Positions 1 to 64,000 of a DNA stretch of 64,000 bases are shown here, one piece after another (the stretch's first letter is position 1; every line of letters begins with the position of its first letter). A model generated the notes under the pieces. The model saw only the letters and a program-made list of their open reading frames with translations, had not been told where the DNA came from and did not search any database. Source of the DNA: an uncultured Clostridia bacterium. GTDB lineage: Bacteria > Bacillota > Clostridia > Christensenellales > UBA3700. The position numbers and the translations under genes were made by a program. The DNA lies in assembly GCA_947646415.1 (NCBI GenBank), contig CANSGN010000004.1:67743-131742 (forward strand), written 5' to 3'.

Positions 1-706
1 ATACTTTTGGCATATCGCTAAACAAATCTTCAAGTGAAATTATATGTTTTTCTATATTATCTTTCAACTCGTCTAAAGTTACTGCGTTTTCAATCAAAAA
101 GTTTTTATTTTGTAGCCTTATAATGCTTGACATATATGCTAGACTACTAGTTGCCTCCGCCAAATCGCGGCAAATACTTCTTATGTAAGTTCCGCCCGAG
201 CAATGTATATCCAAAGTCAGCACACCGTTTTTATATGAAATAATATTTATGCTGTAAACATTTACTTGCCTAGGCTTTATATCAATTTCCTTTCCGTCTC
301 TTGCGGCATCACATGCACGAACTCCGCCAACACTTATACGTGAATATTTTGGCGGTAATTGCATAATGTTTCCCAAAAACATATCGATTTTCGACGTGAT
401 TTCGTCCAATGCAGGTATATTTTCACACTCTTCGACAACTACTCCGTAAGAGTCTAAAGTGTCGGTAGTTTTACCAAAACAAAAGGTTGCCCTATACACT
501 TTGTCCTGCCCTACCATATAATCAAAAAGCTTTGTAGCCGCCCCGAAACAAATTGGCAACACTCCGCTTCCCGCAGGGTCCAACGTGCCTAAATGCCCTA
601 CTTTGATTTTTTTATTTCCGGTATAATCTTTTAATAAATGTTTAACCTTTACCACAACATCGGACGACGTCCAACCTGTAGGTTTTAACACATTAATTAC
701 TCCCAT
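1..706 (-). CDS. truB: tRNA pseudouridine(55) synthase TruB, 3' end cut by window edge
   Basis: Isomerises U55 in the T-loop of tRNAs. I read 235 codons from ATG at 704-706 to the left edge with no stop, so the C-terminus is missing. The TruB catalytic motif GTLDPAGSG lies at residues 40-48 with Asp43 as the catalytic aspartate, after the N-terminal NVLKPTGWTSSD motif that is also typical of the family. The start overlaps the last 10 bases of the upstream nrnA, so the two are translationally coupled at the end of the nusA-infB operon. This is the usual Bacillota order (rbfA, nrnA, truB). Identity is secure from motifs and position; only the truncation by the window limits it. Confidence 0.96.
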   Translation of the reverse strand, partial: MGVINVLKPTGWTSSDVVVKVKHLLKDYTGNKKIKVGHLGTLDPAGSGVLPICFGAATKLFDYMVGQDKVYRATFCFGKTTDTLDSYGVVVEECENIPALDEITSKIDMFLGNIMQLPPKYSRISVGGVRACDAARDGKEIDIKPRQVNVYSINIISYKNGVLTLDIHCSGGTYIRSICRDLAEATSSLAYMSSIIRLQNKNFLIENAVTLDELKDNIEKHIISLEDLFSDMPKV

Positions 707-1662
707 GAACAACATATTTCGTCACGCACCGCTTTTAATATCTTTTCCACAACATCTTCGTAATAGCCGTTAACCCTAAAGCCAGCAGCATTTTTATGAC
801 CGCCGCCACCAAACATAAGCGCAATTTTGCTGCTATCCACATCCTCGCCCGTCCTTATGCTCACTTTAAAGTTTTGCTCGCGAACTTCACTTATGGCAAT
901 CGCAACACGAACACCTATAACATTGATAATGTTGTTTACCATACCTTCCGTACTTGAATTATCACAATTTGTCTCGTCAAAATCTTTCTTTAAAAAGCTA
1001 ATAATTCCTATTTGATTGTTATCGTAAAACTTAGCATTAGAAAGTGTCCTTGCCTTAAGCTTATACGTATTCATTTTTATCTTCTTTAAAAAGTGGTCGC
1101 AAATTTCATGAGCGGCAATATCATACTCTAGCAAAATACTTGCTGCCTCCATAGTTTTTGCGGTCACATTTGAAAAAGTAAAACCGCCACTGTCCGTAAC
1201 AAGCCCGCTATATAACAGTCTTGCAACTTCCCTATTAAGACCGTCCATTTCTTTTAACAAAAAGGTTACTATTTGAGCGGTAGCGGCAGCGTTAATATCA
1301 ATCAAATTGATATCTCCGTATTTCGTATTTGTTTTATGATGGTCGATAACCATTTTACGCTTACCTTTTTTAAATTCCTCCGCGGAATAAACTCCAAGCC
1401 TCTCCATATCCGCACAATCTACAGCAATAGTCAAATCATATTTATCTAGCTTAGCTTTATTGTAATCTTCAGACCCTTGCAAAAAGCACAACTTATCAGT
1501 CATTACATCATCGCAAAAAATGTATGGTTTTTTGCCATACATTTGAATTGCTTTATAAATCGCAAGAGAGGAACCGACAGTGTCTCCGTCGGGATTAATA
1601 TGAGAAATAACAGCAATGGTATTTGCTTTTTTTATCTCATTAATTATATTTTGATAATCCAT
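697..1662 (-). CDS. nrnA: Bifunctional oligoribonuclease / pAp phosphatase NrnA (DHH family)
   Basis: Degrades 2-5 nt RNA oligomers and dephosphorylates 3'-phosphoadenosine 5'-phosphate in the cytoplasm. 321 residues, normal for the family. The DHH phosphoesterase domain is at the N-terminus: metal-binding HINPDGD at residues 21-27 and the name-giving DHH in VIDHHKTN near residue 107. The C-terminal DHHA1 domain has the glycine-rich GGGGHKNAAGF motif near residue 288, which binds the substrate. ATG start at 1660-1662 after a GAGGT ribosome site. It lies 64 bases after rbfA and overlaps truB by 10 bases, matching the conserved cluster. All metal-ligand motifs appear intact. Confidence 0.95.
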   Translation of the reverse strand: MDYQNIINEIKKANTIAVISHINPDGDTVGSSLAIYKAIQMYGKKPYIFCDDVMTDKLCFLQGSEDYNKAKLDKYDLTIAVDCADMERLGVYSAEEFKKGKRKMVIDHHKTNTKYGDINLIDINAAATAQIVTFLLKEMDGLNREVARLLYSGLVTDSGGFTFSNVTAKTMEAASILLEYDIAAHEICDHFLKKIKMNTYKLKARTLSNAKFYDNNQIGIISFLKKDFDETNCDNSSTEGMVNNIINVIGVRVAIAISEVREQNFKVSIRTGEDVDSSKIALMFGGGGHKNAAGFRVNGYYEDVVEKILKAVRDEICCSWE

Positions 1663-1726
1663 ATATACCTCTAATCTTTATATGTTATACTAACCTTTTT
1701 GCAAATGCTTTAAACCTTAAAAGATT

Positions 1727-2080
1727 TTATTCGTTTGTTTTAGTGTTAATATCACTTAAAATTTGGCTAATTTTGATGCCGTAAGTTATGCTGTCATCCA
1801 AATAAAACCTTAATTCGGGCAAACTTCTTAAAATAATGCGTTTTTTAAGAATATTTTTTATATAACCTTGCCCGTTTTGAATGGCATCAACCACTTGTTT
1901 TTCTTCGCCGTTTGCACCAAGTACGCTAAGATAAACTTTGCATACCGATAAATCGCTGTCGCAATCTACTTTGACAATGCTTATCATACCTTTAATTCTT
2001 GGGTCGGATAGTTCCTCACTTATAATAGGTGCCAACTGCTTTTTTATTTCGGCATTTATCCTTTCTATCCTGTTGCTCAT
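1727..2080 (-). CDS. rbfA: Ribosome-binding factor A
   Basis: Small KH-fold protein needed for late 30S subunit maturation (16S rRNA 5' end processing) and cold adaptation. 117 residues, the usual length. The N-terminal [20 protein letters not shown] and the internal LSDPRIKGMISIVKVDCDSDLSVCKVYLS pattern (split here: EELSDPRIKG, then a beta strand with SDLSVCKVY) are the family signature. Start codon overlaps the infB stop by 4 bases (ATGA-type), so translation is coupled to infB. Position in the nusA-infB-rbfA operon is canonical. Confidence 0.95.
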   Translation of the reverse strand: MSNRIERINAEIKKQLAPIISEELSDPRIKGMISIVKVDCDSDLSVCKVYLSVLGANGEEKQVVDAIQNGQGYIKNILKKRIILRSLPELRFYLDDSITYGIKISQILSDINTKTNE

Positions 2081-4653
2081 CTCTCTTCCTCTTTCAAAAT
2101 AAATGCTTCGATAATATCGCCAATCTTAATATCGTTAAATCCTGCAAGACCGATACCGCACTCATAACCGCTGGCAACTTCCTTAGCCTCGTCCTTATTA
2201 CGTTTCATGGACGATATGCTACCCTCAAAAATAACTACGTTATCACGAATCAATCTAAATTTAGCATTTCTTAAAATCTTACCATCTGTAACATAACAGC
2301 CTGCAATAGTACCAACTTTGCTTATATTAAAGGTTTCACGAACTTCTGCATGTCCAAGCTCTTCTTCACGGAATACAGGGTCAAGCATACCTTTAAGTGC
2401 TTTTTGAATATCATCGATAGCGTCGTAAATTACGCGGTAAATCTTGATATCAACACCGTTCTTTTCGGCAAGCGCACGAGCTTTTGGCTCAGGTCTTACA
2501 TTAAAGCCTACGATAACTGCGTTACCTGTATCTGCAAGCATAACATCCGACTCATTGATTGCACCTACACCTGCATGAATAATTGTAAGTACGACATTTT
2601 CGTCTGCAACATTTTCGCCAAGCTTGATAAACTCTTGTTTAACAGCTTCGACAGAGCCTTGAACGTCACCCTTGATAATAACACCAAGCGACTTTCTCTC
2701 CCCACTGCTTACACCTTTAAACATATCGTCTAGGCTACGAGCTTTACTCTTGCTTTGCATTTCTTCACGTTCTTTATTATATCTTTCCTGTGCAACCTTT
2801 TTAGCAAGCTTATCGTCTTTTACGGAAATCATTTGGTCGCCCGCATTAGGCACATCCGACAAACCGTGAATAGATACTGCAATACTAGGTCCTGCACTCT
2901 TAATTTGTTTGTTATTGTTGTCAATCAACGCCCTAACCTTACCTACAACAGTGCCAGCAACAATGTAATCTCCTACCTTTAAAGTACCTTGTTGAATCAA
3001 GCAAGTTGCAACCGGTCCAACGCCTTTATCAAGCCTTGCCTCTATAATAGTACCGCTAGCAGGACAATCCTTAACCGCAGTTAGTTCTTTATACTCGGCA
3101 AGCAACAAAATACCCTCAAGCAAATCGTCAACGCCCATACCTGTTTTTGCACTTACAGGATAAACCATTGTTGTACCTCCCCAAGCTTCGGGAACTAAAT
3201 CATATCTGCCCATTTCCTCCATAACTTTATCCGGGTTGGCTTGAGTTTTATCCATTTTGTTGATAGCAATCATAATTTCTACTCCTGCCTCTTTAGCATG
3301 TGAGATTGCCTCAACCGTTTGTGGCATTATACCATCATCCGCTGCAACTACTATAATTGCAATATCCGTAACCATTGCACCTCTTTTTCTCATAGAAGTA
3401 AATGCCTCGTGTCCCGGAGTATCAAGGAATGTGATAGGCTCGCCGTTCAACTCTATTGTGTAAGCACCGATATGTTGAGTAATACCGCCTGCCTCGCCGC
3501 TTGCGACTTTAGACTTACGGATGTAGTCCAAAAGAGATGTTTTACCATGGTCAACGTGTCCCATAATGGTAACAACAGGAGGTCTTTTTACAAATTCGCC
3601 CTCTACGGAATGTTCCAAAACAGATTGTTTTAAAATATCTTCCGCTGTCTCTTGTGGCTTGTACTCCAAAGTAATGCCGTAATCCATTGCAACAAGTTCC
3701 GCAGTATCAAAATCTATACTTCCGTTAACATTGCACATTTGTCCCAATAGGAAAAGTTTTTTTACAATTTCCGCACCTTGAATACCTATTTTTTCAGCAA
3801 GTGTTTTGATAGGAATTATTTGAGTTTCCACCACTGCATGCTCTATTTTTACGGTATTAGGTGTAAAGTCGTTTGCTTTTTTGATTTTCTTTTGTTTATG
3901 GATTCTTACAACATCGTCGTCATCGTCAAATCCATCATAACCATTTGTAGCATATCCTTTTTTAATTAAAGTACGCTTGTTAAGTTGCTTTTTACTATCG
4001 TCTTTTTCAAAAGTTTTCTTTTTCTTTTGAGTATTTTCTTTCATAGGAGTTGCGATAGGAGCCGGCTCAAATTTACCAAAATTATTACTCTTACCATCTC
4101 TATTGAAAGGTTTTTTATCGTCCTTATTAAAAGGCTTGTTTTTATTATCCCTATTAAAATTAGGTTTTCCGTCTTTATTAAATTCACGCGGACCATTATT
4201 ATTTACACGATTTCTATTGTCGTACGGCTTATTATTTCTGTTTTGCCTGTTATCATTTGGCACAAACACATTTTTACGAACAGGCTCTTGTGCCTTTTCG
4301 ATGTTTTGTGCAACTTTAGGCACAGCAACTTCTTCAACAAATGTACTTTCGTTTGCTGTTTTTTCTGTTTTTTCCTTCTCGTTATTAGGAACAGCAATTT
4401 CTTCCTGCACTTGAACTTTTGGTGCAACCTCCTGTGCTACCGATACTGTAGGCACTTCCGCATCCTCGTTGGCGCTGACAACAGGTGGCAAATCTTTTTC
4501 TTTGATTTCCGCCTTTTTATCTTGCATTCTGCCCTCGATAGAACGCATTAAATTTTTTAATTCTCTTATATCTTTTTGCAAAGCAACAATGGTATTGTCC
4601 TTTAAAACAGGCATACCGTTAACTTTACCAATAACTTCTTTAATATCACTCAT
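2077..4653 (-). CDS. infB: Translation initiation factor IF-2
   Basis: GTPase that places initiator tRNA on the 30S subunit and promotes 50S joining. 858 residues. Residues 1-260 hold a low-complexity N-terminal region rich in Asn, Lys, Arg and Asp (runs such as [15 protein letters not shown]), with the IF2_N helical module near residue 280. The G domain follows: P-loop GHVDHGKT near residue 364, DTPGH near 412 and NKMD near 466. Domains II, III (IF-2) and IV follow to the C-terminus. The Asn-rich N-terminus is longer than the minimal form but varies widely in the family. ATG start with GGAGGTGCAAC upstream; it overlaps ylxQ by 8 bases. Confidence 0.97.
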
Positions 4654-4951
4654 GTTGCACCTCCATACATTCGGTTATTGCACTGCCCAAAGAGCTATCT
4701 TCAATCGCCACAGCTTTTACATTAGCCCTTTTGGTAAGTTCACTTAAACTGAAATCTACCATACTGCATCTTATATTTTTATTTGCACAAAAATCGCACA
4801 ACTTTTTACGGGAATTATCCCCTAAACTTCCATCATACAATACAATGTATATTTTTCGTCTGCAGGTTTTTATACCATCCACCCCAAAAGTGGCTTTTTG
4901 CATTTTTATGGCAAAACCTATATAAGACTTAATTTTTGTAGTATTTATCAT
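4646..4951 (-). CDS. ylxQ: L7Ae-family ribosomal protein-like YlxQ
   Basis: Small RNA-binding protein of the L7Ae/L30e/S12e fold found between ylxR and infB in Bacillota; exact role not settled, probably binds K-turn RNA. I chose the start MINTTKI at 4949-4951, giving 101 residues, because AAGGAG stands 6 bases before it; an upstream ATG at 4972 in frame lacks a ribosome site and would lengthen the overlap with ylxR. Sequence shows the alternating beta/alpha pattern with KIYIVLYDGSLGDNSRKKL and a C-terminal AVAIEDSSLGSAI (the L7Ae loop that faces RNA). Lies between ylxR (23-base overlap) and infB (8-base overlap). Confidence 0.85.
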   Translation of the reverse strand: MINTTKIKSYIGFAIKMQKATFGVDGIKTCRRKIYIVLYDGSLGDNSRKKLCDFCANKNIRCSMVDFSLSELTKRANVKAVAIEDSSLGSAITECMEVQHE

Positions 4952-5201
4952 ATTCTCCTTGAATTTTGTCATAAACTACGGGCGAAATATTTTCCTTAAA
5001 AGCTTTATTCAAACCTTTTGTTTTTATCATTTTTGCAAAACAATCGGGGTTTTTACAGATATACGCACCTCTTCCGTTGGCTTTAAGCGTAGTATCCAAC
5101 ATATATTCGCCGTCTTTTGTTCTGATTATTCTTATCAAATCGCGTTTATCTACCATGTTATGGCAAACAATACACATACGCATAGGAATTTTTTTTACCA
5201 C
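4929..5201 (-). CDS. rnpM: RNase P modulator RnpM (YlxR)
   Basis: Small basic RNA-binding protein of the YlxR family; in Bacillus subtilis the homologue binds the RNase P RNA and dampens its activity. 90 residues with the family signature near the N-terminus: RMCIVCHNM (two Cys), then KRDLIRIIR, and GRGAYICKNPDCF in the middle. Start is GTG at 5199-5201; the ribosome site GAGGAG lies inside the last codons of nusA 6 bases upstream, so it is coupled to nusA, from which it is separated by only 3 bases. Canonical place between nusA and ylxQ/infB. Confidence 0.9.
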   Translation of the reverse strand: MVKKIPMRMCIVCHNMVDKRDLIRIIRTKDGEYMLDTTLKANGRGAYICKNPDCFAKMIKTKGLNKAFKENISPVVYDKIQGEYDKYYKN

Positions 5202-5204
5202 GTC

Positions 5205-6275
5205 TTACTCCTCTGTAACGTCAATTATACCGTCTTGTATAGCTTGAGATTGGGACTTAACATCTATTTTCCAACCGGTCAACTTTGCGGCAAGTCTGAC
5301 ATTTTGTCCGCCCTTACCGATAGCAAGTGACAACTTGTCATCAGGAACTATTACTCTTGCAGTTTTTTCATCCTCTTGCGTAATGCTCAAAACTTGTGCA
5401 GGGCTTAATGCTCTTGCAATGTACTCAAGCGGATTTTCACTCCAACGGATGATATCAACTTTTTCGCCTGAAAGCTCACGTACAACCTCGTTGATTCTTA
5501 CACCTTTTTGACCTATACAACCGCCAACAGCATCGATATTAGGATTGTCGCTATGTACAGCCATTTTTGTACGATTACCTGCATCTCTTACGATACCTTT
5601 GATAACGATATCGCCACTCTTAATTTCAGGTGCTTCCATCTCAAACAATCTTTTAACAAGACCTGCAACCGAACGAGATACGATAACTTGAGGACCTCTT
5701 GTATTAGTTCTTGTGTTTTTAACATAGACTTTAAGCATTTGACCCGGCATATATTTTTCGTTAGGAGACTTATCTGCACCAGACATTATAGCAGTCATTT
5801 GAGTGCTTAAAATTTCAAGATAAACAATATCTCCGTCAATTTTAATAACTTGTGCATTGGCAATTTCGCCCTCTCTGTCAGTCATTTCGGACATAACACG
5901 TTCTTTACGAGCGTCATTCAATCTTTGCATAACAACTTGTTTTGCAGTTTGGATAGCAATTCTTGAAAGTTCCTTAGGAGTAACATCCCAAAGTACCCAA
6001 TCGCCAACTTTATAAGACTTTTTAATTTCTTTTGCATCACTTAGCAAAATTTCCTTATCTGGCTCAGTAACTTCTTCCACAACGGTTTTGTATGCAAAAA
6101 CTTTAATTTCGCATCTGTTCTCATTCAATTTAACCGTCATAGGTCTTGCTTCGCCGGTTTCCCTTTTAAAAGCAGAAACCAAACCTGCTTCCAAAGCTTC
6201 GATAAATGTTGACTTTTCAATTCTTTTGTCCTTTTCCAATTCGTCCAATGCTGCAAAAAAATCTTTATTAACCAT
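5205..6275 (-). CDS. nusA: Transcription termination/antitermination factor NusA
   Basis: Binds RNA polymerase and nascent RNA, controls pausing, intrinsic termination and antitermination of rRNA operons. 356 residues, the length of the Bacillota form that lacks the C-terminal AR repeats. Order: N-terminal polymerase-binding domain (FAALDELEKDKRIEKSTFIE), S1 domain near residues 130-200, KH1 with VDAVGGCIGQKGVRI near 250, KH2 with LSLAIGKGGQNVRLAAKLTGW near 315-335 (both GXXG loops present). AGGAG ribosome site upstream. It follows rimP by 52 bases; the pair shares the promoter at 6857-6885. Confidence 0.96.
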   Translation of the reverse strand: MVNKDFFAALDELEKDKRIEKSTFIEALEAGLVSAFKRETGEARPMTVKLNENRCEIKVFAYKTVVEEVTEPDKEILLSDAKEIKKSYKVGDWVLWDVTPKELSRIAIQTAKQVVMQRLNDARKERVMSEMTDREGEIANAQVIKIDGDIVYLEILSTQMTAIMSGADKSPNEKYMPGQMLKVYVKNTRTNTRGPQVIVSRSVAGLVKRLFEMEAPEIKSGDIVIKGIVRDAGNRTKMAVHSDNPNIDAVGGCIGQKGVRINEVVRELSGEKVDIIRWSENPLEYIARALSPAQVLSITQEDEKTARVIVPDDKLSLAIGKGGQNVRLAAKLTGWKIDVKSQSQAIQDGIIDVTEE

Positions 6276-6327
6276 TTTTATATTTCTCCTCTACAAATTA
6301 TCAAAATTTTATTCTCTAGTTTAATTA

Positions 6328-6792
6328 TTAAAATTTAATTTCGGGTTTTATAAGTGCAATATTTTTGATATCCAAATTTATTTCTTTCCCGTTATAATCC
6401 AAATCGATTATTCCCTTTTGCAAGTCATAACCTTTTAAAACTGCCACGAATTTTTTTAAATCCCCCACTTTTTCAAAAAGCGAAACATTTACCTCTTTGT
6501 CAAGATTTCTTTTATAATCTCTTTCCACCTTTAAAGGTCTGTCAATGCCGGGAGACGACACGTTTAAAATGTATTTTTCCCCACTTGTTGGGTCAATCTC
6601 GTCAAGGATAGGGTCAATCGTTCTATGAACAAGTTCACAACCGTTTAAATCCACGCCGCCGTCCTTATCGATAAATATTGTAAGATTCATATCTCCCAAA
6701 TATTTTTTGTAAGTGATTTCAATAATTTCATATCCTAATTCGGTTACTGCTTTTGTGATATGCTCTTCCACCATATCAATAACTTTTGACAT
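6328..6792 (-). CDS. rimP: Ribosome maturation factor RimP
   Basis: Assists 30S subunit assembly. I use ATG at 6790-6792 (MSKVIDMVEE), giving 154 residues, because GGAGGA sits 4 bases before it; a longer in-frame ORF reaches 6828 but would run through the leader hairpin. Family motifs: VTELGYEIIEI, then the YLGDMNLTIFIDKDGGVDLN strand-turn (split), DEIDPTSGEKYILNVSSPGIDRPL, which is the most conserved stretch. First gene of the rimP-nusA-rnpM-ylxQ-infB-rbfA-nrnA-truB operon. Its 5' leader carries a 10-bp hairpin at 6811-6833. Confidence 0.95.
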   Translation of the reverse strand: MSKVIDMVEEHITKAVTELGYEIIEITYKKYLGDMNLTIFIDKDGGVDLNGCELVHRTIDPILDEIDPTSGEKYILNVSSPGIDRPLKVERDYKRNLDKEVNVSLFEKVGDLKKFVAVLKGYDLQKGIIDLDYNGKEINLDIKNIALIKPEIKF

Positions 6793-6810
6793 AAATCCTC
6801 CGCAAACATT

Positions 6811-6833
6811 AAGGAGTGGTTCGACCACTCCTT
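6811..6833 (-). promoter_or_regulatory. Leader hairpin of the rimP-nusA operon
   Basis: A perfect 10-bp stem (AAGGAGTGGT / ACCACTCCTT) with a 3-base loop lies in the 5' untranslated region, between the promoter at 6857-6885 and the rimP ribosome site. No T-run follows on either strand, so it is not a standard terminator. One arm carries a second AAGGAG and the other arm an ACTCCTT that could pair with the real GGAGG site of rimP, so it may control translation; that is inference. Confidence 0.55.
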
Positions 6834-6856
6834 AGATGTTAATCTATTACAATAAA

Positions 6857-6885
6857 ATTATACCACATCAAATAATGCAATGCAA
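6857..6885 (-). promoter_or_regulatory. Sigma-A promoter of the rimP-nusA-infB operon
   Basis: On the minus strand: -35 TTGCAT (6880-6885), 17-base spacer, -10 TATAAT (6857-6862). Predicted start near 6850, leaving a leader of about 58 bases before rimP. The remaining sequence 6886-7042 is AT-rich and holds nothing I recognise. Confidence 0.75.
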
Positions 6886-7042
6886 GCATTTTTTGTAATA
6901 TTTTTATAATTATATATAATTATTTGTATTAATTACAATAAAATTAGCCAAAATCGGAAAATAAAACATAAATTTCAATTTATACTACCTCTAATTAGCA
7001 CTCAAACCATAAATTAAAAATTACATAATAGCTTATGCCATT

Positions 7043-8563
7043 TTAAAATTTGCCTATTTTAACAAGTTCGATAAATAATTTTGCGGTTGCCAAGCAATCG
7101 TTTACCGCCCTGTGAGCCCCCTCCAAATTAATACCGAAATGCTCGCACAATGTGCCTAATTTGTAGTTTTTGCAAAATACGCTTTTTCTTGCCATTTCAA
7201 CAGTATCCATTGTATGGTTTGCAAATAGATATCCGTTAAGTTTTGCATACTTATCCACAAACTTTTTATCAAATGCTGCATTGTGAGCTACAAGTACGCT
7301 GTTTTCGCTAAACTTATAAAAATCTGCGATTACATCCGACATATCGGGTGCATTTTTAACATCGTTGTCAGTTATGGAAGTAAGCTCGGTAATTTTTTCG
7401 GGTATAGGAATATGCGGATTTACAAAAGTAGAAAAAGTTTCACTTATCACACCATCTACAACTTTTACAGCGCCAAGTTCGATTACTTCGTCCGAAACAT
7501 CCAAACCTGTCGTTTCAAAATCAAAAACAACAAAAGATTTTCCTACCAAATATGAAGGTACTGAACTGCTGTTTGTCCCTGCAGAAAACAAATCGTCTTG
7601 TATATAGTCAACATAACGCTCAGGGTGTACTGCCACATATTTCATAGGCGTAGTTTTTAAATCTTCTTTTAAAATTATAGATGACTTATCAATAGTGCAC
7701 TTGCTAATATCTTTACACAAAAGCACACTATCGTGTAAAAAACTATCCAAATCTTTGCGACCTGTAACAATTATCTCGTCGCCTATGCCGATTTTGTCAT
7801 AGTCGCCCTCTCCTTGATATTTTGCAAACGCCTTGCACACCAAACTACCTGTGCCGTCATTAATTTTAAACACATAATATGAGTTACCTGTCTTTTTACT
7901 CTCATTACGTTTAAATTCGATTACTTCCCCAGCATAAACAGCATTTTCTTCCGTATCTTTGCTGTCCACAATATACCTTGGTCGTATGGAAATTGCTTTG
8001 CCTACTATCTTTTCGTGATTTTCCGTCCTTATCCTACGGCTGATTATTGTTATGGAGTCCTCAGTCGCAAGGTCGGTTTCCAAATCCAAATCCTTTTTGC
8101 TATCGGATATTTCAAGCCTCAATTCGTTGCACATTTTATGCGACATGTAATTTGTCATACTTGCAAGCAAATCCATCGACTTAAAATAATCGTAAAACAT
8201 CGATTTCATATTTATTTTGACAAAGGCTATCCCATTGACTACTTTCGCATCAATTTCACTATTTTCAATCATAACGGTAGGATGTTTTTCCTTAAAATAA
8301 CCCAAAACATACCTTTTTACAACTTCATCATTTATGTAAGATTTTGAAAAAGTAATTTCCACCTGCATGGAATGAGGCAAAATATTGATTACTGCATCCT
8401 TAATGGCAAGTTTATCTTCCTCGGACAGACTATCCAAAATATCGTAAGGCAATAAAAAATTAACCGTAACTACAGGCGGCTTTTTTTGTATTTCTACATT
8501 ACTTACCCTTAAATAGTTAAATTTATCATTTGTCAATTTGTTTAATTCATCTAAAAATTCCAC
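7043..8563 (-). CDS. PolC-like N-terminal/OB/3'-5' exonuclease protein without polymerase domain
   Basis: 506 residues at the locus where full-length PolC (about 1400 residues) stands in related genomes (ispG-polC-rimP). Residues 1-190 resemble the PolC N-terminal domain; residues 205-290 form an OB fold (VYAGEVIEFKRNESKKTGNSYY split, then FKINDGTGSLVCKAF). Residues 340-506 are a DnaQ-type exonuclease: ExoI VVFDFETTGLD, ExoII LVAHNAAFDKKF, ExoIII AHRAVNDCLATA. The PHP segments and the whole polymerase palm/fingers are absent. The ORF closes cleanly with TAA and the 160 bases before the rimP promoter hold no remnant. GTG start at 8561-8563 with AGAGGT upstream. It may act as a free proofreading or repair exonuclease; whether another polC exists elsewhere is unknown. 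Confidence 0.85.
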   Translation of the reverse strand: MEFLDELNKLTNDKFNYLRVSNVEIQKKPPVVTVNFLLPYDILDSLSEEDKLAIKDAVINILPHSMQVEITFSKSYINDEVVKRYVLGYFKEKHPTVMIENSEIDAKVVNGIAFVKINMKSMFYDYFKSMDLLASMTNYMSHKMCNELRLEISDSKKDLDLETDLATEDSITIISRRIRTENHEKIVGKAISIRPRYIVDSKDTEENAVYAGEVIEFKRNESKKTGNSYYVFKINDGTGSLVCKAFAKYQGEGDYDKIGIGDEIIVTGRKDLDSFLHDSVLLCKDISKCTIDKSSIILKEDLKTTPMKYVAVHPERYVDYIQDDLFSAGTNSSSVPSYLVGKSFVVFDFETTGLDVSDEVIELGAVKVVDGVISETFSTFVNPHIPIPEKITELTSITDNDVKNAPDMSDVIADFYKFSENSVLVAHNAAFDKKFVDKYAKLNGYLFANHTMDTVEMARKSVFCKNYKLGTLCEHFGINLEGAHRAVNDCLATAKLFIELVKIGKF

Positions 8564-8624
8564 AACGTACCTCTTTTATTTATCTAAATTAAAAATAACC
8601 CCGATTTTCGCAAGTTTTTAATAT

Positions 8625-9647
8625 TTATAGCTTTGCAATCATATCCAAAAGCTCATCAATCAAAAACTCGTTACTTATTGTCTTTACTACTTGTCCATTT
8701 ATAAAAATTGCAGATTTATCTTTGCCGCCTGCAACGCCGAAATCACATTTTGCAGCTTCCCCCGGACCGTTTACCACACAGCCCATAACGGCAATTTTTG
8801 CTGACTTTTTGATATCTTTAGTAGCGTCCACAACCATTTTTGCAAGTCCTGCGACATCTATATTTGTCCTTGCACAAGTCGGACAACTTATAACTTCCAC
8901 ATGTGGGTCTCCAAGGTCCAAACTATTTAAAATTTCCTTTGCCACAAGCACTTCCTTATACGGCTCATCCGACAAACTTACCCTTATTGTATCCCCTATT
9001 CCGTCAAGCAAAAGACTGCCTATGCCGATTGCGGATTTTATCAATCCTTTTTCGTAAATACCTGCTTCCGTAACACCAACATGCAATGGATAATCACACG
9101 CATTTTTTAGCATCCTATATGCTTGCACGCTTGTTCTTACATCGCTTGATTTTACAGAGATAATCGTATTATAAAAATTGTATTTTTCCAAAAGAGCTAC
9201 ATGCCCCAAAGCACTTTTACACATTGCTTCTGCAAGCGGTAAATCTTTATATTGTTTTTCAAGCGACCCGCCATTTACACCTATGCGTATAGGGATATTT
9301 CGTTCATTTAAATAGTCTGCTACATACTGTACTTTTTTTTCATCCCCAATATTGCCTGGGTTTATACGTATTTTAGCAACTCCGCTATCGCAAGCGGCAA
9401 TCGCCAACCTGTAATCAAAATGTATATCCGCTACTACAGGAATATGCACCCCATTTATAATTTCCTTTAATGCTACTGCACTTTCCATATCGGGAACGGA
9501 TAATCTTACAATATCACATCCGTAACTTTCAAGCTGTAATATTTGTTTGATACTTCCATTTATATCTGTAGTTTTTGTGTTGCACATAGACTGAATGGCT
9601 ATTTTTTCGTCGTCGCCTATCGCAATATTTCCTATTTTAACTTTCAT
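8625..9647 (-). CDS. ispG: 4-hydroxy-3-methylbut-2-enyl diphosphate synthase IspG
   Basis: Iron-sulfur enzyme that converts methylerythritol 2,4-cyclodiphosphate to HMBPP in the MEP isoprenoid pathway. 340 residues. The TIM barrel begins with IGNIAIGDDEKIAIQSMCNT and the 4Fe-4S domain has CPTC near residue 258 and GCVVNGPGEA near 290, giving the three cluster cysteines and the glutamate ligand. Together with dxr in the same operon it shows that this organism makes isoprenoids by the MEP route and needs reducing power (ferredoxin or flavodoxin). The ribosome site is weak (AAGG, long spacing). Confidence 0.95.
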   Translation of the reverse strand: MKVKIGNIAIGDDEKIAIQSMCNTKTTDINGSIKQILQLESYGCDIVRLSVPDMESAVALKEIINGVHIPVVADIHFDYRLAIAACDSGVAKIRINPGNIGDEKKVQYVADYLNERNIPIRIGVNGGSLEKQYKDLPLAEAMCKSALGHVALLEKYNFYNTIISVKSSDVRTSVQAYRMLKNACDYPLHVGVTEAGIYEKGLIKSAIGIGSLLLDGIGDTIRVSLSDEPYKEVLVAKEILNSLDLGDPHVEVISCPTCARTNIDVAGLAKMVVDATKDIKKSAKIAVMGCVVNGPGEAAKCDFGVAGGKDKSAIFINGQVVKTISNEFLIDELLDMIAKL

Positions 9648-9719
9648 ATTTTATACAACCTTTGTTATTTTTAAGCTGAGTTTATTTATTGTATTTCTCA
9701 AAAACTTTATTAACCGTTA

Positions 9720-10823
9720 TCACGTTACAAAATGCACTATATCTAGCACTATCGCAAGTAAGAATAAACATATCAATCCCACTGTATGAATAATATTTTC
9801 CACCTTTCGGTTAAGTGGCTTACCTCTTATCCACTCGATTGCAGTAAATACTACATGCGAGCCGTCAAGTGCAGGTATAGGCAACAAGTTCATAATTGCA
9901 ATGTTTGCAGATAATGCACAAACCGCAAAAAGCACACCTCTAAAACCCGCTTGCGAAACCATAGCAATTTGCTGTATAGCAGTTACAGTACCGCCCACTG
10001 CTTCGCCTACGCCGATTACTCCTGTAAATATACTTCCTATCGCCATAAAGATAGTACCGAACAATTTAACGATAAATACAAAGGAACGACCGAGTGCGGT
10101 TACAAAACCAAATCTATACCCTACATATTCGCCGACAGTTATACCAATTCCCCTAATACGGTTGTCATTACCCTCACTGTCCTTGTTTACGTATTCACTG
10201 CGACGGACTACGATATCCATTTCCTCCCCGTCACGCACTATTGTAAGGTTTATATTGTCCTCGTATTTGTTGATTTTATTTACCAAATCATTAGGAGATG
10301 CAGTTGTGTATATGCTTTTACCGTCAACTGCGATTATTATATCGCCGACTTGTAAGTTTTGCTGTATGCTTACATCTTCAAATTGATAAACCGCAGAAAC
10401 CTTTGGCATCATTTCGCCATAAGACATAAAAAATATTGTACAAAGTATTACCGCTGACAAAAGGTTAAAGCCTGCTCCTGCTATAAAAACAAGTATCCTC
10501 TTCCACGGCTTATGATAGTTAAAGTCCTCTTTAGTCAGTTCCTTATTTTCGCTATCTGTCTCCCCGTGAAAAGCACAATATCCACCAAGCGGCAAACATC
10601 TAAAAGAAAACATTATACCTGGCTTTTTGCTATTATATTTTACAATCGCAGGTCCAAATCCGACGGCAAACTCGTCAATTTTAAAACCAAGCAATTTACC
10701 AACTATAAAATGTCCGAATTCATGCACCACAATCATAAACATTAGGCACAGCAAGGCTACTAAAACATAGCCTATCCATTTCATAACTTCGGAAAAAGTA
10801 ACCGCTGCCAATATAAATCCCAT
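9720..10823 (-). CDS. rseP: Site-2 intramembrane zinc protease RseP
   Basis: Membrane metalloprotease of regulated intramembrane proteolysis (RseP/RasP family), cleaving anti-sigma factors and leftover signal peptides. Start chosen at ATG 10821-10823 (MGFILAAV) because AGGAGAG precedes it; an in-frame ATG 21 bases upstream lacks a ribosome site. 367 residues. TM1 has the zinc motif HEFGH near residue 36; a PDZ domain follows (VGDIIIAVDGKSIY), then two or three membrane segments with the second zinc motif NLLPIPALDGSH near residue 325. Lies between dxr and ispG, as in most Bacillota. Confidence 0.94.
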   Translation of the reverse strand: MGFILAAVTFSEVMKWIGYVLVALLCLMFMIVVHEFGHFIVGKLLGFKIDEFAVGFGPAIVKYNSKKPGIMFSFRCLPLGGYCAFHGETDSENKELTKEDFNYHKPWKRILVFIAGAGFNLLSAVILCTIFFMSYGEMMPKVSAVYQFEDVSIQQNLQVGDIIIAVDGKSIYTTASPNDLVNKINKYEDNINLTIVRDGEEMDIVVRRSEYVNKDSEGNDNRIRGIGITVGEYVGYRFGFVTALGRSFVFIVKLFGTIFMAIGSIFTGVIGVGEAVGGTVTAIQQIAMVSQAGFRGVLFAVCALSANIAIMNLLPIPALDGSHVVFTAIEWIRGKPLNRKVENIIHTVGLICLFLLAIVLDIVHFVT

Positions 10824-10924
10824 AACTCTCCTAATACACAGCAAAATTCTATTTTAAAATCACAATACCTTTTTTTTAATTTAGTATCTTTTATCCTAAT
10901 CTCAAATCATAACTACAAAAAATT

Positions 10925-12055
10925 TTATTTTATCAATTCGCTTGCAATTATCCTCGATTGCTTATCCACCTCAAATACATTGTCCAAACTCATATCGCAA
11001 GACATATCGCATTTGTCAAGTGTGTTTTCAATAATCCTAGGTATATCGTAAAATCCTATTTTGTCCTTTAAAAACGCCTCTACTGCTATTTCGTTTGCAG
11101 CGTTCATAACAGCAGGATAAAATCCGCCCTTTTTAGCACAATCAATAGCAATAGCTAAACAAGGGAAAGTTTGCATATCCGGCTGTTCAAATGTCAAAGT
11201 TGCGACCTTAGCCAAATCAAGTTCAGGCAATTTACTATCGATTTTCGCAGGATAAGTCAGCGCTAATTGAATTGGAAGACGCATATCCGGATAAGACAAT
11301 TCCGCTATAACGCTATTATCATTATATGTAACCAAACTATGAATAATACTTTGTTTATGAATTACTACGCTTATTTTATCGGCAGGTATATTAAACAAAT
11401 GTTTTGCCTCAATAATCTCCAAACCTTTATTCATCAATGTACTGCTGTCGATTGTGACTTTTGCCCCCATATTCCAAGTTGGATGTTTTAGGGCATCCTT
11501 AGCTTTAACATTTAAAAGTTGCTCCTTTGTCATACCACGAAAAGCACCGCCGCTTGCAGTTAAAATCAAGCCTTTTATGTCCTTTGCTCTTCCGTAATCG
11601 CTTGACTGCCATATAGCGCTATGCTCCGAGTCAACAGGTAAAATATTTACCCCCATCTTTTTTGCAAGAGGCATAACTATATCTCCCCCTGCAACCAAAG
11701 TCTCCTTATTTGCAAGTGCAATATCTTTGCCGCTGTTTATAGCAGCAATAGTAGGCTTTAAACCGCTTATTCCTACCATAGCAGTAACTACTATTTGCCC
11801 GCAAGGTATCGATACAAGTTCCTCGCTAGAGCCGACCATTTTAGTCCCTACAGGTAAAATACAATTTTTTGCGGCATTTTTATCGTTAACGTAAACATAC
11901 TTGGGCTTAAACTGTGCAATTTGCTCATTAAAAAGGCTTACATTTGAGTTGCAAGACATTCCTACAACGCAAAATTTATCGGGATAATTTTTTACAATAT
12001 CCAAAGTCTGTTTTCCTATTGACCCTGTTGACCCTAATATGATTATTTCTTTCAT
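10925..12055 (-). CDS. dxr: 1-deoxy-D-xylulose 5-phosphate reductoisomerase
   Basis: NADPH-dependent first committed step of the MEP pathway (DXP to MEP), the target of fosmidomycin. Start at ATG 12053-12055 (MKEIIILG) with AAGGGG 4 bases before it; 376 residues. NADPH-binding GSTGSIGKQ at residues 7-15, ALANKETLVAGG near 120 and the metal-binding PVDSEHSAI near 145 with Asp and two Glu ligands in the usual places; GAKVTIDSSTLMNKGLE follows. Operon uppS-cdsA-dxr-rseP-ispG. Confidence 0.96.
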   Translation of the reverse strand: MKEIIILGSTGSIGKQTLDIVKNYPDKFCVVGMSCNSNVSLFNEQIAQFKPKYVYVNDKNAAKNCILPVGTKMVGSSEELVSIPCGQIVVTAMVGISGLKPTIAAINSGKDIALANKETLVAGGDIVMPLAKKMGVNILPVDSEHSAIWQSSDYGRAKDIKGLILTASGGAFRGMTKEQLLNVKAKDALKHPTWNMGAKVTIDSSTLMNKGLEIIEAKHLFNIPADKISVVIHKQSIIHSLVTYNDNSVIAELSYPDMRLPIQLALTYPAKIDSKLPELDLAKVATLTFEQPDMQTFPCLAIAIDCAKKGGFYPAVMNAANEIAVEAFLKDKIGFYDIPRIIENTLDKCDMSCDMSLDNVFEVDKQSRIIASELIK

Positions 12056-12163
12056 ACTACCCCTTTGCAAAATGCTTAAACAAATTTATTTCACATTATT
12101 ACAACAATTAAGTTAAATAAAATAGTAGCGATTTTCGATTGATTTTAGCAAAAATTTAACAAA

Positions 12164-13099
12164 TTAAATTAATGCCTCCACAATAGCAAACACAATGTAC
12201 ATTACAGGAATAACAGCTAAAAAGCTATCTATTCTGTCCATTACACCCCCGTGTCCCGGGAACAAATTACCATAGTCTTTTATACCTATTTTCCTCTTTA
12301 TAATACTTGCCGCCAAATCTCCCAATTCCGCAATCACACTGCATATTGCACCAAGCGGCAACAAAACAGCAAGATTCAAAGGCTTGTTTGCAAATATACT
12401 ACTAGATTCCGCAGGGATAAATCCTGCTGTATTCATATATTCAAAAACGTTAAACTCGCAAAATAACAAGTATACTATAACCATACCCAATATACCGCCA
12501 AGCACTCCGCCGACTGCACCGCTTATGGTTTTCTTAGGGCTTATTTTAGGGCAAAGCTTAGGTCCTTTGCAAGTTACTCCAACAAAATATGCCATAGTAT
12601 CCGTCATTACAACTACCGCAAAAGTAGCAAATATACTAAACAATCCCATAGAGCTATGATTCATAATAACCATAATACTCATTATTATAATAGGATAAAC
12701 AATATTAAATACCGTTGCTCCTACATCTGCGATATTATATTTTTCGTGCTTAAGTGTCAAAATAATCAAGCTTGATATCGTGCCTACAGCCAAAGTAGCA
12801 ACAAGCCCCAGCTCTTTAAAAAAGTAAGTTAGAGGATAAATTATTACCATACTTAAAGCAATAGGCAATATAATAGGTTGCAATCTAAACTCTTTAACCT
12901 TATATCCGCCATTCTCAACATCCACAACTGCCCTATTTAAAGACTTCTTTTTTAAACTTTTATACATTTCAAATCCGCCGATTATCGCAAATGCCATAAT
13001 AATTGCATCAGTAATAATTAGCGAATACATCCTAAGCCAAAACACGCAGGACAATATGACTGCGAGCATTATTATAGCAGTACCTATCCTTTTTATCAT
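12164..13099 (-). CDS. cdsA: Phosphatidate cytidylyltransferase CdsA
   Basis: Integral membrane enzyme that makes CDP-diacylglycerol from phosphatidate and CTP, the branch point for phospholipids. 311 residues with about eight hydrophobic segments. The CdsA signature is at the C-terminus: SVIAELGDLAASIIKRKIGIKDYG (split) and PGHGGVMDRIDSF. The ribosome site GGGAGG is in the last codons of uppS, which ends 1 base before, so the two are coupled. About 30 residues after TM1 to TM2 form a charged cytoplasmic loop (KSLKKKSLNRAVVD). Confidence 0.94.
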   Translation of the reverse strand: MIKRIGTAIIMLAVILSCVFWLRMYSLIITDAIIMAFAIIGGFEMYKSLKKKSLNRAVVDVENGGYKVKEFRLQPIILPIALSMVIIYPLTYFFKELGLVATLAVGTISSLIILTLKHEKYNIADVGATVFNIVYPIIIMSIMVIMNHSSMGLFSIFATFAVVVMTDTMAYFVGVTCKGPKLCPKISPKKTISGAVGGVLGGILGMVIVYLLFCEFNVFEYMNTAGFIPAESSSIFANKPLNLAVLLPLGAICSVIAELGDLAASIIKRKIGIKDYGNLFPGHGGVMDRIDSFLAVIPVMYIVFAIVEALI

Positions 13100-13100
13100 G

Positions 13101-13787
13101 TCATACCCTCCCGAATCTTCTTTCTCGTTTATTATACAATCTTATAACTTCGTCAATCGTTTGCTCGTCAAAATCAGGCCATAAAGTATCCATAAACAAC
13201 ATTTCCGAATAGGAAATTTGCCATAACATAAAGTTAGATAACCGTACTTCTCCGCTTGAGCGCACCATTAAATCCGGGTCAGGCAAATCCGCAGTGTAAA
13301 GATATTTGGAAATATTATCTTTTGTAATCTCCAAACCGTCATTTACCAAATTTTTGACAGCATGTACAATTTCATCTCGTCCGCCATAATTTATGCCTAG
13401 GTTTACAACCATACCCGTGTTGTCCTCGCACAATTTCATATTATCAACCAAAGCAGTTTGAACTTTTTTAGGTAAAGCAGATAAGTCCCCCATTGCTCTT
13501 ATTATAAAATTTCTTTTAGCGTATTTAGGGATTTCGGTTTTTGCAAACTTTTCAAGCATATCAAAAAGAGTGTCTATTTCTTCCTGCGGGCGTGACCAAT
13601 TTTCCGTGCTAAAAGCATAAAAAGAGACAACTTGCACACCTTTTTTGTAGCAAGCTTCCACCACTTTTCTCATGCTTACAACGCCCTCTCTATGTCCTAC
13701 ACTCCTAGGCAAGTGTTTGCTTTTAGCCCACCTGCCATTGCCGTCCATAATAAACGCAATATGTTTTGGGATTTTCATTTCTGCCAT
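13101..13787 (-). CDS. uppS: Isoprenyl transferase (undecaprenyl diphosphate synthase)
   Basis: Condenses farnesyl diphosphate with eight isopentenyl diphosphates to give the C55 lipid carrier for peptidoglycan. 228 residues. Signature HIAFIMDGNGRWAK near residue 9 with catalytic Asp14, HREGV near 32, FYAFSTENWSRP near 70, and the C-terminal DPDLMVRSSGEVRLSNFMLWQ region (split) that binds pyrophosphate; RTSGE appears as RSSGE. First gene of uppS-cdsA-dxr-rseP-ispG; promoter at 13852-13880. Confidence 0.95.
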   Translation of the reverse strand: MAEMKIPKHIAFIMDGNGRWAKSKHLPRSVGHREGVVSMRKVVEACYKKGVQVVSFYAFSTENWSRPQEEIDTLFDMLEKFAKTEIPKYAKRNFIIRAMGDLSALPKKVQTALVDNMKLCEDNTGMVVNLGINYGGRDEIVHAVKNLVNDGLEITKDNISKYLYTADLPDPDLMVRSSGEVRLSNFMLWQISYSEMLFMDTLWPDFDEQTIDEVIRLYNKRERRFGRV

Positions 13788-13851
13788 ATCGTTATTTCCT
13801 ATAATCGATTAAAAATTATATATATGCAACAACGCATATTTAAACATTTTA

Positions 13852-13880
13852 ATTATACTACTTTTTTATTAAATAATCAA
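13852..13880 (-). promoter_or_regulatory. Promoter of the uppS-cdsA-dxr-rseP-ispG operon
   Basis: Minus strand: -35 TTGATT (13875-13880), 17-base spacer, -10 TATAAT (13852-13857). Predicted start near 13845, about 58 bases before uppS. Confidence 0.75.
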
Positions 13881-14004
13881 GAGGTTAAATAAATTATGTA
13901 CTATTTATTGTATAAAAAACAACAAAATATTATTTAAGCTAATTTATTAATTATAATACAATATAATTACGCCGCTTTTGCACTAATTATTACAACACTT
14001 TTTT

Positions 14005-14031
14005 GCAAAAAAAAGTGGCAGTTAGCCACTT
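14005..14031 (-). terminator. Rho-independent terminator after frr and its small partner
   Basis: Minus-strand stem AAGTGGC/GCCACTT with a 5-base loop followed by eight T. The stop codon of the 65-residue protein (14030-14032) overlaps the stem. Confidence 0.85.
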
Positions 14032-14227
14032 AAATCTTCATTAAAAATTTTGCCGTTACCAAAGTAATACACTCATTGCAAACATCTACTCTTACCACCA
14101 ATTTAGTATCGTAAGCATGCCTGTCATCGGCCGTGTTTTCCATCTCCGTTACCTTATACCCCATATTTTGCAAAATGTTTTTTGCACTCTCAAAAGGCAT
14201 ACCGATATAATCTCGCGGATTAAACAC
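14030..14227 (-). CDS. Small PASTA-like protein, function unknown
   Basis: 65 residues. The segment DYIGMPFESAKNILQNMGYKV resembles the first half of a PASTA repeat (…GMSLEEAKKILEEAGLKV pattern), followed by a charged turn and LVVRVDVCNECITLVTAKF. There is no signal peptide or membrane segment, so it is not a wall-binding PASTA protein; it may be a cytoplasmic relative of the fold. Start overlaps frr by 8 bases, which suggests translational coupling with ribosome recycling factor, and the operon terminator overlaps its stop. Could equally be a lineage-specific protein. No function assigned. Confidence 0.65.
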   Translation of the reverse strand: MFNPRDYIGMPFESAKNILQNMGYKVTEMENTADDRHAYDTKLVVRVDVCNECITLVTAKFLMKI

Positions 14228-14795
14228 TCATTACCTCTTTTTCCTTATCGGCAGTCACTTTATCTACGATAGCAACTTGCTCGGCAAGCTTTTTGTCAAC
14301 ATCCTTTTCGTAAATTGCACAATCATCCTCGGATATTGCGGAGTCTTTTTTCATTTTCTTTAAGCTGTCGTTTATATCACGTCTTGCATTTCTTAAAACT
14401 ACTTTACAATTTTCGCTGGTAGATTTGATTTGTTTAACCAAATCACGACGTCTTTCTTCCGTTAATTCAGGAAAAATCAAACGTATAACCTTACCGTCAC
14501 TGTTAGGTGTAATGCCGATATTTGCAGCTGTTATCGCTTTTTCGATAGCTTTAACACAGCTTGCATCCCAAGGAGAAATAACCAAAAGTCTTGCCTCAGG
14601 TATGCTTATGTTTGCCATTTGATTGATAGGTGTATCTGTTCCGTAATAGTCTGCGGTTATTTTGTCCAAAATATGTGCATTTGCTCTTCCCGCTTTCATT
14701 TGTGCATACTCATTTTTCAAATTAGACACGCACTTATCCATTTTTGTTTCGAACTCGTCAAAAAGTTCCAATATTTCCATACTTTCGTAAGCCAT
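14220..14795 (-). CDS. frr: Ribosome recycling factor
   Basis: With EF-G it splits post-termination ribosomes. Start at ATG 14793-14795 (MAYESME) after GAGGT; 191 residues (family about 185). The three-helix domain signature is clear: KMKAGRANAHILDKI-like QMKAGRANAHILD near residue 37, TPINQMANISIPEARLLVISPWD (split) and the C-terminal RRDINDSLKKMKKD with VDKKLAEQVAIVDKV. It has its own promoter at 14833-14861 rather than relying only on pyrH read-through. Confidence 0.96.
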   Translation of the reverse strand: MAYESMEILELFDEFETKMDKCVSNLKNEYAQMKAGRANAHILDKITADYYGTDTPINQMANISIPEARLLVISPWDASCVKAIEKAITAANIGITPNSDGKVIRLIFPELTEERRRDLVKQIKSTSENCKVVLRNARRDINDSLKKMKKDSAISEDDCAIYEKDVDKKLAEQVAIVDKVTADKEKEVMSV

Positions 14796-14832
14796 AATTT
14801 TACCTCGTAATATTTTTATTGATAACAATACT

Positions 14833-14861
14833 ATTATACACTAATCTAAAATTAAAATCAA
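14833..14861 (-). promoter_or_regulatory. Promoter of frr
   Basis: Minus strand: -35 TTGATT (14856-14861), 17-base spacer, -10 TATAAT (14833-14838); start near 14826, about 30 bases before frr. Confidence 0.7.
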
Positions 14862-14921
14862 GGGGTATTTTGCAATACTTTTAGTTTGATTTTAAACATT
14901 TATTTATGTGACAATTAGCAA

Positions 14922-15623
14922 TTATTGAATAATTGTACCTATTTTTTCTCCGTTAACGGCTTTTACGATACTATCTTCTTCGGACAAAGCAAAAGCAATT
15001 ACAGGAATTTTGTTTTCCATACACAAACTTATAGCCGTAGTATCCATTGCGTTCAAGCCTTTTTTGATAACATCGATATATGCGATTTCGTCAAACTTTT
15101 TGGCATCCGGATTCTTTTTAGGGTCACTATCATAAATACCGTCTACATTTTTAGCAAGCAAAAGTGCCTCTGCACCAATCTCTGCAGCTCTCAATGCAGC
15201 GCCTGTATCTGTACTGAAATATGGGTTACCTGTACCGCAAGCAAAAATAACAACTCTGCCCTTTTCCAAATGTCTCATTGCCTTGCGTAAAATATAAGGC
15301 TCTGCAACTCTTGTAATGGTAAGCGCAGTTTGTACACGGCAAGCAACACCATGTTTTTCAAGTGCGTCTTGCATAGCTAGCGAGTTAATAACAGTTGCAA
15401 GCATACCCATGTGGTCAGCAGTAGTCCTATCCATATTAGAGCCTTGTCTTCCACGCCAAAAGTTACCGCCGCCAATGATTATACCAACTTCTATACCGTC
15501 GTTAGCAACCTTTTTAATTTGTTTTACAACATAATCGATAACCGACTCATCCAAGCCAAAACCTTTTTCGCCTGCCAATGCCTCGCCGCTTAATTTGATA
15601 ATTACTCTTTTATACTTTGCCAT
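14922..15623 (-). CDS. pyrH: Uridylate kinase
   Basis: UMP kinase of the amino-acid-kinase fold, phosphorylates UMP to UDP. 233 residues. Signatures: [18 protein letters not shown] near residue 5, [12 protein letters not shown] near 48, [13 protein letters not shown] near 75, [20 protein letters not shown] (20 residues) near 130, and [20 protein letters not shown] near 165. AAGGAG before ATG. It follows the tsf terminator by about 80 bases, with a TATAAT at 15668-15673 but no good -35, so its own promoter is uncertain. Confidence 0.96.
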
Positions 15624-15700
15624 TGTTTTCTCCTTAATTAAATCACTTTTAAACTATTTATAAAATTATTATACAAAATCCAATAAAAATACGTATACCT

Positions 15701-15731
15701 TAAAAAAAGGGAACAGAAAAAGTGTTCCCTT
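15701..15731 (-). terminator. Terminator after tsf
   Basis: Minus-strand stem AAGGGAACA/TGTTCCCTT (9 bp) with a 7-base loop, followed by a run of T. Confidence 0.9.
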
Positions 15732-15749
15732 AATTTAATTGTTTTATAT

Positions 15750-16595
15750 TTATTTCTTTTGAGCGTCGATTTGAGCTTGAACTTCTTGAGCCAAATCTTC
15801 GTTTTTCTTTTCCAAGCCCTCGCCCATTTCATAACGAACGAATGCGGAAATGCTGCCGTCCAAAATGTTTTTAACAGCCTTGTCGCCATCTTTAACAAAT
15901 GGTTGCTCTAGCAAGCATACATCTTTGTAATACTTATTGATTCTTCCAACTACCATTTTGTCAACGATAGCCTCTGGCTTACCCTCATTCAATGCTTGAG
16001 CACGTAAAATTTCTTTTTCTTTCTCTAAAGCAGCAGTTGGTACATCCTCTTTTGCAAGATACAAAGGATTAGCTGCAGCAATTTGAAGTGCAACATCGTG
16101 AGCAACTTCATCAGAGCAAGTACCCTCTAGCATAACACCGATTTTACCGCCCATGTGGATATAAATTGTTACGTTTCCGTTAAATTTAGCAAATCTTCTA
16201 ACATTGATTTTTTCGCCGATTTTAGCAATAGCCTCGTGTACCAAATCGGTAATAGCTTGAGCATTGTTCAAAGCTTCGATATCAGCAACATTGTTGTCAA
16301 TAATATAATTTGCAACTGTATCAGCAAGTTCTTTAAATTGGTCGCCACGTGCTACGAAGTCAGACTCGCAGTTTACTTCAACCAAAACGCCTGTATTAGC
16401 TTTAGTCATTGCATAAACAATACCTTGAGATGCAATTTTATCTGCTCTTTTGCTAGCAGTAGCCATTCCTTTTTCACGAAGTAGCTCAATAGCCTTGTCC
16501 ATATCGCCGTTAGCCTCTGTCAAAGCTTTTTTGCAGTCCATCATTCCTACACCGGTTTTAGCTCTTAGAGCCATAACGTCTTTATTAGTAAACAT
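15750..16595 (-). CDS. tsf: Elongation factor Ts
   Basis: Nucleotide exchange factor for EF-Tu. 281 residues. N-terminal UBA-like domain [16 protein letters not shown] near residue 10; the EF-Tu contact [13 protein letters not shown] near 75; the C-terminal dimerisation part ends with [14 protein letters not shown] near 230. Short charged tail (QAQIDAQKK). TTAGGAGG ribosome site, 20 bases after rpsB; rpsB-tsf is the universal pair. Confidence 0.97.
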
Positions 16596-16615
16596 ATACG
16601 GTTTTCCTCCTAAAA

Positions 16616-17404
16616 TTACTCTTCAACCGGAGCAACAACTTCTGCTGCTTCCATAGCTTTTGCCTCTGCCTCTTTAGCAGCTGCTTCTGCAGCAGCCTCA
16701 GCTGCCTCTGCATCGTAAGCAATACCTTCGTTTGCCTCGATAACTGCGTTAGCAATAACACTAGCAATCAATTTAATTGCACGAATTGCATCGTCGTTAC
16801 CAGGGATAACATAATCAACCAAATCCGGGTCACAGTTTGTATCAACCAAACCTACTACAGGAATACCAAGTCTCTTAGCTTCTTTTACAGCGATTTCCTC
16901 TTTCTTCAAGTCAACAACGAACATTGCACCTGGAAGATTTTTCATCTCTCTAATACCGCCCAAGTTAGCTTCCAACTTCTCTCTTTCGTCTTTCAAACCT
17001 GCAACTTCTTTTTTAGGCAACAAATCGAACTCGCCTGTAACTTCCATTTGGTCAATCTTTTTAAGTCTGTCAATTCTTGTTTTGATAGTCTTAAAGTTTG
17101 TCAAAGTACCGCCAAGCCATCTGTTGTTCATATAGTACATACCACATCTTTCAGCCTCTTCGCGAACAGCATCTTGAGCTTGCTTTTTAGTACCTACAAA
17201 CAAAATGTCTTTACCACTTTTTGCAATATCTCTAATAAAAGCATAAGCTTCTTCAATCAAACCAACGCTGATTTGCAAATCGATAATGTGAATATCATTT
17301 CTTGCTGCATAAATGTACTTACCCATTTTAGGGTTCCATCTTTTTGTTTGGTGTCCAAAGTGTACACCTGCCTCTAAAAGGCTTTTCATAGTTACAACTG
17401 CCAT
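16616..17404 (-). CDS. rpsB: 30S ribosomal protein S2
   Basis: Start at ATG 17402-17404 ([13 protein letters not shown]) with AGGAGG 8 bases before it; 262 residues. Family motifs: [15 protein letters not shown] near residue 14, IDLQ, the [10 protein letters not shown] stretch near 63, [11 protein letters not shown] near 88, and [25 protein letters not shown] (split) near 190. The C-terminal 40 residues are an Ala/Glu-rich tail ([20 protein letters not shown]). The reading frame stays open for 61 codons upstream of the start, but that stretch contains the promoter and is not protein. Confidence 0.96.
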
Positions 17405-17504
17405 TTTATAATCCTCCTGTTTTTCATCCTTATGCCTCCCAAACTGTCCTAACCTTTCGGCACAGAGAACAAGTTTCAGCATTAAGTGTTTTTTGGCTAT
17501 TGCA

Positions 17505-17533
17505 ATTATAGCATATATAAAATAATATAGCAA
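17505..17533 (-). promoter_or_regulatory. Promoter of rpsB-tsf, with a ~93-base leader
   Basis: Minus strand: -35 TTGCTA (17528-17533), 17-base spacer, -10 TATAAT (17505-17510). Predicted start near 17498. The leader down to 17405 has paired segments (CTGT/ACAG flanking GCCGAAAGGT) and could bind S2, but I recognise no known motif. The rest, 17534-17786, is AT-rich with no gene. Confidence 0.75.
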
Positions 17534-17786
17534 ATGTTTTTTATACATTTTAATAAAATATAAAAATTTTACATTATACAGCAACAATTTAATTCCAAAT
17601 TACCAAAATTAGCCAATTAATCGCTAAACTCTCATTGAAAAATTGCTTTATTTTAACCTCATTTTAAATATGACATTTTATTAATTTAACTCATTACCCA
17701 CGATTTTCACAAGGTAATTATACAAAAATAGTAGGTCTTTACAATCAATAGTAGCAAACTACTCTGCCAATCAACTAAAGAATAAA

Positions 17787-17818
17787 AAAATACCTGCAAA
17801 TTTATTTGCAGGTATTTT
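17787..17818. terminator. Bidirectional terminator after the five-repeat lipoprotein
   Basis: 14-bp stem around TACCTGCAAA/TTTGCAGGTA with loop TTTA, A-run on one side and T-run on the other; serves the minus-strand gene ending at 17829. Confidence 0.85.
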
Positions 17819-17828
17819 TATTTGTTAA

Positions 17829-20804
17829 TTATTTTTTAATTGCGTCTTTTGCCTCTTGAGGTATAATTATAGGCTCACAACCAAAAGTCAATGTACACTC
17901 TACATCCATTACAAAAGTTTCTTGCAATGATGTAGCTTTAATAATTAACTGACTGTCTGATAAAATTTTAAATTGAAATTCAAATTCCTCATTTTCAAAA
18001 ATATACCAATCTCCCTCTTTAACCAATCCATTTTCAGCCATTACGTAATAGTAGTCATGTAGTAACATTTCAGTTATTTGCGAATTAAAAAATTCCTTCA
18101 AATAAGATGTATTATCTATTGGGGAAACATCAACATCCCAAATTCCATCAGAATATGAATAATTATAAAATTTCCCACCATCTATTTCTGCAATTCCTAT
18201 ATCACCATTACTAGTCTCATATTTCATTACATTTCCATTGATTTTATACTCTGCTGTTTCGCCTTCAGATATAACTGTTAAAGTCTTATTATCTTCTTTC
18301 AAAAATTTATAAATAAACTGCAATGGTTTATCTCCACTATTCATATATCTATTATCAAAAGCATCCAAGGCATCTTGAGGGATGTCTCCACATTCGTATC
18401 CATACACAAATTTAGCATCAAATTCGCGGCTATTGTCATTTATATCAAACTTAAACAACATAGCATTACCTACAAATTTAACAGCAATTCTTTGGCCGTT
18501 TTCTTCCTTTCCTACAAACCAACCATCTGCTCTCTTTTGAAAATCTTTATTTATTAAATGCCTAGTGTAATCAATTAAACTATTGAACTGCTTCCATGAG
18601 TTAACTTCTAAATCCCAGCTATACTCATTCCAAAGTTCGTCTCGAGTTACATGTTTACTATAACTCCAATCTATCTTGCTTTCTCCTGCAAGTTGTACGC
18701 CTCTGTAAAAATTAGCTTCGTTTACAATATGCGTTTGTCTTTCGATAATATCACGTTGAAAATTTCCGTTCTCTCTAAAAATGTGATTGACAGTGTAACG
18801 CGAGCCATCTGAAGTATAATGGAGCTCCTCTATTCCGTCTCCATAGCCTGTATAAGCTGATTTATTATTTAAATCAAGCCAACTAAAAAAGAATAATAAT
18901 GGCTCACAGCTCTCCAAACCACTTGCACTATAAGCATTTCTTGCAGCTTGAGGAATGGACACAGATTCAGTATTCAATGCAATAATATATTCATATTTCA
19001 TATCCCCCATATCCATTTTTAAAGCAAGTTCATTTTTATCCACCTTATACATGATACATATATCTATGTCCAACATACTAGACGTATCTATAATAATCTT
19101 ATACCATCCGTTTTCTTCGACTACTCCGTTTACCCAATCAATTTCATTACTTTCAAAAATAGACAACTGTGAATATGTTTCATTATTAATATTTGAATAC
19201 CCCAATTTTATTAGCTTTCTTATTTCTTTAGGAATATTGTCATCATAAAGCCCGCCTATCGACATATTATTAAATTGTTTTATATGTGATGTGACTTGCC
19301 ATGCATTATTGTCATATGTATACTTTACACCAAATCCGTTTTTATATTCCATATAATAATTTTCTATAATGTTATTTTCAATATCATATTTTGAGCAATA
19401 GGCAATATCTCCTGAAAGTTTAACTACAGATTTTTGACTGTTTTGATTATCTTCTCCCATTTTCACATTAAATAAAATTTGCTTATTTGTTGCTTTTTCG
19501 TACTGTTTCAAAAATTCCAACGGGCGTTTGTCGCCTAGAGGAGGAACTTCCCCACTGCCGTTTAAAGCATCCTTAGCTTCTTGTGGTATTTCAATAGCAC
19601 TACTTCCTATAATCAACTCCCCTGTTGTGTATGCCCAAGCACCACCGCTTTTTATTTCGGTTTGTACTGACATTTTGTTATGGGAAACAATCTTAAATTT
19701 ATATATCGAATTATTGTTTTCGTATACAAACCAATCTCCGTCTTTTTCAAAATCTACATTAATTAAAGATTTGATAACACCAAACTCTTCTAATTGATTG
19801 TCAAATACATTATCCCAACTATCTATGCTAAATAGTTCTAAGCAACTGTCCGTTTTGGCATTCCATACATTTTCATTATACAAATAGCGATAATAATTTA
19901 TTTTGTCATTGTTAAAAAACTCATAAATTTGATATTCTTCCGATACATCGTCATAAGCCATTATGTTATTATTAATAACAAGTTTGCTCCATTCCGAATC
20001 TCCGTTGTACCACCTAAATTCTTTATTATTGCTATCAAAATATGATTGCAAAAATTCATTCGGATTATCAAATATAGGACTTTCTCCTCCGCCATTCAAA
20101 GCATCTTTCGCTTCCTGCGGGATTATAATTGGCTCACAATCCAATTTATATGTACTAGTACATTTACCTGTTGCATTAAGTTCTTCAATTTGCGAAGAAA
20201 TAAAATAATCAAATGTCAAAATCAATTCGTTTTTATTGATTTTATATGAATTTATGTTTTGTTTTACCCTTGTATTATATGCTGCAGGAGTGTAAACATC
20301 ATATTGAATTGGAGTATTAAAATATTTCCAACCATCTTTTTCGTAAACATCTTTGCTATAATCAAGGTCCAATTTTGTAAGTAAGTTTCCAATAGTAATA
20401 AAATTAAAATTAGAGCTTAAGTTATCACAATATGGTAGCAATACATTATCTTTTGATATATTGGCAGCTGCATGCCAATTATTTTCGATATAATAATATT
20501 TATTAAATAAATCGCTACCAACATATTCAACATAATCCTTGTAATTATCTTTAGCAATATCTTGATAAAATATATTATCGTATAACTTATAAACAACGTT
20601 TAAATTAAAACCATCTGTTTTTTCATCAACGGATGTACATTGTTTACGATTACTTTCAATATACTTTTCAAAAAATTCTTTCGGATTATCCGCTACATTT
20701 CCATCATTTTTGTTATCATTATTACCTGCACATCCAACCATTAAAGCACATAACGATATTACAATAAAAATAATTGTAACAATAAAAAACATTTTCTTTT
20801 TCAT
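17829..20804 (-). CDS. Large lipoprotein with five tandem ~190-residue repeats, function unknown
   Basis: 991 residues. Signal peptide with hydrophobic core residues 6-22 and lipobox LMVGC (lipidated Cys25), so anchored to the outer face of the membrane. The mature part is five diverged repeats of about 180-210 residues. Each begins with a helix like NPNEFLQSYFDSNNK, continues with beta-rich text containing DGWKY/GDWFVYEN-type strands, and ends with IPQEAKDALNG-like text (near residues 225, 405, 615, 805 and 982). I recognise no catalytic motif or known family. Perhaps a beta-rich binding protein such as those that hold ligands or wall polymers; that is a guess. Ribosome site AAGGAG; its upstream region shares a palindrome with the small RNA promoter. 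Confidence 0.85.
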   Translation of the reverse strand: MKKKMFFIVTIIFIVISLCALMVGCAGNNDNKNDGNVADNPKEFFEKYIESNRKQCTSVDEKTDGFNLNVVYKLYDNIFYQDIAKDNYKDYVEYVGSDLFNKYYYIENNWHAAANISKDNVLLPYCDNLSSNFNFITIGNLLTKLDLDYSKDVYEKDGWKYFNTPIQYDVYTPAAYNTRVKQNINSYKINKNELILTFDYFISSQIEELNATGKCTSTYKLDCEPIIIPQEAKDALNGGGESPIFDNPNEFLQSYFDSNNKEFRWYNGDSEWSKLVINNNIMAYDDVSEEYQIYEFFNNDKINYYRYLYNENVWNAKTDSCLELFSIDSWDNVFDNQLEEFGVIKSLINVDFEKDGDWFVYENNNSIYKFKIVSHNKMSVQTEIKSGGAWAYTTGELIIGSSAIEIPQEAKDALNGSGEVPPLGDKRPLEFLKQYEKATNKQILFNVKMGEDNQNSQKSVVKLSGDIAYCSKYDIENNIIENYYMEYKNGFGVKYTYDNNAWQVTSHIKQFNNMSIGGLYDDNIPKEIRKLIKLGYSNINNETYSQLSIFESNEIDWVNGVVEENGWYKIIIDTSSMLDIDICIMYKVDKNELALKMDMGDMKYEYIIALNTESVSIPQAARNAYSASGLESCEPLLFFFSWLDLNNKSAYTGYGDGIEELHYTSDGSRYTVNHIFRENGNFQRDIIERQTHIVNEANFYRGVQLAGESKIDWSYSKHVTRDELWNEYSWDLEVNSWKQFNSLIDYTRHLINKDFQKRADGWFVGKEENGQRIAVKFVGNAMLFKFDINDNSREFDAKFVYGYECGDIPQDALDAFDNRYMNSGDKPLQFIYKFLKEDNKTLTVISEGETAEYKINGNVMKYETSNGDIGIAEIDGGKFYNYSYSDGIWDVDVSPIDNTSYLKEFFNSQITEMLLHDYYYVMAENGLVKEGDWYIFENEEFEFQFKILSDSQLIIKATSLQETFVMDVECTLTFGCEPIIIPQEAKDAIKK

Positions 20805-20887
20805 AATTTATTTTCTCCTTTATTTATTTCGTTTGTTTTGCTATATTTAATTAAATAAAAGGCATATTTACACATTTAGTAACCAAT

Positions 20888-20917
20888 TTGTCAGTAAAGG
20901 TATACTTTTTCTGACAA
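20888..20917. repeat. Palindrome A (operator-like), twin of the palindrome at 21021-21056
   Basis: 30-base imperfect palindrome (13 of 15 pairs) starting TTGTCAG and ending CTGACAA around a central GTATAC. It shares TATACTTTTTCTGAC with the second copy. It lies between the + strand promoter at 20926-20954 and the start of the minus-strand lipoprotein, overlapping a possible -35 (CTGACA) of the latter. Confidence 0.7.
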
Positions 20918-20925
20918 TAAATTTA

Positions 20926-20954
20926 TTGACTTTTTTAAATAATTATTGTATAAT
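20926..20954 (+). promoter_or_regulatory. Promoter of a candidate small RNA
   Basis: Plus strand: TTGACT (20926-20931), exactly 17 bases, TATAAT (20949-20954). No protein gene follows on this strand before a terminator about 100 bases on. Confidence 0.7.
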
Positions 20955-20960
20955 AAAATT

Positions 20961-21060
20961 ATAATAAATGGCAAAATATACCAATTTAATAACCTATATT
21001 TATAACTAAAGACACAAAATAAAGTGTCAGAAAAAGTATACTTTTTCTGACACTTTTTTC
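20961..21060 (+). ncRNA. Candidate small RNA, about 100 nt
   Basis: Between a near-consensus promoter and a perfect 36-base palindrome with a T-run lies about 60 bases without a ribosome site. It contains a seven-codon open frame (ATG at 20969) but no Shine-Dalgarno, so a non-coding transcript is more likely. The sequence is flanked by protein genes on the other strand (clpX and the lipoprotein). No known RNA family recognised. Confidence 0.5.
21021..21060 (+). terminator. Palindrome B, terminator of the candidate small RNA
   Basis: Perfect 36-base palindrome (21021-21056) centred on GTATAC, arms AAAGTGTCAGAAAAA / TTTTTCTGACACTTT, followed by T (to 21059) on the plus strand. clpX has its own separate terminator at 21117-21143, so this one is not needed for it. 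Confidence 0.75.
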
Positions 21061-21116
21061 TCGTTATGCTACCTATTTTATTGGAAATAAAAATCCAAAA
21101 TAAGCATTAAATAATT

Positions 21117-21143
21117 AAAAAAACGCACCGAAAGTGCGTTTTT
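21117..21143 (-). terminator. Terminator after clpX
   Basis: Minus-strand stem AAACGCAC/GTGCGTTT with loop TTTCG-like five bases and flanking A/T runs. Confidence 0.85.
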
Positions 21144-21144
21144 G

Positions 21145-22374
21145 TTATGCGATATTTTCGTGTTTTATAATGATTGGCGCTGCTTTTTTCTCTATGCAAT
21201 CTGCATTAATTATAATCTTTTTAATGCTTTTATCCGATGGAACGGAATACATTAAATCAAGCAAATTCATTTCTACTATCGATTTTAAGCCACGTGCACC
21301 TGTTTTTAAATTTATTGCAAGTTTTGCAATGGATTTTATCGCATCGTCTGTAAATTCAAGCTCTACATTGTCAATATCAAACATTTTTTTGTATTGTTTT
21401 AGCACGGCATTTTTAGGCTCTACCAATATTTTACCCAAAGCCTCTTCATCTAGGCCGTTCAAGCCTACAACCACAGGTATTCTACCTACAAACTCGGGTA
21501 TCAAACCGAATTTTACCAAATCGTCAGGCTTTAAATCTTCAATTAATTTACTGTAATCGTTATCCGACTTTTTGATATCACTGCCAAAGCCTAATGACGA
21601 AGTATCTTTTCGTTTATCGATAATTTTATCCAATCCTACAAATGCACCGCCGCAAATAAACAAAATGTTTGTAGTGTCGATAGGTATTGTTTCCTGTTGA
21701 GGATGTTTTCTGCCGCCTTGTGGTGGAACGTTGGCAACAGTTGACTCTATGATTTTTAATAAAGCTTGTTGCACACCCTCGCCTGAAACATCACGAGTAA
21801 TGGAAACATTTTCGCCTTTTCTTGCAATTTTATCAATTTCGTCAATATAAATTATGCCGATTTCCGCTCTTTTGATGTCAAAATCTGCGGCTTGAATAAG
21901 TTTTAACAATATATTTTCCACATCTTCGCCAACATACCCTGCCTCGGTCAATGCAGTTGCATCTGCCACAGCAAAAGGTACATTTAAAATCTTAGCCAAA
22001 GTTTTTGCAAGCAAAGTTTTTCCGCTACCTGTAGGCCCCAATACCAAAACATTACTTTTTTCCAAGCAAACATCATCCTCAACATTGTTTGCTATACGTT
22101 TATAATGGTTGTAAACGGCAACCGACAATACTTTTTTTGCAGTTTCCTGCCCTACGATATACTCGTCGAGCTTGCTTTTTATTTCCTGCGGAGTAAGCAA
22201 AGTAAAAGAATTTCCTACAGAAGTATCGCATGTCATTCTCTCTTCCAAAATATCGTTACATATATCCACGCAATAGTTGCAGATAAATAAACCATTTGGA
22301 TTTGAAATCATTTCTTTTACTTCGTTTTCTGACCTCCCGCAAAACGAACATCTATTTTCAAAATCTCTCTTCAT
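21145..22374 (-). CDS. clpX: ATP-dependent Clp protease ATP-binding subunit ClpX
   Basis: AAA+ unfoldase that feeds proteins to ClpP. Start at ATG 22372-22374 (MKRDFENR) with AGGAG 4 bases before it; 409 residues. N-terminal zinc domain CSFCGRSE ... CNYCVDIC; Walker [16 protein letters not shown] near residue 110; Walker [12 protein letters not shown] near 175; [15 protein letters not shown] sensor region; C-terminal small domain. The pore-loop GYVGEDVEN is present. The 10 bases after clpP make clpP-clpX one operon, the usual Bacillota arrangement only in some lineages (tig-clpP-clpX). Confidence 0.96.
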
Positions 22375-22384
22375 AAAACTCCTA

Positions 22385-22969
22385 TCAAGCTCTTTTTTCG
22401 TAAATTTTGTCAATAAGACCATAGTCAAGAGCTTGTTCTGCACTCATAAAATTGTCTCTGTCCGTATCTTTTACTATAGTTTGATAGTCTTTTCCTGTAT
22501 TTTTAGCCAAAATTTTGTTTAATTTTTCTTTTATCTTTAAAATTTGTTCTGCATGAATCGCAATATCTGTTGCCTGACCTTGAGCACCGCCTAAAGGTTG
22601 ATGTATCATAATTTCGGAATTAGGCAATGAAAATCTTTTACCTTTTGTACCCGAACTTAGCAAAAATGCACCCATTGACGCTGCCAAACCAATACAAATC
22701 GTGCAGATATCGCATTTGATATAGTTCATTGTATCATAAATTGCCATACCTGCGGAAACACTGCCGCCGGGGCTGTTGATATAAATGTTTATATCCTTTT
22801 TAGGGTCTTTACCTTCAAGATAAATTAATTGTGCAACAACTATATCAGCCGTAGCATCGGTAATCTCTCCTGTAATAAAAATAATTCTGTCTTCAAGTAA
22901 TCTTGAGTAAATATCGTAAGAGCGTTCGCCTCTGTCTGTTTGCTCCATAACCATAGGTACCAAATTCAT
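22385..22969 (-). CDS. clpP: ATP-dependent Clp protease proteolytic subunit ClpP
   Basis: Serine protease forming the tetradecameric barrel used by ClpX. ATG at 22967-22969 (MNLVPMV), 12 residues before [17 protein letters not shown] is the ribosome site. 194 residues. Catalytic triad: Ser in [11 protein letters not shown] near residue 96, His in [12 protein letters not shown] near 121, Asp in DTDRDNFMS near 170. Intact and standard. A possible promoter at 23127-23154. Confidence 0.97.
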
Positions 22970-23126
22970 AAACAACCTCCCAAGTAAATTCAGTAAAACA
23001 GCAACTTATTAATTATGCCTTAAATTGCATTGTTTAATAACCGTATACCATAAAATAAAATTTAATACTGCATACAAATTCTTAAACACACCATTTAGTA
23101 CATTCTATTCAACAAATTGCCTATTA

Positions 23127-23154
23127 TTTATACAAAATTGTTTTATTTTGTCAT
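23127..23154 (-). promoter_or_regulatory. Possible promoter of clpP-clpX
   Basis: Minus strand ATGACA (23149-23154), 16 bases, TATAAA (23127-23132), about 150 bases before clpP. No CtsR-type heptad repeat was seen. Apart from this and the tig terminator, 22970-23423 holds no gene I can support. Confidence 0.4.
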
Positions 23155-23325
23155 ATATAGTACAAATGACTTTTTACCTTTTTATAATTGACATTTACAA
23201 ATCAAATATACAGCACAAAAATATAAATATTCTTACTTTTTTGTCTGTTTATTGCAAAACTTGTGTAATATAAGTTGATAATTGGTATAATCGGTAAAAA
23301 TCTACAAAATATGACAAAGCATAAT

Positions 23326-23383
23326 AAAGAAAAAACTCAGCAAAGATAATTTATAAAATTAAAATTTTCCTATCCTTGCTGAG
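23326..23383 (-). terminator. Terminator after tig
   Basis: Minus-strand 13-bp stem (CTCAGCAAGGATA / TATCTTTGCTGAG, one G-U) with a 22-base AT loop, followed by six T. Confidence 0.8.
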
Positions 23384-23423
23384 TAATTGTAGTTATCCGT
23401 AAATAACTTGTAAATTTCAAAAA

Positions 23424-24710
23424 TTAAGCAAATTTATTGTTTGCCATCAAGAAATCTATCATTTTATTAGTTATGATATCATTTTCGATGTATCTAGCTT
23501 GCTCCGGATGCATAGTTTTCTTAAACTCTTCAACACTCTTGTTTGCACCCTTTGCAAAATCCGCAATTTTAGCCTCTATTTCAGACTCTTCTGCCTTAAT
23601 ATTCTCAGCTTTGATGATTGCATCCATGACCAATCTCATTTTAACTTGTTTTTGAGCTTGCTCGTTATAACGCAATCTCAACTCATCTCTTGAAGAATTG
23701 GTGTATTTGTAGTAGTCTTCCGGTTTCATACCTTGGTATGCAATTCTATACTCAAATTCTTGAATCATTTCCTCGATTTGCTCTTCAATCATAGCATCGG
23801 GAATTTTGATTTCGGTATTCTCTGCAATTTTGTCAAGCAAAGCATTTTCCATTTCACGATTTGCTTTTTCTTCTGCAGTTTTTTTCAATTTAGCTTTTAT
23901 ATCTTTTTTGTATTCTTCGACAGTATCGAACTCGCTTACATCTTTTGCAAACTCATCATTAACTTCTGGCAATACTTTCTTTTTAATCTCGTGCAATTTG
24001 ATAGCAAACACAGCTTCTTTACCTGCTAAATTTTCAGCACCGTACTCTTCAGGGAATTTTACTGTTATATCTTTTTCTTCACCAATCTTCATACCTTCAA
24101 CTTGTTCTTCAAATCCAGGGATGAACATACCCGAGCCTAACTCAAGATTTTGTTTTTCAGCTGTACCGCCCTCGAATTTAACGCCGTCAACACTACCGGA
24201 ATAATCGATAACAACTGTATCGAATTTTTCGCAAGCTCTGTCAGTTACATTTTCCCAAGCACCTGCTTTTTCTTGTGCTTTTGCAATTTCTTCTGCAACC
24301 ATTTCGTCAGTAACTTTACTGCTTACTTTCTTTAATTTTAAATCCTTATACTCACCCAAAGTAAATTCAGGAGTAACGGTAACTGTAAACGCAACTTTCA
24401 ATTCGCTGTCCGAAATAGCAACGATATCTACATTTGGTCTTGCAACAGGGACAAGCTCGGTCTCCTTATCCAAAAGTTCAGTATACAAGCTTTGCAAAAT
24501 AATATCCAAAGCGTCGTCAAAAAATACACCTACACCATACATTCTTGTAATAACCGACATAGGAGCTTTACCTTTACGGAAACCTTCGATATTAAATTTA
24601 TGCTTAGTTTTGTTGTAAGCCTCGCGGATAGCATTTTGCCAAGCACTGCTGTCTGCCTCTACCACGTATTTTATTTCACTGTTTTCTAAAATCTCTTTAT
24701 TGTAATTCAT
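23424..24710 (-). CDS. tig: Trigger factor (ribosome-bound chaperone, prolyl isomerase)
   Basis: Binds L23 at the tunnel exit and shields nascent chains. Start at ATG 24708-24710 (MNYNKEIL); the codon before is GTG and AGGAG stands upstream. 428 residues. N-terminal ribosome signature FNIEGFRKGKAPMSVI near residue 38; FKBP-type PPIase domain near 150-240 (DTVVIDYSGSVDG, LELGSGMFIPGFEEQV, VKFPEEYGAENLAGKEAVF split); helical C-terminal chaperone arms. Adjacent to clpP-clpX but with its own terminator and promoter. Confidence 0.96.
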   Translation of the reverse strand: MNYNKEILENSEIKYVVEADSSAWQNAIREAYNKTKHKFNIEGFRKGKAPMSVITRMYGVGVFFDDALDIILQSLYTELLDKETELVPVARPNVDIVAISDSELKVAFTVTVTPEFTLGEYKDLKLKKVSSKVTDEMVAEEIAKAQEKAGAWENVTDRACEKFDTVVIDYSGSVDGVKFEGGTAEKQNLELGSGMFIPGFEEQVEGMKIGEEKDITVKFPEEYGAENLAGKEAVFAIKLHEIKKKVLPEVNDEFAKDVSEFDTVEEYKKDIKAKLKKTAEEKANREMENALLDKIAENTEIKIPDAMIEEQIEEMIQEFEYRIAYQGMKPEDYYKYTNSSRDELRLRYNEQAQKQVKMRLVMDAIIKAENIKAEESEIEAKIADFAKGANKSVEEFKKTMHPEQARYIENDIITNKMIDFLMANNKFA

Positions 24711-24743
24711 CACAACTTCTCCTAATTTTTTCTACTAGCATAT

Positions 24744-24772
24744 ATCTTAACATACTTTATTTTAAATTGCAA
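24744..24772 (-). promoter_or_regulatory. Promoter of tig
   Basis: Minus strand: TTGCAA (24767-24772), 17 bases, TAAGAT (24744-24749). Confidence 0.55.
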
Positions 24773-24799
24773 TAATTTAAAGTGATTTTGCAAAATTTA

Positions 24800-24828
24800 T
24801 TGATATTTTAAAAAAAATAATGTATAAT
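24800..24828 (+). promoter_or_regulatory. Promoter of rqcH
   Basis: Plus strand: TTGATA (24800-24805), 17 bases, TATAAT (24823-24828). Start near 24835 gives a leader of only about 14 bases with AGGAG inside it. Confidence 0.75.
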
Positions 24829-24848
24829 AGCGACATAGGAGAAATATT

Positions 24849-26570
24849 ATGCCTAATGATTTGGTAACACTAAAAGCCTTAAGTGCGGAACTGAATTTTA
24901 CTTTGGCAGGCGGTAAAATTGAAAAAATTTATCAACCTGAAAAAGACGAAATCACTTTAAATATACGCTCTAAAGGGCAAAAATACAATTTGGTTATTTC
25001 TTGCAATGCACAAAATCCAAGGATACATTTGACGAGCTTTAAAAAGGAAAATCCTATAACAGCTCCGTCTTTTTGTATGCATTTAAGGAAATATCTTACT
25101 TCAGGCATAATAGAAAGTATCAATATTTTGGGAGAAGACAGAATATTTGATATTGCAATAATTTCAAGAACGGAAATGAAAGATATAGTAAAACTACATT
25201 TGATAGCGGAAATGATGGGAAGATACAGCAATATACTATTGTTAAACAGCAATTTTATTATAACTGATGCAATAAAACAAGTATCTTTTGACGCTGCAAC
25301 AAAAAGATGTGTTTTACCCTCATGCAAATACACTATGCCCGAACAAACTAAGTTACTACCAAGCAACAAAAACGGCATTACCGACTTACTTAAAGACTTT
25401 AAAGGCGGAGACATTGCAAAATATATATGCAACGGAATAAGCGGTTTAAGCTTGATTACCGCAGAGGAAATTATTTTTAAGGCTGGCATAGATAAAAACA
25501 TAATTCCACTTAATGTAGATAAACTTGCTTTATTTATAGATAAATTTTTTAATATATTTGGAAGCGACATGTATAGTCCTTGCATAAGTACGGATAGTGA
25601 TGGAAACAGTTTGGACTACTTTGTAACAAACTACAATTCACAAAATTTAACCTTTAAAAAATGCGATAATTTATCTTGTGCAATAGAGGCGTTAACCCTT
25701 AAAAAAGACATAGACGAAAGGCATAGAGAGAAAGCAAAGCACCTTTTTAATGCGATAAAAAAATATAAAAATCGCAATCAAAAAAAGTTACAAAAAGCAA
25801 ATGAAAAATTGAATGAATGTGACAAAATGGACGAGTATAAAAAATACGGCGAACTTATCACATCCAATTTATACAAGCTTAAGAAAGGCGACGAGTATCT
25901 ACAATGTGTAGATTATTATAATGAGAAAATGCCCGAGATTACAATAAAATTAAATCCGCAGTATTCGCCGTCAAAGATTGCACAAGATTATTTTAAAAAA
26001 TATAACAAACTTAAAAGAACTCTTGATGTAATACTTAAACAAATTGACGAAACGGAAGAAGATTTAAAATATATAGACACAGTAGAGCAAACTTTAACCA
26101 ACTGCAATTTATCTGCGGATTTATATCAAATTGAGCAAGAGTTATTTCAGATAGGCGCGATTAAAAAAATGAAAACCAAAATGCCCAAGTCAGCAAAAGA
26201 AGGTAGCCCTATTTTGTATGACTACGAAAATTTTCTTATTGCGGTTGGCAAAAATAATTTTCAAAATGACAAATTGACTTTTAAAACTGCTAACGGAGGG
26301 GATATTTGGCTACACACCTTAAATTATCATGGCTCGCATACAGTTATATTTACGGACGGCGAAACTCCACCCGATAATGTAATTACCTTTGCTGCACAAG
26401 TTGCTGCGTTTTACTCAAACGGAAATCAAAACGATAAGGTACCCGTTGACTACACATTAAAAAAATTTGTCAAACGAAATCCTAACGGTAAACCGGGAAT
26501 GGTAACTTATACAAATCAAAAAACAGCTTATGTTAAACCTTGCGAATATAAGGAATATATAAAAGATTAA
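24849..26570 (+). CDS. rqcH: Rqc2 homologue RqcH (NFACT family)
   Basis: Rescues stalled ribosomes: binds the obstructed 50S with peptidyl-tRNA and directs addition of C-terminal alanine tails that mark the chain for ClpXP. 573 residues. NFACT-N at residues 1-200 (LVTLKALSAELNFTLAGGKI, HLRKYLTSG); a coiled coil at about 285-350 and 380-420 (KAKHLFNAIKKYKNRNQKK); NFACT-R at the C-terminus with DIWLHTLNYHGSHTVI near 480. ClpX and ClpP, which degrade Ala-tailed proteins, are encoded just across the intergenic region. Annotated in older work as fibronectin-binding protein. Confidence 0.93.
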   Translation: MPNDLVTLKALSAELNFTLAGGKIEKIYQPEKDEITLNIRSKGQKYNLVISCNAQNPRIHLTSFKKENPITAPSFCMHLRKYLTSGIIESINILGEDRIFDIAIISRTEMKDIVKLHLIAEMMGRYSNILLLNSNFIITDAIKQVSFDAATKRCVLPSCKYTMPEQTKLLPSNKNGITDLLKDFKGGDIAKYICNGISGLSLITAEEIIFKAGIDKNIIPLNVDKLALFIDKFFNIFGSDMYSPCISTDSDGNSLDYFVTNYNSQNLTFKKCDNLSCAIEALTLKKDIDERHREKAKHLFNAIKKYKNRNQKKLQKANEKLNECDKMDEYKKYGELITSNLYKLKKGDEYLQCVDYYNEKMPEITIKLNPQYSPSKIAQDYFKKYNKLKRTLDVILKQIDETEEDLKYIDTVEQTLTNCNLSADLYQIEQELFQIGAIKKMKTKMPKSAKEGSPILYDYENFLIAVGKNNFQNDKLTFKTANGGDIWLHTLNYHGSHTVIFTDGETPPDNVITFAAQVAAFYSNGNQNDKVPVDYTLKKFVKRNPNGKPGMVTYTNQKTAYVKPCEYKEYIKD

Positions 26571-26616
26571 TATAATTAATTGTAAATATAATATTTTAAA
26601 GGATGGTTTTATAAAT

Positions 26617-27453
26617 ATGAACATTAATGAAGATAATCAAATGCAAAACAACAATGAATTTCAAACTGATGTAAGTAACGGAAATATTGAAAATTTTGAT
26701 TGCGACGCCTTTGTTAAAAGTACTTATAAAAGCATAAATAGTTTTTACGGCGTATTTTACGACAATTACACTACCCTAAAAACAATGCTAATTTGGAGAT
26801 TACCTTTTCTCATTGCTTTTTTGGGTGTTACTTTCTTTCTTGCACCTTTTACTTACAGCACATCCTCAAATATTTTTGCGGCAATATTTCCTATAGTGGT
26901 TGTCGGCGGAATGAATATTGGTATTTATCAACTGACAAAGCATAAAAAATACAATATGTTTTATTACAAATATAAGGGCAAGCTAGTTACTATTTATTGG
27001 GATAAAAACAGAAAAAAAGAACTTATAATAAATTTTGGAGATGTAAAACTTAAGTATTACTTGAAACACAAAATTTGGGATGAAAGTGTCGACCTACTTT
27101 GCAACAGAAAACTGTATTTTAATCATTTAAAAAACAATTTGGTAATCAAAAACAAAAAAGACGGTATAAAACTTATAAATTCATACAATTATGATTATGG
27201 TAAAAAATATATTGAAACAACATTAAAATTGCAAAATGACATCCCTTTAAGCATAGAACATCGCTTGCCTCGCTTAAGTGATAGGGTCGAAAAAAGTTAC
27301 AATACTATAAACAGAAATATTGTAAGACGTATTGATTTTATAGAAATCAACAAAGATAGATTTGTAGAAATACCAAAATCGATTGTAGCGTTTTGCGAGA
27401 AAAATAATATCCAACCACCGGAAGAAAATGAATACTTACATTATGTTGACTGA
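26617..27453 (+). CDS. Membrane protein of unknown function, first of a tandem paralogous pair
   Basis: 278 residues. Asn/Glu-rich N-terminus, then two hydrophobic segments (about residues 62-84 and 88-110) and a basic cytoplasmic or external domain of 160 residues with a TIYWDKNRKKELIINFGD strand pattern and the closing motif RFVEIPKSIVAFCEKNNIQPPEE. The 267-residue neighbour has the same plan: NFYGTYYEDYK matching SFYGVFYDNYT, WKKLQPKKFIIVDLG matching WDKNRKKELIINFG, and KYIEIPKSFITYCEKEEIVPPQE matching the ending. I recognise no family. Weak ribosome site AAGGATGG 12 bases upstream; a second ATG at 26641 is possible. Confidence 0.75.
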   Translation: MNINEDNQMQNNNEFQTDVSNGNIENFDCDAFVKSTYKSINSFYGVFYDNYTTLKTMLIWRLPFLIAFLGVTFFLAPFTYSTSSNIFAAIFPIVVVGGMNIGIYQLTKHKKYNMFYYKYKGKLVTIYWDKNRKKELIINFGDVKLKYYLKHKIWDESVDLLCNRKLYFNHLKNNLVIKNKKDGIKLINSYNYDYGKKYIETTLKLQNDIPLSIEHRLPRLSDRVEKSYNTINRNIVRRIDFIEINKDRFVEIPKSIVAFCEKNNIQPPEENEYLHYVD

Positions 27454-27564
27454 TATTATTGTTTTTTAAATGCAGTACAAGTTAAAATAATTTGTAAAAA
27501 ATAATGCTAATATTAAATATAGTACAATATTGTCAAAGTTATATTTAAAAAGGAATTTAAAAAA

Positions 27565-28368
27565 ATGAATAACAACGAAACGAATGAGGAAAAAACAAAG
27601 CGTTTAAAAAATATCAACTATATTCTTGACGAATGTTATGATAATACAGAAAATTTTTACGGTACTTATTACGAAGATTACAAGCCGATATGGTTAAGAT
27701 TGCTTATATTAATACCCGTTTTAGCACTTTTTGTTTTGTTTGTATTTTTTGTAGCACCTTTAGCTGAAAAAGTGACTAATATTAAATATTTAAGATGGAT
27801 TTTAACAGCTATAATAAGTATAATAGCTATTGGTGCACTAACTACTATGTTGGAAAGACCACTTTGCTTTTATTATATAAAAAATAATGGAAAACCAATT
27901 TGTATATATTGGAAAAAACTTCAACCAAAAAAATTTATAATTGTAGATTTAGGACACGATAAAAGCTATAAATATACTTACAGCAAGCAATGTTGGAGAA
28001 CTTATGAAGATTCGCTTGTTAAAGATAAGCTTTTATTTAATAAAATTACTGAAAATAGTTATATATGCGATGACGGAAAAGGTGTTACCATAATAAAAGA
28101 AAATAGTTGGCTCAACCCGAACAAAACAAAAATCAAACTAACAGTAAAAAACAGAAATCCCGTATGTATTCATTATAGAGAATCTTTGAACGAAACAAGC
28201 GGACTACTTGAACCTTTGGAAAAAGATACAGTATATAACAGAAGAATCAATTTTATAAGTTTTAATGTAGATAAATACATTGAAATACCAAAGTCATTTA
28301 TAACTTACTGCGAAAAGGAAGAAATAGTGCCACCGCAAGAATCGGATTTGATACACTATTCCAAATAA
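27565..28368 (+). CDS. Membrane protein of unknown function, second of the tandem pair
   Basis: 267 residues, paralogue of the gene ending at 27453 (see matched motifs there). Two membrane segments at about residues 45-65 and 75-98; the hydrophilic C-terminal 165 residues end with PQESDLIHYSK against PEENEYLHYVD in the other copy. The 111-base gap holds an AAGG ribosome site. The pair looks like an old tandem duplication since identity is limited to scattered motifs. No known domain. A strong terminator lies 190 bases downstream. Confidence 0.75.
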   Translation: MNNNETNEEKTKRLKNINYILDECYDNTENFYGTYYEDYKPIWLRLLILIPVLALFVLFVFFVAPLAEKVTNIKYLRWILTAIISIIAIGALTTMLERPLCFYYIKNNGKPICIYWKKLQPKKFIIVDLGHDKSYKYTYSKQCWRTYEDSLVKDKLLFNKITENSYICDDGKGVTIIKENSWLNPNKTKIKLTVKNRNPVCIHYRESLNETSGLLEPLEKDTVYNRRINFISFNVDKYIEIPKSFITYCEKEEIVPPQESDLIHYSK

Positions 28369-28552
28369 TATTACATTGTTATAAAATGAAAACAATAACA
28401 CCGCTAATAAATTAAATAATTTTATTTTTGTTTAAATTATTTATACAAATCGACTTAAAAATAATAAATATAAATCAAATTTAAAATCATATCTTGATGT
28501 ATATAAAAATAATACAATTAAAGTTACATTTAAATACAACTTAAAACTATTT

Positions 28553-28591
28553 AAAAAAGCAAGTTGCCAATAAATGGCAACTTGCTTTTTT
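28553..28591 (+). terminator. Terminator after the tandem membrane protein pair
   Basis: 11-bp GC-containing stem GCAAGTTGCCA/TGGCAACTTGC extended by A-run/T-run, loop ATAAA. Works on both strands. The 185 bases before it are AT-rich without a gene. Confidence 0.85.
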
Positions 28592-28600
28592 AGTAAACAA

Positions 28601-28626
28601 AAGGCACCCTATCGGATGCCATTTTT
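28601..28626 (-). terminator. Terminator after oadA
   Basis: Minus-strand stem GGCATCC/GGGTGCC (one G-U) with loop GATA followed by a short T-run; ends the decarboxylase operon. Confidence 0.7.
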
Positions 28627-28636
28627 GTTATGTTTA

Positions 28637-30061
28637 TTAAACAGGTTGAATTTTTGTAGCAACATCGCCGATTTCGCTATCCAAATTCATTTTGTTAGCT
28701 TGACGATATTTAAAGAATTTCAAAGCAACTTGAGGGAACAAAGCGTAAGATAAAACATCTTCCTCTTGCTCGATATATTCCTTAATTTCCTCGCGATATT
28801 TTTCAAGTTCAGGCTTGATATTATCTGCTGGACGACAAGTAATTCTTGGCTCATCGCCGATAATCTTTTTAACCAAATCGGCTTTAATCTCTACAGGCAA
28901 TTTACCATATTCGCCGCGAACGATACCTTTAACTTCCTTAGTTACCATTTTATATCTTTCACCGGACAATACATTTAGCACTGCTTGAGAGCCTACGATT
29001 TGTGACGATGGTGTAACTAGTGGAGGATATCCAAGGTCTGCTCTTACCTTCGGAACTTCCGCAAGCACTTCGTCATACTTATCCATTGCATTAGCCTCTT
29101 TTAATTGGTTCATAAGGTTTGACAACATACCGCCCGGTACTTGATAAATAAGACCTTTAACATCTGTTTGAAGAGCTTTTTTATTTAAATATCCGTCCTT
29201 AGTCAATCTTTCTGCAACGCCTTTAAAGTGTTCTGCAATTTCAGTAACATAGCTCAAATCCAAGCCTGTATCATACTCTGTACCTTGCAAAGTAGCAATA
29301 AGTGGCTCTGTTGCAGGTTGAGAAGTACCATTACCCATAGGAGACAATGCTGTATCCACAATGTCAACACCTGCCTCGATTGCCTTAAGATAAATCATGT
29401 TACCTGTACCTGAAGTATTGTGGGTATGCAAATGAATTGGACATTTAACCGCTTGTTTCAAGGCTTTTACAAGCTCATAAGTTTCATAAGGCAACAATAA
29501 GTTTGCCATATCTTTCAAGCAGATTACGTCTGCACCCATTCCTTCCAACTCTTTTGCAAGGTTTACAAAATATTCACGTGTATGAACTTCGCTTACTGTA
29601 TAGCACAAAGTTGCCTCACATACAACACCTAAACCGCTTTTATCTTCATTTTTGTATTTAAGAATAGCATCTATACAAGCTTTCATATTTCTTGTATCGT
29701 TAAGTGCGTCGAATATTCTTATAACGTTAATACCGTTTTGAATTGATTTTTTTACAAACTCTTCTACAACGTCATCGGCATAGTGCTTATATCCCAAAAT
29801 GTTTTGTCCGCGAAGAAGCATTTGAAGTTTGGTTTTAGGCATTGCTTTTCTTAGTTTTCTAAGTCTTTCCCATGGGTCCTCGTTCAAAAATCTCAAACAA
29901 GAGTCAAAAGTTGCACCGCCCCAACACTCTATACTATAATAACCTACCTCGTCAAGCTTGCTTGCAACAGGCAACATTTCGTCAATTCTCATACGAGTAG
30001 CCGCTTGAGATTGATGAGCATCACGAAGTATAGTTTCTGTTAATTGTACTTTTTTAGCCAT
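28637..30061 (-). CDS. oadA: Oxaloacetate decarboxylase alpha / pyruvate carboxyltransferase-type subunit
   Basis: Carboxyltransferase domain of the 5S/OadA/pyruvate carboxylase family; moves CO2 between oxaloacetate/pyruvate and biotin. 474 residues: TIM barrel with the metal site ETILRDAHQSQAATRMR near residue 8 (Asp14), biotin-site lysine in ADVICLKDMANLL near 178 (carbamylated Lys), HLHTHNTSGTGN with two His ligands near 210, and a PYC_OADA helical domain to the end (VPGGMLSNLMNQL). The biotinyl domain usually fused at the C-terminus is absent and is instead encoded separately at 31684-32043. Last gene of the operon. Confidence 0.92.
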   Translation of the reverse strand: MAKKVQLTETILRDAHQSQAATRMRIDEMLPVASKLDEVGYYSIECWGGATFDSCLRFLNEDPWERLRKLRKAMPKTKLQMLLRGQNILGYKHYADDVVEEFVKKSIQNGINVIRIFDALNDTRNMKACIDAILKYKNEDKSGLGVVCEATLCYTVSEVHTREYFVNLAKELEGMGADVICLKDMANLLLPYETYELVKALKQAVKCPIHLHTHNTSGTGNMIYLKAIEAGVDIVDTALSPMGNGTSQPATEPLIATLQGTEYDTGLDLSYVTEIAEHFKGVAERLTKDGYLNKKALQTDVKGLIYQVPGGMLSNLMNQLKEANAMDKYDEVLAEVPKVRADLGYPPLVTPSSQIVGSQAVLNVLSGERYKMVTKEVKGIVRGEYGKLPVEIKADLVKKIIGDEPRITCRPADNIKPELEKYREEIKEYIEQEEDVLSYALFPQVALKFFKYRQANKMNLDSEIGDVATKIQPV

Positions 30062-30079
30062 TTTTTAATCCTCCTTAAA

Positions 30080-31669
30080 TTAGCCGAAAATCGCAAGTAA
30101 TGCACCTGCAGCAACAGCAGAGCCGATAACACCTGCAACGTTTGGTCCCATCGCGTGCATCAACAAATAGTTGTTTGGATTTTCTTTTTTACCTACGTCT
30201 TGAGCAACACGTGCCGCCATAGGAACTGCGGAAACGCCTGCCGCACCGATAAGTGGGTTGATTTTTCCTTTAGACAATTTGCACATTAATTTACCAACCA
30301 ATACACCACCGGCTGTCGCAATACCGAATGCGCATACGCCAAGAACGATAATTTTTAGTGTTTCGAAATTTAGGAATTGGTTACCATAAGCTTTCGAGCC
30401 TACTGTTACGCCCAAGAATATTGTAATAATATTGATAAGCTCGTTTTTAGCAGTCTCTGCCAAGCGAGGAACAACGCCCGACTCTTTCATTAAGTTACCT
30501 AGCATCAACATACCTAGTAGCGGGATTGATGATGGAAGTATAATACCTACAACACCTGTAACAACGATTGGGAACAAAATCTTCTCTCTTTTAGAAACAG
30601 GACGAAGTTGTTCCATAACAATCATTCTTTCCTTCTTTGTAGTCAAAGCTTTCATGATAGGCGGTTGAATTACAGGAACCAATGCCATATACGAATATGC
30701 TGCGATTGCTATCGAAGACATCAAATGTGATGCCAACTTACTTGTCAAATAAATTGCTGTTGGCCCGTCCGCACCACCTATAATACCGATTGATGCAGCC
30801 TCTGCACCTGTAAAGCCGAACAAAGATGCTAAAATAAATGTTACAAATATACCAATTTGTGCTGCTGCACCAAGTAATAAGCTCTTTGGATTTGCAATTA
30901 GCGGACCAAAGTCTGTCATTGCACCGATACCAAGGAAGATAAGCGGTGGGAATAGTACCCAATCAACACCTTTGTACAAATAATAGAACAAGCCGAAATC
31001 AGCAACCGTTGTATGATTTGTAGTGATATTTGCAATAATACCTGCAGCATTTATCTGTTGAACACCTGCCTCAAAGCTAGGTATTGTAAAGCCGTCAAAT
31101 ATTTTTTGCAAAATTGCAGTTGTTTGTTGTCCTACAGTTGGGCTACCTGACAAAGTAATATTCAATGAAGACATAATCTCGTTAAGCGTTCCTGTATATG
31201 CAACAAATTGGCCGTTTACAAAGTGACCTACAAGACCGTTTGCCGCAACAATATTATCCCTCATTAAGTTTACTATAGTATCTAAGTCAGCCCCTACAAG
31301 ACTTCCTGCAAATTGCTCAATTTTTAAAATATCAACATTAATCACGCCTTGTTGAATCAAATATGCAATTTGTTTATCGCTAAACTCTGCAAGATTGATA
31401 GTAAAGTCATAACCTTGAGTGCCGTACAAAATGTTATATGCACCCGGTATATTTATAAGAAACATACCGAAAGCCATTGCAAGTAACAAGTTCGGCTCAA
31501 ATTTCTTTGAAATGGCAAGGAAAAGCAAAAGACCGGCAACCGCCATCATTACCAAATTTAGTAATGTATCGGTATTAAAACCAGCAAAACCTGTGCTATC
31601 CCACAAATTTTGCAAGGATTCTAATATATTCGCCTCGCTTCCGCCAAGTGCCAATGAAAAATTAAACAT
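30080..31669 (-). CDS. oadB: Sodium-pumping decarboxylase beta subunit (OadB/GcdB/MmdB family)
   Basis: Membrane subunit that decarboxylates carboxybiotin and exports Na+. 529 residues against about 375-430 usual. The core is intact: GIIGGADGPTAIYLTSKLA near residue 298 with the Na+-binding Asp, AAYSYMALVPVIQPP with conserved Tyr, and the C-terminal GVSAVPMAARVAQDVG and NNYLLMHAMGPNVAGVIGSA motifs with the Asn and Ser expected in the second half of the channel. An extra stretch of about 130 residues, residues 88-215, polar and partly helical, sits after the second membrane segment in what is probably an extracytoplasmic loop. 10 TM segments or more. Confidence 0.9.
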   Translation of the reverse strand: MFNFSLALGGSEANILESLQNLWDSTGFAGFNTDTLLNLVMMAVAGLLLFLAISKKFEPNLLLAMAFGMFLINIPGAYNILYGTQGYDFTINLAEFSDKQIAYLIQQGVINVDILKIEQFAGSLVGADLDTIVNLMRDNIVAANGLVGHFVNGQFVAYTGTLNEIMSSLNITLSGSPTVGQQTTAILQKIFDGFTIPSFEAGVQQINAAGIIANITTNHTTVADFGLFYYLYKGVDWVLFPPLIFLGIGAMTDFGPLIANPKSLLLGAAAQIGIFVTFILASLFGFTGAEAASIGIIGGADGPTAIYLTSKLASHLMSSIAIAAYSYMALVPVIQPPIMKALTTKKERMIVMEQLRPVSKREKILFPIVVTGVVGIILPSSIPLLGMLMLGNLMKESGVVPRLAETAKNELINIITIFLGVTVGSKAYGNQFLNFETLKIIVLGVCAFGIATAGGVLVGKLMCKLSKGKINPLIGAAGVSAVPMAARVAQDVGKKENPNNYLLMHAMGPNVAGVIGSAVAAGALLAIFG

Positions 31670-31683
31670 TACAACCTCCTAAA

Positions 31684-32043
31684 TTATGCGATTGTAAATA
31701 ATGTGTCGCCACTTGCTACACTCGCACCCTTACTAACTGTAACTGTAACAACACCGTCTTTTTGTGCTGTCATATTGTTTTCCATTTTCATAGCCTCAAG
31801 CACCAAAATAGTATCGCCTTTTTTAACGCTTGCACCACTTGCTACACAAACATCAAGTACTGTACCGGGCATTGGAGCTTTAAAAGGCTCGCCATTACCT
31901 GCTGCTACAGGAGCTGCCTTTGGTGCTGCAGCCGGAGCTGCTTGAACAGGAGCCGCAACAACGGTATTTGTTGCAACACCGCCGATTTCCTCAACTTCTA
32001 CCACATAATTTTTGCCATCTACATTTATATTAAATTTACGCAT
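31684..32043 (-). CDS. Biotin carboxyl carrier protein of the decarboxylase complex
   Basis: 119 residues: N-terminal beta segment (KFNINVDGKNYVVEVEE), Ala/Pro linker (AAPVQAAPAAAPKAAP), and a C-terminal biotinyl domain with the EAMKMENNM motif near residue 86 in which the Lys between the two Met is biotinylated. Carries CO2 between the carboxyltransferases and OadB, like MmdC/GcdC or the 1.3S subunit of transcarboxylase. Lies between oadB (14 bases) and the OadG-like gene. The only biotin carrier in the cluster, so both carboxyltransferases must share it unless another is encoded elsewhere. Confidence 0.92.
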   Translation of the reverse strand: MRKFNINVDGKNYVVEVEEIGGVATNTVVAAPVQAAPAAAPKAAPVAAGNGEPFKAPMPGTVLDVCVASGASVKKGDTILVLEAMKMENNMTAQKDGVVTVTVSKGASVASGDTLFTIA

Positions 32044-32055
32044 ATTTCATTCTCC

Positions 32056-32625
32056 TTAATTTATATGTTTGATTGAACGAACTTTAAAGGTAACTTTCCT
32101 TTCTGCTTGTTCTTGTTCTGTTGCGACTGCTATTGCCGCACTGATTATCGCAATAAGTTTGCTGTCTGTTACAACTTCCTCACTTGGAGCTGCTATGTGA
32201 GCAGTAGCCTTTGGCTCAGGAAGTCTTGCTTGTTTTTGACTTATTTTCAAATCGATAACCGCTTGTTTGATTTCAGGTTTCTTGGATTTATAATCAAGTT
32301 TAATTTGTGTTTGTTTTTGTTTGAACTCTAGTTTAGTAATTTCACTACTTTCCAACTGTTTATAAAGTTCGTTGATTTTTTCGTCCCTGTCGTTAATATA
32401 AGGCTGTTTGATTGCTTTTCTTTCCGCCTTATTTGCACGGTAGACAGCCATCATTTCGTCCCAATTATTAAGCCATTTGTGTGCGTATTGTAAAAGTTTT
32501 ACAACACCGATTAGCAAAAACAAAACTATAAATACCATTGAAACACCGATTAATACAACTATACCCGCCTCTAACAGCTTTTCGCCGATTGTCCTTTCGG
32601 CACAAAAAAGTAAATTATTAATCAT
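32056..32625 (-). CDS. oadG: OadG-like gamma subunit of the decarboxylase
   Basis: Single-pass membrane subunit that organises the alpha-beta complex. Start chosen at ATG 32623-32625 (MINNLLF) because AAGGAG is 9 bases before it; an earlier ATG at 32634 abuts the Shine-Dalgarno. 189 residues: TM segment at about 17-40 (AGIVVLIGVSMVFIVLFLL), then a helical charged cytoplasmic part (residues 70-140, KQLESSEITKLEFKQKQTQ), which is longer than in classical OadG (about 80-110), and an Ala/Pro-rich segment followed by a second amphipathic stretch (LIAIISAAIAVATEQEQAE). The AATEQEQAER-like ending matches the gamma family tail. Confidence 0.8.
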   Translation of the reverse strand: MINNLLFCAERTIGEKLLEAGIVVLIGVSMVFIVLFLLIGVVKLLQYAHKWLNNWDEMMAVYRANKAERKAIKQPYINDRDEKINELYKQLESSEITKLEFKQKQTQIKLDYKSKKPEIKQAVIDLKISQKQARLPEPKATAHIAAPSEEVVTDSKLIAIISAAIAVATEQEQAERKVTFKVRSIKHIN

Positions 32626-32638
32626 CTGTCCCATCTCC

Positions 32639-34033
32639 TTAAATACCCAAAAGCATCATCAAAGCACTTGCTATGTAAGGACGCATTGTAGATAATTCAA
32701 TCACATTATCGATAAAGCCGTCTTTTGCACTAATAAACGGATTTTGCTCCATTTCAAGATAACGTGCCTCAAGCTTAGCTCTGTCTTCGCCGGCTTTCAA
32801 TTCTTCCGCATACTCGATAGCTGCACCTGCTGCAGTATTGACAGGGCTTATAACACTGTCCACACCTGCCAAAGTATAATCAAAACCGATACCTTTGCTT
32901 GCAAATACCGAATAAGCAAGACCGATTGCCTTACCTGTAATAACGCTAATCATAGGAGTTGTGCAACTTGCGATTTTAGACATCAAACTTGCAAGTTTGC
33001 TTGCAAGACCGCTTACTTCGTCGTTTAAGCTAGGTTTAACACCAAGGCTGTCAACCAAAGTAATAATAGGCATACCATTGCTTGAGCATTTATCAATAAA
33101 CTTATCTGCTTTTGCAATGCCGTTTGCAGAAATATATCCGTCATTTTCGTTGCCGTTCAACGCAATTATACCAACACTAATGCTGTTTACCAAAGCGTAA
33201 GCTGTTACAACCTCTTTAGCATAGTTTTCATTTGCAACAATATATTTTTGATTATCGCAAATTGCTTTTAAAGCAGTGTCCACGCTGTATGACTTGTCCA
33301 ATGCAGGAGTTTCACGGTTTGCATCGTCCTCACTCTCTTCCACTTCGCCACCGCAAATAGTCAAAATGTATTTTACTTTTTCAGCTAGCTCTTTTGTTGT
33401 TTTAAAAGTAAAATGTGCCATATCGCTATTTTCTGAAATAGCTTTATAACCAAGAATACCATTTAGCTTTGGATAATCTTTTTCGCAAGATGCAATCGCT
33501 TGCGGAGATGCAACACTCATTAGACCGCCGTCTGCCATAAATACAAAATCTGCCATATTAGCTATTGCAGCCATCATTCCTACACAGTTGCCTTTGATAA
33601 TGCAGATATGCGGAATATTTTCTTTTGCAAGGTTGATTGCATTGATAACTTCGCTGTATGCCTCAAGCATAGCAACGCCCTCGCCGATTCTTGCGCCATT
33701 AGAGTCAATAATAGACACCAAAGGAGTACCGCTTTGTATCGCTTTTTTGATAACCTTTAAAATCTTTTTTGCGTGTGCTTCACTAAAACTGCCTTTCATA
33801 ACTTCTTGGTTTTGAGCAAAAAAATGTACAGGTTTGTTGCCAATAGTAGCGTAACCTGTAACTACACCCTCACCAAGAGCTTCAGACGAGTCAAGAAAAG
33901 ACTTTCCTGCTGCAAACACATCAGTCTCTACAAAACTACCCTCGTCAATCAAATCAAAAGCAAAAGACTTAATCTTTTTTGTTGCTTTGTCAATCAACTT
34001 AATGTTGTTTTGTAACATTGCATCGTTCTTCAT
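32639..34033 (-). CDS. Acyl-CoA carboxyltransferase-type subunit (MmdA / PccB-like)
   Basis: Crotonase-fold carboxyltransferase with the two halves expected of the family: residues 50-230 (N half, GVVTGYATIGNKPVHFFAQNQ (split), IDSNGARIGEGV, GMMAAIANMADFVFM) and 260-460 (C half, VGIIALNG..., PIITLVDSLGVKP, ISVITGKAIGLAY, SPVNTAAGAAIEY). 464 residues, about 50 shorter than MmdA. The family moves CO2 from (methyl)malonyl-CoA or glutaconyl-CoA to biotin; some loops are divergent so the substrate is uncertain. First gene of the operon with TTGATT promoter at 34099-34127. A 5S-like OadA in the same operon makes the pair look like transcarboxylase 12S and 5S. Confidence 0.8.
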   Translation of the reverse strand: MKNDAMLQNNIKLIDKATKKIKSFAFDLIDEGSFVETDVFAAGKSFLDSSEALGEGVVTGYATIGNKPVHFFAQNQEVMKGSFSEAHAKKILKVIKKAIQSGTPLVSIIDSNGARIGEGVAMLEAYSEVINAINLAKENIPHICIIKGNCVGMMAAIANMADFVFMADGGLMSVASPQAIASCEKDYPKLNGILGYKAISENSDMAHFTFKTTKELAEKVKYILTICGGEVEESEDDANRETPALDKSYSVDTALKAICDNQKYIVANENYAKEVVTAYALVNSISVGIIALNGNENDGYISANGIAKADKFIDKCSSNGMPIITLVDSLGVKPSLNDEVSGLASKLASLMSKIASCTTPMISVITGKAIGLAYSVFASKGIGFDYTLAGVDSVISPVNTAAGAAIEYAEELKAGEDRAKLEARYLEMEQNPFISAKDGFIDNVIELSTMRPYIASALMMLLGI

Positions 34034-34098
34034 AATACCTCCAGTGTATTTAAAAAATCATAGTTTTTTCAAATTTCAAACGAAATCCGTCAAATACC

Positions 34099-34127
34099 AT
34101 TATAAAGAAATTTTTTAAATTAATCAA
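34099..34127 (-). promoter_or_regulatory. Promoter of the decarboxylase operon
   Basis: Minus strand: TTGATT (34122-34127), 17 bases, TATAAT (34099-34104); start near 34092, 58 bases before the first ATG, which has GGAGGT upstream. The remainder of 34128-34352 shows only AT-rich sequence. Confidence 0.7.
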
Positions 34128-34352
34128 GTGTTTTACCCCAAAATTTACTAAAAATTTATATTTAATTTATATAGATATTATTATAATCTTTTTTCATAAT
34201 TTATCTATAAATATTTCCCTTTAAAAAAGCAAAAATGATTTTTACACAATAGCAATTTTTCGTAAAATAAATATATGTCACAACGCTATTAATATAAAGT
34301 TATTTTTACATTTATTTACACAATTTTTCTTAATCAATATAAAATTTAAACA

Positions 34353-34386
34353 CATAAAAACAAACTGCCAAGCATGTTGCTTGACA
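34353..34386 (-). terminator. Terminator after the 1501-residue surface protein
   Basis: Minus-strand 9-bp stem TGTCAAGCA/TGCTTGGCA with a 3-base loop followed by GTTTGTTTTT. Confidence 0.75.
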
Positions 34387-34440
34387 ATTCGTCTTGTTTA
34401 TTAAATTTTTAAAGCAATAAAACTTTTACAAGTCAATAAA

Positions 34441-37400
34441 TCACATTATCTTCTTTTTCTTTATAATTACTAATATAATAACTACAATAATACCAACACC
34501 GGCTGTTCCGCCTACGGCACCACCAACTACCGCACCGACATTCATAGTAGCAGGTTCCTTTACTTCGCCATTTTGTTCCGGTTTTTCCGCAACACTAAGT
34601 GCAGGGATTTCCTCTGTTCTTGTTTCGCCGCACACTTTGCAAGTATAAGTTTTTTCGCCTTTTTCCGTTTCGGTAGGTTGTTTGGTTACAACACCCTCGT
34701 CCCAATCATGGCCAAGAGCATCAATAACTACAGAAATTTCGTGACCGCAATCTTGACATTTGTAGTCTATATGTCCGTTTTCCGTACAATTAGCATCTAC
34801 CTTATCAATTTCTTGCAAATTATGATTGTTAGGGTCTAACTCTCCCTCCACTCTTTCTTCAATATGGCTAGGGTCATGTTTACATACATACTTATTTTTA
34901 GCTTGTGTTGTACAAGTTGCTGCAGAAATTGTTTCAGTCAATTTATAGTCATGTCCCAAGGCACTGCCAATATCTGTTTGAGTTTCTCTTGCTGCACAAC
35001 CATTCAAACACTCTCTATATTCTGTTCCGTCTGTCTCACAAGTTGCATTATTGTTAGATATCCATTCTTCGCCAAAGCTGTGATTTGTAGGGTTTATTTC
35101 TCCCTCATATTCGGTTTTTGTATGACCTTCATTATACGAACAAGTATATTCATACTCTTCGCCGTGCATACAGTTTGCATCATTTACTTTTTCGCCTTTT
35201 ACCCAATCATGTCCAAACTTAGAGTTTTCTACTGTTCGTGTATGAGTTTTGTTACAACCATCTCTCAAACAAGTACCTGTTTCTGTTCCGTCCGTTTCAC
35301 AAGTTGCATCGTTATTTGATACCCAATTTCCAAATTCATGGTTTAACTTAGAGCCCTCAACGGTTCGAGTTTCAGTTTTATCGCAACCATCACGTTGGCA
35401 AGTCCTTGTCTCTGTTCCATCAATTTCGCAAGTTGCGTCGTTATTTGATACCCAATTTCCAAATTCGTGATTTAACTTAGTGTCTTTAGCAACACGGGAA
35501 TCAGTTACATTGCATCCTTCACGTTGACAAGTACCTGTCTCAGTTCCGTTATTCTCACAGGTTGCATCATTGTTGTATGTCCAATTTCCAAAATCATGGT
35601 TATTAGGGTCTAATTCGCCCTCTTCCCTTTCTTCAATATGACTTGGGTCATGCTTACAAACATATTTATTTTTAGCTTGAGTTGTGCAAGTTGCTACAGA
35701 TATTGTTTCTACAAACTCATATTCATGACCTAATGCACTACCTGTATCGGTTTGTGTCTGTTTTTCTCCACAACCATACTGACAATCTCTATACTCTGTT
35801 CCATCACTTTCACAAGCAGCGTCATTATTTGAAATCCATTCTCCAAAGCTATGATTATCTGGGTTTAATTCGCCCTCAAATTTTTCCTCGATATGACTTG
35901 AGTCATGCTTACATACATATCTATTTTTAGCTTGTGTTGTGCAAGTTGCAACAGAAATTGTTTCAGTCAACTCATAGTCATGTCCCAAAGCACTACCTGT
36001 ATCGGTTTGCGTATCTTTTACTCCGCAACCATTTTGACATTCTTTGTACTTTGTACCGTCATTTTCGCAGGTTGCATCATCATTAGATGTCCACTCTTCG
36101 CCATAACTATGGTTATCAGGATTTACATCTCCCTCATATTGTGTTTTTGTATGAGTTTCGTCATTAGAACAAGTATATTTATATTCTGCCCCATGTACGC
36201 AGTTTGCTTCTTTTAACTTTTCTCCGTTTCCCCAATTATGTCCAAGTTTAGAATCTGCTTTTGTTTGAGTTTCAGTTTTATCGCAACCGCTACGACGGCA
36301 TGATTTGGTTTCTGTTCCGTCTGTCTCGCAAGTAGCATCATTATTATATACCCATTCCCCAAAGTCATGTCCTAACTTAGAGCCCTCAACAGTACGGGTT
36401 TCGGGTTTATCGCAGCCTTCACGTTGACAAGTTCCTGTTTCTGTTCCGTCTGTTTCGCAGGTAGCATTATTATTGCTTATATAATTTCCAAAATTATGAT
36501 TTAACTTAGAGTTTTCTACGATTTGATTTTCTACATTGCTACAACCATCACGTTGACATCTTCTTGTCTCCGTGCCATCAATTTCGCAAGTTGCATCGTT
36601 ATTAGGCACCCAAGAACTCCAATCGTGATTATCAGGATTTCTCTCGCCTTTAAATTCAGTCTTTGTATGAGCAGAATCATACGAGCAAGTATATTGATAT
36701 TCTGCACCATTAATGCAGTTAGCGTCATTAATTTTAGTTTCATTTGTCCAATTATGCTCTCTGCTTTCAAGAGCTGTACCGCAAACAGTACAAGTCGAGG
36801 TTTCTTCGCACTTATAGCCATTGTGGTCAGCATTAAGTTTTAATATAAAACTAGTTCCATCAGGATAATTAACGGTGATATCACTACTATCGGCATTAGC
36901 TGTCAGTTTTATTTTTCCATTACTATCGCCTGTCATTCGCACGCCGTTAACAATAACATAATTATATGAGTTTCCGTCTATATCAACATATTGATTTACA
37001 AATATTTCTCTTTCAATACAGTATGTAGTGTTTACCTCCCAATTTCTATCTACATCAAAAGTATAATTTGTTACACTTTCAGTTAATGCGTCTATTTCAG
37101 CTACTGTAGCAGTTTCACTTTCCAGCATCGCAGTAATATTATCCATCAACGTTATGATTGCATCATAATTATTGATTTTGCCTGTCGCATTTTTCAATAA
37201 GTTATTTAAATTATTTCTAGCAATCTGAAGATTTTCTTTTGCTACTTCTACATCTGAACCTGTAATTTCAAAATCAATAGATACTGATTCACTATAAGTT
37301 ATTGTTTGCTGACTACCCCAGTTTGTGCTTGAAGTCCAATGTTCAGATAAACTCTGCATATTATGCGTATAAGTAAAATTACCCATTTTCGAAGCAGTTC

Positions 37401-38946
37401 CTGATGGAGTTATTGTGCTTTTATAACTTTGGTTACCTGCAGAAACCAATAAATAAGATTTAGAATTGTAAGTTACGGAAGCAAAACGCCAATTAGGATC
37501 TACAGGTTGTACATTTTCTTTATTCTGAAATCTCCAATCTCCATTAGATAAATTGTCTTTATTAGAGTGTACAGCTGTATATGTATAGTTATCAAAATAT
37601 TCGTTAATTTTATCTGCCTTATTACCCCAACCACCTGCATCAAAAAACATTCGATAGTCAGTGCTTGTTTGATTATAATTTGCATCGACTATAAAGTTAT
37701 ATCCAAGATCTGCAATATTTTGCCCTTTTTCAATAGTTATTTTACTTGGATAAATAAAAGTTGCAAAAAAATCACCAAAAGTACCTTTTATTATTCTATT
37801 TTGTCCACCTGCAAGGTAGTTATCCCAAATATCTAAGTAATATTGCAGTGTGCTAATGCTACTGTTAACTGTGCTTATTTCAGGAGAGCTTGAGTTTATA
37901 ATAGTATTTGCAACAGCCAAATCATCGTATATTGCTTTATATCCCGATGTAGAACTATTAACGCCTATGCTTGTTAATTTGCTATTTAAGTTATTATACA
38001 AATTACGCAATTCGACAGTAATGTTTTCTAACCTACTAATTTCATTTTCCACACTTGTCGTTGCGTCATCAACAGCCGATTTAGTTACTTTACGATTATT
38101 TAAAACGCTTCTTGCATTGGACAAAATAGTGTCGCTTTCGCTTGTTCTATTCATGTTTTCCAATCTAGTAATAGCATTTTTCAAAGGGTCTTTGTCATAA
38201 ATATTTATTTCAATATTTATAGGAGAAGGAGACATGTTTTTATAACTTCCCACATTTTGCCAACTATCATTTACCCACTGCTCTGTATCAATAAAATTCC
38301 AATTTACATGCATTCCATCAACACTTGAAAATCTATAATCGTATACACCTGTGTTTTTAGGAGTTCCTTGTAGCTTGATTTTTACATTATAACCAGAATC
38401 GCTATCTGTCAATTTATATACATTAAGCAATAATCTTCCGTATTCGGTATCTATTCCTATACCTGTGTTATCATGTATACCACTTGTAGTCTTAACATTT
38501 ACCTCAGTATCTGTAAATTCACTACGGGCAATATAGTGATAATCATTAAAAATATTATCCATAGTGCTGGCAACACTATCGTAACGATATCCCCAAATAT
38601 GCGGATTTACATACACCCTGTTACCAGGACTGCCACCAAAATGTCCACTTACTATTTGAAAATAATATCCCGCATTGTCCAATGATTCGTCTTTATCCAA
38701 ATATATCTTGGTAGGATATTTCATAGTGACATGATCTTCAGAAGCCCCAAGCTGAAATCTAACCTCACCTGACATATCACTGCCATCCCAAGCAGACGAG
38801 TTGTTATCTCCAACTGTTTCAGTTAAAATACTGTCTTCTTTGCATACACCCTGCAGTGTAGCAAGCAAAACGCCTGTTGCACACAATGCCAAAAACAGCA
38901 TCATTGCAACAAATAGCGATATAATTCGCTTTCTCAAATTCCCCAT
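34441..38946 (-). CDS. Cell-surface protein with 17 Cys/His repeats and C-terminal membrane anchor
   Basis: 1501 residues. Signal peptide (residues 5-30, LFVAMMLFLALCATGVLLA). Residues 45-680 are beta-rich with two modules that each begin with a strand and a coiled helix pair (ENMNRTSESDTILSNARSVL; ARNNLNNLLKNATGK), like FIVAR/Big-type adhesin regions. Residues 700-1440 hold 17 tandem units of about 38-45 residues that start with His-(Asn/Asp/Glu/Ser) and contain two to four Cys, e.g. ATCETDGTETGTCQREGC. Three unit types alternate. C-terminus: proline-rich link, TM helix (VGIIVVIILVIIKK) and KKKK tail, no LPXTG. Likely an adhesin or metal-dependent rod; exact ligand unknown. Promoter TTGACA-17-TATAAT at 39008-39036. 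Confidence 0.87.
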   Translation of the reverse strand: MGNLRKRIISLFVAMMLFLALCATGVLLATLQGVCKEDSILTETVGDNNSSAWDGSDMSGEVRFQLGASEDHVTMKYPTKIYLDKDESLDNAGYYFQIVSGHFGGSPGNRVYVNPHIWGYRYDSVASTMDNIFNDYHYIARSEFTDTEVNVKTTSGIHDNTGIGIDTEYGRLLLNVYKLTDSDSGYNVKIKLQGTPKNTGVYDYRFSSVDGMHVNWNFIDTEQWVNDSWQNVGSYKNMSPSPINIEINIYDKDPLKNAITRLENMNRTSESDTILSNARSVLNNRKVTKSAVDDATTSVENEISRLENITVELRNLYNNLNSKLTSIGVNSSTSGYKAIYDDLAVANTIINSSSPEISTVNSSISTLQYYLDIWDNYLAGGQNRIIKGTFGDFFATFIYPSKITIEKGQNIADLGYNFIVDANYNQTSTDYRMFFDAGGWGNKADKINEYFDNYTYTAVHSNKDNLSNGDWRFQNKENVQPVDPNWRFASVTYNSKSYLLVSAGNQSYKSTITPSGTASKMGNFTYTHNMQSLSEHWTSSTNWGSQQTITYSESVSIDFEITGSDVEVAKENLQIARNNLNNLLKNATGKINNYDAIITLMDNITAMLESETATVAEIDALTESVTNYTFDVDRNWEVNTTYCIEREIFVNQYVDIDGNSYNYVIVNGVRMTGDSNGKIKLTANADSSDITVNYPDGTSFILKLNADHNGYKCEETSTCTVCGTALESREHNWTNETKINDANCINGAEYQYTCSYDSAHTKTEFKGERNPDNHDWSSWVPNNDATCEIDGTETRRCQRDGCSNVENQIVENSKLNHNFGNYISNNNATCETDGTETGTCQREGCDKPETRTVEGSKLGHDFGEWVYNNDATCETDGTETKSCRRSGCDKTETQTKADSKLGHNWGNGEKLKEANCVHGAEYKYTCSNDETHTKTQYEGDVNPDNHSYGEEWTSNDDATCENDGTKYKECQNGCGVKDTQTDTGSALGHDYELTETISVATCTTQAKNRYVCKHDSSHIEEKFEGELNPDNHSFGEWISNNDAACESDGTEYRDCQYGCGEKQTQTDTGSALGHEYEFVETISVATCTTQAKNKYVCKHDPSHIEEREEGELDPNNHDFGNWTYNNDATCENNGTETGTCQREGCNVTDSRVAKDTKLNHEFGNWVSNNDATCEIDGTETRTCQRDGCDKTETRTVEGSKLNHEFGNWVSNNDATCETDGTETGTCLRDGCNKTHTRTVENSKFGHDWVKGEKVNDANCMHGEEYEYTCSYNEGHTKTEYEGEINPTNHSFGEEWISNNNATCETDGTEYRECLNGCAARETQTDIGSALGHDYKLTETISAATCTTQAKNKYVCKHDPSHIEERVEGELDPNNHNLQEIDKVDANCTENGHIDYKCQDCGHEISVVIDALGHDWDEGVVTKQPTETEKGEKTYTCKVCGETRTEEIPALSVAEKPEQNGEVKEPATMNVGAVVGGAVGGTAGVGIIVVIILVIIKKKKIM

Positions 38947-38977
38947 AATTTTCTCCCAATACTACTTTCTTAATAAG

Positions 38978-38996
38978 TAATAATATACTATTATTA
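38978..38996. promoter_or_regulatory. Operator-like palindrome O1 near the surface-protein start
   Basis: Perfect palindrome TAATAATATACTATTATTA immediately downstream of the predicted transcription start of the surface gene (near 39001), a place where a repressor would block it. A copy matching in 18 of 19 bases (reverse complement) is at 39254-39272. Confidence 0.55.
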
Positions 38997-39007
38997 GTAT
39001 ATAATTG

Positions 39008-39036
39008 ATTATAACACTAAATTATAAAGGTGTCAA
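39008..39036 (-). promoter_or_regulatory. Promoter of the surface protein gene
   Basis: Minus strand perfect consensus: TTGACA (39031-39036), 17 bases, TATAAT (39008-39013); leader about 55 bases. Confidence 0.8.
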
Positions 39037-39253
39037 TAACCATTTGTAAGTTTAAGCATATTTTAACTACTTTTTACAATTAGTAAAAAGTTTTACAAAA
39101 CAACTATTTTTAATTTATCCAGCTTTTACTAACATAAAAATTTTACTAAAAGCAATATCAAATTATTTTGAGAATATTTATATCTTTAATTTATCTCTAT
39201 AAATTTCAATACTAACCTAGTTATTATATCCGACGCTTTTCGATGTTTGGTCA

Positions 39254-39272
39254 TAATAATAGTATATTATTT
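39254..39272. promoter_or_regulatory. Operator-like palindrome O2 in the divergent intergenic region
   Basis: TAATAATAGTATATTATTT, differing by one base from the reverse complement of O1. A half copy (TAATAATATA) is at 39342-39351. Confidence 0.5.
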
Positions 39273-39290
39273 TAACGAAAAGAAGAATAA

Positions 39291-39327
39291 AAAAATCGGC
39301 TGTAACTGCGGTTATAGTCGATTTTTT
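39291..39327. terminator. Orphan terminator-like hairpin between divergent genes
   Basis: 12-bp stem (39295-39306 with 39311-39322, two G-U) with loop TGCG, flanked by A5 on the left and T6 on the right, so it would work on both strands. It lies upstream of two divergent genes where no transcript end is expected. Confidence 0.6.
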
Positions 39328-39362
39328 AAATACTAAGTAACTAATAATATAATACCATATAC

Positions 39363-39391
39363 TTGACAAAACAGCAATTTATTAGTATAAT
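39363..39391 (+). promoter_or_regulatory. Promoter of marR-flavodoxin
   Basis: Plus strand perfect consensus: TTGACA (39363-39368), 17 bases, TATAAT (39386-39391). Start near 39398, inside the palindrome at 39393-39412. Confidence 0.8.
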
Positions 39392-39392
39392 A

Positions 39393-39412
39393 AGTAGTAA
39401 CTAATTACTGCT
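39393..39412. promoter_or_regulatory. Operator-like palindrome O3 over the marR transcription start
   Basis: AGTAGTAACTAATTACTGCT (arms 7 of 8 complementary). Its 23-base surroundings match those of O1 in 15 positions, so the same MarR protein may bind both and repress itself and the surface gene. Confidence 0.5.
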
Positions 39413-39428
39413 AGTTGAGGTTGTTTAA

Positions 39429-39908
39429 ATGAAAGAATTTTTAAATTACGGTAGCGATAATATTCGTAAACAACAAGCTTTATTTGCAAGCTTTTTTGTA
39501 GTTCAAAACAAATTGCAAAATTCATGCGAAAAAGTTCAAACGCAAATCTCTATGCGTCAATGGCATTTGCTTGCTATGACTCAAATTTGCCAACACCCAA
39601 AAACATTGACAAATATAGGGGCACTTATGGGCTGTTCACGGCAAAATGTTAAAAATTTGGCAACAGCTTTGCAAGCAAAAGGATTTGTAAAATTTATATA
39701 CGGCGCCAACAATTCCGTACAAATCAAAATAACGGAAAAAGCAAATTTATATTTAATGTCTATGTCAGTGCGACAAGGCGAAATTTTAAAGCAACTCTTC
39801 TCCTTCTTTTCGGAAAAGGAAATAAGCAATTTTTTTAATTTTCAAAATAAACTTTTAGACGGATTAAAATGTGTTGAAAACTATGCAAACGAAATTAAAG
39901 GAGAATAA
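39429..39908 (+). CDS. MarR-family transcriptional regulator
   Basis: 159 residues. Winged helix-turn-helix: SMRQWHLLAMTQICQHPKTLTNIGALM at about 40-70 (split), recognition helix GCSRQNVKNLATALQAKGF near 70-90, wing YGANNSVQIKITEKA near 95-110, and dimerisation helices at both ends (RQQALFASFFVVQNKLQ; ISNFFNFQNKLLDGLKCVE). MarR dimers bind palindromes near their own promoters and lose DNA affinity on binding a ligand or oxidation. The next gene is a flavodoxin, 4 bases after the stop, so a redox or quinone-type signal is plausible (inference). Confidence 0.85.
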   Translation: MKEFLNYGSDNIRKQQALFASFFVVQNKLQNSCEKVQTQISMRQWHLLAMTQICQHPKTLTNIGALMGCSRQNVKNLATALQAKGFVKFIYGANNSVQIKITEKANLYLMSMSVRQGEILKQLFSFFSEKEISNFFNFQNKLLDGLKCVENYANEIKGE

Positions 39909-39912
39909 AAAT

Positions 39913-40446
39913 ATGAAAAAAGGCTTAATAATTTATAAATCCAAATACGGAGCAACAAAAAAATATGCCGAATGGCTAGCTCAAGAAATTGAGTATGATA
40001 TTATGGATATATCCAAAGCAAAAATTCAACAAGTATCTCAATACGATAATATCGTTATGTGCGGTGCAATTTACGCATCAGGTATAAGTGCTTTGAAGTT
40101 TTTGAAAAAATATTATGAGATTTTAAATGTAAAAAATATAGCAATTTTTTGTGTGGGAGCATCTCCTTTTGAGGAAAAAGCGTTTAACGAAATAAAAGAA
40201 CTTAACCTTAAAGGCGAATTACAAAATATCCCTATTTTTTATGGACGCGGTGCATGGGATGAGGCAAAAATGAATTTCATAGATCGAAAATTGTGTGCAA
40301 TTCTGCAAAAAGTTATCATAAATAAAGACCCATCCACTTATGAACATTGGGAAACAGCATTGGTTGAAGCTATCGACAAAGCCTGTGATTGGACAGATAA
40401 AAAATACCTTTTACCACTAATAGAAACTATAAACAAATGGCAATAA
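39913..40446 (+). CDS. Flavodoxin-domain protein
   Basis: Start at ATG 39913 with AAAGGAG 9 bases before it; 177 residues. Flavodoxin fold with the FMN phosphate loop KSKYGATKKYAEWLAQE near residue 8-24, then NIVMCGAIYASGISALKFLKKY (split) and GVGASPF-like CVGASPFEEKAF near 85, and GRGAWDEAKMNFIDRKL near 110. Resembles the menaquinone-dependent protoporphyrinogen oxidase/HemG-like and Flavodoxin_5 families; could be an electron carrier or a quinone or nitro-compound reductase. Cotranscribed with marR. Confidence 0.8.
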   Translation: MKKGLIIYKSKYGATKKYAEWLAQEIEYDIMDISKAKIQQVSQYDNIVMCGAIYASGISALKFLKKYYEILNVKNIAIFCVGASPFEEKAFNEIKELNLKGELQNIPIFYGRGAWDEAKMNFIDRKLCAILQKVIINKDPSTYEHWETALVEAIDKACDWTDKKYLLPLIETINKWQ

Positions 40447-40452
40447 ACTAAA

Positions 40453-40484
40453 CAAAAAATGACCTAAATATCAATTTAGGTCAT
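40453..40484. terminator. Terminator that originally followed tRNA-Leu, also ends marR-flavodoxin
   Basis: 11-bp stem ATGACCTAAAT/ATTTAGGTCAT with loop ATCA. Read on the minus strand it lies 2 bases after the tRNA-Leu 3' end (the attL copy starts at 40487) and is followed by six T. So before the insertion it terminated the tRNA operon. It is now 8.1 kb from the tRNA genes. Confidence 0.8.
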
Positions 40485-40486
40485 CT

Positions 40487-40542
40487 TGGTGCCGGAGACC
40501 GGACTTGAACCGGTACGGTCTTGTGGACCGAGGGATTTTAAG
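40487..40542. repeat. attL: 56-bp direct repeat, 3' remnant of tRNA-Leu
   Basis: Identical, base for base, to 48618-48673. It carries the tRNA-Leu 3' part from anticodon-loop position 32 to the CCA end (minus strand), but no 5' part, so it is not a tRNA gene. Confidence 0.95.
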
Positions 40543-40615
40543 GTACTAAGTTTATAGCTGTTTATTGTGCCCTACCCTTTTCATTTTAAGGTTTTTAAAA
40601 CTTTGCTTAGAAACG

Positions 40616-40657
40616 CAAATTCCCCGCCCCTTGTGGGCTTTATACAGGTGGAATTTG
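40616..40657. promoter_or_regulatory. Nested hairpin in the phage intergenic region
   Basis: Outer arms CAAATTCC (40616-40623) / GGAATTTG (40650-40657) around an inner GCCC/GGGC stem (40626-40638). Possible double-strand or complementary-strand origin structure; inferred from place upstream of the initiator gene. Confidence 0.4.
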
Positions 40658-40764
40658 TGCAAATGCTTATAGGCGATATGACCAATAAAGACCTACAGCT
40701 AATTTTAATAGCCGTAGCCCAAAGGAGCTCTAAGCGACTGCGGGATTATTAATTGTAATTTTGT

Positions 40765-40810
40765 GCACGTGGTTAAGGGTGGCAGATTTATCGCCCCCTT
40801 AACCGCGTGG
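40765..40810. promoter_or_regulatory. Long phage hairpin, candidate packaging signal or replication origin
   Basis: 14-bp stem CACGTGGTTAAGGG/CCCTTAACCGCGTG (one G-T), then a bulged T, a 3-bp GGC/GCC stem and a 9-base loop. Such a strong hairpin in the intergenic region of an ssDNA phage usually marks the packaging signal or the origin. No T-run, so not a terminator. Confidence 0.5.
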
Positions 40811-40872
40811 CAAATCATTTTGACATAAGATAGCGAATAGTGATGAACGAAAACTATCTGCAGTATAAAAAT

Positions 40873-40896
40873 TGCAACCACTCGATATTGGTTGCA
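40873..40896. promoter_or_regulatory. Hairpin just before the initiator gene
   Basis: 8-bp stem TGCAACCA/TGGTTGCA with an 8-base loop, 15 bases before the Shine-Dalgarno AGGGG of the initiator. Could be the nick site hairpin or control translation. Region 40543-40872 has no supported protein gene. Confidence 0.4.
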
Positions 40897-40922
40897 TAAA
40901 TGTGAAAAAAAGGGGTAAATTT

Positions 40923-41945
40923 ATGGTGCCTTGTAATTGTTATTGCATAAAATATCATAATTGTGATACTTTAACAGAAAAAATAAATATACCCTGTCAA
41001 AGGGCTCAATTTAATTTTGCTATGTTATGGGGTAAAAAATATGATGGCAAAGGCGAAGTATTTTACGAGTGTCCAAATTGTAAATTGTGTCATAAAGAAT
41101 TGCAAATACCTTTTAGAAAATTTAAATCAAGTAATATGATAATCAATGATTTTGGTAATGGTAAATGTGAATTTATAATTTACGATAAGCCATTTTATGT
41201 ATTAGAAGATTATGAAAATCTTGAAAGCACAAATAATTCAAGAAACTATCGAAAAATCAAAACTGATTACGGGGAACTATTAGTTCCACGTACAGAAGAT
41301 ATTCGAGATAATAATTTATACGATAGTTTAAATAAATGTAGTAAACGTGCACAGGATAATTATTATGGTATTGCATTATCAAATAGGTGGAAATATTTTG
41401 CAACATTTACAATCGCACCCCAATATTGTGATAGGTATAATGATTACGAAGTTAAGGAGCTTTGGAGATTATCACGAATGGGTTTATCTAAAAAATATCT
41501 TGATTTACAATATTTATGCGTTCCAGAACGTCATAAGAATGGTGCTTTACATTTTCACGCATTGCTTAATACTGAATATGATATTCCATTAAAGCCTTAT
41601 TTAGATAAAGGTATACAGCAATTTACTTCTACAGGTGCACCACTTTATTTATTTGATAGTTGGAAATATGGAATATCTACACTTGCAGTAATTCCACCAG
41701 AAGACAATCAAGCTGCAGTAATTAATTATTTGATAGCTTATACTACTAAGCAATCAAATCTTGGTTGGGGACAACGTAGATTTTTTGCAAGTCGTAATTT
41801 AGTTAGAAAAACTAAAACAACAGATTATACAACTACTCCTGAAGATATTGCGGATATGTATGATTTAGAGCTTTACAAAACTATAAAAGGAAAAGGCGTA
41901 GTATTTCGAAATTTTAATATTAAGCAAAATAATGAAAAGGACTAA
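40923..41945 (+). CDS. Rolling-circle replication initiator (HUH endonuclease)
   Basis: Start at ATG 40923 with AGGGG 7 bases before it; 340 residues. The HUH motif HFHALL lies near residue 210 (ALHFHALLNTEY), motif I is WKYFATFTIAPQY near 155-167, and the catalytic Tyr-Lys pair is in YLIAYTTKQ near 269-277. The N-terminal 60 residues hold seven Cys (CNCYCIKYHNC ... CPNCKLC) that look like a zinc finger. This plan (Zn-finger, HUH with one Tyr) matches replication proteins of Gram-positive small elements and inovirus-like phages. It nicks the replicative form and is the analogue of pII. A terminator overlaps its stop codon. Confidence 0.85.
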   Translation: MVPCNCYCIKYHNCDTLTEKINIPCQRAQFNFAMLWGKKYDGKGEVFYECPNCKLCHKELQIPFRKFKSSNMIINDFGNGKCEFIIYDKPFYVLEDYENLESTNNSRNYRKIKTDYGELLVPRTEDIRDNNLYDSLNKCSKRAQDNYYGIALSNRWKYFATFTIAPQYCDRYNDYEVKELWRLSRMGLSKKYLDLQYLCVPERHKNGALHFHALLNTEYDIPLKPYLDKGIQQFTSTGAPLYLFDSWKYGISTLAVIPPEDNQAAVINYLIAYTTKQSNLGWGQRRFFASRNLVRKTKTTDYTTTPEDIADMYDLELYKTIKGKGVVFRNFNIKQNNEKD

Positions 41946-41962
41946 AATTTAGTCCTTTTTTA
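41935..41962. terminator. Bidirectional terminator between the initiator gene and the convergent membrane gene
   Basis: Stem AAAAGGACTAA/TTAGTCCTTTT with a 3-base loop; the initiator TAA (41943-41945) is inside it. The 41960 gene ends at the other side. Confidence 0.85.
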
Positions 41963-42349
41963 TTTGCATTCTTTAATTTTAACATAGACATATTCCGATG
42001 TAAATATTTCGCCAAGTGCAAATTTATATTCAGCTTGTCGTAATTCTCCTTTTTTTAGATTGTCTTCTCTCATTGTAAATGATTTAGAAATATTTTTATT
42101 TTTATCTAACAATTCGACGTCGAATATAATGTATTTATAATTGTCTTTAGCTTGTATATTAAATAAAATGCTATTTAAAGTAGTTTCTATTTCAATAGTA
42201 GGTTCTTTTTTTGTTATTGGGTTATTAATAAATACTATGCAACAAGCTAAAACAATTATAGCAACTGCACTTATTATCATAAGCCAAACACATCCCATTC
42301 CTTTATTATCTTTTTGGCTATCTACTATTGGTTTACTTTCGTTTTCCAT
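41960..42349 (-). CDS. Small membrane protein of the prophage, unknown function
   Basis: 129 residues: cytoplasmic N-terminus, one TM helix at about residues 18-42 (VWLMIISAVAIIVLACCIVF) and an external beta-rich domain (TIEIETTLNSILFNIQA, FDVELLDKNKN). Its start overlaps the end of the repressor gene by one base, so it is coexpressed with the repressor in the lysogen. Such lysogeny-coupled membrane proteins often block superinfection; here that is only inference. No family recognised. Confidence 0.7.
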   Translation of the reverse strand: MENESKPIVDSQKDNKGMGCVWLMIISAVAIIVLACCIVFINNPITKKEPTIEIETTLNSILFNIQAKDNYKYIIFDVELLDKNKNISKSFTMREDNLKKGELRQAEYKFALGEIFTSEYVYVKIKECK

Positions 42350-42624
42350 TATTTACCTATTTTTATATTTGTATTTGAACTATTATTGAAACAATTTGAT
42401 ATATGTACTGATTTATTTCCCCATTCGTCTTCTAATCCTAACATAAAGTCAGTACTAACACCAAATAGTAAGCTTAATTTACATAAGTAATTTAGATTAG
42501 GCTCAGTTCTTCCTTGTTCCCAACTTGCATAGCCATTTGGCGATATGTTTAATTTTGTATATACATCTTTTTGTGTCATATTACATTGTTTTCTAATTTC
42601 TTTTAATCTTTCATTAAATTTCAT
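42349..42624 (-). CDS. Phage repressor, XRE-family helix-turn-helix
   Basis: 91 residues. Cro/C1-type HTH at residues 6-60: LKEIRKQCNMTQKDVYTKLN, then NISPNGYASWEQGRTEPN and LCKLSLLFGVSTDFML, the standard five-helix pattern. The last 30 residues are Asn/Ser-rich and disordered-looking; there is no peptidase domain, so no LexA-type self-cleavage. AAGGTGG ribosome site. It faces the plus-strand operon promoter and its three operator-like repeats at 42654-42716. Confidence 0.88.
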   Translation of the reverse strand: MKFNERLKEIRKQCNMTQKDVYTKLNISPNGYASWEQGRTEPNLNYLCKLSLLFGVSTDFMLGLEDEWGNKSVHISNCFNNSSNTNIKIGK

Positions 42625-42653
42625 AATCCACCTTAATTTATTTTATCAAAAAC

Positions 42654-42716
42654 TACCCAAAATGTATTGACACTACCCAAAATTGGTATTATAATAAAAG
42701 TACCCATAATGGGTAC
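42654..42716. promoter_or_regulatory. Phage control region: consensus promoter with three repressor sites
   Basis: Promoter (plus): TTGACA (42667-42672), 17 bases, TATAAT (42690-42695). Sites: TACCCAAAAT at 42654 (half-like), TACCCAAAATTGGTA at 42674-42688 inside the spacer, and the perfect palindrome GTACCCATAATGGGTAC at 42700-42716 over the transcription start. All share TACCC. This fits repression of the morphogenesis operon by the XRE protein, and possibly control of the repressor itself. Confidence 0.75.
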
Positions 42717-42737
42717 AAATTAAAAGGAGCAAATAAA

Positions 42738-44027
42738 ATGAGTAAATCAAAAATCAAATTAATAGCAACAATAATTGTTGTAGTTGTAATTTTAGCTGTA
42801 ATACTTGGAGTTGTTGGATATTTTTCAAACGGCTTTAAAAATTGGGATAAGTTTAATCCAAAAAATTGGTTTAATAAAACCCCAATCGAACAAAATGAAC
42901 AAGTTGTATCAGGTGCTTATATTAATCCTAGTATTAATAATGGAATTGCTGTTACTACTGCATTAATATCCACTACCGATTATGTTACTAATAACATTTC
43001 GGATAGTGTTGATTCAGCTTACAAATTGACTGCGACTATTGACTCAACTCAAACTCGTAATTTACAAATAGATTGGTTTGTTTCTTGGCAAAAAGAGTCA
43101 ACTTTTTCTGCAGGTAAAAACGTATCCGATTATTTAACGTTGAGTACTTCTACTACTCAAAGTGGCGAGTCGGTAACTTTAATTTGCCACCAAGATTTTG
43201 GCGAAAAAATCAATATTGTTGCAACGTCGAATTTAGATAAAACAAAAAAAGCATTTTGCGTTGTTGATTATATTAAAAAAATAAAATCAATTACGTATGA
43301 AATCAATGGCGAAAATGTTGCCATTGAAGACAATGCTTTATTACAATATGATTTTGATAAAAAAACTAATGCAGCTATGTCCATTGATTGTAAACCTGTT
43401 TATTCTAATTACACATTAGATACTGATTATACAATGAGTGTTACAGGAAAATTTACTGAAGCTTTTGGGTTTGGCCAAGATAAAGAATTTAGCTCGTTTA
43501 ATTTTTCCAAAGGTTATAATATTGCTTATCTTGCTATTGTATCAAGTGGAACAAAAGCTTTTGTAGAAAATGTATATAGCATATATTCTATAACTGATGA
43601 AATGGAAATTAGAGCATATGCAGATTATGTAATCGAAGAATATAATTCTCTTTCCATTTCTGCAAGCGATATGCAAAATGAGTATGTAATAGATGTTTGT
43701 ACTTTTGTGGAAGCTTTAGAGTCTGGAGACATTAATACAAATAGGACAAGTGTATCTACATTTATAAGTCGTTTTGAACAAATTTGTGCTCCTGAATATA
43801 ACTTTGATGTCAAATTTAATTTTATGGGTATTGAATTTAGCGATATTGAAGATTTTATCGTAAAATCTATTCAATGTAGCCAAAGTGGTACAGGTATAGC
43901 AGAATATACAGTAACAATGTCAAGTGATAATTTAGTTTATTCAAAGACTTTTAAAATCGGTTATACTGCTAGTTCTTTTGATTTCTTCAAAGGTTTAATA
44001 GATTTACCCCCAAATATTATTATTTAG
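42738..44027 (+). CDS. Membrane-anchored secreted prophage protein with Ig-like domain
   Basis: 429 residues. TM segment at residues 8-30 (ATIIVVVVILAVILGVVGYF), then an exported chain. Residues 75-200 form an Ig-like/Big-type domain: AYKLTATIDSTQTRNLQIDW, VTLICHQDFGEKINIVATS and FCVVDYIKK; the second Cys-strand-Cys pattern recurs in the lipoprotein at 44172. Residues 200-429 are beta-rich with a helical stretch (EMEIRAYADYVIEEYN). First gene under the repressor promoter. Could be the adsorption protein (pIII role) or a structural protein of the virion; no family recognised. Confidence 0.72.
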   Translation: MSKSKIKLIATIIVVVVILAVILGVVGYFSNGFKNWDKFNPKNWFNKTPIEQNEQVVSGAYINPSINNGIAVTTALISTTDYVTNNISDSVDSAYKLTATIDSTQTRNLQIDWFVSWQKESTFSAGKNVSDYLTLSTSTTQSGESVTLICHQDFGEKINIVATSNLDKTKKAFCVVDYIKKIKSITYEINGENVAIEDNALLQYDFDKKTNAAMSIDCKPVYSNYTLDTDYTMSVTGKFTEAFGFGQDKEFSSFNFSKGYNIAYLAIVSSGTKAFVENVYSIYSITDEMEIRAYADYVIEEYNSLSISASDMQNEYVIDVCTFVEALESGDINTNRTSVSTFISRFEQICAPEYNFDVKFNFMGIEFSDIEDFIVKSIQCSQSGTGIAEYTVTMSSDNLVYSKTFKIGYTASSFDFFKGLIDLPPNIII

Positions 44028-44079
44028 TTCTTCTACTCACAAGTTTTTGCAGTAGCTTGTAAAAAATATTGCAATCATT

Positions 44080-44162
44080 TAGGCACGTAGCATTATCTCC
44101 TATAATTTTATTTTTTGTTGTATGTATATTATTAATTAATGCTATGTGCCTATTATTTTTTA
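44080..44162 (+). terminator. Large-loop hairpin with T-run inside the phage operon
   Basis: 16-bp stem (44080-44095 with 44137-44152, one G-T) around a 41-base AT loop, followed by TTATTTTTT. It may partly end transcription after the 429-residue gene and so set the ratio with downstream genes. Confidence 0.6.
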
Positions 44163-44171
44163 GGAGTAATT

Positions 44172-44642
44172 ATGAAAAAATTTGTTTTAATAATAGTTTT
44201 GTTAATTGCAATTACTATGTTTAGTGTTGCTTGTACTGATAATAAGCAATCGGATATTAATATTGACGTAGATTATAATTCGAATTTAACTATCGATAAT
44301 ATAACTAAGCATAATATGGAAATTACATATACATTGTTGCCTGCAGAAGCTTATTCTGCAAATAACATTTCTAAGGATACAATTTGTGCGTATATTTTTA
44401 CCGCAACAATATTGACTGATAATTTGGAAGATAAAACTTTGTATTGGGATATATTTTGGTGCGACCCAACGATAACAAACGATACAAATAATTATATTGT
44501 TGTAGAACGTACAAGTGAGACAACTGCAAAAGTTATATGTAAAAAAGGTTTTAAAGTACCTTTGACGTTGAAAATTACAAGCAATACTAATCCGGATATA
44601 AATGCGAGCTGTAATATTAATTATGTATTAAAGGAGTTGTAA
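44172..44642 (+). CDS. Prophage lipoprotein with Ig-like domain
   Basis: Start at ATG 44172 with TTAGGAG before it; 156 residues (an upstream ATG at 44139 would overlap the hairpin). Signal peptide and lipobox FSVAC (Cys near residue 21). The rest is one beta-sandwich: ICAYIFTATILTDNLEDKTL, LYWDIFWCD, AKVICKKGFKVPLTLKITS and ASCNINYVLKEL. This lines up with the domain in the 429-residue protein (KLTATIDSTQTRNLQIDWFV, LICHQDFGEKINIVATS, AFCVVDYIKKI). A lipoprotein in an inovirus-like element is unusual and might act in assembly on the membrane or in immunity. Confidence 0.72.
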   Translation: MKKFVLIIVLLIAITMFSVACTDNKQSDINIDVDYNSNLTIDNITKHNMEITYTLLPAEAYSANNISKDTICAYIFTATILTDNLEDKTLYWDIFWCDPTITNDTNNYIVVERTSETTAKVICKKGFKVPLTLKITSNTNPDINASCNINYVLKEL

Positions 44643-46094
44643 ATGCAAAATAAAATGAAAAATAAAAACTATGCTACTGCATTAATTATTGTTTTGATAT
44701 TAGCAATAGTGTTTAATATTTTTAATATTACATTATCTAAAGTTTATGCTGAAACTCCAAATAGTACGAATGTGCTTGCCGACTTGCAAAAAGATAGTAA
44801 CTTTAAAGTATCGGACTATCGAGACAAGTCGGATGACTACTCTATCCAAATAATTCAAATTGCAGAAAGTACTGCAAATGAATTATTAATATATACATAT
44901 CAACCTTGTCAACGTACTCATTATTTAGTTGCAACTTGTGTTAATATGTCATTTACTGAAAAAGTAGCTGGTACAAATTTATACAATTTGGAGTTATTAA
45001 GTCAGGAAAGTGTTTTTTGTAAATATAAAGTTAAGGATGTTAAGGTTGAAAATACTGCATTAAGGTACTATAATATTACGTCGATTTATCGAGCTTGGAA
45101 TGCAAATATCGATGCCGGCTCTGGAAACGATAATATAATTAATGAAGTTGCTTACAATGTTGGAAGATTATACAAAGCTTCCACCATCGACGGCAAAGTT
45201 ACTTATTCTTATGAGAAAATGGAAACCATTGAAATTATCAATCCATACGTTGACTTTTTGCAATATTCTAATGGTTTTCAATTTTATGAGTCCGCTTGTC
45301 GTAGTCATTATATTGCATTCGATACCGATAAAAAAATTGATGAGTTAATGGAAGCGGATGTTTATTTTGTATCTCAAAGCGTTGTTCGTACTATAGGTGG
45401 TATTTCCGGAGATAAATACGAGTACGGAAATAAAATATCTCAAACAAAGACTTTAAAAGGCGATGACAAAGGAGAAAACCCTGCTAATGGTTTATTTGCT
45501 CGTAAATATGAGTGGAAACGTATTGAAAAAACTCAAGATTTTATAAACAAAGAAGATTTAAAAGAAAGTACAAAAAATCATATTAAAAATACTAAGTGGG
45601 TTTTGCGTTTTTCGGAAACTGATTATTCATATCAAATGGGTGCTTCTTCAGGGTTGATTACCTATGATATTGAAAAATATACTAATATATCAAATGTTTC
45701 TATTTTACGTTTAAAATTTAGAACAGGTGTCAAAATCTATGATTTAGGCGTAATTTCTAATAAAATTACAGGCGACAATATACCTGGCAATAACAATACA
45801 AATGAATATGCCGGCTTTTTTGAATGGCTTTGGAGAATGATATGTGAGCTAGCTGAAAAATTGGGTATTCCCGTATGGGTATTTATATTAATAATTGTAT
45901 TATTGTTTTTAGCAATTTTATTGCCTATATTAGGGCTTATATTCCCACCGGTCGGACAAATACTTAAGATTGCAATTAAAGCTGTAATAAAAGCTGTTGA
46001 ATGGTTATTTAAAGCTTTGGTATGGATAATTGCATTGCCTATAAAAGGGATTGTTTGGATAGTAAATAAATGTAAAGGTGGTGGTTCTGCGTGA
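44643..46094 (+). CDS. Exported prophage protein with C-terminal membrane hairpin (pIII/pVI-like candidate)
   Basis: 483 residues. Signal peptide, residues 10-35, ending SKVYAETP, then about 365 exported residues with beta-rich text. The C-terminal 80 residues hold a TM helix (WVFILIIVLLFLAILLPILG) and an amphipathic hydrophobic stretch (LKIAIKAVIKAVEWLFKALV) ending GGGSA. Large ectodomain plus C-terminal anchor, directly before the Zot-type ATPase, is the layout of filamentous phage receptor/cap proteins (pIII, with pVI next to pI). Follows the lipoprotein gene with no gap. No sequence family recognised; assigned from layout only. Confidence 0.7.
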   Translation: MQNKMKNKNYATALIIVLILAIVFNIFNITLSKVYAETPNSTNVLADLQKDSNFKVSDYRDKSDDYSIQIIQIAESTANELLIYTYQPCQRTHYLVATCVNMSFTEKVAGTNLYNLELLSQESVFCKYKVKDVKVENTALRYYNITSIYRAWNANIDAGSGNDNIINEVAYNVGRLYKASTIDGKVTYSYEKMETIEIINPYVDFLQYSNGFQFYESACRSHYIAFDTDKKIDELMEADVYFVSQSVVRTIGGISGDKYEYGNKISQTKTLKGDDKGENPANGLFARKYEWKRIEKTQDFINKEDLKESTKNHIKNTKWVLRFSETDYSYQMGASSGLITYDIEKYTNISNVSILRLKFRTGVKIYDLGVISNKITGDNIPGNNNTNEYAGFFEWLWRMICELAEKLGIPVWVFILIIVLLFLAILLPILGLIFPPVGQILKIAIKAVIKAVEWLFKALVWIIALPIKGIVWIVNKCKGGGSA

Positions 46095-46912
46095 TTTGTA
46101 TTATCTTTGCACCACCAAGAACGGGAAAAACTTGTTTTTTAACTCATATACTAATTTCATATATGTTTGATAATGAGCGAAATTGGAAAATGAAAAAAGA
46201 ACTTAATCAGAAACAAGCTAATGGCTTTGAATATATAAAAACGATTCCACAGCATTGTGTTTTTAGCAACTATCCTATTGTTGGCAAAAAGTATAAATAT
46301 TCAAATCGTTTAAGTCATTTTATTAATCCGTTTAAAATAGGTTTTCACAATGATTTAGTTGAAACTTATTTTACACCACCTTATTCAGTGTTTGGTATTA
46401 CTGAAGCTCAAGAAGTTTTTAATAGTAGAAAATCTATGTACTTTCCAGATTGGCAATCTAGATTTTTTGAGCAAGGCGGTCATAATTATTGCGACTTTTT
46501 TTTAGATGCGCAACGTGCCGATTTAATTGATTTGAATATTCGTGAGCTTTCACATTTTGTTGAGATAGTCAAACTTGATAAAAAGTATGACAAAAACGAT
46601 AAGATTATATCTTTAACTTGGACAATACGACATATAGAAAATAATAGCCTTTATGAGCGTTATATTTCAAGTGGTAAAAAAGATAATTCATGTTATAAGC
46701 AAATGACAGTAACTGCTGATTATAACGTTTTTGAATGTTATGACAGTTGTTACTGTAAACCAAAATTTTATGAAGGGCATTTTTACGAAGATTTTAATTA
46801 TTTAAGTACCGAGCTTACTGAAAATACGTTTGATGGTTATATTAAATTTTTAAAAGAAAATGACTATAAAATGCCACAAGAATATTATCAAAAAAGGAGT
46901 GTTAAAAAGTGA
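46091..46912 (+). CDS. Zot/pI-type assembly ATPase of filamentous phage
   Basis: GTG start at 46091 overlapping the previous stop by 4 bases (GTGA); 273 residues. Walker A APPRTGKT at residues 7-14; Walker B region VFGITEAQEVFNSR near 96-110 and FFEQGGHNYCDFFLDAQRADLID, the Zot pattern in which a Gln/Arg pair follows the sheet. The family (FtsK/HerA-like) drives extrusion of the virion through the membrane. Unlike many Zot proteins it has no obvious transmembrane segment after the ATPase, so the membrane part may come from the adjacent 483-residue protein. The name Zot does not imply toxin here. Confidence 0.8.
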   Translation: MICIIFAPPRTGKTCFLTHILISYMFDNERNWKMKKELNQKQANGFEYIKTIPQHCVFSNYPIVGKKYKYSNRLSHFINPFKIGFHNDLVETYFTPPYSVFGITEAQEVFNSRKSMYFPDWQSRFFEQGGHNYCDFFLDAQRADLIDLNIRELSHFVEIVKLDKKYDKNDKIISLTWTIRHIENNSLYERYISSGKKDNSCYKQMTVTADYNVFECYDSCYCKPKFYEGHFYEDFNYLSTELTENTFDGYIKFLKENDYKMPQEYYQKRSVKK

Positions 46913-47247
46913 TATTCAATAAAAATGAGCTTTTAAAAGTTACACTTAATAAGCATTTTGAAACGTGGGAATGCACATTAAATAAGGCTGATTATGTGCC
47001 AAAAAAATATTTAAAGTATATCGATAAAATTATTTTTGATAATCTTAGAAAAAAGATTAAAGAAGTCGATATATATAATTTACTTTATTTAGAAAAGCAA
47101 GGCTTTAGTCTTGGCTTATTAGATAAACTTAAGATATTTTTTTCTGGTCTTAGGCCTTTATACGAAAATGAGCTTAAATTGTTAAATGAACAAAAAGAAA
47201 CTGCAGAACAGCAAAAGAATAATTTAGAGCTCAAAAAAAATAATTAG
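46909..47247 (+). CDS. Small prophage protein, unknown function
   Basis: 112 residues, GTG start overlapping the Zot gene by 4 bases. Mixed alpha with long helices; the last 30 residues are a coiled coil (KLLNEQKETAEQQKNNLELKKNN, split at E). No signal peptide or membrane segment. It could be the cytoplasmic assembly partner (pXI role) or a nucleocapsid factor. A short stem CCCC/GGGG follows at 47262-47280. Confidence 0.65.
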   Translation: MIFNKNELLKVTLNKHFETWECTLNKADYVPKKYLKYIDKIIFDNLRKKIKEVDIYNLLYLEKQGFSLGLLDKLKIFFSGLRPLYENELKLLNEQKETAEQQKNNLELKKNN

Positions 47248-47293
47248 ATAATATGCTCGCCCCCAATGGGCATAAGGGGAAAGGAATATATAT

Positions 47294-47644
47294 ATGGCAA
47301 ATTCTAATAATGTAGCAAACAAAGAGAGTAAAAAGCAACTTAAAGTTGATATTAACAAACGTCCTGCAATTTATAAATTGCTTTGTGCAAATTATAATAA
47401 AGATGAGACAAAAATTGGTTTGTCGGTGCTTGATTATTCAGCAATACTTGAAAATGGTCATTTTGATAGTCCTGTGATAATTCAGTTCTGGATAGATATT
47501 GAAACAAATGCAGAAGTTGTAAAACTTGTAAACATGCCATTTATGAGTGATGTTGTTTGTATTGTAAGTGGTGGCGGAGACTTTATGAAATTCCATAAGT
47601 TACTTACTAAGGAGCAATACGATAGTATTCTTGCAATGTTTTAA
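47294..47644 (+). CDS. Small prophage protein, candidate ssDNA-binding protein
   Basis: 116 residues, AAAGGAA ribosome site. Basic N-terminus (KESKKQLKVDINKRP), then alternating strands (YDNPVIIQFWIDIETNAEVV type text: SPVIIQFWIDIETNAE) and a GGGDFMKFHKL loop, consistent with a small OB-like or beta protein. In filamentous phages a small abundant ssDNA-binding protein (pV) coats the genome. Place (next to the integrase) is not typical for pV, so the role is a guess. Its stop overlaps the integrase start by one base. Confidence 0.6.
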   Translation: MANSNNVANKESKKQLKVDINKRPAIYKLLCANYNKDETKIGLSVLDYSAILENGHFDSPVIIQFWIDIETNAEVVKLVNMPFMSDVVCIVSGGGDFMKFHKLLTKEQYDSILAMF

Positions 47645-48639
47645 TGGATATTTATAGCCGTTTAAATGATATTGAAACTAAACTTGATATTTTGATGCAG
47701 CATATATTACCAACTGAAAAACCAAAAATTTTGTTAAGTGAATATCTTAATATTTGGTTAAATGAGTTTAGAAAAAATGTAGCTGCAGGAACATTATATA
47801 AAGATAGTACAAATATCAAATATCAAATCGTCCCTAGTTTAGGTAATTATTTTTTGACCGATTTATCGCCTTTAGTATTGCAAAAATACATAAATACTAT
47901 AAAAGCTCCAAGACAACGCAAACATTTATTTACTTTATTAAAAAATGCTTTACGTAAGGCTACTGAATTAGGTTATATAGATACAAACCCTATGTTATCT
48001 GTTATTATTCCCGAGCACGTGTCAGTACCAACTGAAATATTAAGCAAAATACATATTGAAAGTTTTTTGCAGCTAGCAGAATCTACAATTTATTATATTG
48101 CTTTTTATACCTTAATATATCAAGGTTTTAGACCAAGTGAGTTACTTGCTCTGGATAAGTCTAATTTATTAGAAGATAGTATACATATTACTAATTCTTG
48201 GAATTCAAAAGATAAGGTACTTAGTAAAACAAAAACTAAAAATTCAGTTAGAAAAGTACCATATTTTGAAAACGTCAAAGAATTGTTATTTAGTTTACCG
48301 TGCGAAGATAGGCTTTTTCCATATCAATTACGACATCTCGAAGACGCTTTTGCAGATATTGTAAATACAAGGGACTTTTTGAACGATTATGTCCCCCGTG
48401 GTCGCTTGACGTTGTATTCTCTTCGTCATACTTGTATAACACGTTGGGCAGAAAATGGAGTGCACCCAAAGGTTGCAATGAAATGGGCTGGACATAATAA
48501 TATAACTACGACATTGCATTATTATACGCATATTTCAAGCGATTGGGAGCAATTAGAAGTCCAAAAAGCTAGTTTAAAGACAACAAAAAAAGTGTCAAGC
48601 AATTCTGCTCAACACTCTGGTGCCGGAGACCGGACTTGA
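47644..48639 (+). CDS. int: Tyrosine site-specific recombinase (phage integrase)
   Basis: 331 residues. N-terminal arm/SAM-like domain at 45-130 (LSEYLNIWLNEFRKNVAAGT), catalytic domain 145-310: Arg in GFRPSELLAL near 162, TLYSLRHTCITRWAENG near 257 with Arg/His, KWAGHNNITTTLHYYTH near 278-294 with His and the nucleophilic Tyr. Start overlaps the previous stop by one base, so it sits at the end of the repressor-controlled operon. The stop codon (48637-48639) and the last seven residues (SGAGDRT) are encoded by the att core, antisense to tRNA-Leu. Confidence 0.92.
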   Translation: MDIYSRLNDIETKLDILMQHILPTEKPKILLSEYLNIWLNEFRKNVAAGTLYKDSTNIKYQIVPSLGNYFLTDLSPLVLQKYINTIKAPRQRKHLFTLLKNALRKATELGYIDTNPMLSVIIPEHVSVPTEILSKIHIESFLQLAESTIYYIAFYTLIYQGFRPSELLALDKSNLLEDSIHITNSWNSKDKVLSKTKTKNSVRKVPYFENVKELLFSLPCEDRLFPYQLRHLEDAFADIVNTRDFLNDYVPRGRLTLYSLRHTCITRWAENGVHPKVAMKWAGHNNITTTLHYYTHISSDWEQLEVQKASLKTTKKVSSNSAQHSGAGDRT

Positions 48640-48673
48640 ACCGGTACGGTCTTGTGGACCGAGGGATTTTAAG
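48618..48673. repeat. attR: 56-bp direct repeat inside tRNA-Leu
   Basis: Perfect copy of 40487-40542. It starts at the CCA end of tRNA-Leu and ends at anticodon-loop position 32 (minus strand), so the crossover that restored a full tRNA lies in the anticodon loop or 3' half. Confidence 0.95.
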
Positions 48674-48705
48674 TCCCTTGCGTCTGCCTATTCCGCCACT
48701 TCGGC
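48618..48705 (-). tRNA. tRNA-Leu (UAA)
   Basis: 88 bases with encoded CCA (48618-48620) and long variable arm; loop CUUAAAA with anticodon UAA at 48669-48671. Acceptor stem GCCGAAG/CUCCGGC has an A5-C68 mismatch; T arm ACCGG-UUCAAGU-CCGGU. It is the intact gene at the right end of the prophage, last of the Val-Gly-Cys-Leu operon. Confidence 0.96.
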
Positions 48706-48712
48706 GTTTTAT

Positions 48713-48786
<74 letters not shown>

Positions 48787-48797
48787 TTATAAAAAAA

Positions 48798-48872
<75 letters not shown>

Positions 48873-48875
48873 AAA

Positions 48876-48951
48876 TGGTGGAAACTATAGGGCTCGAACC
48901 TATGACCCTCTGCTTGTAAGGCAGATGCTCTCCCAACTGAGCTAAGCTTCC
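48876..48951 (-). tRNA. tRNA-Val (UAC)
   Basis: 76 bases with encoded CCA; acceptor GGAAGCU/AGUUUCC (one G-U), anticodon loop CUUACAA with anticodon UAC, T loop UUCGAGC. First tRNA of the operon. Confidence 0.95.
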
Positions 48952-48962
48952 ACAGCGTTTGT

Positions 48963-48991
48963 ATTATAACAAATGATTTAAAAAAAAGCAA
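48963..48991 (-). promoter_or_regulatory. Promoter of the tRNA Val-Gly-Cys-Leu operon
   Basis: Minus strand: TTGCTT (48986-48991), 17 bases, TATAAT (48963-48968), start near 48956, 5 bases before tRNA-Val. The 250 bases from 48992 to 49198 hold nothing else I recognise. Confidence 0.75.
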
Positions 48992-49198
48992 GAGATTTTA
49001 CAAACTTTTTTTATTTTTTTTCAATTTGTTATAATTAACGCCTAAGCTGCACTCTCAAATCGGTAAAAAGTAGTTATTTTGATTATTGCACTTACAAAAT
49101 TATTATATGCATATAACACCAATAAAGTTACTTATTTACAATGTATATTATAAAAATTACCAGGACACACAATCCCGATAATTATATTTTGTCTTATA

Positions 49199-49936
49199 TT
49201 AACTCCTTGCACAGCCATCTACCGACAATATATTACCCGTAATATAGCTTGCCATATCGCTTGCCAAAAATAAAAAGGCATTGGCAATATCTCTCGGCTC
49301 GCCTATTCTTCCAAGCGGGATTGTTTTTATGAGCGGAGCGATTATTTCCTTTGGCAAATTTGCAACCATATCAGTATTTGTTATACCCGGTGCAACTGCA
49401 TTTACTCTTATATTAAAAGCCGCAAGCTCTCTTGCAAGTGACTTTGTAAAACCATTAACTGCGAATTTGCTTGTAGGATAGCCAACACCGGATGGTTGAC
49501 CGTAAATGCTTACCATAGAACTTGTATTTAAAATCACGCCTTCACGATTTGCTTTCATATAAGGCACAACCGCTTTTGTCATATTAAAAATTGCATTGAC
49601 ATTCAAATCGATTATTTTACTAAAATCCTCACTTGTTGTATCGTCAATTATTTTGCTTGCAGAAATACCCGCATTGTTAACCAATATATCAATTTTGCCA
49701 TACTTTGCAGCAATTTTATCGGCAACTTGCTTAACTTCGTCATAGCTTGAAAGATTTGGGAAATACCCCTCAACTTCCATCCCCTCTTCCGCCAAAGTCT
49801 TAACGGCTTTGTTTACGGTTTCTTCCCTTGAGCCAAGCAAAACAACTTGCGCCCCATTCTCTTTAAACAATCTTACAATTTCCAAACCAATACCGCGTGT
49901 ACCGCCTGTTACAATAGCAACTTTATTTTTTAACAT
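49199..49936 (-). CDS. Short-chain dehydrogenase/reductase, FabG-like
   Basis: 245 residues. NADP-binding TGGTRGIG at residues 9-16, NNAGIS near 87-92, catalytic Ser in NTSSMVSIYGQPSG near 140, Tyr-Lys in YPTSKFAVNGF near 153-157, and the C-terminal DGCARS. Most like 3-oxoacyl-ACP reductases (FabG), but it is not beside other fatty acid synthesis genes, so it could act on another carbonyl substrate. AAGGGG ribosome site. Single-gene unit between the tRNA operon and recG. Confidence 0.88.
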   Translation of the reverse strand: MLKNKVAIVTGGTRGIGLEIVRLFKENGAQVVLLGSREETVNKAVKTLAEEGMEVEGYFPNLSSYDEVKQVADKIAAKYGKIDILVNNAGISASKIIDDTTSEDFSKIIDLNVNAIFNMTKAVVPYMKANREGVILNTSSMVSIYGQPSGVGYPTSKFAVNGFTKSLARELAAFNIRVNAVAPGITNTDMVANLPKEIIAPLIKTIPLGRIGEPRDIANAFLFLASDMASYITGNILSVDGCARS

Positions 49937-50192
49937 AAATTATCCCCTTTAAATTAATTTTAGTAAATATACTACTTAATATTTTAGCACAAATACCGCT
50001 GTATTTCCATATTTCATAAAAAATTTTACTAAATTTTACAAAAGCCTATTATCGTATAGTATAATATAACAAACATTTGTTAAAAAATATTTCCTGCTCA
50101 CTATTGAAAAATGGAATTGTATTGATATATTATAGATGTTTTTTTACATACGGCAATGCTATCAATTAAAAAAATGTAAACAACATCCTTTT

Positions 50193-52166
50193 TTAATTTA
50201 AAACAATATCTTGATAATAATCATATTTATTTAACAATTTTTTTAAAAGCGTTTTATCTATTTTGTTAAGCTCAACTTTGTCTACTATTGTTTTCGCTTT
50301 TTCTATCATATCCAAAGTTATTTTTACTATATACTTGTCAAAAGCGCTTTTCCCCGATTGATTAAACCCTATCAAATCGCCAAATCCTCGGGCTTGACTA
50401 TCCAATTCGCTAAGCAAAACACCATCGTCAATTTCTTTCATTTGTTTTATTCTGTCAGGTATAGTATAGCTTGCACAATGCAAATAACACTCTGCCTCTC
50501 TTCCGTCTCTGCCAACTCTACCACGTAATTGATGAAGCGTTGCAATACCGAATCGGTCTGCTCCTAATACTGCTATTGTATCAACGGACGGAATATCTAT
50601 ACCCACCTCAATAACAGTTGTAGAAACAAGCAATTTTATATTACCGCTATAAAAATCATTTATTACTTTATCTTTATCAGCATTTTTCATACCACCATAA
50701 AGCAACCCAACTTGTGTTTTGTCAAAATATTTACCGCAAATAGTCTTATATACGCTTTTTACTGAGTATATATCTTCCAACCCACTATCTACAACACGTG
50801 GACATACGATGATAATTTGCGAACCGCCTTTAGCCTTGTTTGCAAAATATTTAAACATACTATCAATTTTATTCGAACGTAAAGAATATGTTTTTATGTT
50901 TGACATTCGGCTTTGAGTTTTATACAATTTGCTTATTTTTAAATCTCCAAACGCAGTCATTGCAAATGAACGAGGTAAAGGTGTTGCCGACATGGAAATA
51001 CAATGAACGCCATCCCCTTTTGCCAATAAATCAGCCTTTTGTTTTACTCCGAACTTATGTGCTTCGTCTATGACAGCAAGCTTTAAATTTGCAAAACGTA
51101 CACAATCTTGAACACATGTATGCGTAGCAAAAAGCATGTTTATCTTGCCATTTTCAAGGTTTTTCAATATTTCGCTTTTTTGTTCGTTTGAAATTGATGA
51201 GGTCAATAGAGCTGTTTTTATATTCAAACATTCAAACACTTTGTTAAAATTATTGTAATGCTGCATTGCCAAAATTTCGGTTGGGGCAAGCAAAACAGAT
51301 TGAAAACCTTTTTCATAAAGCATATACATTGCAAGGTGTGCAATAATAGTTTTACCAGAGCCGACATCCCCCAAAACAAATCTGTTCATTGCCGTTCCGC
51401 TTTGCAAATCTTTAATAATGTCGCAAAGTGCTTTTTGTTGACTTTCCGTTAGCTTATAAGGCAAAATACTATCTACAATATGTGGATAATCGCAAGTTAT
51501 TTTTTCAGTTTTTTGGATTCTTCTAAGCATTTTATAGCACAAAAGTTGCTCGGCAAGCTCATAAACTGCCAAATTGTTTTGCCCATATTCCACCTCGTTA
51601 AAAGTTTTTGGGAAATGTATATTTCTATATATTTTTTCAAAATCAAACTCGTTTGCAAATAAATTTTCGCTTATTACAGTATTCAAGCAATTTTCTACTA
51701 TTTTCCTATATGAAACTTCCCCTAATTTACCTTTTAAAGGATATATAGGCTTTACATCTTTTAACTTATATTTATTTGAAACCTCCGAAATATTAGGGTT
51801 CACTAAGGTGTACTTATTGCTTTCAAAGCGTACTTGTCCCCAAACTAAAAATTCTCCGCATTTCAAGCTATATTCCATAAACGGCATATTAAACCATAAA
51901 AGGCTTATGCTTGCTTGCTCGCAAAGACAATCGGCTTTTATATAGCATACTTTGTTTTTGCTGTATTGTTTTGGATAAACTTTGACTATATTTACTTTTA
52001 GCAAAGAATACTCGCCCTCCGCAATATCTTCCAGCTTGGAAACATTGGTAAAATCCAAATAACTTTTAGGCAAAAAATTTAATATATCCATTACTGAATA
52101 TATCCCCAAACTATTCAATTTTTCCAAGGTTTTATCCCCAATTCCTTTGATATTTAAAAGTTCCAT
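50193..52166 (-). CDS. recG: ATP-dependent DNA helicase RecG
   Basis: Branch-migration helicase that unwinds Holliday junctions, R-loops and stalled forks. 657 residues. N-terminal wedge/OB part (LNIKGIGDKTLEKLNSLGIYSV split; DYPHIVDSILPYKLT), Walker A VLGDVGSGKTIIAHLAM near 265-280, DEAHKFGVKQ near 365, motif III SMSATPLPRSFA, motif VI QLRGRVGRDGREAE near 553-566, and the RecG tail GFGDLIGFNQSG near 600. Last gene of the asp23-fakA-recG group, after an attenuator-like hairpin. Confidence 0.95.
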   Translation of the reverse strand: MELLNIKGIGDKTLEKLNSLGIYSVMDILNFLPKSYLDFTNVSKLEDIAEGEYSLLKVNIVKVYPKQYSKNKVCYIKADCLCEQASISLLWFNMPFMEYSLKCGEFLVWGQVRFESNKYTLVNPNISEVSNKYKLKDVKPIYPLKGKLGEVSYRKIVENCLNTVISENLFANEFDFEKIYRNIHFPKTFNEVEYGQNNLAVYELAEQLLCYKMLRRIQKTEKITCDYPHIVDSILPYKLTESQQKALCDIIKDLQSGTAMNRFVLGDVGSGKTIIAHLAMYMLYEKGFQSVLLAPTEILAMQHYNNFNKVFECLNIKTALLTSSISNEQKSEILKNLENGKINMLFATHTCVQDCVRFANLKLAVIDEAHKFGVKQKADLLAKGDGVHCISMSATPLPRSFAMTAFGDLKISKLYKTQSRMSNIKTYSLRSNKIDSMFKYFANKAKGGSQIIIVCPRVVDSGLEDIYSVKSVYKTICGKYFDKTQVGLLYGGMKNADKDKVINDFYSGNIKLLVSTTVIEVGIDIPSVDTIAVLGADRFGIATLHQLRGRVGRDGREAECYLHCASYTIPDRIKQMKEIDDGVLLSELDSQARGFGDLIGFNQSGKSAFDKYIVKITLDMIEKAKTIVDKVELNKIDKTLLKKLLNKYDYYQDIVLN

Positions 52167-52176
52167 TGCTCTCCTA

Positions 52177-52203
52177 AAAAATTAGGCTTGCATAAGGCAA
52201 GCC
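52177..52203 (-). terminator. Terminator/attenuator between fakA and recG
   Basis: Minus-strand stem GGCTTGC/GCAAGCC with loop CTTAT, followed by TAATTTTTT just before the recG ribosome site. Confidence 0.75.
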
Positions 52204-52231
52204 AATAATGTTAATTTGTAAATATATCAAA

Positions 52232-53857
52232 TTATTCCACACTTATCATATAGAAATAGTGATTTTGTCCGCCCTCATAAACTTCGACATCACATTCGTC
52301 ATATTTATCGGCTAAAACATCTCGCAAGTTGTTTGCTTGTTCCTCAGTAGTACCCTCGCCATAATATAATGTAATGACAGATTTGTCCTCGTCAACTAAA
52401 TTGTCAACTACATCCAAAGTAACATCGGCAACTTCCGCACCTTTAGAAACAATTTTTTTACCTGTAATGCCTATTATGTCACCCTCTTGCAACTCAAAAC
52501 CATCAAGATTAGTATTTCTTACCGCATAAGTAACTTCGCCGTAAGATACTTCGCCAAACGCCTCTTGCATCGCCTCTACATTGCTGTCAATATCGTGATT
52601 AATATCAAAAGCAACCGCACAAGCTATACCCTCTGGTACATTTACAGTTTTTACTACTCTAACATTTTTACTTGATAATTCCACAGCCTGTTCAGCGGCT
52701 AAGATAATGTTCTTGTTGTTAGGCAATACAATAATATTATCACTGTTAACTTTTTCAATTACATTTAAAATATCGTTAACACTTGGATTCATTGTTTGTC
52801 CGCCTTGAATAACAGTATCTACCCCAAGCTCTTTGAAAATAGATGCAAGACCGCCACCCGAACAAATAGAAACCATAGCAAGCGGTTTTTTATTAGCCTC
52901 GTGCTTTTTAATCAAAGCACGGTTTTGCTCAAGCATATTTTCAATTTTTATCCTGTCAATTTCTCCAAGACTCAAGGCATATTGTAAAGCTTTGTTAGGT
53001 TGGTTTGTATGAACATGTACTTTAACCATTGATAAATCGCCGATTGCAATTACACTGTCGCCTATTGCCATCAATTTATCTTTCAGCTTTTCAATATCTT
53101 CCTCTGTAGTCTTATTTTTTAAGTTGATTATAAAGTATTCGGTACAATATGCGAACTTAATATTCTCTAAATCGTGGATATCTCCGTTGAAATTATCCAT
53201 TGCATCTTCCACATCGTCATTATCATGAGCAATACGCTCCATTGGAACGCCTTTTAGAACATTGTTGAAACCTTGGAATACAAAAATTAAACCTTTACCA
53301 CCTGCATCTACAACGCCTGCTTTCTTTAATACAGGTAGCATATCAGGTGTTTTGCTCAAAATCTCTTCGCCTTTTTCTATCAAAGCATCAAAAAATGCAA
53401 TAAATCCTGAATTTTTGTTTGCAAGAGAAGAAGATTTTTCAGCCATATAACGGATAACTGTTAAAATTGTACCCTCTTTAGGTTTAGAAACCGCACTATA
53501 AGCAACATCCGTAGCATTTTGCAACGCTTTTGCAAATGCTTTGGTATTGATTTGCTTTGCTTCTGCAAGTGATTTTGCAATACCTTTTACTATTTGTGAT
53601 AAAATTACTCCCGAATTTCCTCTTGCGCCTTTTAATGCACCTTTTGAAAAATCGTTTAATAAATCTTCAAAATTATCGTAATCTTTGCCGTCAACTTCAC
53701 TAACAGCGCTCGTTAAAGTTTTGGACATATTAGTTCCGGTATCGCCGTCAGGCACCGGGAAAACGTTTAAGGAGTCAACATAATCTTTGTTTATCTCAAG
53801 TAATGTTGCACCACCGATTACCATCTCCTTAAATTTTGATATATCTAAAATTTTCAT
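52232..53857 (-). CDS. fakA: Fatty acid kinase FakA (YloV; DhaL-like)
   Basis: 541 residues. N-terminal DhaL kinase domain with the nucleotide-binding NVFPVPDGDTGTNMSKTL near residues 30-47 and GARGNSGVILSQI near 78-90; the middle and C-terminal parts match the YloV family (VHVHTNQPNKALQYAL near 280, GEGTTEEQANNLRD near the end). With a FakB carrier it phosphorylates fatty acids for phospholipid synthesis. It follows asp23 (yloU) by 15 bases, the usual pair. The FakB partner is not in this window. Confidence 0.93.
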   Translation of the reverse strand: MKILDISKFKEMVIGGATLLEINKDYVDSLNVFPVPDGDTGTNMSKTLTSAVSEVDGKDYDNFEDLLNDFSKGALKGARGNSGVILSQIVKGIAKSLAEAKQINTKAFAKALQNATDVAYSAVSKPKEGTILTVIRYMAEKSSSLANKNSGFIAFFDALIEKGEEILSKTPDMLPVLKKAGVVDAGGKGLIFVFQGFNNVLKGVPMERIAHDNDDVEDAMDNFNGDIHDLENIKFAYCTEYFIINLKNKTTEEDIEKLKDKLMAIGDSVIAIGDLSMVKVHVHTNQPNKALQYALSLGEIDRIKIENMLEQNRALIKKHEANKKPLAMVSICSGGGLASIFKELGVDTVIQGGQTMNPSVNDILNVIEKVNSDNIIVLPNNKNIILAAEQAVELSSKNVRVVKTVNVPEGIACAVAFDINHDIDSNVEAMQEAFGEVSYGEVTYAVRNTNLDGFELQEGDIIGITGKKIVSKGAEVADVTLDVVDNLVDEDKSVITLYYGEGTTEEQANNLRDVLADKYDECDVEVYEGGQNHYFYMISVE

Positions 53858-53872
53858 TCAATAAACTCCTAT

Positions 53873-54223
53873 TTAAACTCTGACGCCAACAACGTAGACC
53901 AAAATATCGTCCACACGCATTCCGGTAAACATTTCTACATTGTATTTAACCGCACTTTTTATAGAGTCGCAAACAGCATCAGTATTTATACCGTCCTTTA
54001 AAACAGCATAAATTTCAATATTGATTTTATTTTTAATAGTAACGACTTTTACACCCTTTGCAAAAGACTTTTTGCCGAAAAATTCAGCTATACTATCAGT
54101 TAATTTTCTGGAAACTAGAGAAACAACGCCATAGCAATCATTAGCAACATGGTTTGTAACCATTGCTATCGTATTATCAGTAATACTCAATTTGCCGAAC
54201 TTATTAATCGTCTTAACTGACAT
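53873..54223 (-). CDS. Asp23/Gls24 family protein (YloU)
   Basis: 116 residues of the alkaline-shock protein 23 family: LSITDNTIAMVTNHVANDCYGVVSLVSRK (split) near the N-terminus, IEIYAVLKDGINTDAVCDSIK in the middle. Membrane-associated envelope-stress protein in Staphylococcus; the yloU-yloV link is widespread. GGTG ribosome site. The 480-base region from 54224 to 54703 upstream is very AT-rich and holds the rpmB promoter; I find no gene in it. Confidence 0.9.
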   Translation of the reverse strand: MSVKTINKFGKLSITDNTIAMVTNHVANDCYGVVSLVSRKLTDSIAEFFGKKSFAKGVKVVTIKNKINIEIYAVLKDGINTDAVCDSIKSAVKYNVEMFTGMRVDDILVYVVGVRV

Positions 54224-54641
54224 ATTTCACCCATTCCTTATTTATTATATAATACACGAATTAAAAAAAATAATCAAGCATTTTCCAATATTTTTTACAA
54301 TAATAGACTTATTAAAGTAAAAATAAAATAGTAAATTAAGATATATGTAAAGTTTAAATAAATTAAAAATAAATTTTACACGATTTGAAACTGCAATCGC
54401 AATTTTCTGTCATAATGTATATAAAATTATATTGTTAAAAATTAGATTATTTAACTATTATTTACATTTTTTACATTATTAAGCCATTTTTTGTCACAAA
54501 ATTAATGTAATTACTATATGAATTGAATAATTTTTATACAGCTTTAATATAATTTATGAGATAAATTTATTCCACAAATTTACTTATCTGCAATGATTTT
54601 ATAAAAAATTATAAATTTATTAAAAAAATACATTAATTTCC

Positions 54642-54670
54642 TTGCATAATTTATCAATAAGTGCTAAAAT
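54642..54670 (+). promoter_or_regulatory. Promoter of rpmB
   Basis: Plus strand: TTGCAT (54642-54647), 17 bases, TAAAAT (54665-54670), about 27 bases before the ATG. Confidence 0.65.
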
Positions 54671-54703
54671 ACTAAAGTAATATGCGGATAGGAGGTGCGT
54701 TCT

Positions 54704-54898
54704 ATGTCAAGAGTATGCAGTATTTGCAATAAATCAAAGATGAGTGGTAACACTGTTTCTCACTCAAATCGTAAGGCTAGAAAGTCTTGGAATGCTAATG
54801 TTCAAAAAGTAAAACTAGTTGATGATAATGGCCGTGAAACAACAGAGTATGTTTGCACAAGATGCCTTCGCACAATGAAAAAGAGCGAAAATAACTAA
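54704..54898 (+). CDS. rpmB: 50S ribosomal protein L28, zinc-binding type
   Basis: 64 residues from ATG 54704 with AGGAGG 8 bases upstream (an in-frame ATG at 54695 precedes the Shine-Dalgarno region and is rejected). Family text: SRVCSICNKSKMSGNTVSHSN, RKARKSWNANVQ and VCTRCLRTMKK. Two CxxC pairs (CSIC, CTRC) make it the zinc-containing C+ form rather than the zinc-free paralogue used in zinc shortage. Single gene, divergent from asp23. Confidence 0.96.
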   Translation: MSRVCSICNKSKMSGNTVSHSNRKARKSWNANVQKVKLVDDNGRETTEYVCTRCLRTMKKSENN

Positions 54899-54917
54899 TT
54901 TATCATAATTAAACATT

Positions 54918-54946
54918 AAAAGCAGGAAGTATTTCCTGCTTTTTTG
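54918..54946 (+). terminator. Terminator after rpmB
   Basis: 10-bp stem AAAGCAGGAA/TTCCTGCTTT with a 5-base loop and T-run. Confidence 0.9.
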
Positions 54947-55116
54947 TTTATATTAAACCAAATATAATATTTTAAACTATAATAATTTAGCATTTATTAT
55001 ATCATTTAATGATTTGAATATCTTTTTTTACTAGATATCTGTTTGTTATACAAATTAATATAAATTATAAAAAATAAAACGGACATAATATATCCATTTT
55101 ATTTTAAGTAAAATTT

Positions 55117-55209
55117 TCAGTTTTTCTTTTCATTTTGAGTGTTTTTTGTACAAATTTTTCTAAGAAAAAATTTAATTATCTTTGGTGGGTCAACACAATA
55201 AATACGCAT
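55117..55209 (-). CDS. spoVM: SpoVM-like spore coat anchor peptide
   Basis: 30 codons, ATG at 55207-55209 with GGAGG 4 bases before it, stop TGA at 55117-55119. The peptide begins MRIYCVDPPKIIKFFLRK. It matches Bacillus SpoVM (MKFYTIKLPKFLGGIVRA) in M1, Y4, P9, K10 and R17 and in the hydrophobic spacing; P9 is the residue that kinks the amphipathic helix for curvature sensing. It lies 15 bases after thiN and before rpmB, the same position as in Bacillus (thiN-spoVM-rpmB). SpoVM recruits the SpoIVA coat basement layer to the forespore membrane, so this implies sporulation. C-terminal 12 residues (CTKNTQNEKKN) are longer than usual. Confidence 0.8.
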   Translation of the reverse strand: MRIYCVDPPKIIKFFLRKICTKNTQNEKKN

Positions 55210-55224
55210 AAGCCCTCCGTTTTT

Positions 55225-55845
55225 TTATTTATTTACTATAACCATTACCATACCAAAATCCACATTAAGTTGAATTTGTTTTTTTACTGCCACATTGGAA
55301 ATTGTTCGTGAAGAGGTTTTGTATATATCACAATCAAAAAGCTCCCATTTTACCCCTTCTAAGGATATAATATGCACGGTATCTGTAAAAGGTGACAAAC
55401 TTATAACACTATTTTCGACTACTTCAAATTTCAAAACATTTGACGTCATATAAATATCGCAATCGTTGCAATAAGCTACAACATTAGTACCCATTTGCAC
55501 ACATTTTGCCATAATGCCCAAATTTGCAAGAATATGGTCAATTCTTCCGCCTAAAACTCCGTAAAATTGTATATTTTTGATTCCGCTAGCTAAAAGGTAA
55601 TTTACAGCAGCTTCCATATCGCTTTCATCTTTTTCCACGTTAAGCAGAATTTGTTTATCACAACTTATAACTCCTTGAACGCTATCCTTATCCCCGACAA
55701 AAATATCGCAATAGGAAGTTTTATTATATCCACCGTCAACACCGACAATAATATCTGCAATTATTTTGCCTGTATAACTCTCGCCGTTAAGCACAACAGC
55801 CGCAATGGTATTATTGTCCACCTTTAAATTTTTCAATTTACTCAT
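55225..55845 (-). CDS. thiN: Thiamine pyrophosphokinase
   Basis: Converts thiamine and ATP to thiamine diphosphate. 206 residues of the TPK family: GVDGGYNKTSYCDIFVGDKDSV (split) with the Asp ligands near residues 33-55, and VLGGRIDHILANLGI near 93-107 (GGR-DH motif). The C-terminal beta part is intact (VISLSPFTDTVHIISLEGVK split). It follows rpe by 3 bases, as in rsgA-rpe-thiN clusters of Bacillota. Confidence 0.88.
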   Translation of the reverse strand: MSKLKNLKVDNNTIAAVVLNGESYTGKIIADIIVGVDGGYNKTSYCDIFVGDKDSVQGVISCDKQILLNVEKDESDMEAAVNYLLASGIKNIQFYGVLGGRIDHILANLGIMAKCVQMGTNVVAYCNDCDIYMTSNVLKFEVVENSVISLSPFTDTVHIISLEGVKWELFDCDIYKTSSRTISNVAVKKQIQLNVDFGMVMVIVNK

Positions 55846-55848
55846 ATA

Positions 55849-56505
55849 TTAAATTTTACCTTTTATTTTAGCAATTTCGCCAGCAGGGTCATTGCTTTTA
55901 AAAACCGCACTGCCTGCAACCAAAATATTTACGCCACTGTTTCTTACATTCTCGGCATTAGCACTACTTACTCCACCGTCTATTTCAATATCTATACTTA
56001 TATTGTTTTTGTTTATGTAATCTTTTAACTCTTTTGCCTTATCCAATACACTTTCAATAAATCTTTGCCCACCAAACCCAGGGAACACACTCATCAAAAG
56101 CACCATATCAATATCGTTAATATACGGATACACCAAATCAAGCGGTTTATCGGGATTTAAAACTAATCCACATTTTGCGCCTTTTGATTTGATTATATCT
56201 ATACCTTTTGCAATGTCTTTGGATGCTTCGGGATGAAATGTCACAATGTCTGCACCGCTATCTACAAAACTGCCGACATATTTTTCCGGCTCGGTTATCA
56301 TAAGGTGCACATCCAGCGGAACAGTACTATATTTTTTTATTGCAGCAACCATTGGCATACCAAATGTAATGTTAGGAACATATACACCGTCCATAACATC
56401 CACATGTATCAAGTCTGCACCCCAACTGCACGCATCTTTTACACTTTTTCCCATATTAGCAAAATCGCCTGATAAAATTGATGGCGATACTTTATATTCA
56501 GTCAT
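55849..56505 (-). CDS. rpe: Ribulose-phosphate 3-epimerase
   Basis: Interconverts ribulose 5-phosphate and xylulose 5-phosphate in the pentose phosphate pathway. 218 residues, TIM barrel: SPSILSGDFANMG near 7, HVDVMDGVYVPNITFGMP (18 residues) near 34 with metal His/Asp, DVHLMITEPEKY near 65, MSVFPGFGGQRFIES near 138 and DGGVSSANA near 175 (catalytic Asp). Overlaps rsgA by 8 bases, so it is coupled. Confidence 0.95.
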   Translation of the reverse strand: MTEYKVSPSILSGDFANMGKSVKDACSWGADLIHVDVMDGVYVPNITFGMPMVAAIKKYSTVPLDVHLMITEPEKYVGSFVDSGADIVTFHPEASKDIAKGIDIIKSKGAKCGLVLNPDKPLDLVYPYINDIDMVLLMSVFPGFGGQRFIESVLDKAKELKDYINKNNISIDIEIDGGVSSANAENVRNSGVNILVAGSAVFKSNDPAGEIAKIKGKI

Positions 56506-57385
56506 ACCTTTTTCTCCATTTTTCCATTAAGTCATTGTATAATGCAACATATCTATCATACCTATCTTTACTAAGCATACCTTGTTCCACAGCACATTTA
56601 ACGGCACAACCGGGCTCTACCAAATGATTACAACCGTTAAATTTACAGTTACAAGCGAACTCGTCAAAATCGGTAAAATAGGTTGATAGCTCGTCTGGAT
56701 TCATATTTTCTAGCTCTAAAACCGAAAACCCGCAAGTATCTGCAAGGCGTATTCCTTGACCTATATCGAATATTTCCACATTTCGAGTCGTATGTCTGCC
56801 ACGCTCAATCTTTCGTGAAAGCTCGCCTGTTTCCAACATTTGTCTGCCGACTATGCAGTTTATTATTGACGATTTGCCCGTTGCCGATTGACCTGCCATA
56901 CTTACATAATTATTTGACATCAAACCAATAAGTTTATCTATGCCTTCGCCCGTTAAGCTGCAAACATAACATATATCACATAAATTGTCATAAGATACTT
57001 CCACATTGCGCTTAAAAGCTTCATCCATCAAGTCAATTTTATTCACACACAAAATAGGCGTTATGTTTTGTTTTATACAATTTATCAACAACTTATCTAC
57101 AAGATAAAAATCAGGACGAGGACTTGGAGCAATGCAAATGACTATCATATCAATGTTTGTAATGTAAGGTCTGGTAATTTTATTTTTTCTGGGCAAAATC
57201 TTTTCGATAGCGCCTTTACCCTTGCCAAAATCAACAAACTCTACATAATCTCCTATAAAAATGTCTCCGTCAAGCCTTAGCTTGCCACGACCGTTACACA
57301 AAATGACTTCGCCATCCGCAAGCACATTATAACAACCGCCGACACCTTTTATAACTTGTCCTTTACGCAAATTTTTATCTTTCAT
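56498..57385 (-). CDS. rsgA: Ribosome small-subunit GTPase RsgA
   Basis: Circularly permuted GTPase that checks late 30S maturation and helps RbfA leave. 295 residues: N-terminal OB domain, G4 NKIDLM near 118, P-loop AGQSATGKSSIIN near 166 (Ala in place of the usual second Ser-Gly), G3 DTCGF near 218, and a C-terminal zinc finger CKFNGCNHLVEPGC (C-x4-C-x-H-x5-C). Usual neighbour PrkC/PrpC is absent upstream. RbfA and RimP, its partners in assembly, are also in this window. Confidence 0.95.
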   Translation of the reverse strand: MKDKNLRKGQVIKGVGGCYNVLADGEVILCNGRGKLRLDGDIFIGDYVEFVDFGKGKGAIEKILPRKNKITRPYITNIDMIVICIAPSPRPDFYLVDKLLINCIKQNITPILCVNKIDLMDEAFKRNVEVSYDNLCDICYVCSLTGEGIDKLIGLMSNNYVSMAGQSATGKSSIINCIVGRQMLETGELSRKIERGRHTTRNVEIFDIGQGIRLADTCGFSVLELENMNPDELSTYFTDFDEFACNCKFNGCNHLVEPGCAVKCAVEQGMLSKDRYDRYVALYNDLMEKWRKRYD

Positions 57386-57452
57386 TTTACTCCGTTTTAT
57401 TAATTTTAAGTATACTATATTTAATAGTGGTTTTATTTTTTTTAATTAACTT

Positions 57453-58487
57453 TTATTCGCTTTTCAAAATTTTCCTACGTAGCTGTCCGCAAGCCCCCTC
57501 GATATCGCTACCCATGGTACGCCTTATCGTTGCGGATATTCCGTTTTTCTCAAGCACTTTCAAAAAAGCTTGTACAGGCTCTTTTCCACTTGATTGCAAG
57601 CCTTTTTCTTTTACATAATTAAGATTAATCAAATTTACATGGCAGGGCAAACCTTTTAAAAGCAAAGACAATTCTTTCGCACTTTCCACGCTGTCATTTA
57701 CGCCTTTTATCATTGAATATTCAAAAATAATGCGTCTGCCTGTTTTTTCAAAATAATATTTGATAGCTTTTAAAATTTCGCCTATATTATAAGCTTTGTT
57801 AATTGGCATAATTTGACCACGAATATTATCATTTGGCGCATGCAATGAAATTGTCAGAGTAACACCACCCAAATCATCCGCCAAATTATAAATTTTGTCG
57901 CAAAGCCCGCAAGTACTCAAAGAAATGTTGCGTTTACTTATATTAATGCCGTTTGCATCGCTAATCATATTGATAAATTTTAATACATTATCGTAATTGT
58001 CAAGAGGCTCGCCGCTACCCATAAGCACAATATTTGTGATTTGTCTTTCGCCACTGCCCAAATCGTTATTTACGGCAAGCACTTCGCCTACCATTTCGCC
58101 CGCAGTCAAATTACGTACAAGTCCATCCAATCCCGATGCACAAAAAGCACAATTCATACGGCAACCTACTTGAGTACTAATACAAATCGTATTTCCGTAC
58201 TTGTACGACATCAATACGCCCTCTATTATATTGCCGTCTTGCAAGGCAAAAATGTACTTTCGCGTGCCATCCTTTTCCGAAATCAACTTTTTGTAAACGG
58301 AAACTTGATTTTCGTTAAATTCTTCTTTTAACTTTTGCACTAATGTATTAGGCAAATTTGACATTTTTTCAAATTTTACCCCTTTATGCAACCAACCGTA
58401 AATTTGTTTAGCACGAAATTTCGCTTGTCCGATTGTTGCCAAATATTCTATCCAATCATTCAAATCAAAATCCAACGCGTTTAACAT
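57453..58487 (-). CDS. rlmN: Radical SAM rRNA/tRNA methyltransferase RlmN
   Basis: Methylates C2 of A2503 in 23S rRNA and A37 in some tRNAs. 344 residues. Radical SAM CxxxCxxC in VGCRMNCAFCASG near 108-120, SAM-binding GSGEPLDN near 160, and the methyl-carrying Cys in DIEGACGQLRRK near 335 with RRTMGSD before it. Overlaps rsmB by 7 bases. In many Bacillota prpC-prkC follow; here the next gene is rsgA after 67 bases. Confidence 0.95.
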   Translation of the reverse strand: MLNALDFDLNDWIEYLATIGQAKFRAKQIYGWLHKGVKFEKMSNLPNTLVQKLKEEFNENQVSVYKKLISEKDGTRKYIFALQDGNIIEGVLMSYKYGNTICISTQVGCRMNCAFCASGLDGLVRNLTAGEMVGEVLAVNNDLGSGERQITNIVLMGSGEPLDNYDNVLKFINMISDANGINISKRNISLSTCGLCDKIYNLADDLGGVTLTISLHAPNDNIRGQIMPINKAYNIGEILKAIKYYFEKTGRRIIFEYSMIKGVNDSVESAKELSLLLKGLPCHVNLINLNYVKEKGLQSSGKEPVQAFLKVLEKNGISATIRRTMGSDIEGACGQLRRKILKSE

Positions 58488-59746
58488 TTTACCAACCTCG
58501 CAATAAAAAATCCGTCCAAACCGTCACTGCTAGGCAAAAGTTGTATGTATCCGTCATTTTTAAAAGGTATAGGCATAACCTCTAATTTGACATCATTTCT
58601 TTCCTTTAAAATCCTGCCGACAATATTATAATTTTCCTCCCTAAGAATAGTACAAGTAGAATAAATTATGTGTCCGCCGACTTTAGTATAGTTTATCGCA
58701 TTATTCAACAGTTTGTATTGTATTTCACTTAATGCCAAAATATCGTCATAACTCTTGTTCAAATAAATATCAGGTTTTTTACGTGCAACGCCAAACCCGC
58801 TACAGGGACTATCACACAACACCAAATCAAATTTATTTTTTAATTTATCGTCAAATTTTGTTCCGTCCATTACAACGGCATTTATATTATTTGCACCCAT
58901 ACGTGTGCTGTACTCTTTTATTTTTTCCACACGATTAGGATAAATATCGCATGAAGTAATATTCAAATTATTTGCAAGCTCGCTCAAGTACACCGACTTA
59001 CCACCGGGACTTGCGCACATATCCAATACAGCATCGCCGTTTTGCACATTTGCAGCTTTGCAAACAATCATACTTGACGGAGATTGATATGTAATAAAGC
59101 CATTATCAAATAACTCACGTATATCCTTATTGTTTTTTATAAAATATCCGTTATAATCGCTTGTTGTATAAATTACATTCAATTTTTTTAGTTTTTCTTC
59201 CAATTTATCAACCGTAATCTTTTTTGAATTAACTCTTATATGCTCAAAATCAAATGATTGCGTTTTTAAAATGTCTATTGCAACATCCTTTTTATATTGT
59301 TTAAACAAGCATTTAACATACCATAAAGGCACGCTGTATTCTATCGAAAGAGCTGTTTTTTCGTCCTTTGGCAACACAAACTCCTTATCCACCGCAGCTT
59401 TTAATGTGGCATTTACAAATCCTGCAAGCTTAGGCTTTTTTGCATAATTTGTAAGATTAACCATTTCATTTACAACGGCAAATGCAGGCACACTGTCGAT
59501 AAACTTTAACAAATACAATCCCAACTTTAAAATAACAAGTATTTTTCCACTAGGCTTATTTTGGCAAAGCTCGCCGAGATAATACTTCAATGTTATATTT
59601 TTTTCCAATGTACCGTAAACAAGTTTTGTAAGCAATGCACGGTTATCCGCCTTGTCCAAAACTTCGGAAAGTAAAATATTACTGTAGGCGTTCTCGCGGA
59701 ACACCTTGTCCAATATATCAAAAGCCAATCTAAAATCTTTGTTCAT
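58481..59746 (-). CDS. rsmB: 16S rRNA cytosine(967)-C5-methyltransferase RsmB (Sun)
   Basis: 421 residues: N-terminal NusB-like domain (residues 1-140, DNRALLTKLVYGTLEKNITLKYYL split), then a Rossmann methyltransferase: DMCASPGGKSVYLSEL near 245 (SAM), CDSPCSGFGVARKKPD near 312 with the release Cys, and YSTCTILREENYNIV near 378 with the catalytic Cys. Standard for the family. Confidence 0.94.
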   Translation of the reverse strand: MNKDFRLAFDILDKVFRENAYSNILLSEVLDKADNRALLTKLVYGTLEKNITLKYYLGELCQNKPSGKILVILKLGLYLLKFIDSVPAFAVVNEMVNLTNYAKKPKLAGFVNATLKAAVDKEFVLPKDEKTALSIEYSVPLWYVKCLFKQYKKDVAIDILKTQSFDFEHIRVNSKKITVDKLEEKLKKLNVIYTTSDYNGYFIKNNKDIRELFDNGFITYQSPSSMIVCKAANVQNGDAVLDMCASPGGKSVYLSELANNLNITSCDIYPNRVEKIKEYSTRMGANNINAVVMDGTKFDDKLKNKFDLVLCDSPCSGFGVARKKPDIYLNKSYDDILALSEIQYKLLNNAINYTKVGGHIIYSTCTILREENYNIVGRILKERNDVKLEVMPIPFKNDGYIQLLPSSDGLDGFFIARLVKC

Positions 59747-59778
59747 TTACTCTCCTAATCACATTTAAAGCTGTACTA

Positions 59779-60702
59779 TTACTCAAACACGCTGTTTTGC
59801 TCAATTTTATGACCTAACAAATAATCTTTTACACTCATTTTTTTTGCATTTGGGGCTTGTATAATATCTATATTTACAAATCCATTGCCGCAAGCGACAA
59901 TCAAATTATTTTTATCGCATTTTACTATTTCGCCGCAGCTACCCGAACAATCGCATTCACAAACGCTGACCTTATGAATTTTAAATATCTTCCCGTCAAG
60001 GCTTGTAAATGCACAAGGCCAAGGATTCATACCTCTTACGAAATTTTTTATCTCCAAAGCGTTTTTACTCCAATCGATTTTGCCGTCTGCCTTGCTCAAC
60101 ATTTTGCAAAAAGTCGCTTGGCTATGGTCTTGCGGAGCGAACTTTGCAGAGCCGCTTTCAATCAAATCAAGTGCTTTAATTATGCTGTCGGCTGCCAACA
60201 AACTAAGCCTGTCAAACAATTCTCCTGCAGTTTCGTCCTCTCCGATTATAGTTTTATCCGCAAACAAAATATCTCCGCTATCCACTTCATAAGCGGTTTG
60301 CATTATTGTAACGCCTGTCTCGCTTTCGCCATTTATCACACACCATTGAATAGGACTACTACCGCGATACTTAGGAAGCAAACTTGCGTGTTCATTAATC
60401 ACGCCATATTTAGGCACTGCAAGCAAATCTCTGCTTAAAATTTGTCCAAAAGCACAAGTAACCATAATATCCGGGTTTAAATTTTTTATATCTTGTAGCC
60501 CCTCACGGCTGATTTTTTCGTATTGCAACACATTAAGCCCCAACTCCAAAGCAGCTTGCTTTACGGGAGACGGGGTTAAAACGCCACGATTCCTCGGTCT
60601 GTCAGGCTGTGTGACAACCGCTATAATCTCGTGTTTTGACTGTGCAATTTTTTTTAAACTTGGCACTGCAAAATCGGGTGTGCCTAAAAAAATCAATCTC
60701 AT
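59779..60702 (-). CDS. fmt: Methionyl-tRNA formyltransferase
   Basis: Formylates initiator Met-tRNA using 10-formyl-THF. 307 residues: RLIFLGTPDFAVPSL near 2, VVTQPDRPRNRG near 30, HASLLPKYRGSSPIQWCVINGE (split) near 108 with the catalytic His and Ser, TGVTIMQTAYEVDSGDIL near 132. The C-terminal OB domain is present. Beside def, the deformylase; this is the usual fmt-def pair, and IF-2 is encoded in the same window. Confidence 0.96.
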   Translation of the reverse strand: MRLIFLGTPDFAVPSLKKIAQSKHEIIAVVTQPDRPRNRGVLTPSPVKQAALELGLNVLQYEKISREGLQDIKNLNPDIMVTCAFGQILSRDLLAVPKYGVINEHASLLPKYRGSSPIQWCVINGESETGVTIMQTAYEVDSGDILFADKTIIGEDETAGELFDRLSLLAADSIIKALDLIESGSAKFAPQDHSQATFCKMLSKADGKIDWSKNALEIKNFVRGMNPWPCAFTSLDGKIFKIHKVSVCECDCSGSCGEIVKCDKNNLIVACGNGFVNIDIIQAPNAKKMSVKDYLLGHKIEQNSVFE

Positions 60703-60740
60703 TAAATAATCCTTATTTATAAAACATTTTTAAATGTTTA

Positions 60741-61205
60741 TTATAATTTTTTTCTGTTTACTTTGCCTTTATATTCCTTATCGTAAAACAATACACCTTG
60801 CAAATGGTCAGTTTCGTGAAAAACTGCACGCGCAGGCAACCCCTCACACTCAAGCAACATTTGTTTGCCATATCTGTCGCAGTATTTTACTTTTACAAAG
60901 TTAGGTCTTGCTACATAGCAATTTTTACCCTCTACGCTAAGGCAACCTTCCACACCTATTTGTTCCCCTGAAGTCTCTAATATTTCAGGGTTAATCAACT
61001 CCACATAAAAATCGCCAACCTCTATTACGACAACTTGTCTTAAAATGCCAACTTGAGGTCCTGCAAGGCCTACTCCGTCAGCTTTATTCATAGTTTCTCT
61101 CATATCGTCAAGTAGTTTGCCTAATTTTTCATCAAACACTTCCACAGGTCTGCATTTTTTTCTTAAAATAGGGTCTCCGTCCTTTACTATATCTCTAATT
61201 GCCAT
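60741..61205 (-). CDS. def: Peptide deformylase
   Basis: Removes the N-formyl group from nascent proteins. 154 residues. The three motifs are clear: GVGLAGPQVG (GxGLAAPQxG), EGCLSVEG near 88 with the metal Cys, and HETDHLQGVLF near 132 with the metal His pair and catalytic Glu. The usual HEIDH has Thr at the third position here. Lies between fmt and priA (10 bases). Confidence 0.96.
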   Translation of the reverse strand: MAIRDIVKDGDPILRKKCRPVEVFDEKLGKLLDDMRETMNKADGVGLAGPQVGILRQVVVIEVGDFYVELINPEILETSGEQIGVEGCLSVEGKNCYVARPNFVKVKYCDRYGKQMLLECEGLPARAVFHETDHLQGVLFYDKEYKGKVNRKKL

Positions 61206-61215
61206 ATTTTCTCCT

Positions 61216-63411
61216 TTAACTCATATTTTGCGGATTGATTTCCACAAAAACACTATTACCTTGTTTATTATTGTCTGCTATTTGATAAATTTTCCCCAAT
61301 ATTTCGCTCTCAAACTGTCTTTTTATCCTAAGCACGATTTGATATCTGTATTTATTTTGAATTTTATTTATAGGCGATTTCATAGCTTGCATATACACAA
61401 ATTCTTTCAAATATTCGGCTTTCAAATCTTTTAAGCAATCGTAAATCTTTTTTGTGCAGTTCAAGCTCTTTTCTTCCGTCTCATTGGTAACCAAAACTCT
61501 TACGATAGTTGTAAACGGAGGGAAATTAGTCACTTGCCTTGTATTTAACTCTTTATCAAAAAAACCTTTATAATCATAGTTTTTTACAAAATTAAATAAA
61601 TAATGTTTAGGCGAATAGGTTTGTATTATAACTTCGCCTAGCTTGTCCTTTCTGCCAGCTCTTCCCGAAACCTGAGTGATTAGTTGAAATGTCCGCTCAC
61701 ACGCCCTATAATCACTAAAATACAAGCTCATATCCGCATCAAGCACTCCTACCAAAGTGACATTTGGGAAATCATGCCCTTTTACAATCATTTGCGTGCC
61801 TACAAGTACCTGCGCCTCTCCTCGGCGAAAAGCCCCCAAAATGTCAAGATAGGCTGTTTTTGTAGTGGTAGTGTCATTGTCCATTCGCAAAATTTTGACA
61901 TCTTCTCCAAGCAAATTTTGCAATTCCCTCACAACTTTTTCAGTGCCTATCTTGCCCTGTTTTATACTTTCGCTGTGACAGTTAGGACAAATATCAAGCG
62001 GTTTAAATCTTTTGCCGCAATAATGGCACTTTAGCATATTGTCTTCCTTATGATAAGTAAGTGCAATATCGCAATCGGTGCATTTTGCAATATAACCGCA
62101 ACTCTTGCATTGCATATACGATGCGTATCCACGGCGGTTTATAAACACCATTGCTTGATTTCCGTTTTTTACGGCATCTTTCAATTTTTGTTGGAACTCC
62201 ATTGAAAATACGGAAAAATTACCCGCCCTAAGTTCCTGTGCCATATCCACGATTTGTATTTGCGGCATACCGTTTTTGGATATTCTTTGATTCATTTCCG
62301 CAATACCTATTCTGTTTCGTCTTGCATTGTTGTAACTTTCCACACTTGGTGTAGCACTGCCCAAAACTACTTTACAGTTATTGTATTTTGCCCTAAATTC
62401 TGCTACTTCCAACGTCCTAAACCTTGGGTTTGACTCGCTTATGTAACTACTGTCGTGCTCTTCGTCAATAATAATTATCCCCAAATTTTCAAGCGGCGCA
62501 AATATGGCAGAACGTGCACCGACAACTATTTTTGCATCGCCGTCATAAATTCTTCGCCACTCGTCATACCTTTCCCCGTCAGAAAGTCCGCTGTGCAACA
62601 TTGCAATATCGTCGCCAAACCTCGAACGAAAAACTCTTAAAATCTGCGGTGTCAAAGATATTTCAGGTACAAGTGCAATCGCGGTTTTGCCAGATTTTAA
62701 AGCATTTTCGATAAGTGACATATACACTTCCGTCTTGCCTGAGCCCGTCACACCATGCAAAAGTACCACACATTTATCGCTGTTGTTTATTTGCTCTATA
62801 GCACTTTTTTGTGTATTTGTAAGTTCAACTTTATCCGCCTTTTTATCCGTTTCGGCAAGCGGTTTTCTTAGCACTTCTTGCTTGCTTTTGATTATTATGC
62901 CTTTTTGCACAAGACTGTTAATTACACTTGGGGAAAACTCCGTATTTAACACTGTCAAATACTCTCCGCCGTTTGCAAGCCTATCTATTATCGCATGCTG
63001 ACTTTTTGCACGAGGGCTTATTAATGACTTAAGTGCCTCAATGTCTTCCCCCGCAAGCGTACAAAACTCCCTTTGCAAAACCTTTACTTTATTACCACGC
63101 AATTTAGACGGTATAAAAAGCCTTAACACATCTACAAAACGCAAATAAAATTTGTCTTTCATAAACTCCGCCAAAGCAATCATTTCAGGCTTTATCAAAG
63201 GTTTTTCATCAAGTTTTTTTATTATTTCTTTTAATTTAAAATTACCATCGCTACAATCTGTTATTTTTATGCAAAAGCCCTCAATACTTCTACTGCCGAA
63301 CGGAACAAGCACTCTGTCTCCTACCGTCAGTTCAAAATTTGAGGGAATCAAGTAATCGAATATTTTATCAACTTCGCTATTTGAGATATCAACTATAACT
63401 TTTGCAATCAT
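61216..63411 (-). CDS. priA: Primosomal replication restart helicase PriA
   Basis: Reloads the replicative helicase at collapsed forks. 731 residues. N-terminal 3'-DNA-binding domain (residues 1-100), Walker A LHGVTGSGKTEVYMSL near 215, DEEHDSSY near 313 (DEEH box), zinc region CKSCGYIAKCTDCD ... CHYCGKRFKPLDICPNC (split) near 440-490, and HDFPNVTLVGVLDADMSL and QVSGRAGR motifs. Adjacent to def and coaBC as in most Bacillota. Confidence 0.95.
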   Translation of the reverse strand: MIAKVIVDISNSEVDKIFDYLIPSNFELTVGDRVLVPFGSRSIEGFCIKITDCSDGNFKLKEIIKKLDEKPLIKPEMIALAEFMKDKFYLRFVDVLRLFIPSKLRGNKVKVLQREFCTLAGEDIEALKSLISPRAKSQHAIIDRLANGGEYLTVLNTEFSPSVINSLVQKGIIIKSKQEVLRKPLAETDKKADKVELTNTQKSAIEQINNSDKCVVLLHGVTGSGKTEVYMSLIENALKSGKTAIALVPEISLTPQILRVFRSRFGDDIAMLHSGLSDGERYDEWRRIYDGDAKIVVGARSAIFAPLENLGIIIIDEEHDSSYISESNPRFRTLEVAEFRAKYNNCKVVLGSATPSVESYNNARRNRIGIAEMNQRISKNGMPQIQIVDMAQELRAGNFSVFSMEFQQKLKDAVKNGNQAMVFINRRGYASYMQCKSCGYIAKCTDCDIALTYHKEDNMLKCHYCGKRFKPLDICPNCHSESIKQGKIGTEKVVRELQNLLGEDVKILRMDNDTTTTKTAYLDILGAFRRGEAQVLVGTQMIVKGHDFPNVTLVGVLDADMSLYFSDYRACERTFQLITQVSGRAGRKDKLGEVIIQTYSPKHYLFNFVKNYDYKGFFDKELNTRQVTNFPPFTTIVRVLVTNETEEKSLNCTKKIYDCLKDLKAEYLKEFVYMQAMKSPINKIQNKYRYQIVLRIKRQFESEILGKIYQIADNNKQGNSVFVEINPQNMS

Positions 63412-63440
63412 AATCTATTGTACCTATAACAATAAGCGGA

Positions 63441-64000
63441 TTACAAGTCCAACATATTGTCAACTATTATTTTTGCGACATCGTCTTTTGACATTTTATC
63501 AAAATCTTTAACACTATTTTTCGTGATAATTGTTACGATATTACTATCGACATTAAAGCCCGCACCTTCCTTTGTAACATCGTTTGCAACTACCATATCC
63601 GCATTTTTCTTAGCAAGTTTGCCTTTGGCATTCTCAATCAAATTTTCTGTTTCTGCACTAAAAATCACAAGCTTTGTATCTTTCTTATTTTTACCGACCG
63701 CAGCTGCAATATCGGGGTTTTTAACAAGTTCCAACACCAAATTTTCACTTTTTATTTTGTTACTTGCAGCTTGCTTCGGTCTGTAGTCGCTTGGTGCGGC
63801 AGCCATTATCACATAATCCGATGCCTTTGCGTTATCCAAAACGGCATCATACATTTGCATTGTGGTGCTTACTCCTACTACCTTATCAAGCTCTGGTATT
63901 TTCAAACTTACTTTACCTGCAACGAGCGTAACTTGTGCACCGCGTTTTTTACATTCCTTGCAAAGTGCAATGCCCATCTTGCCACTCGAGTGGTTTGTAA
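63441..64000 (-). CDS. coaBC: Coenzyme A biosynthesis bifunctional protein CoaBC, C-terminal part; 5' end outside the window
   Basis: The CoaB domain, phosphopantothenoylcysteine synthetase. I read the frame to the right edge: upstream of the internal Met it continues as TNHSSGKMGIALCKEC, the conserved start of the CoaB domain, so the coding region extends beyond 64000 and the first in-frame ATG at 63977 is not the start. Motifs MAAAPSDYRPKQ (AAV/AVxDY variant) near the middle, and VVANDVTKEGAGFNVDSN near the end. Neighbour of priA as in the standard priA-coaBC order. Confidence 0.9.
   Translation of the reverse strand, partial: TNHSSGKMGIALCKECKKRGAQVTLVAGKVSLKIPELDKVVGVSTTMQMYDAVLDNAKASDYVIMAAAPSDYRPKQAASNKIKSENLVLELVKNPDIAAAVGKNKKDTKLVIFSAETENLIENAKGKLAKKNADMVVANDVTKEGAGFNVDSNIVTIITKNSVKDFDKMSKDDVAKIIVDNMLDL

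Follow-up and report, generated by a model that had tools for sequence, protein, structure and literature searches.

How does a clostridial bacterium copy its chromosome when the gene at its polC position encodes a protein of only 506 residues? We addressed this question in a 64,000-nucleotide stretch of DNA from an uncultured Clostridia bacterium (hereafter, the window), for which the original prediction held that the polC ortholog between ispG and rimP had been cut down in place to an N-terminal domain (NTD), an OB domain and an exonuclease (Exo). Published surveys describe three replicase sets, namely DnaE1 alone, PolC with DnaE3, and PolC with DnaE1 (PMC3919608, PMC12926913). Within PolC, the portion consulted of the survey by Timinskas et al. 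describes cases without the exonuclease but none without the polymerase (PMC3919608), and a 2026 survey repeats the three sets, with truncated sequences discarded ahead of tree building (PMC12926913).

A shortened PolC at the polC locus

The predicted identity of the protein was borne out, with open reading frame, Pfam, NCBIfam, AlphaFold2 (AF2) and Foldseek evidence in agreement (Table 1). The local gene order is rseP-ispG-X-rimP-nusA, where X, the polC position, is the reduced protein, and this locus is conserved in both reduced-form and full-PolC families. The true start of rimP is probably an internal ATG near 6790.

Table 1. Positions in the window of the reduced polC, its parts and its neighbors
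Feature	Position	Strand	Evidence
Reduced PolC (NTD-OB-linker-Exo), 506 aa, GTG start	7043..8563	(-)	ORF, Pfam, NCBIfam, AF2, Foldseek
N-terminal domain, residues 1-155, PolC NTD homolog, two alpha/beta subdomains in model	8099..8563	(-)	AF2, hhalign
OB domain, residues 180-291	7691..8026	(-)	Pfam sub-threshold, AF2, Geobacillus PolC 3f2b match
Clamp-binding-like motif QDDLF, residues 322-326, in linker replacing PHP-N	7586..7600	(-)	Motif comparison
DEDDh exonuclease, residues 343-504	7052..7537	(-)	Pfam, alignment, profile and structure matches
ispG, upstream neighbor of reduced polC, synteny conserved	8625..9647	(-)	
rimP, downstream neighbor of reduced polC	6328..6828	(-)	
nusA, synteny conserved	5205..6275	(-)	

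The top NCBIfam match of the protein is PolC-type DNA polymerase III, and PolC 9qpc is the best match both in a PDB profile search (2e-58) and in a Foldseek search (E 4e-19) with the AF2 model, which drew on 24 relatives and has a mean pLDDT of 85. In the model, two alpha/beta subdomains at the N-terminus are followed by an OB barrel, then by a linker of low confidence and finally by the exonuclease. Pfam RNase_T matches residues 345-497 (3.8e-37), all five DEDDh residues are present (D348, E350, D432, H484 and D489), and the OB domain is marked by a below-threshold Pfam match at residues 211-269 and a profile match to residues 11-99 of Geobacillus PolC 3f2b. On the NTD, the Pfam NI and NII models gave no match; hhalign against the NTDs of full PolCs from sister families gave a probability of 97.9, and the VIA-align list was dominated by exonuclease matches and so provides no test of this domain.

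Alignment to full PolCs also upheld the predicted absence of the PHP and polymerase parts. The protein stops right behind the exonuclease. It shares with PolC the NTD, OB domain, DEDDh exonuclease, genomic locus and top sequence and structure matches but lacks the C-family polymerase core, the palm, fingers and tail, the (HhH)2 region and the C-terminal clamp-binding motif. The PHP domain that is split around the exonuclease in PolC is likewise absent, with the PHP-N segment, which occupies the OB-Exo interval of full PolC, replaced by a linker of ~55 residues; unlike PolC, the reduced protein carries a QxxLF-type motif in this interval.

DnaE1 is the only C-family polymerase

The expectation that the genome has no other polC, and that its replicase must therefore be of DnaE type, agreed with a genome search for C-family polymerases that found DnaE1 alone. 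The single DNA_pol3_alpha match lies in a 1189-aa clostridial DnaE1 that scores over the PRK06826 cut-off, has its catalytic aspartates and carries a clamp motif of its own (QITMF). This rules out, for the window's genome, both a PolC polymerase encoded as a separate gene elsewhere and DnaE3 as the surviving replicase. Reduced-form families have one DnaE1 per genome where assembled, and their sister families have DnaE1 together with a PolC of ~1400 aa.

The further claim, that the replicase depends on the reduced PolC as its proofreader, did not gain the same standing. Every PHP metal-ligand motif is kept in DnaE1, in reduced and full-PolC genomes alike (21 of 21 aligned), which weakens the need for a separate proofreader and rules out an inactivated DnaE1 PHP domain as the reason for keeping the exonuclease. 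Judging from these motifs, DnaE1 may proofread by its own PHP site.

Several other features of the polymerase complement were observed. DnaE1 of the reduced clade (L002:2882-6451 and relatives) has a variable, lineage-specific insertion near residue 471-478, inside the DNA_pol3_alpha domain, that is absent from full-PolC relatives. Genome G280 has two DnaE1 matches of equal score and length on two contigs (C15 and C16), either a duplicate or an assembly duplication, and second C-family polymerase matches occur in G273 (C10, 858-aa frame) and G102 (C105, 802-aa frame), both of which have a reduced PolC. DnaX length was no clear correlate, at 410-612 aa in reduced genomes vs 524-706 aa in full ones with one contig-end fragment omitted; the shortest complete frame examined (L142, 410 aa) belongs to G059, a 0.9-Mb genome of family f26.

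Distribution and a single origin

Relatives of the window's genome have the same form, 505-560 aa long, in the ispG-rimP interval, and in sister families of the same order the ~1400-aa PolC occupies this slot. The comparison of genomes bore out the reduced domain content across many families. Among 297 sampled genomes of the order, with PolC scored by a curated cut-off, 89 had a PolC over the cut-off, two (G076 and G086) had it in pieces, and two more (G067 and G294) fell below the cut-off though other members of their family have PolC. The ~204 genomes without full PolC come from 15 families whose sampled members all fell below the cut-off, and we read the reduced protein itself in ~50 of them. 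The predicted rarity of this arrangement in Bacillota stands at class level, with full PolC in 180 of the 195 genomes sampled, but in ~15 families of the order the reduced form is the rule.

Outside the order, no NTD-OB-Exo protein was found in the five below-cut-off genomes of the class sample that were examined (G337, G360, G381, G487 and G490). Two of these, G337 and G360 of family f60, have one DnaE1 and no PolC over the cut-off, possibly a case of complete PolC loss.

A DnaE1 tree of 33 reduced and 16 other genomes, from which G060 was left out as a wrong-frame row, separates the reduced group from the others by a branch with an SH-aLRT of 100, and in an IspG+NusA tree the reduced form is one clade (100/100). 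Because both trees give one reduced clade, the truncation happened once, and several independent truncations are ruled out. Omega was below 1 in reduced PolC wherever dS could be estimated, many comparisons being saturated, as is expected under purifying selection.

A clamp-binding-like motif in the new linker

At the place of PHP-N, the linkers of reduced proteins share the consensus YxxVxPxxYxxxxQxNLF, in which the window's protein has QDDLF for QxNLF. The strict form Q..[LIM]F occurs in 15 of 51 linkers, where shuffling would give 0.7 (at most 4 in 2000 shuffles). A relaxed form occurs in 32 of 51, where shuffling would give 5.9 (at most 14), although the 51 linkers are related sequences and the shuffle count is no strict probability. 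Strict matches are spread over about nine families, and the motif mostly lies 17-23 residues N-terminal of the exonuclease, in a linker that the model suggests is probably flexible; it is degenerate or absent in some genera of family f1 (L010, L021 and L033).

QxxLF is the general clamp-binding consensus and stands at the C-terminus of Bacillus subtilis PolC (PMC12309361). Most full PolCs of the order likewise have it at the extreme C-terminus, and this copy was lost in the reduced protein because the truncation took that part. From its sequence, we infer that the linker motif binds the sliding clamp. Segments that also resemble a clamp-binding motif (GQSLFEFP or GRNLFAFP type) are found just ahead of the exonuclease in standalone, short DnaQ-like proteins (L169, L170, L173 and L182).

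Possible roles of the reduced protein

We favor, at a probability of roughly 55%, the reading that the reduced protein derives from PolC, is tethered to the clamp and serves the DnaE1 replisome as an accessory, proofreading in trans where its active site is intact. The data indicate that a single truncation, in the common ancestor of ~15 families, deprived polC of its PHP, palm, fingers and C-terminal parts, and gene content indicates that the pre-existing clostridial DnaE1 became the sole replicative polymerase. The leftover NTD-OB-Exo protein would then have joined the DnaE1 replisome as a subunit of its own, with the linker motif standing in for the lost C-terminal one by a presumed contact with the clamp. 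Held there, the intact DEDDh site of most lineages, the window's included, would edit mismatched 3' ends left by DnaE1, while the NTD and OB domain may dock the protein to the replisome or to ssDNA, which could account for its retention in lineages with a dead nuclease. Such a model has precedent, since in B. subtilis the PolC exonuclease reportedly corrects errors of DnaE in trans (PMC11890065). Counting against it are the intact PHP site of DnaE1, by which a second proofreader is not required, the degenerate or absent linker motif in some f1 genera, and three lineages that have lost the catalytic residues, some of them with no clear standalone DnaQ.

These three lineages are f16, genus g70 of f29, and most of f19, in which the DEDDh residues are mostly or all replaced, by three separate changes on the DnaE1 tree; outside them, every other reduced protein read has an intact DEDDh set, except for one contig-end fragment. 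Retention of the whole protein after DEDDh loss therefore implies a role beyond catalysis, and like the intact DnaE1 PHP motifs these lineages speak against a proofreader on which the replicase depends. A recognizable NTD persists in the dead-exonuclease proteins, in many of which the linker also still has a motif of QxxLF-like or hexapeptide-like type (QMNFV, QSSLY, QIGFDF), and the dead exonuclease region is under constraint where dS is measurable. All of this would suit a conserved role that is non-catalytic, in which the NTD, OB domain and clamp motif serve DnaE1 as a replisome adaptor or an aid to processivity, with a secondary and repeatedly dispensable exonuclease, but the five catalytic residues are kept in most families and conservation is usually highest in the exonuclease domain, and we consider this alternative rather unlikely. 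Replacement by another DnaQ explains only part of the exonuclease deaths: some dead-exonuclease genomes do have a standalone DnaQ-like protein, but G194, G280 and G075 gave no RNase_T match at E 1e-5 and so have no clear one, and standalone DnaQs occur alongside live exonucleases too. In the window's genome, the reduced PolC is the only strong DEDDh match, and the other RNase_T match is marginal.

A repair or nucleic-acid-processing exonuclease, detached from the replication fork, seems more doubtful still. Versatility is typical of DEDDh exonucleases, DinG and ExoX lie near the protein's exonuclease in fold, and the PHP site of DnaE1 may be enough for proofreading, but retention of the PolC NTD and OB domain, together with the clamp-like motif and the conserved locus, is at odds with a detached enzyme. 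Finally, the length of only about one-third of full PolC might suggest that the gene is decaying into a pseudogene, or that an assembly error removed the 3' part. However, the frames are intact and under purifying selection, the architecture is common to some 15 families and arose once, long ago, and ~200 sampled genomes of the order lack full PolC, which together rule this out.

Comparison with known systems and significance

By analogy, the arrangement would resemble E. coli Pol III, in which DnaQ (epsilon) is likewise a separate DEDDh exonuclease beside DnaE1 with a clamp-binding-like motif. Unlike DnaQ, the reduced protein is PolC-derived, has an additional NTD and OB domain, and carries the clamp-like motif ahead of the exonuclease rather than C-terminal to it, and DnaE1 here retains an intact PHP site. 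One survey describes two further relatives: exo-less PolCs of some Clostridia and Negativicutes, which share domain loss around the PolC exonuclease in PolC+DnaE1 systems but show the opposite loss, having dropped the exonuclease and kept the polymerase; and Bacteroidetes systems, in which a DnaQ-type exonuclease is also paired with DnaE1 but is fused to the polymerase N-terminus and of unrelated origin (PMC3919608). In our class sample, the PolC of family f34 genomes (e.g. G451 and G480) is ~1270 aa long and its main profile match begins at position ~372, as it would if the inserted exonuclease had been lost.

A truncated PolC, or a DnaE1 with reduced-PolC arrangement, was not found in the literature searched, which comprised openly accessible papers and a minority of preprints. 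Whether the ~15 families represent a fourth bacterial replicase layout, with DnaE1 as the sole polymerase and a PolC-derived, clamp-tethered accessory that would serve as a trans proofreader in most lineages and a catalysis-free adaptor elsewhere, is in our judgment an evenly balanced proposition. The surveys raise the question of what leads Clostridia to maintain two replicases that both seem complete (PMC3919608, PMC12926913). In the ~15 families described here, a single event removed the polymerase of PolC but spared its front end and exonuclease, which suggests that the clostridial DnaE1 is able to copy a genome by itself, and this retention suggests that the non-polymerase part of PolC has a separable function. 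The three later exonuclease deaths separate catalysis from that other function, and so make it testable.
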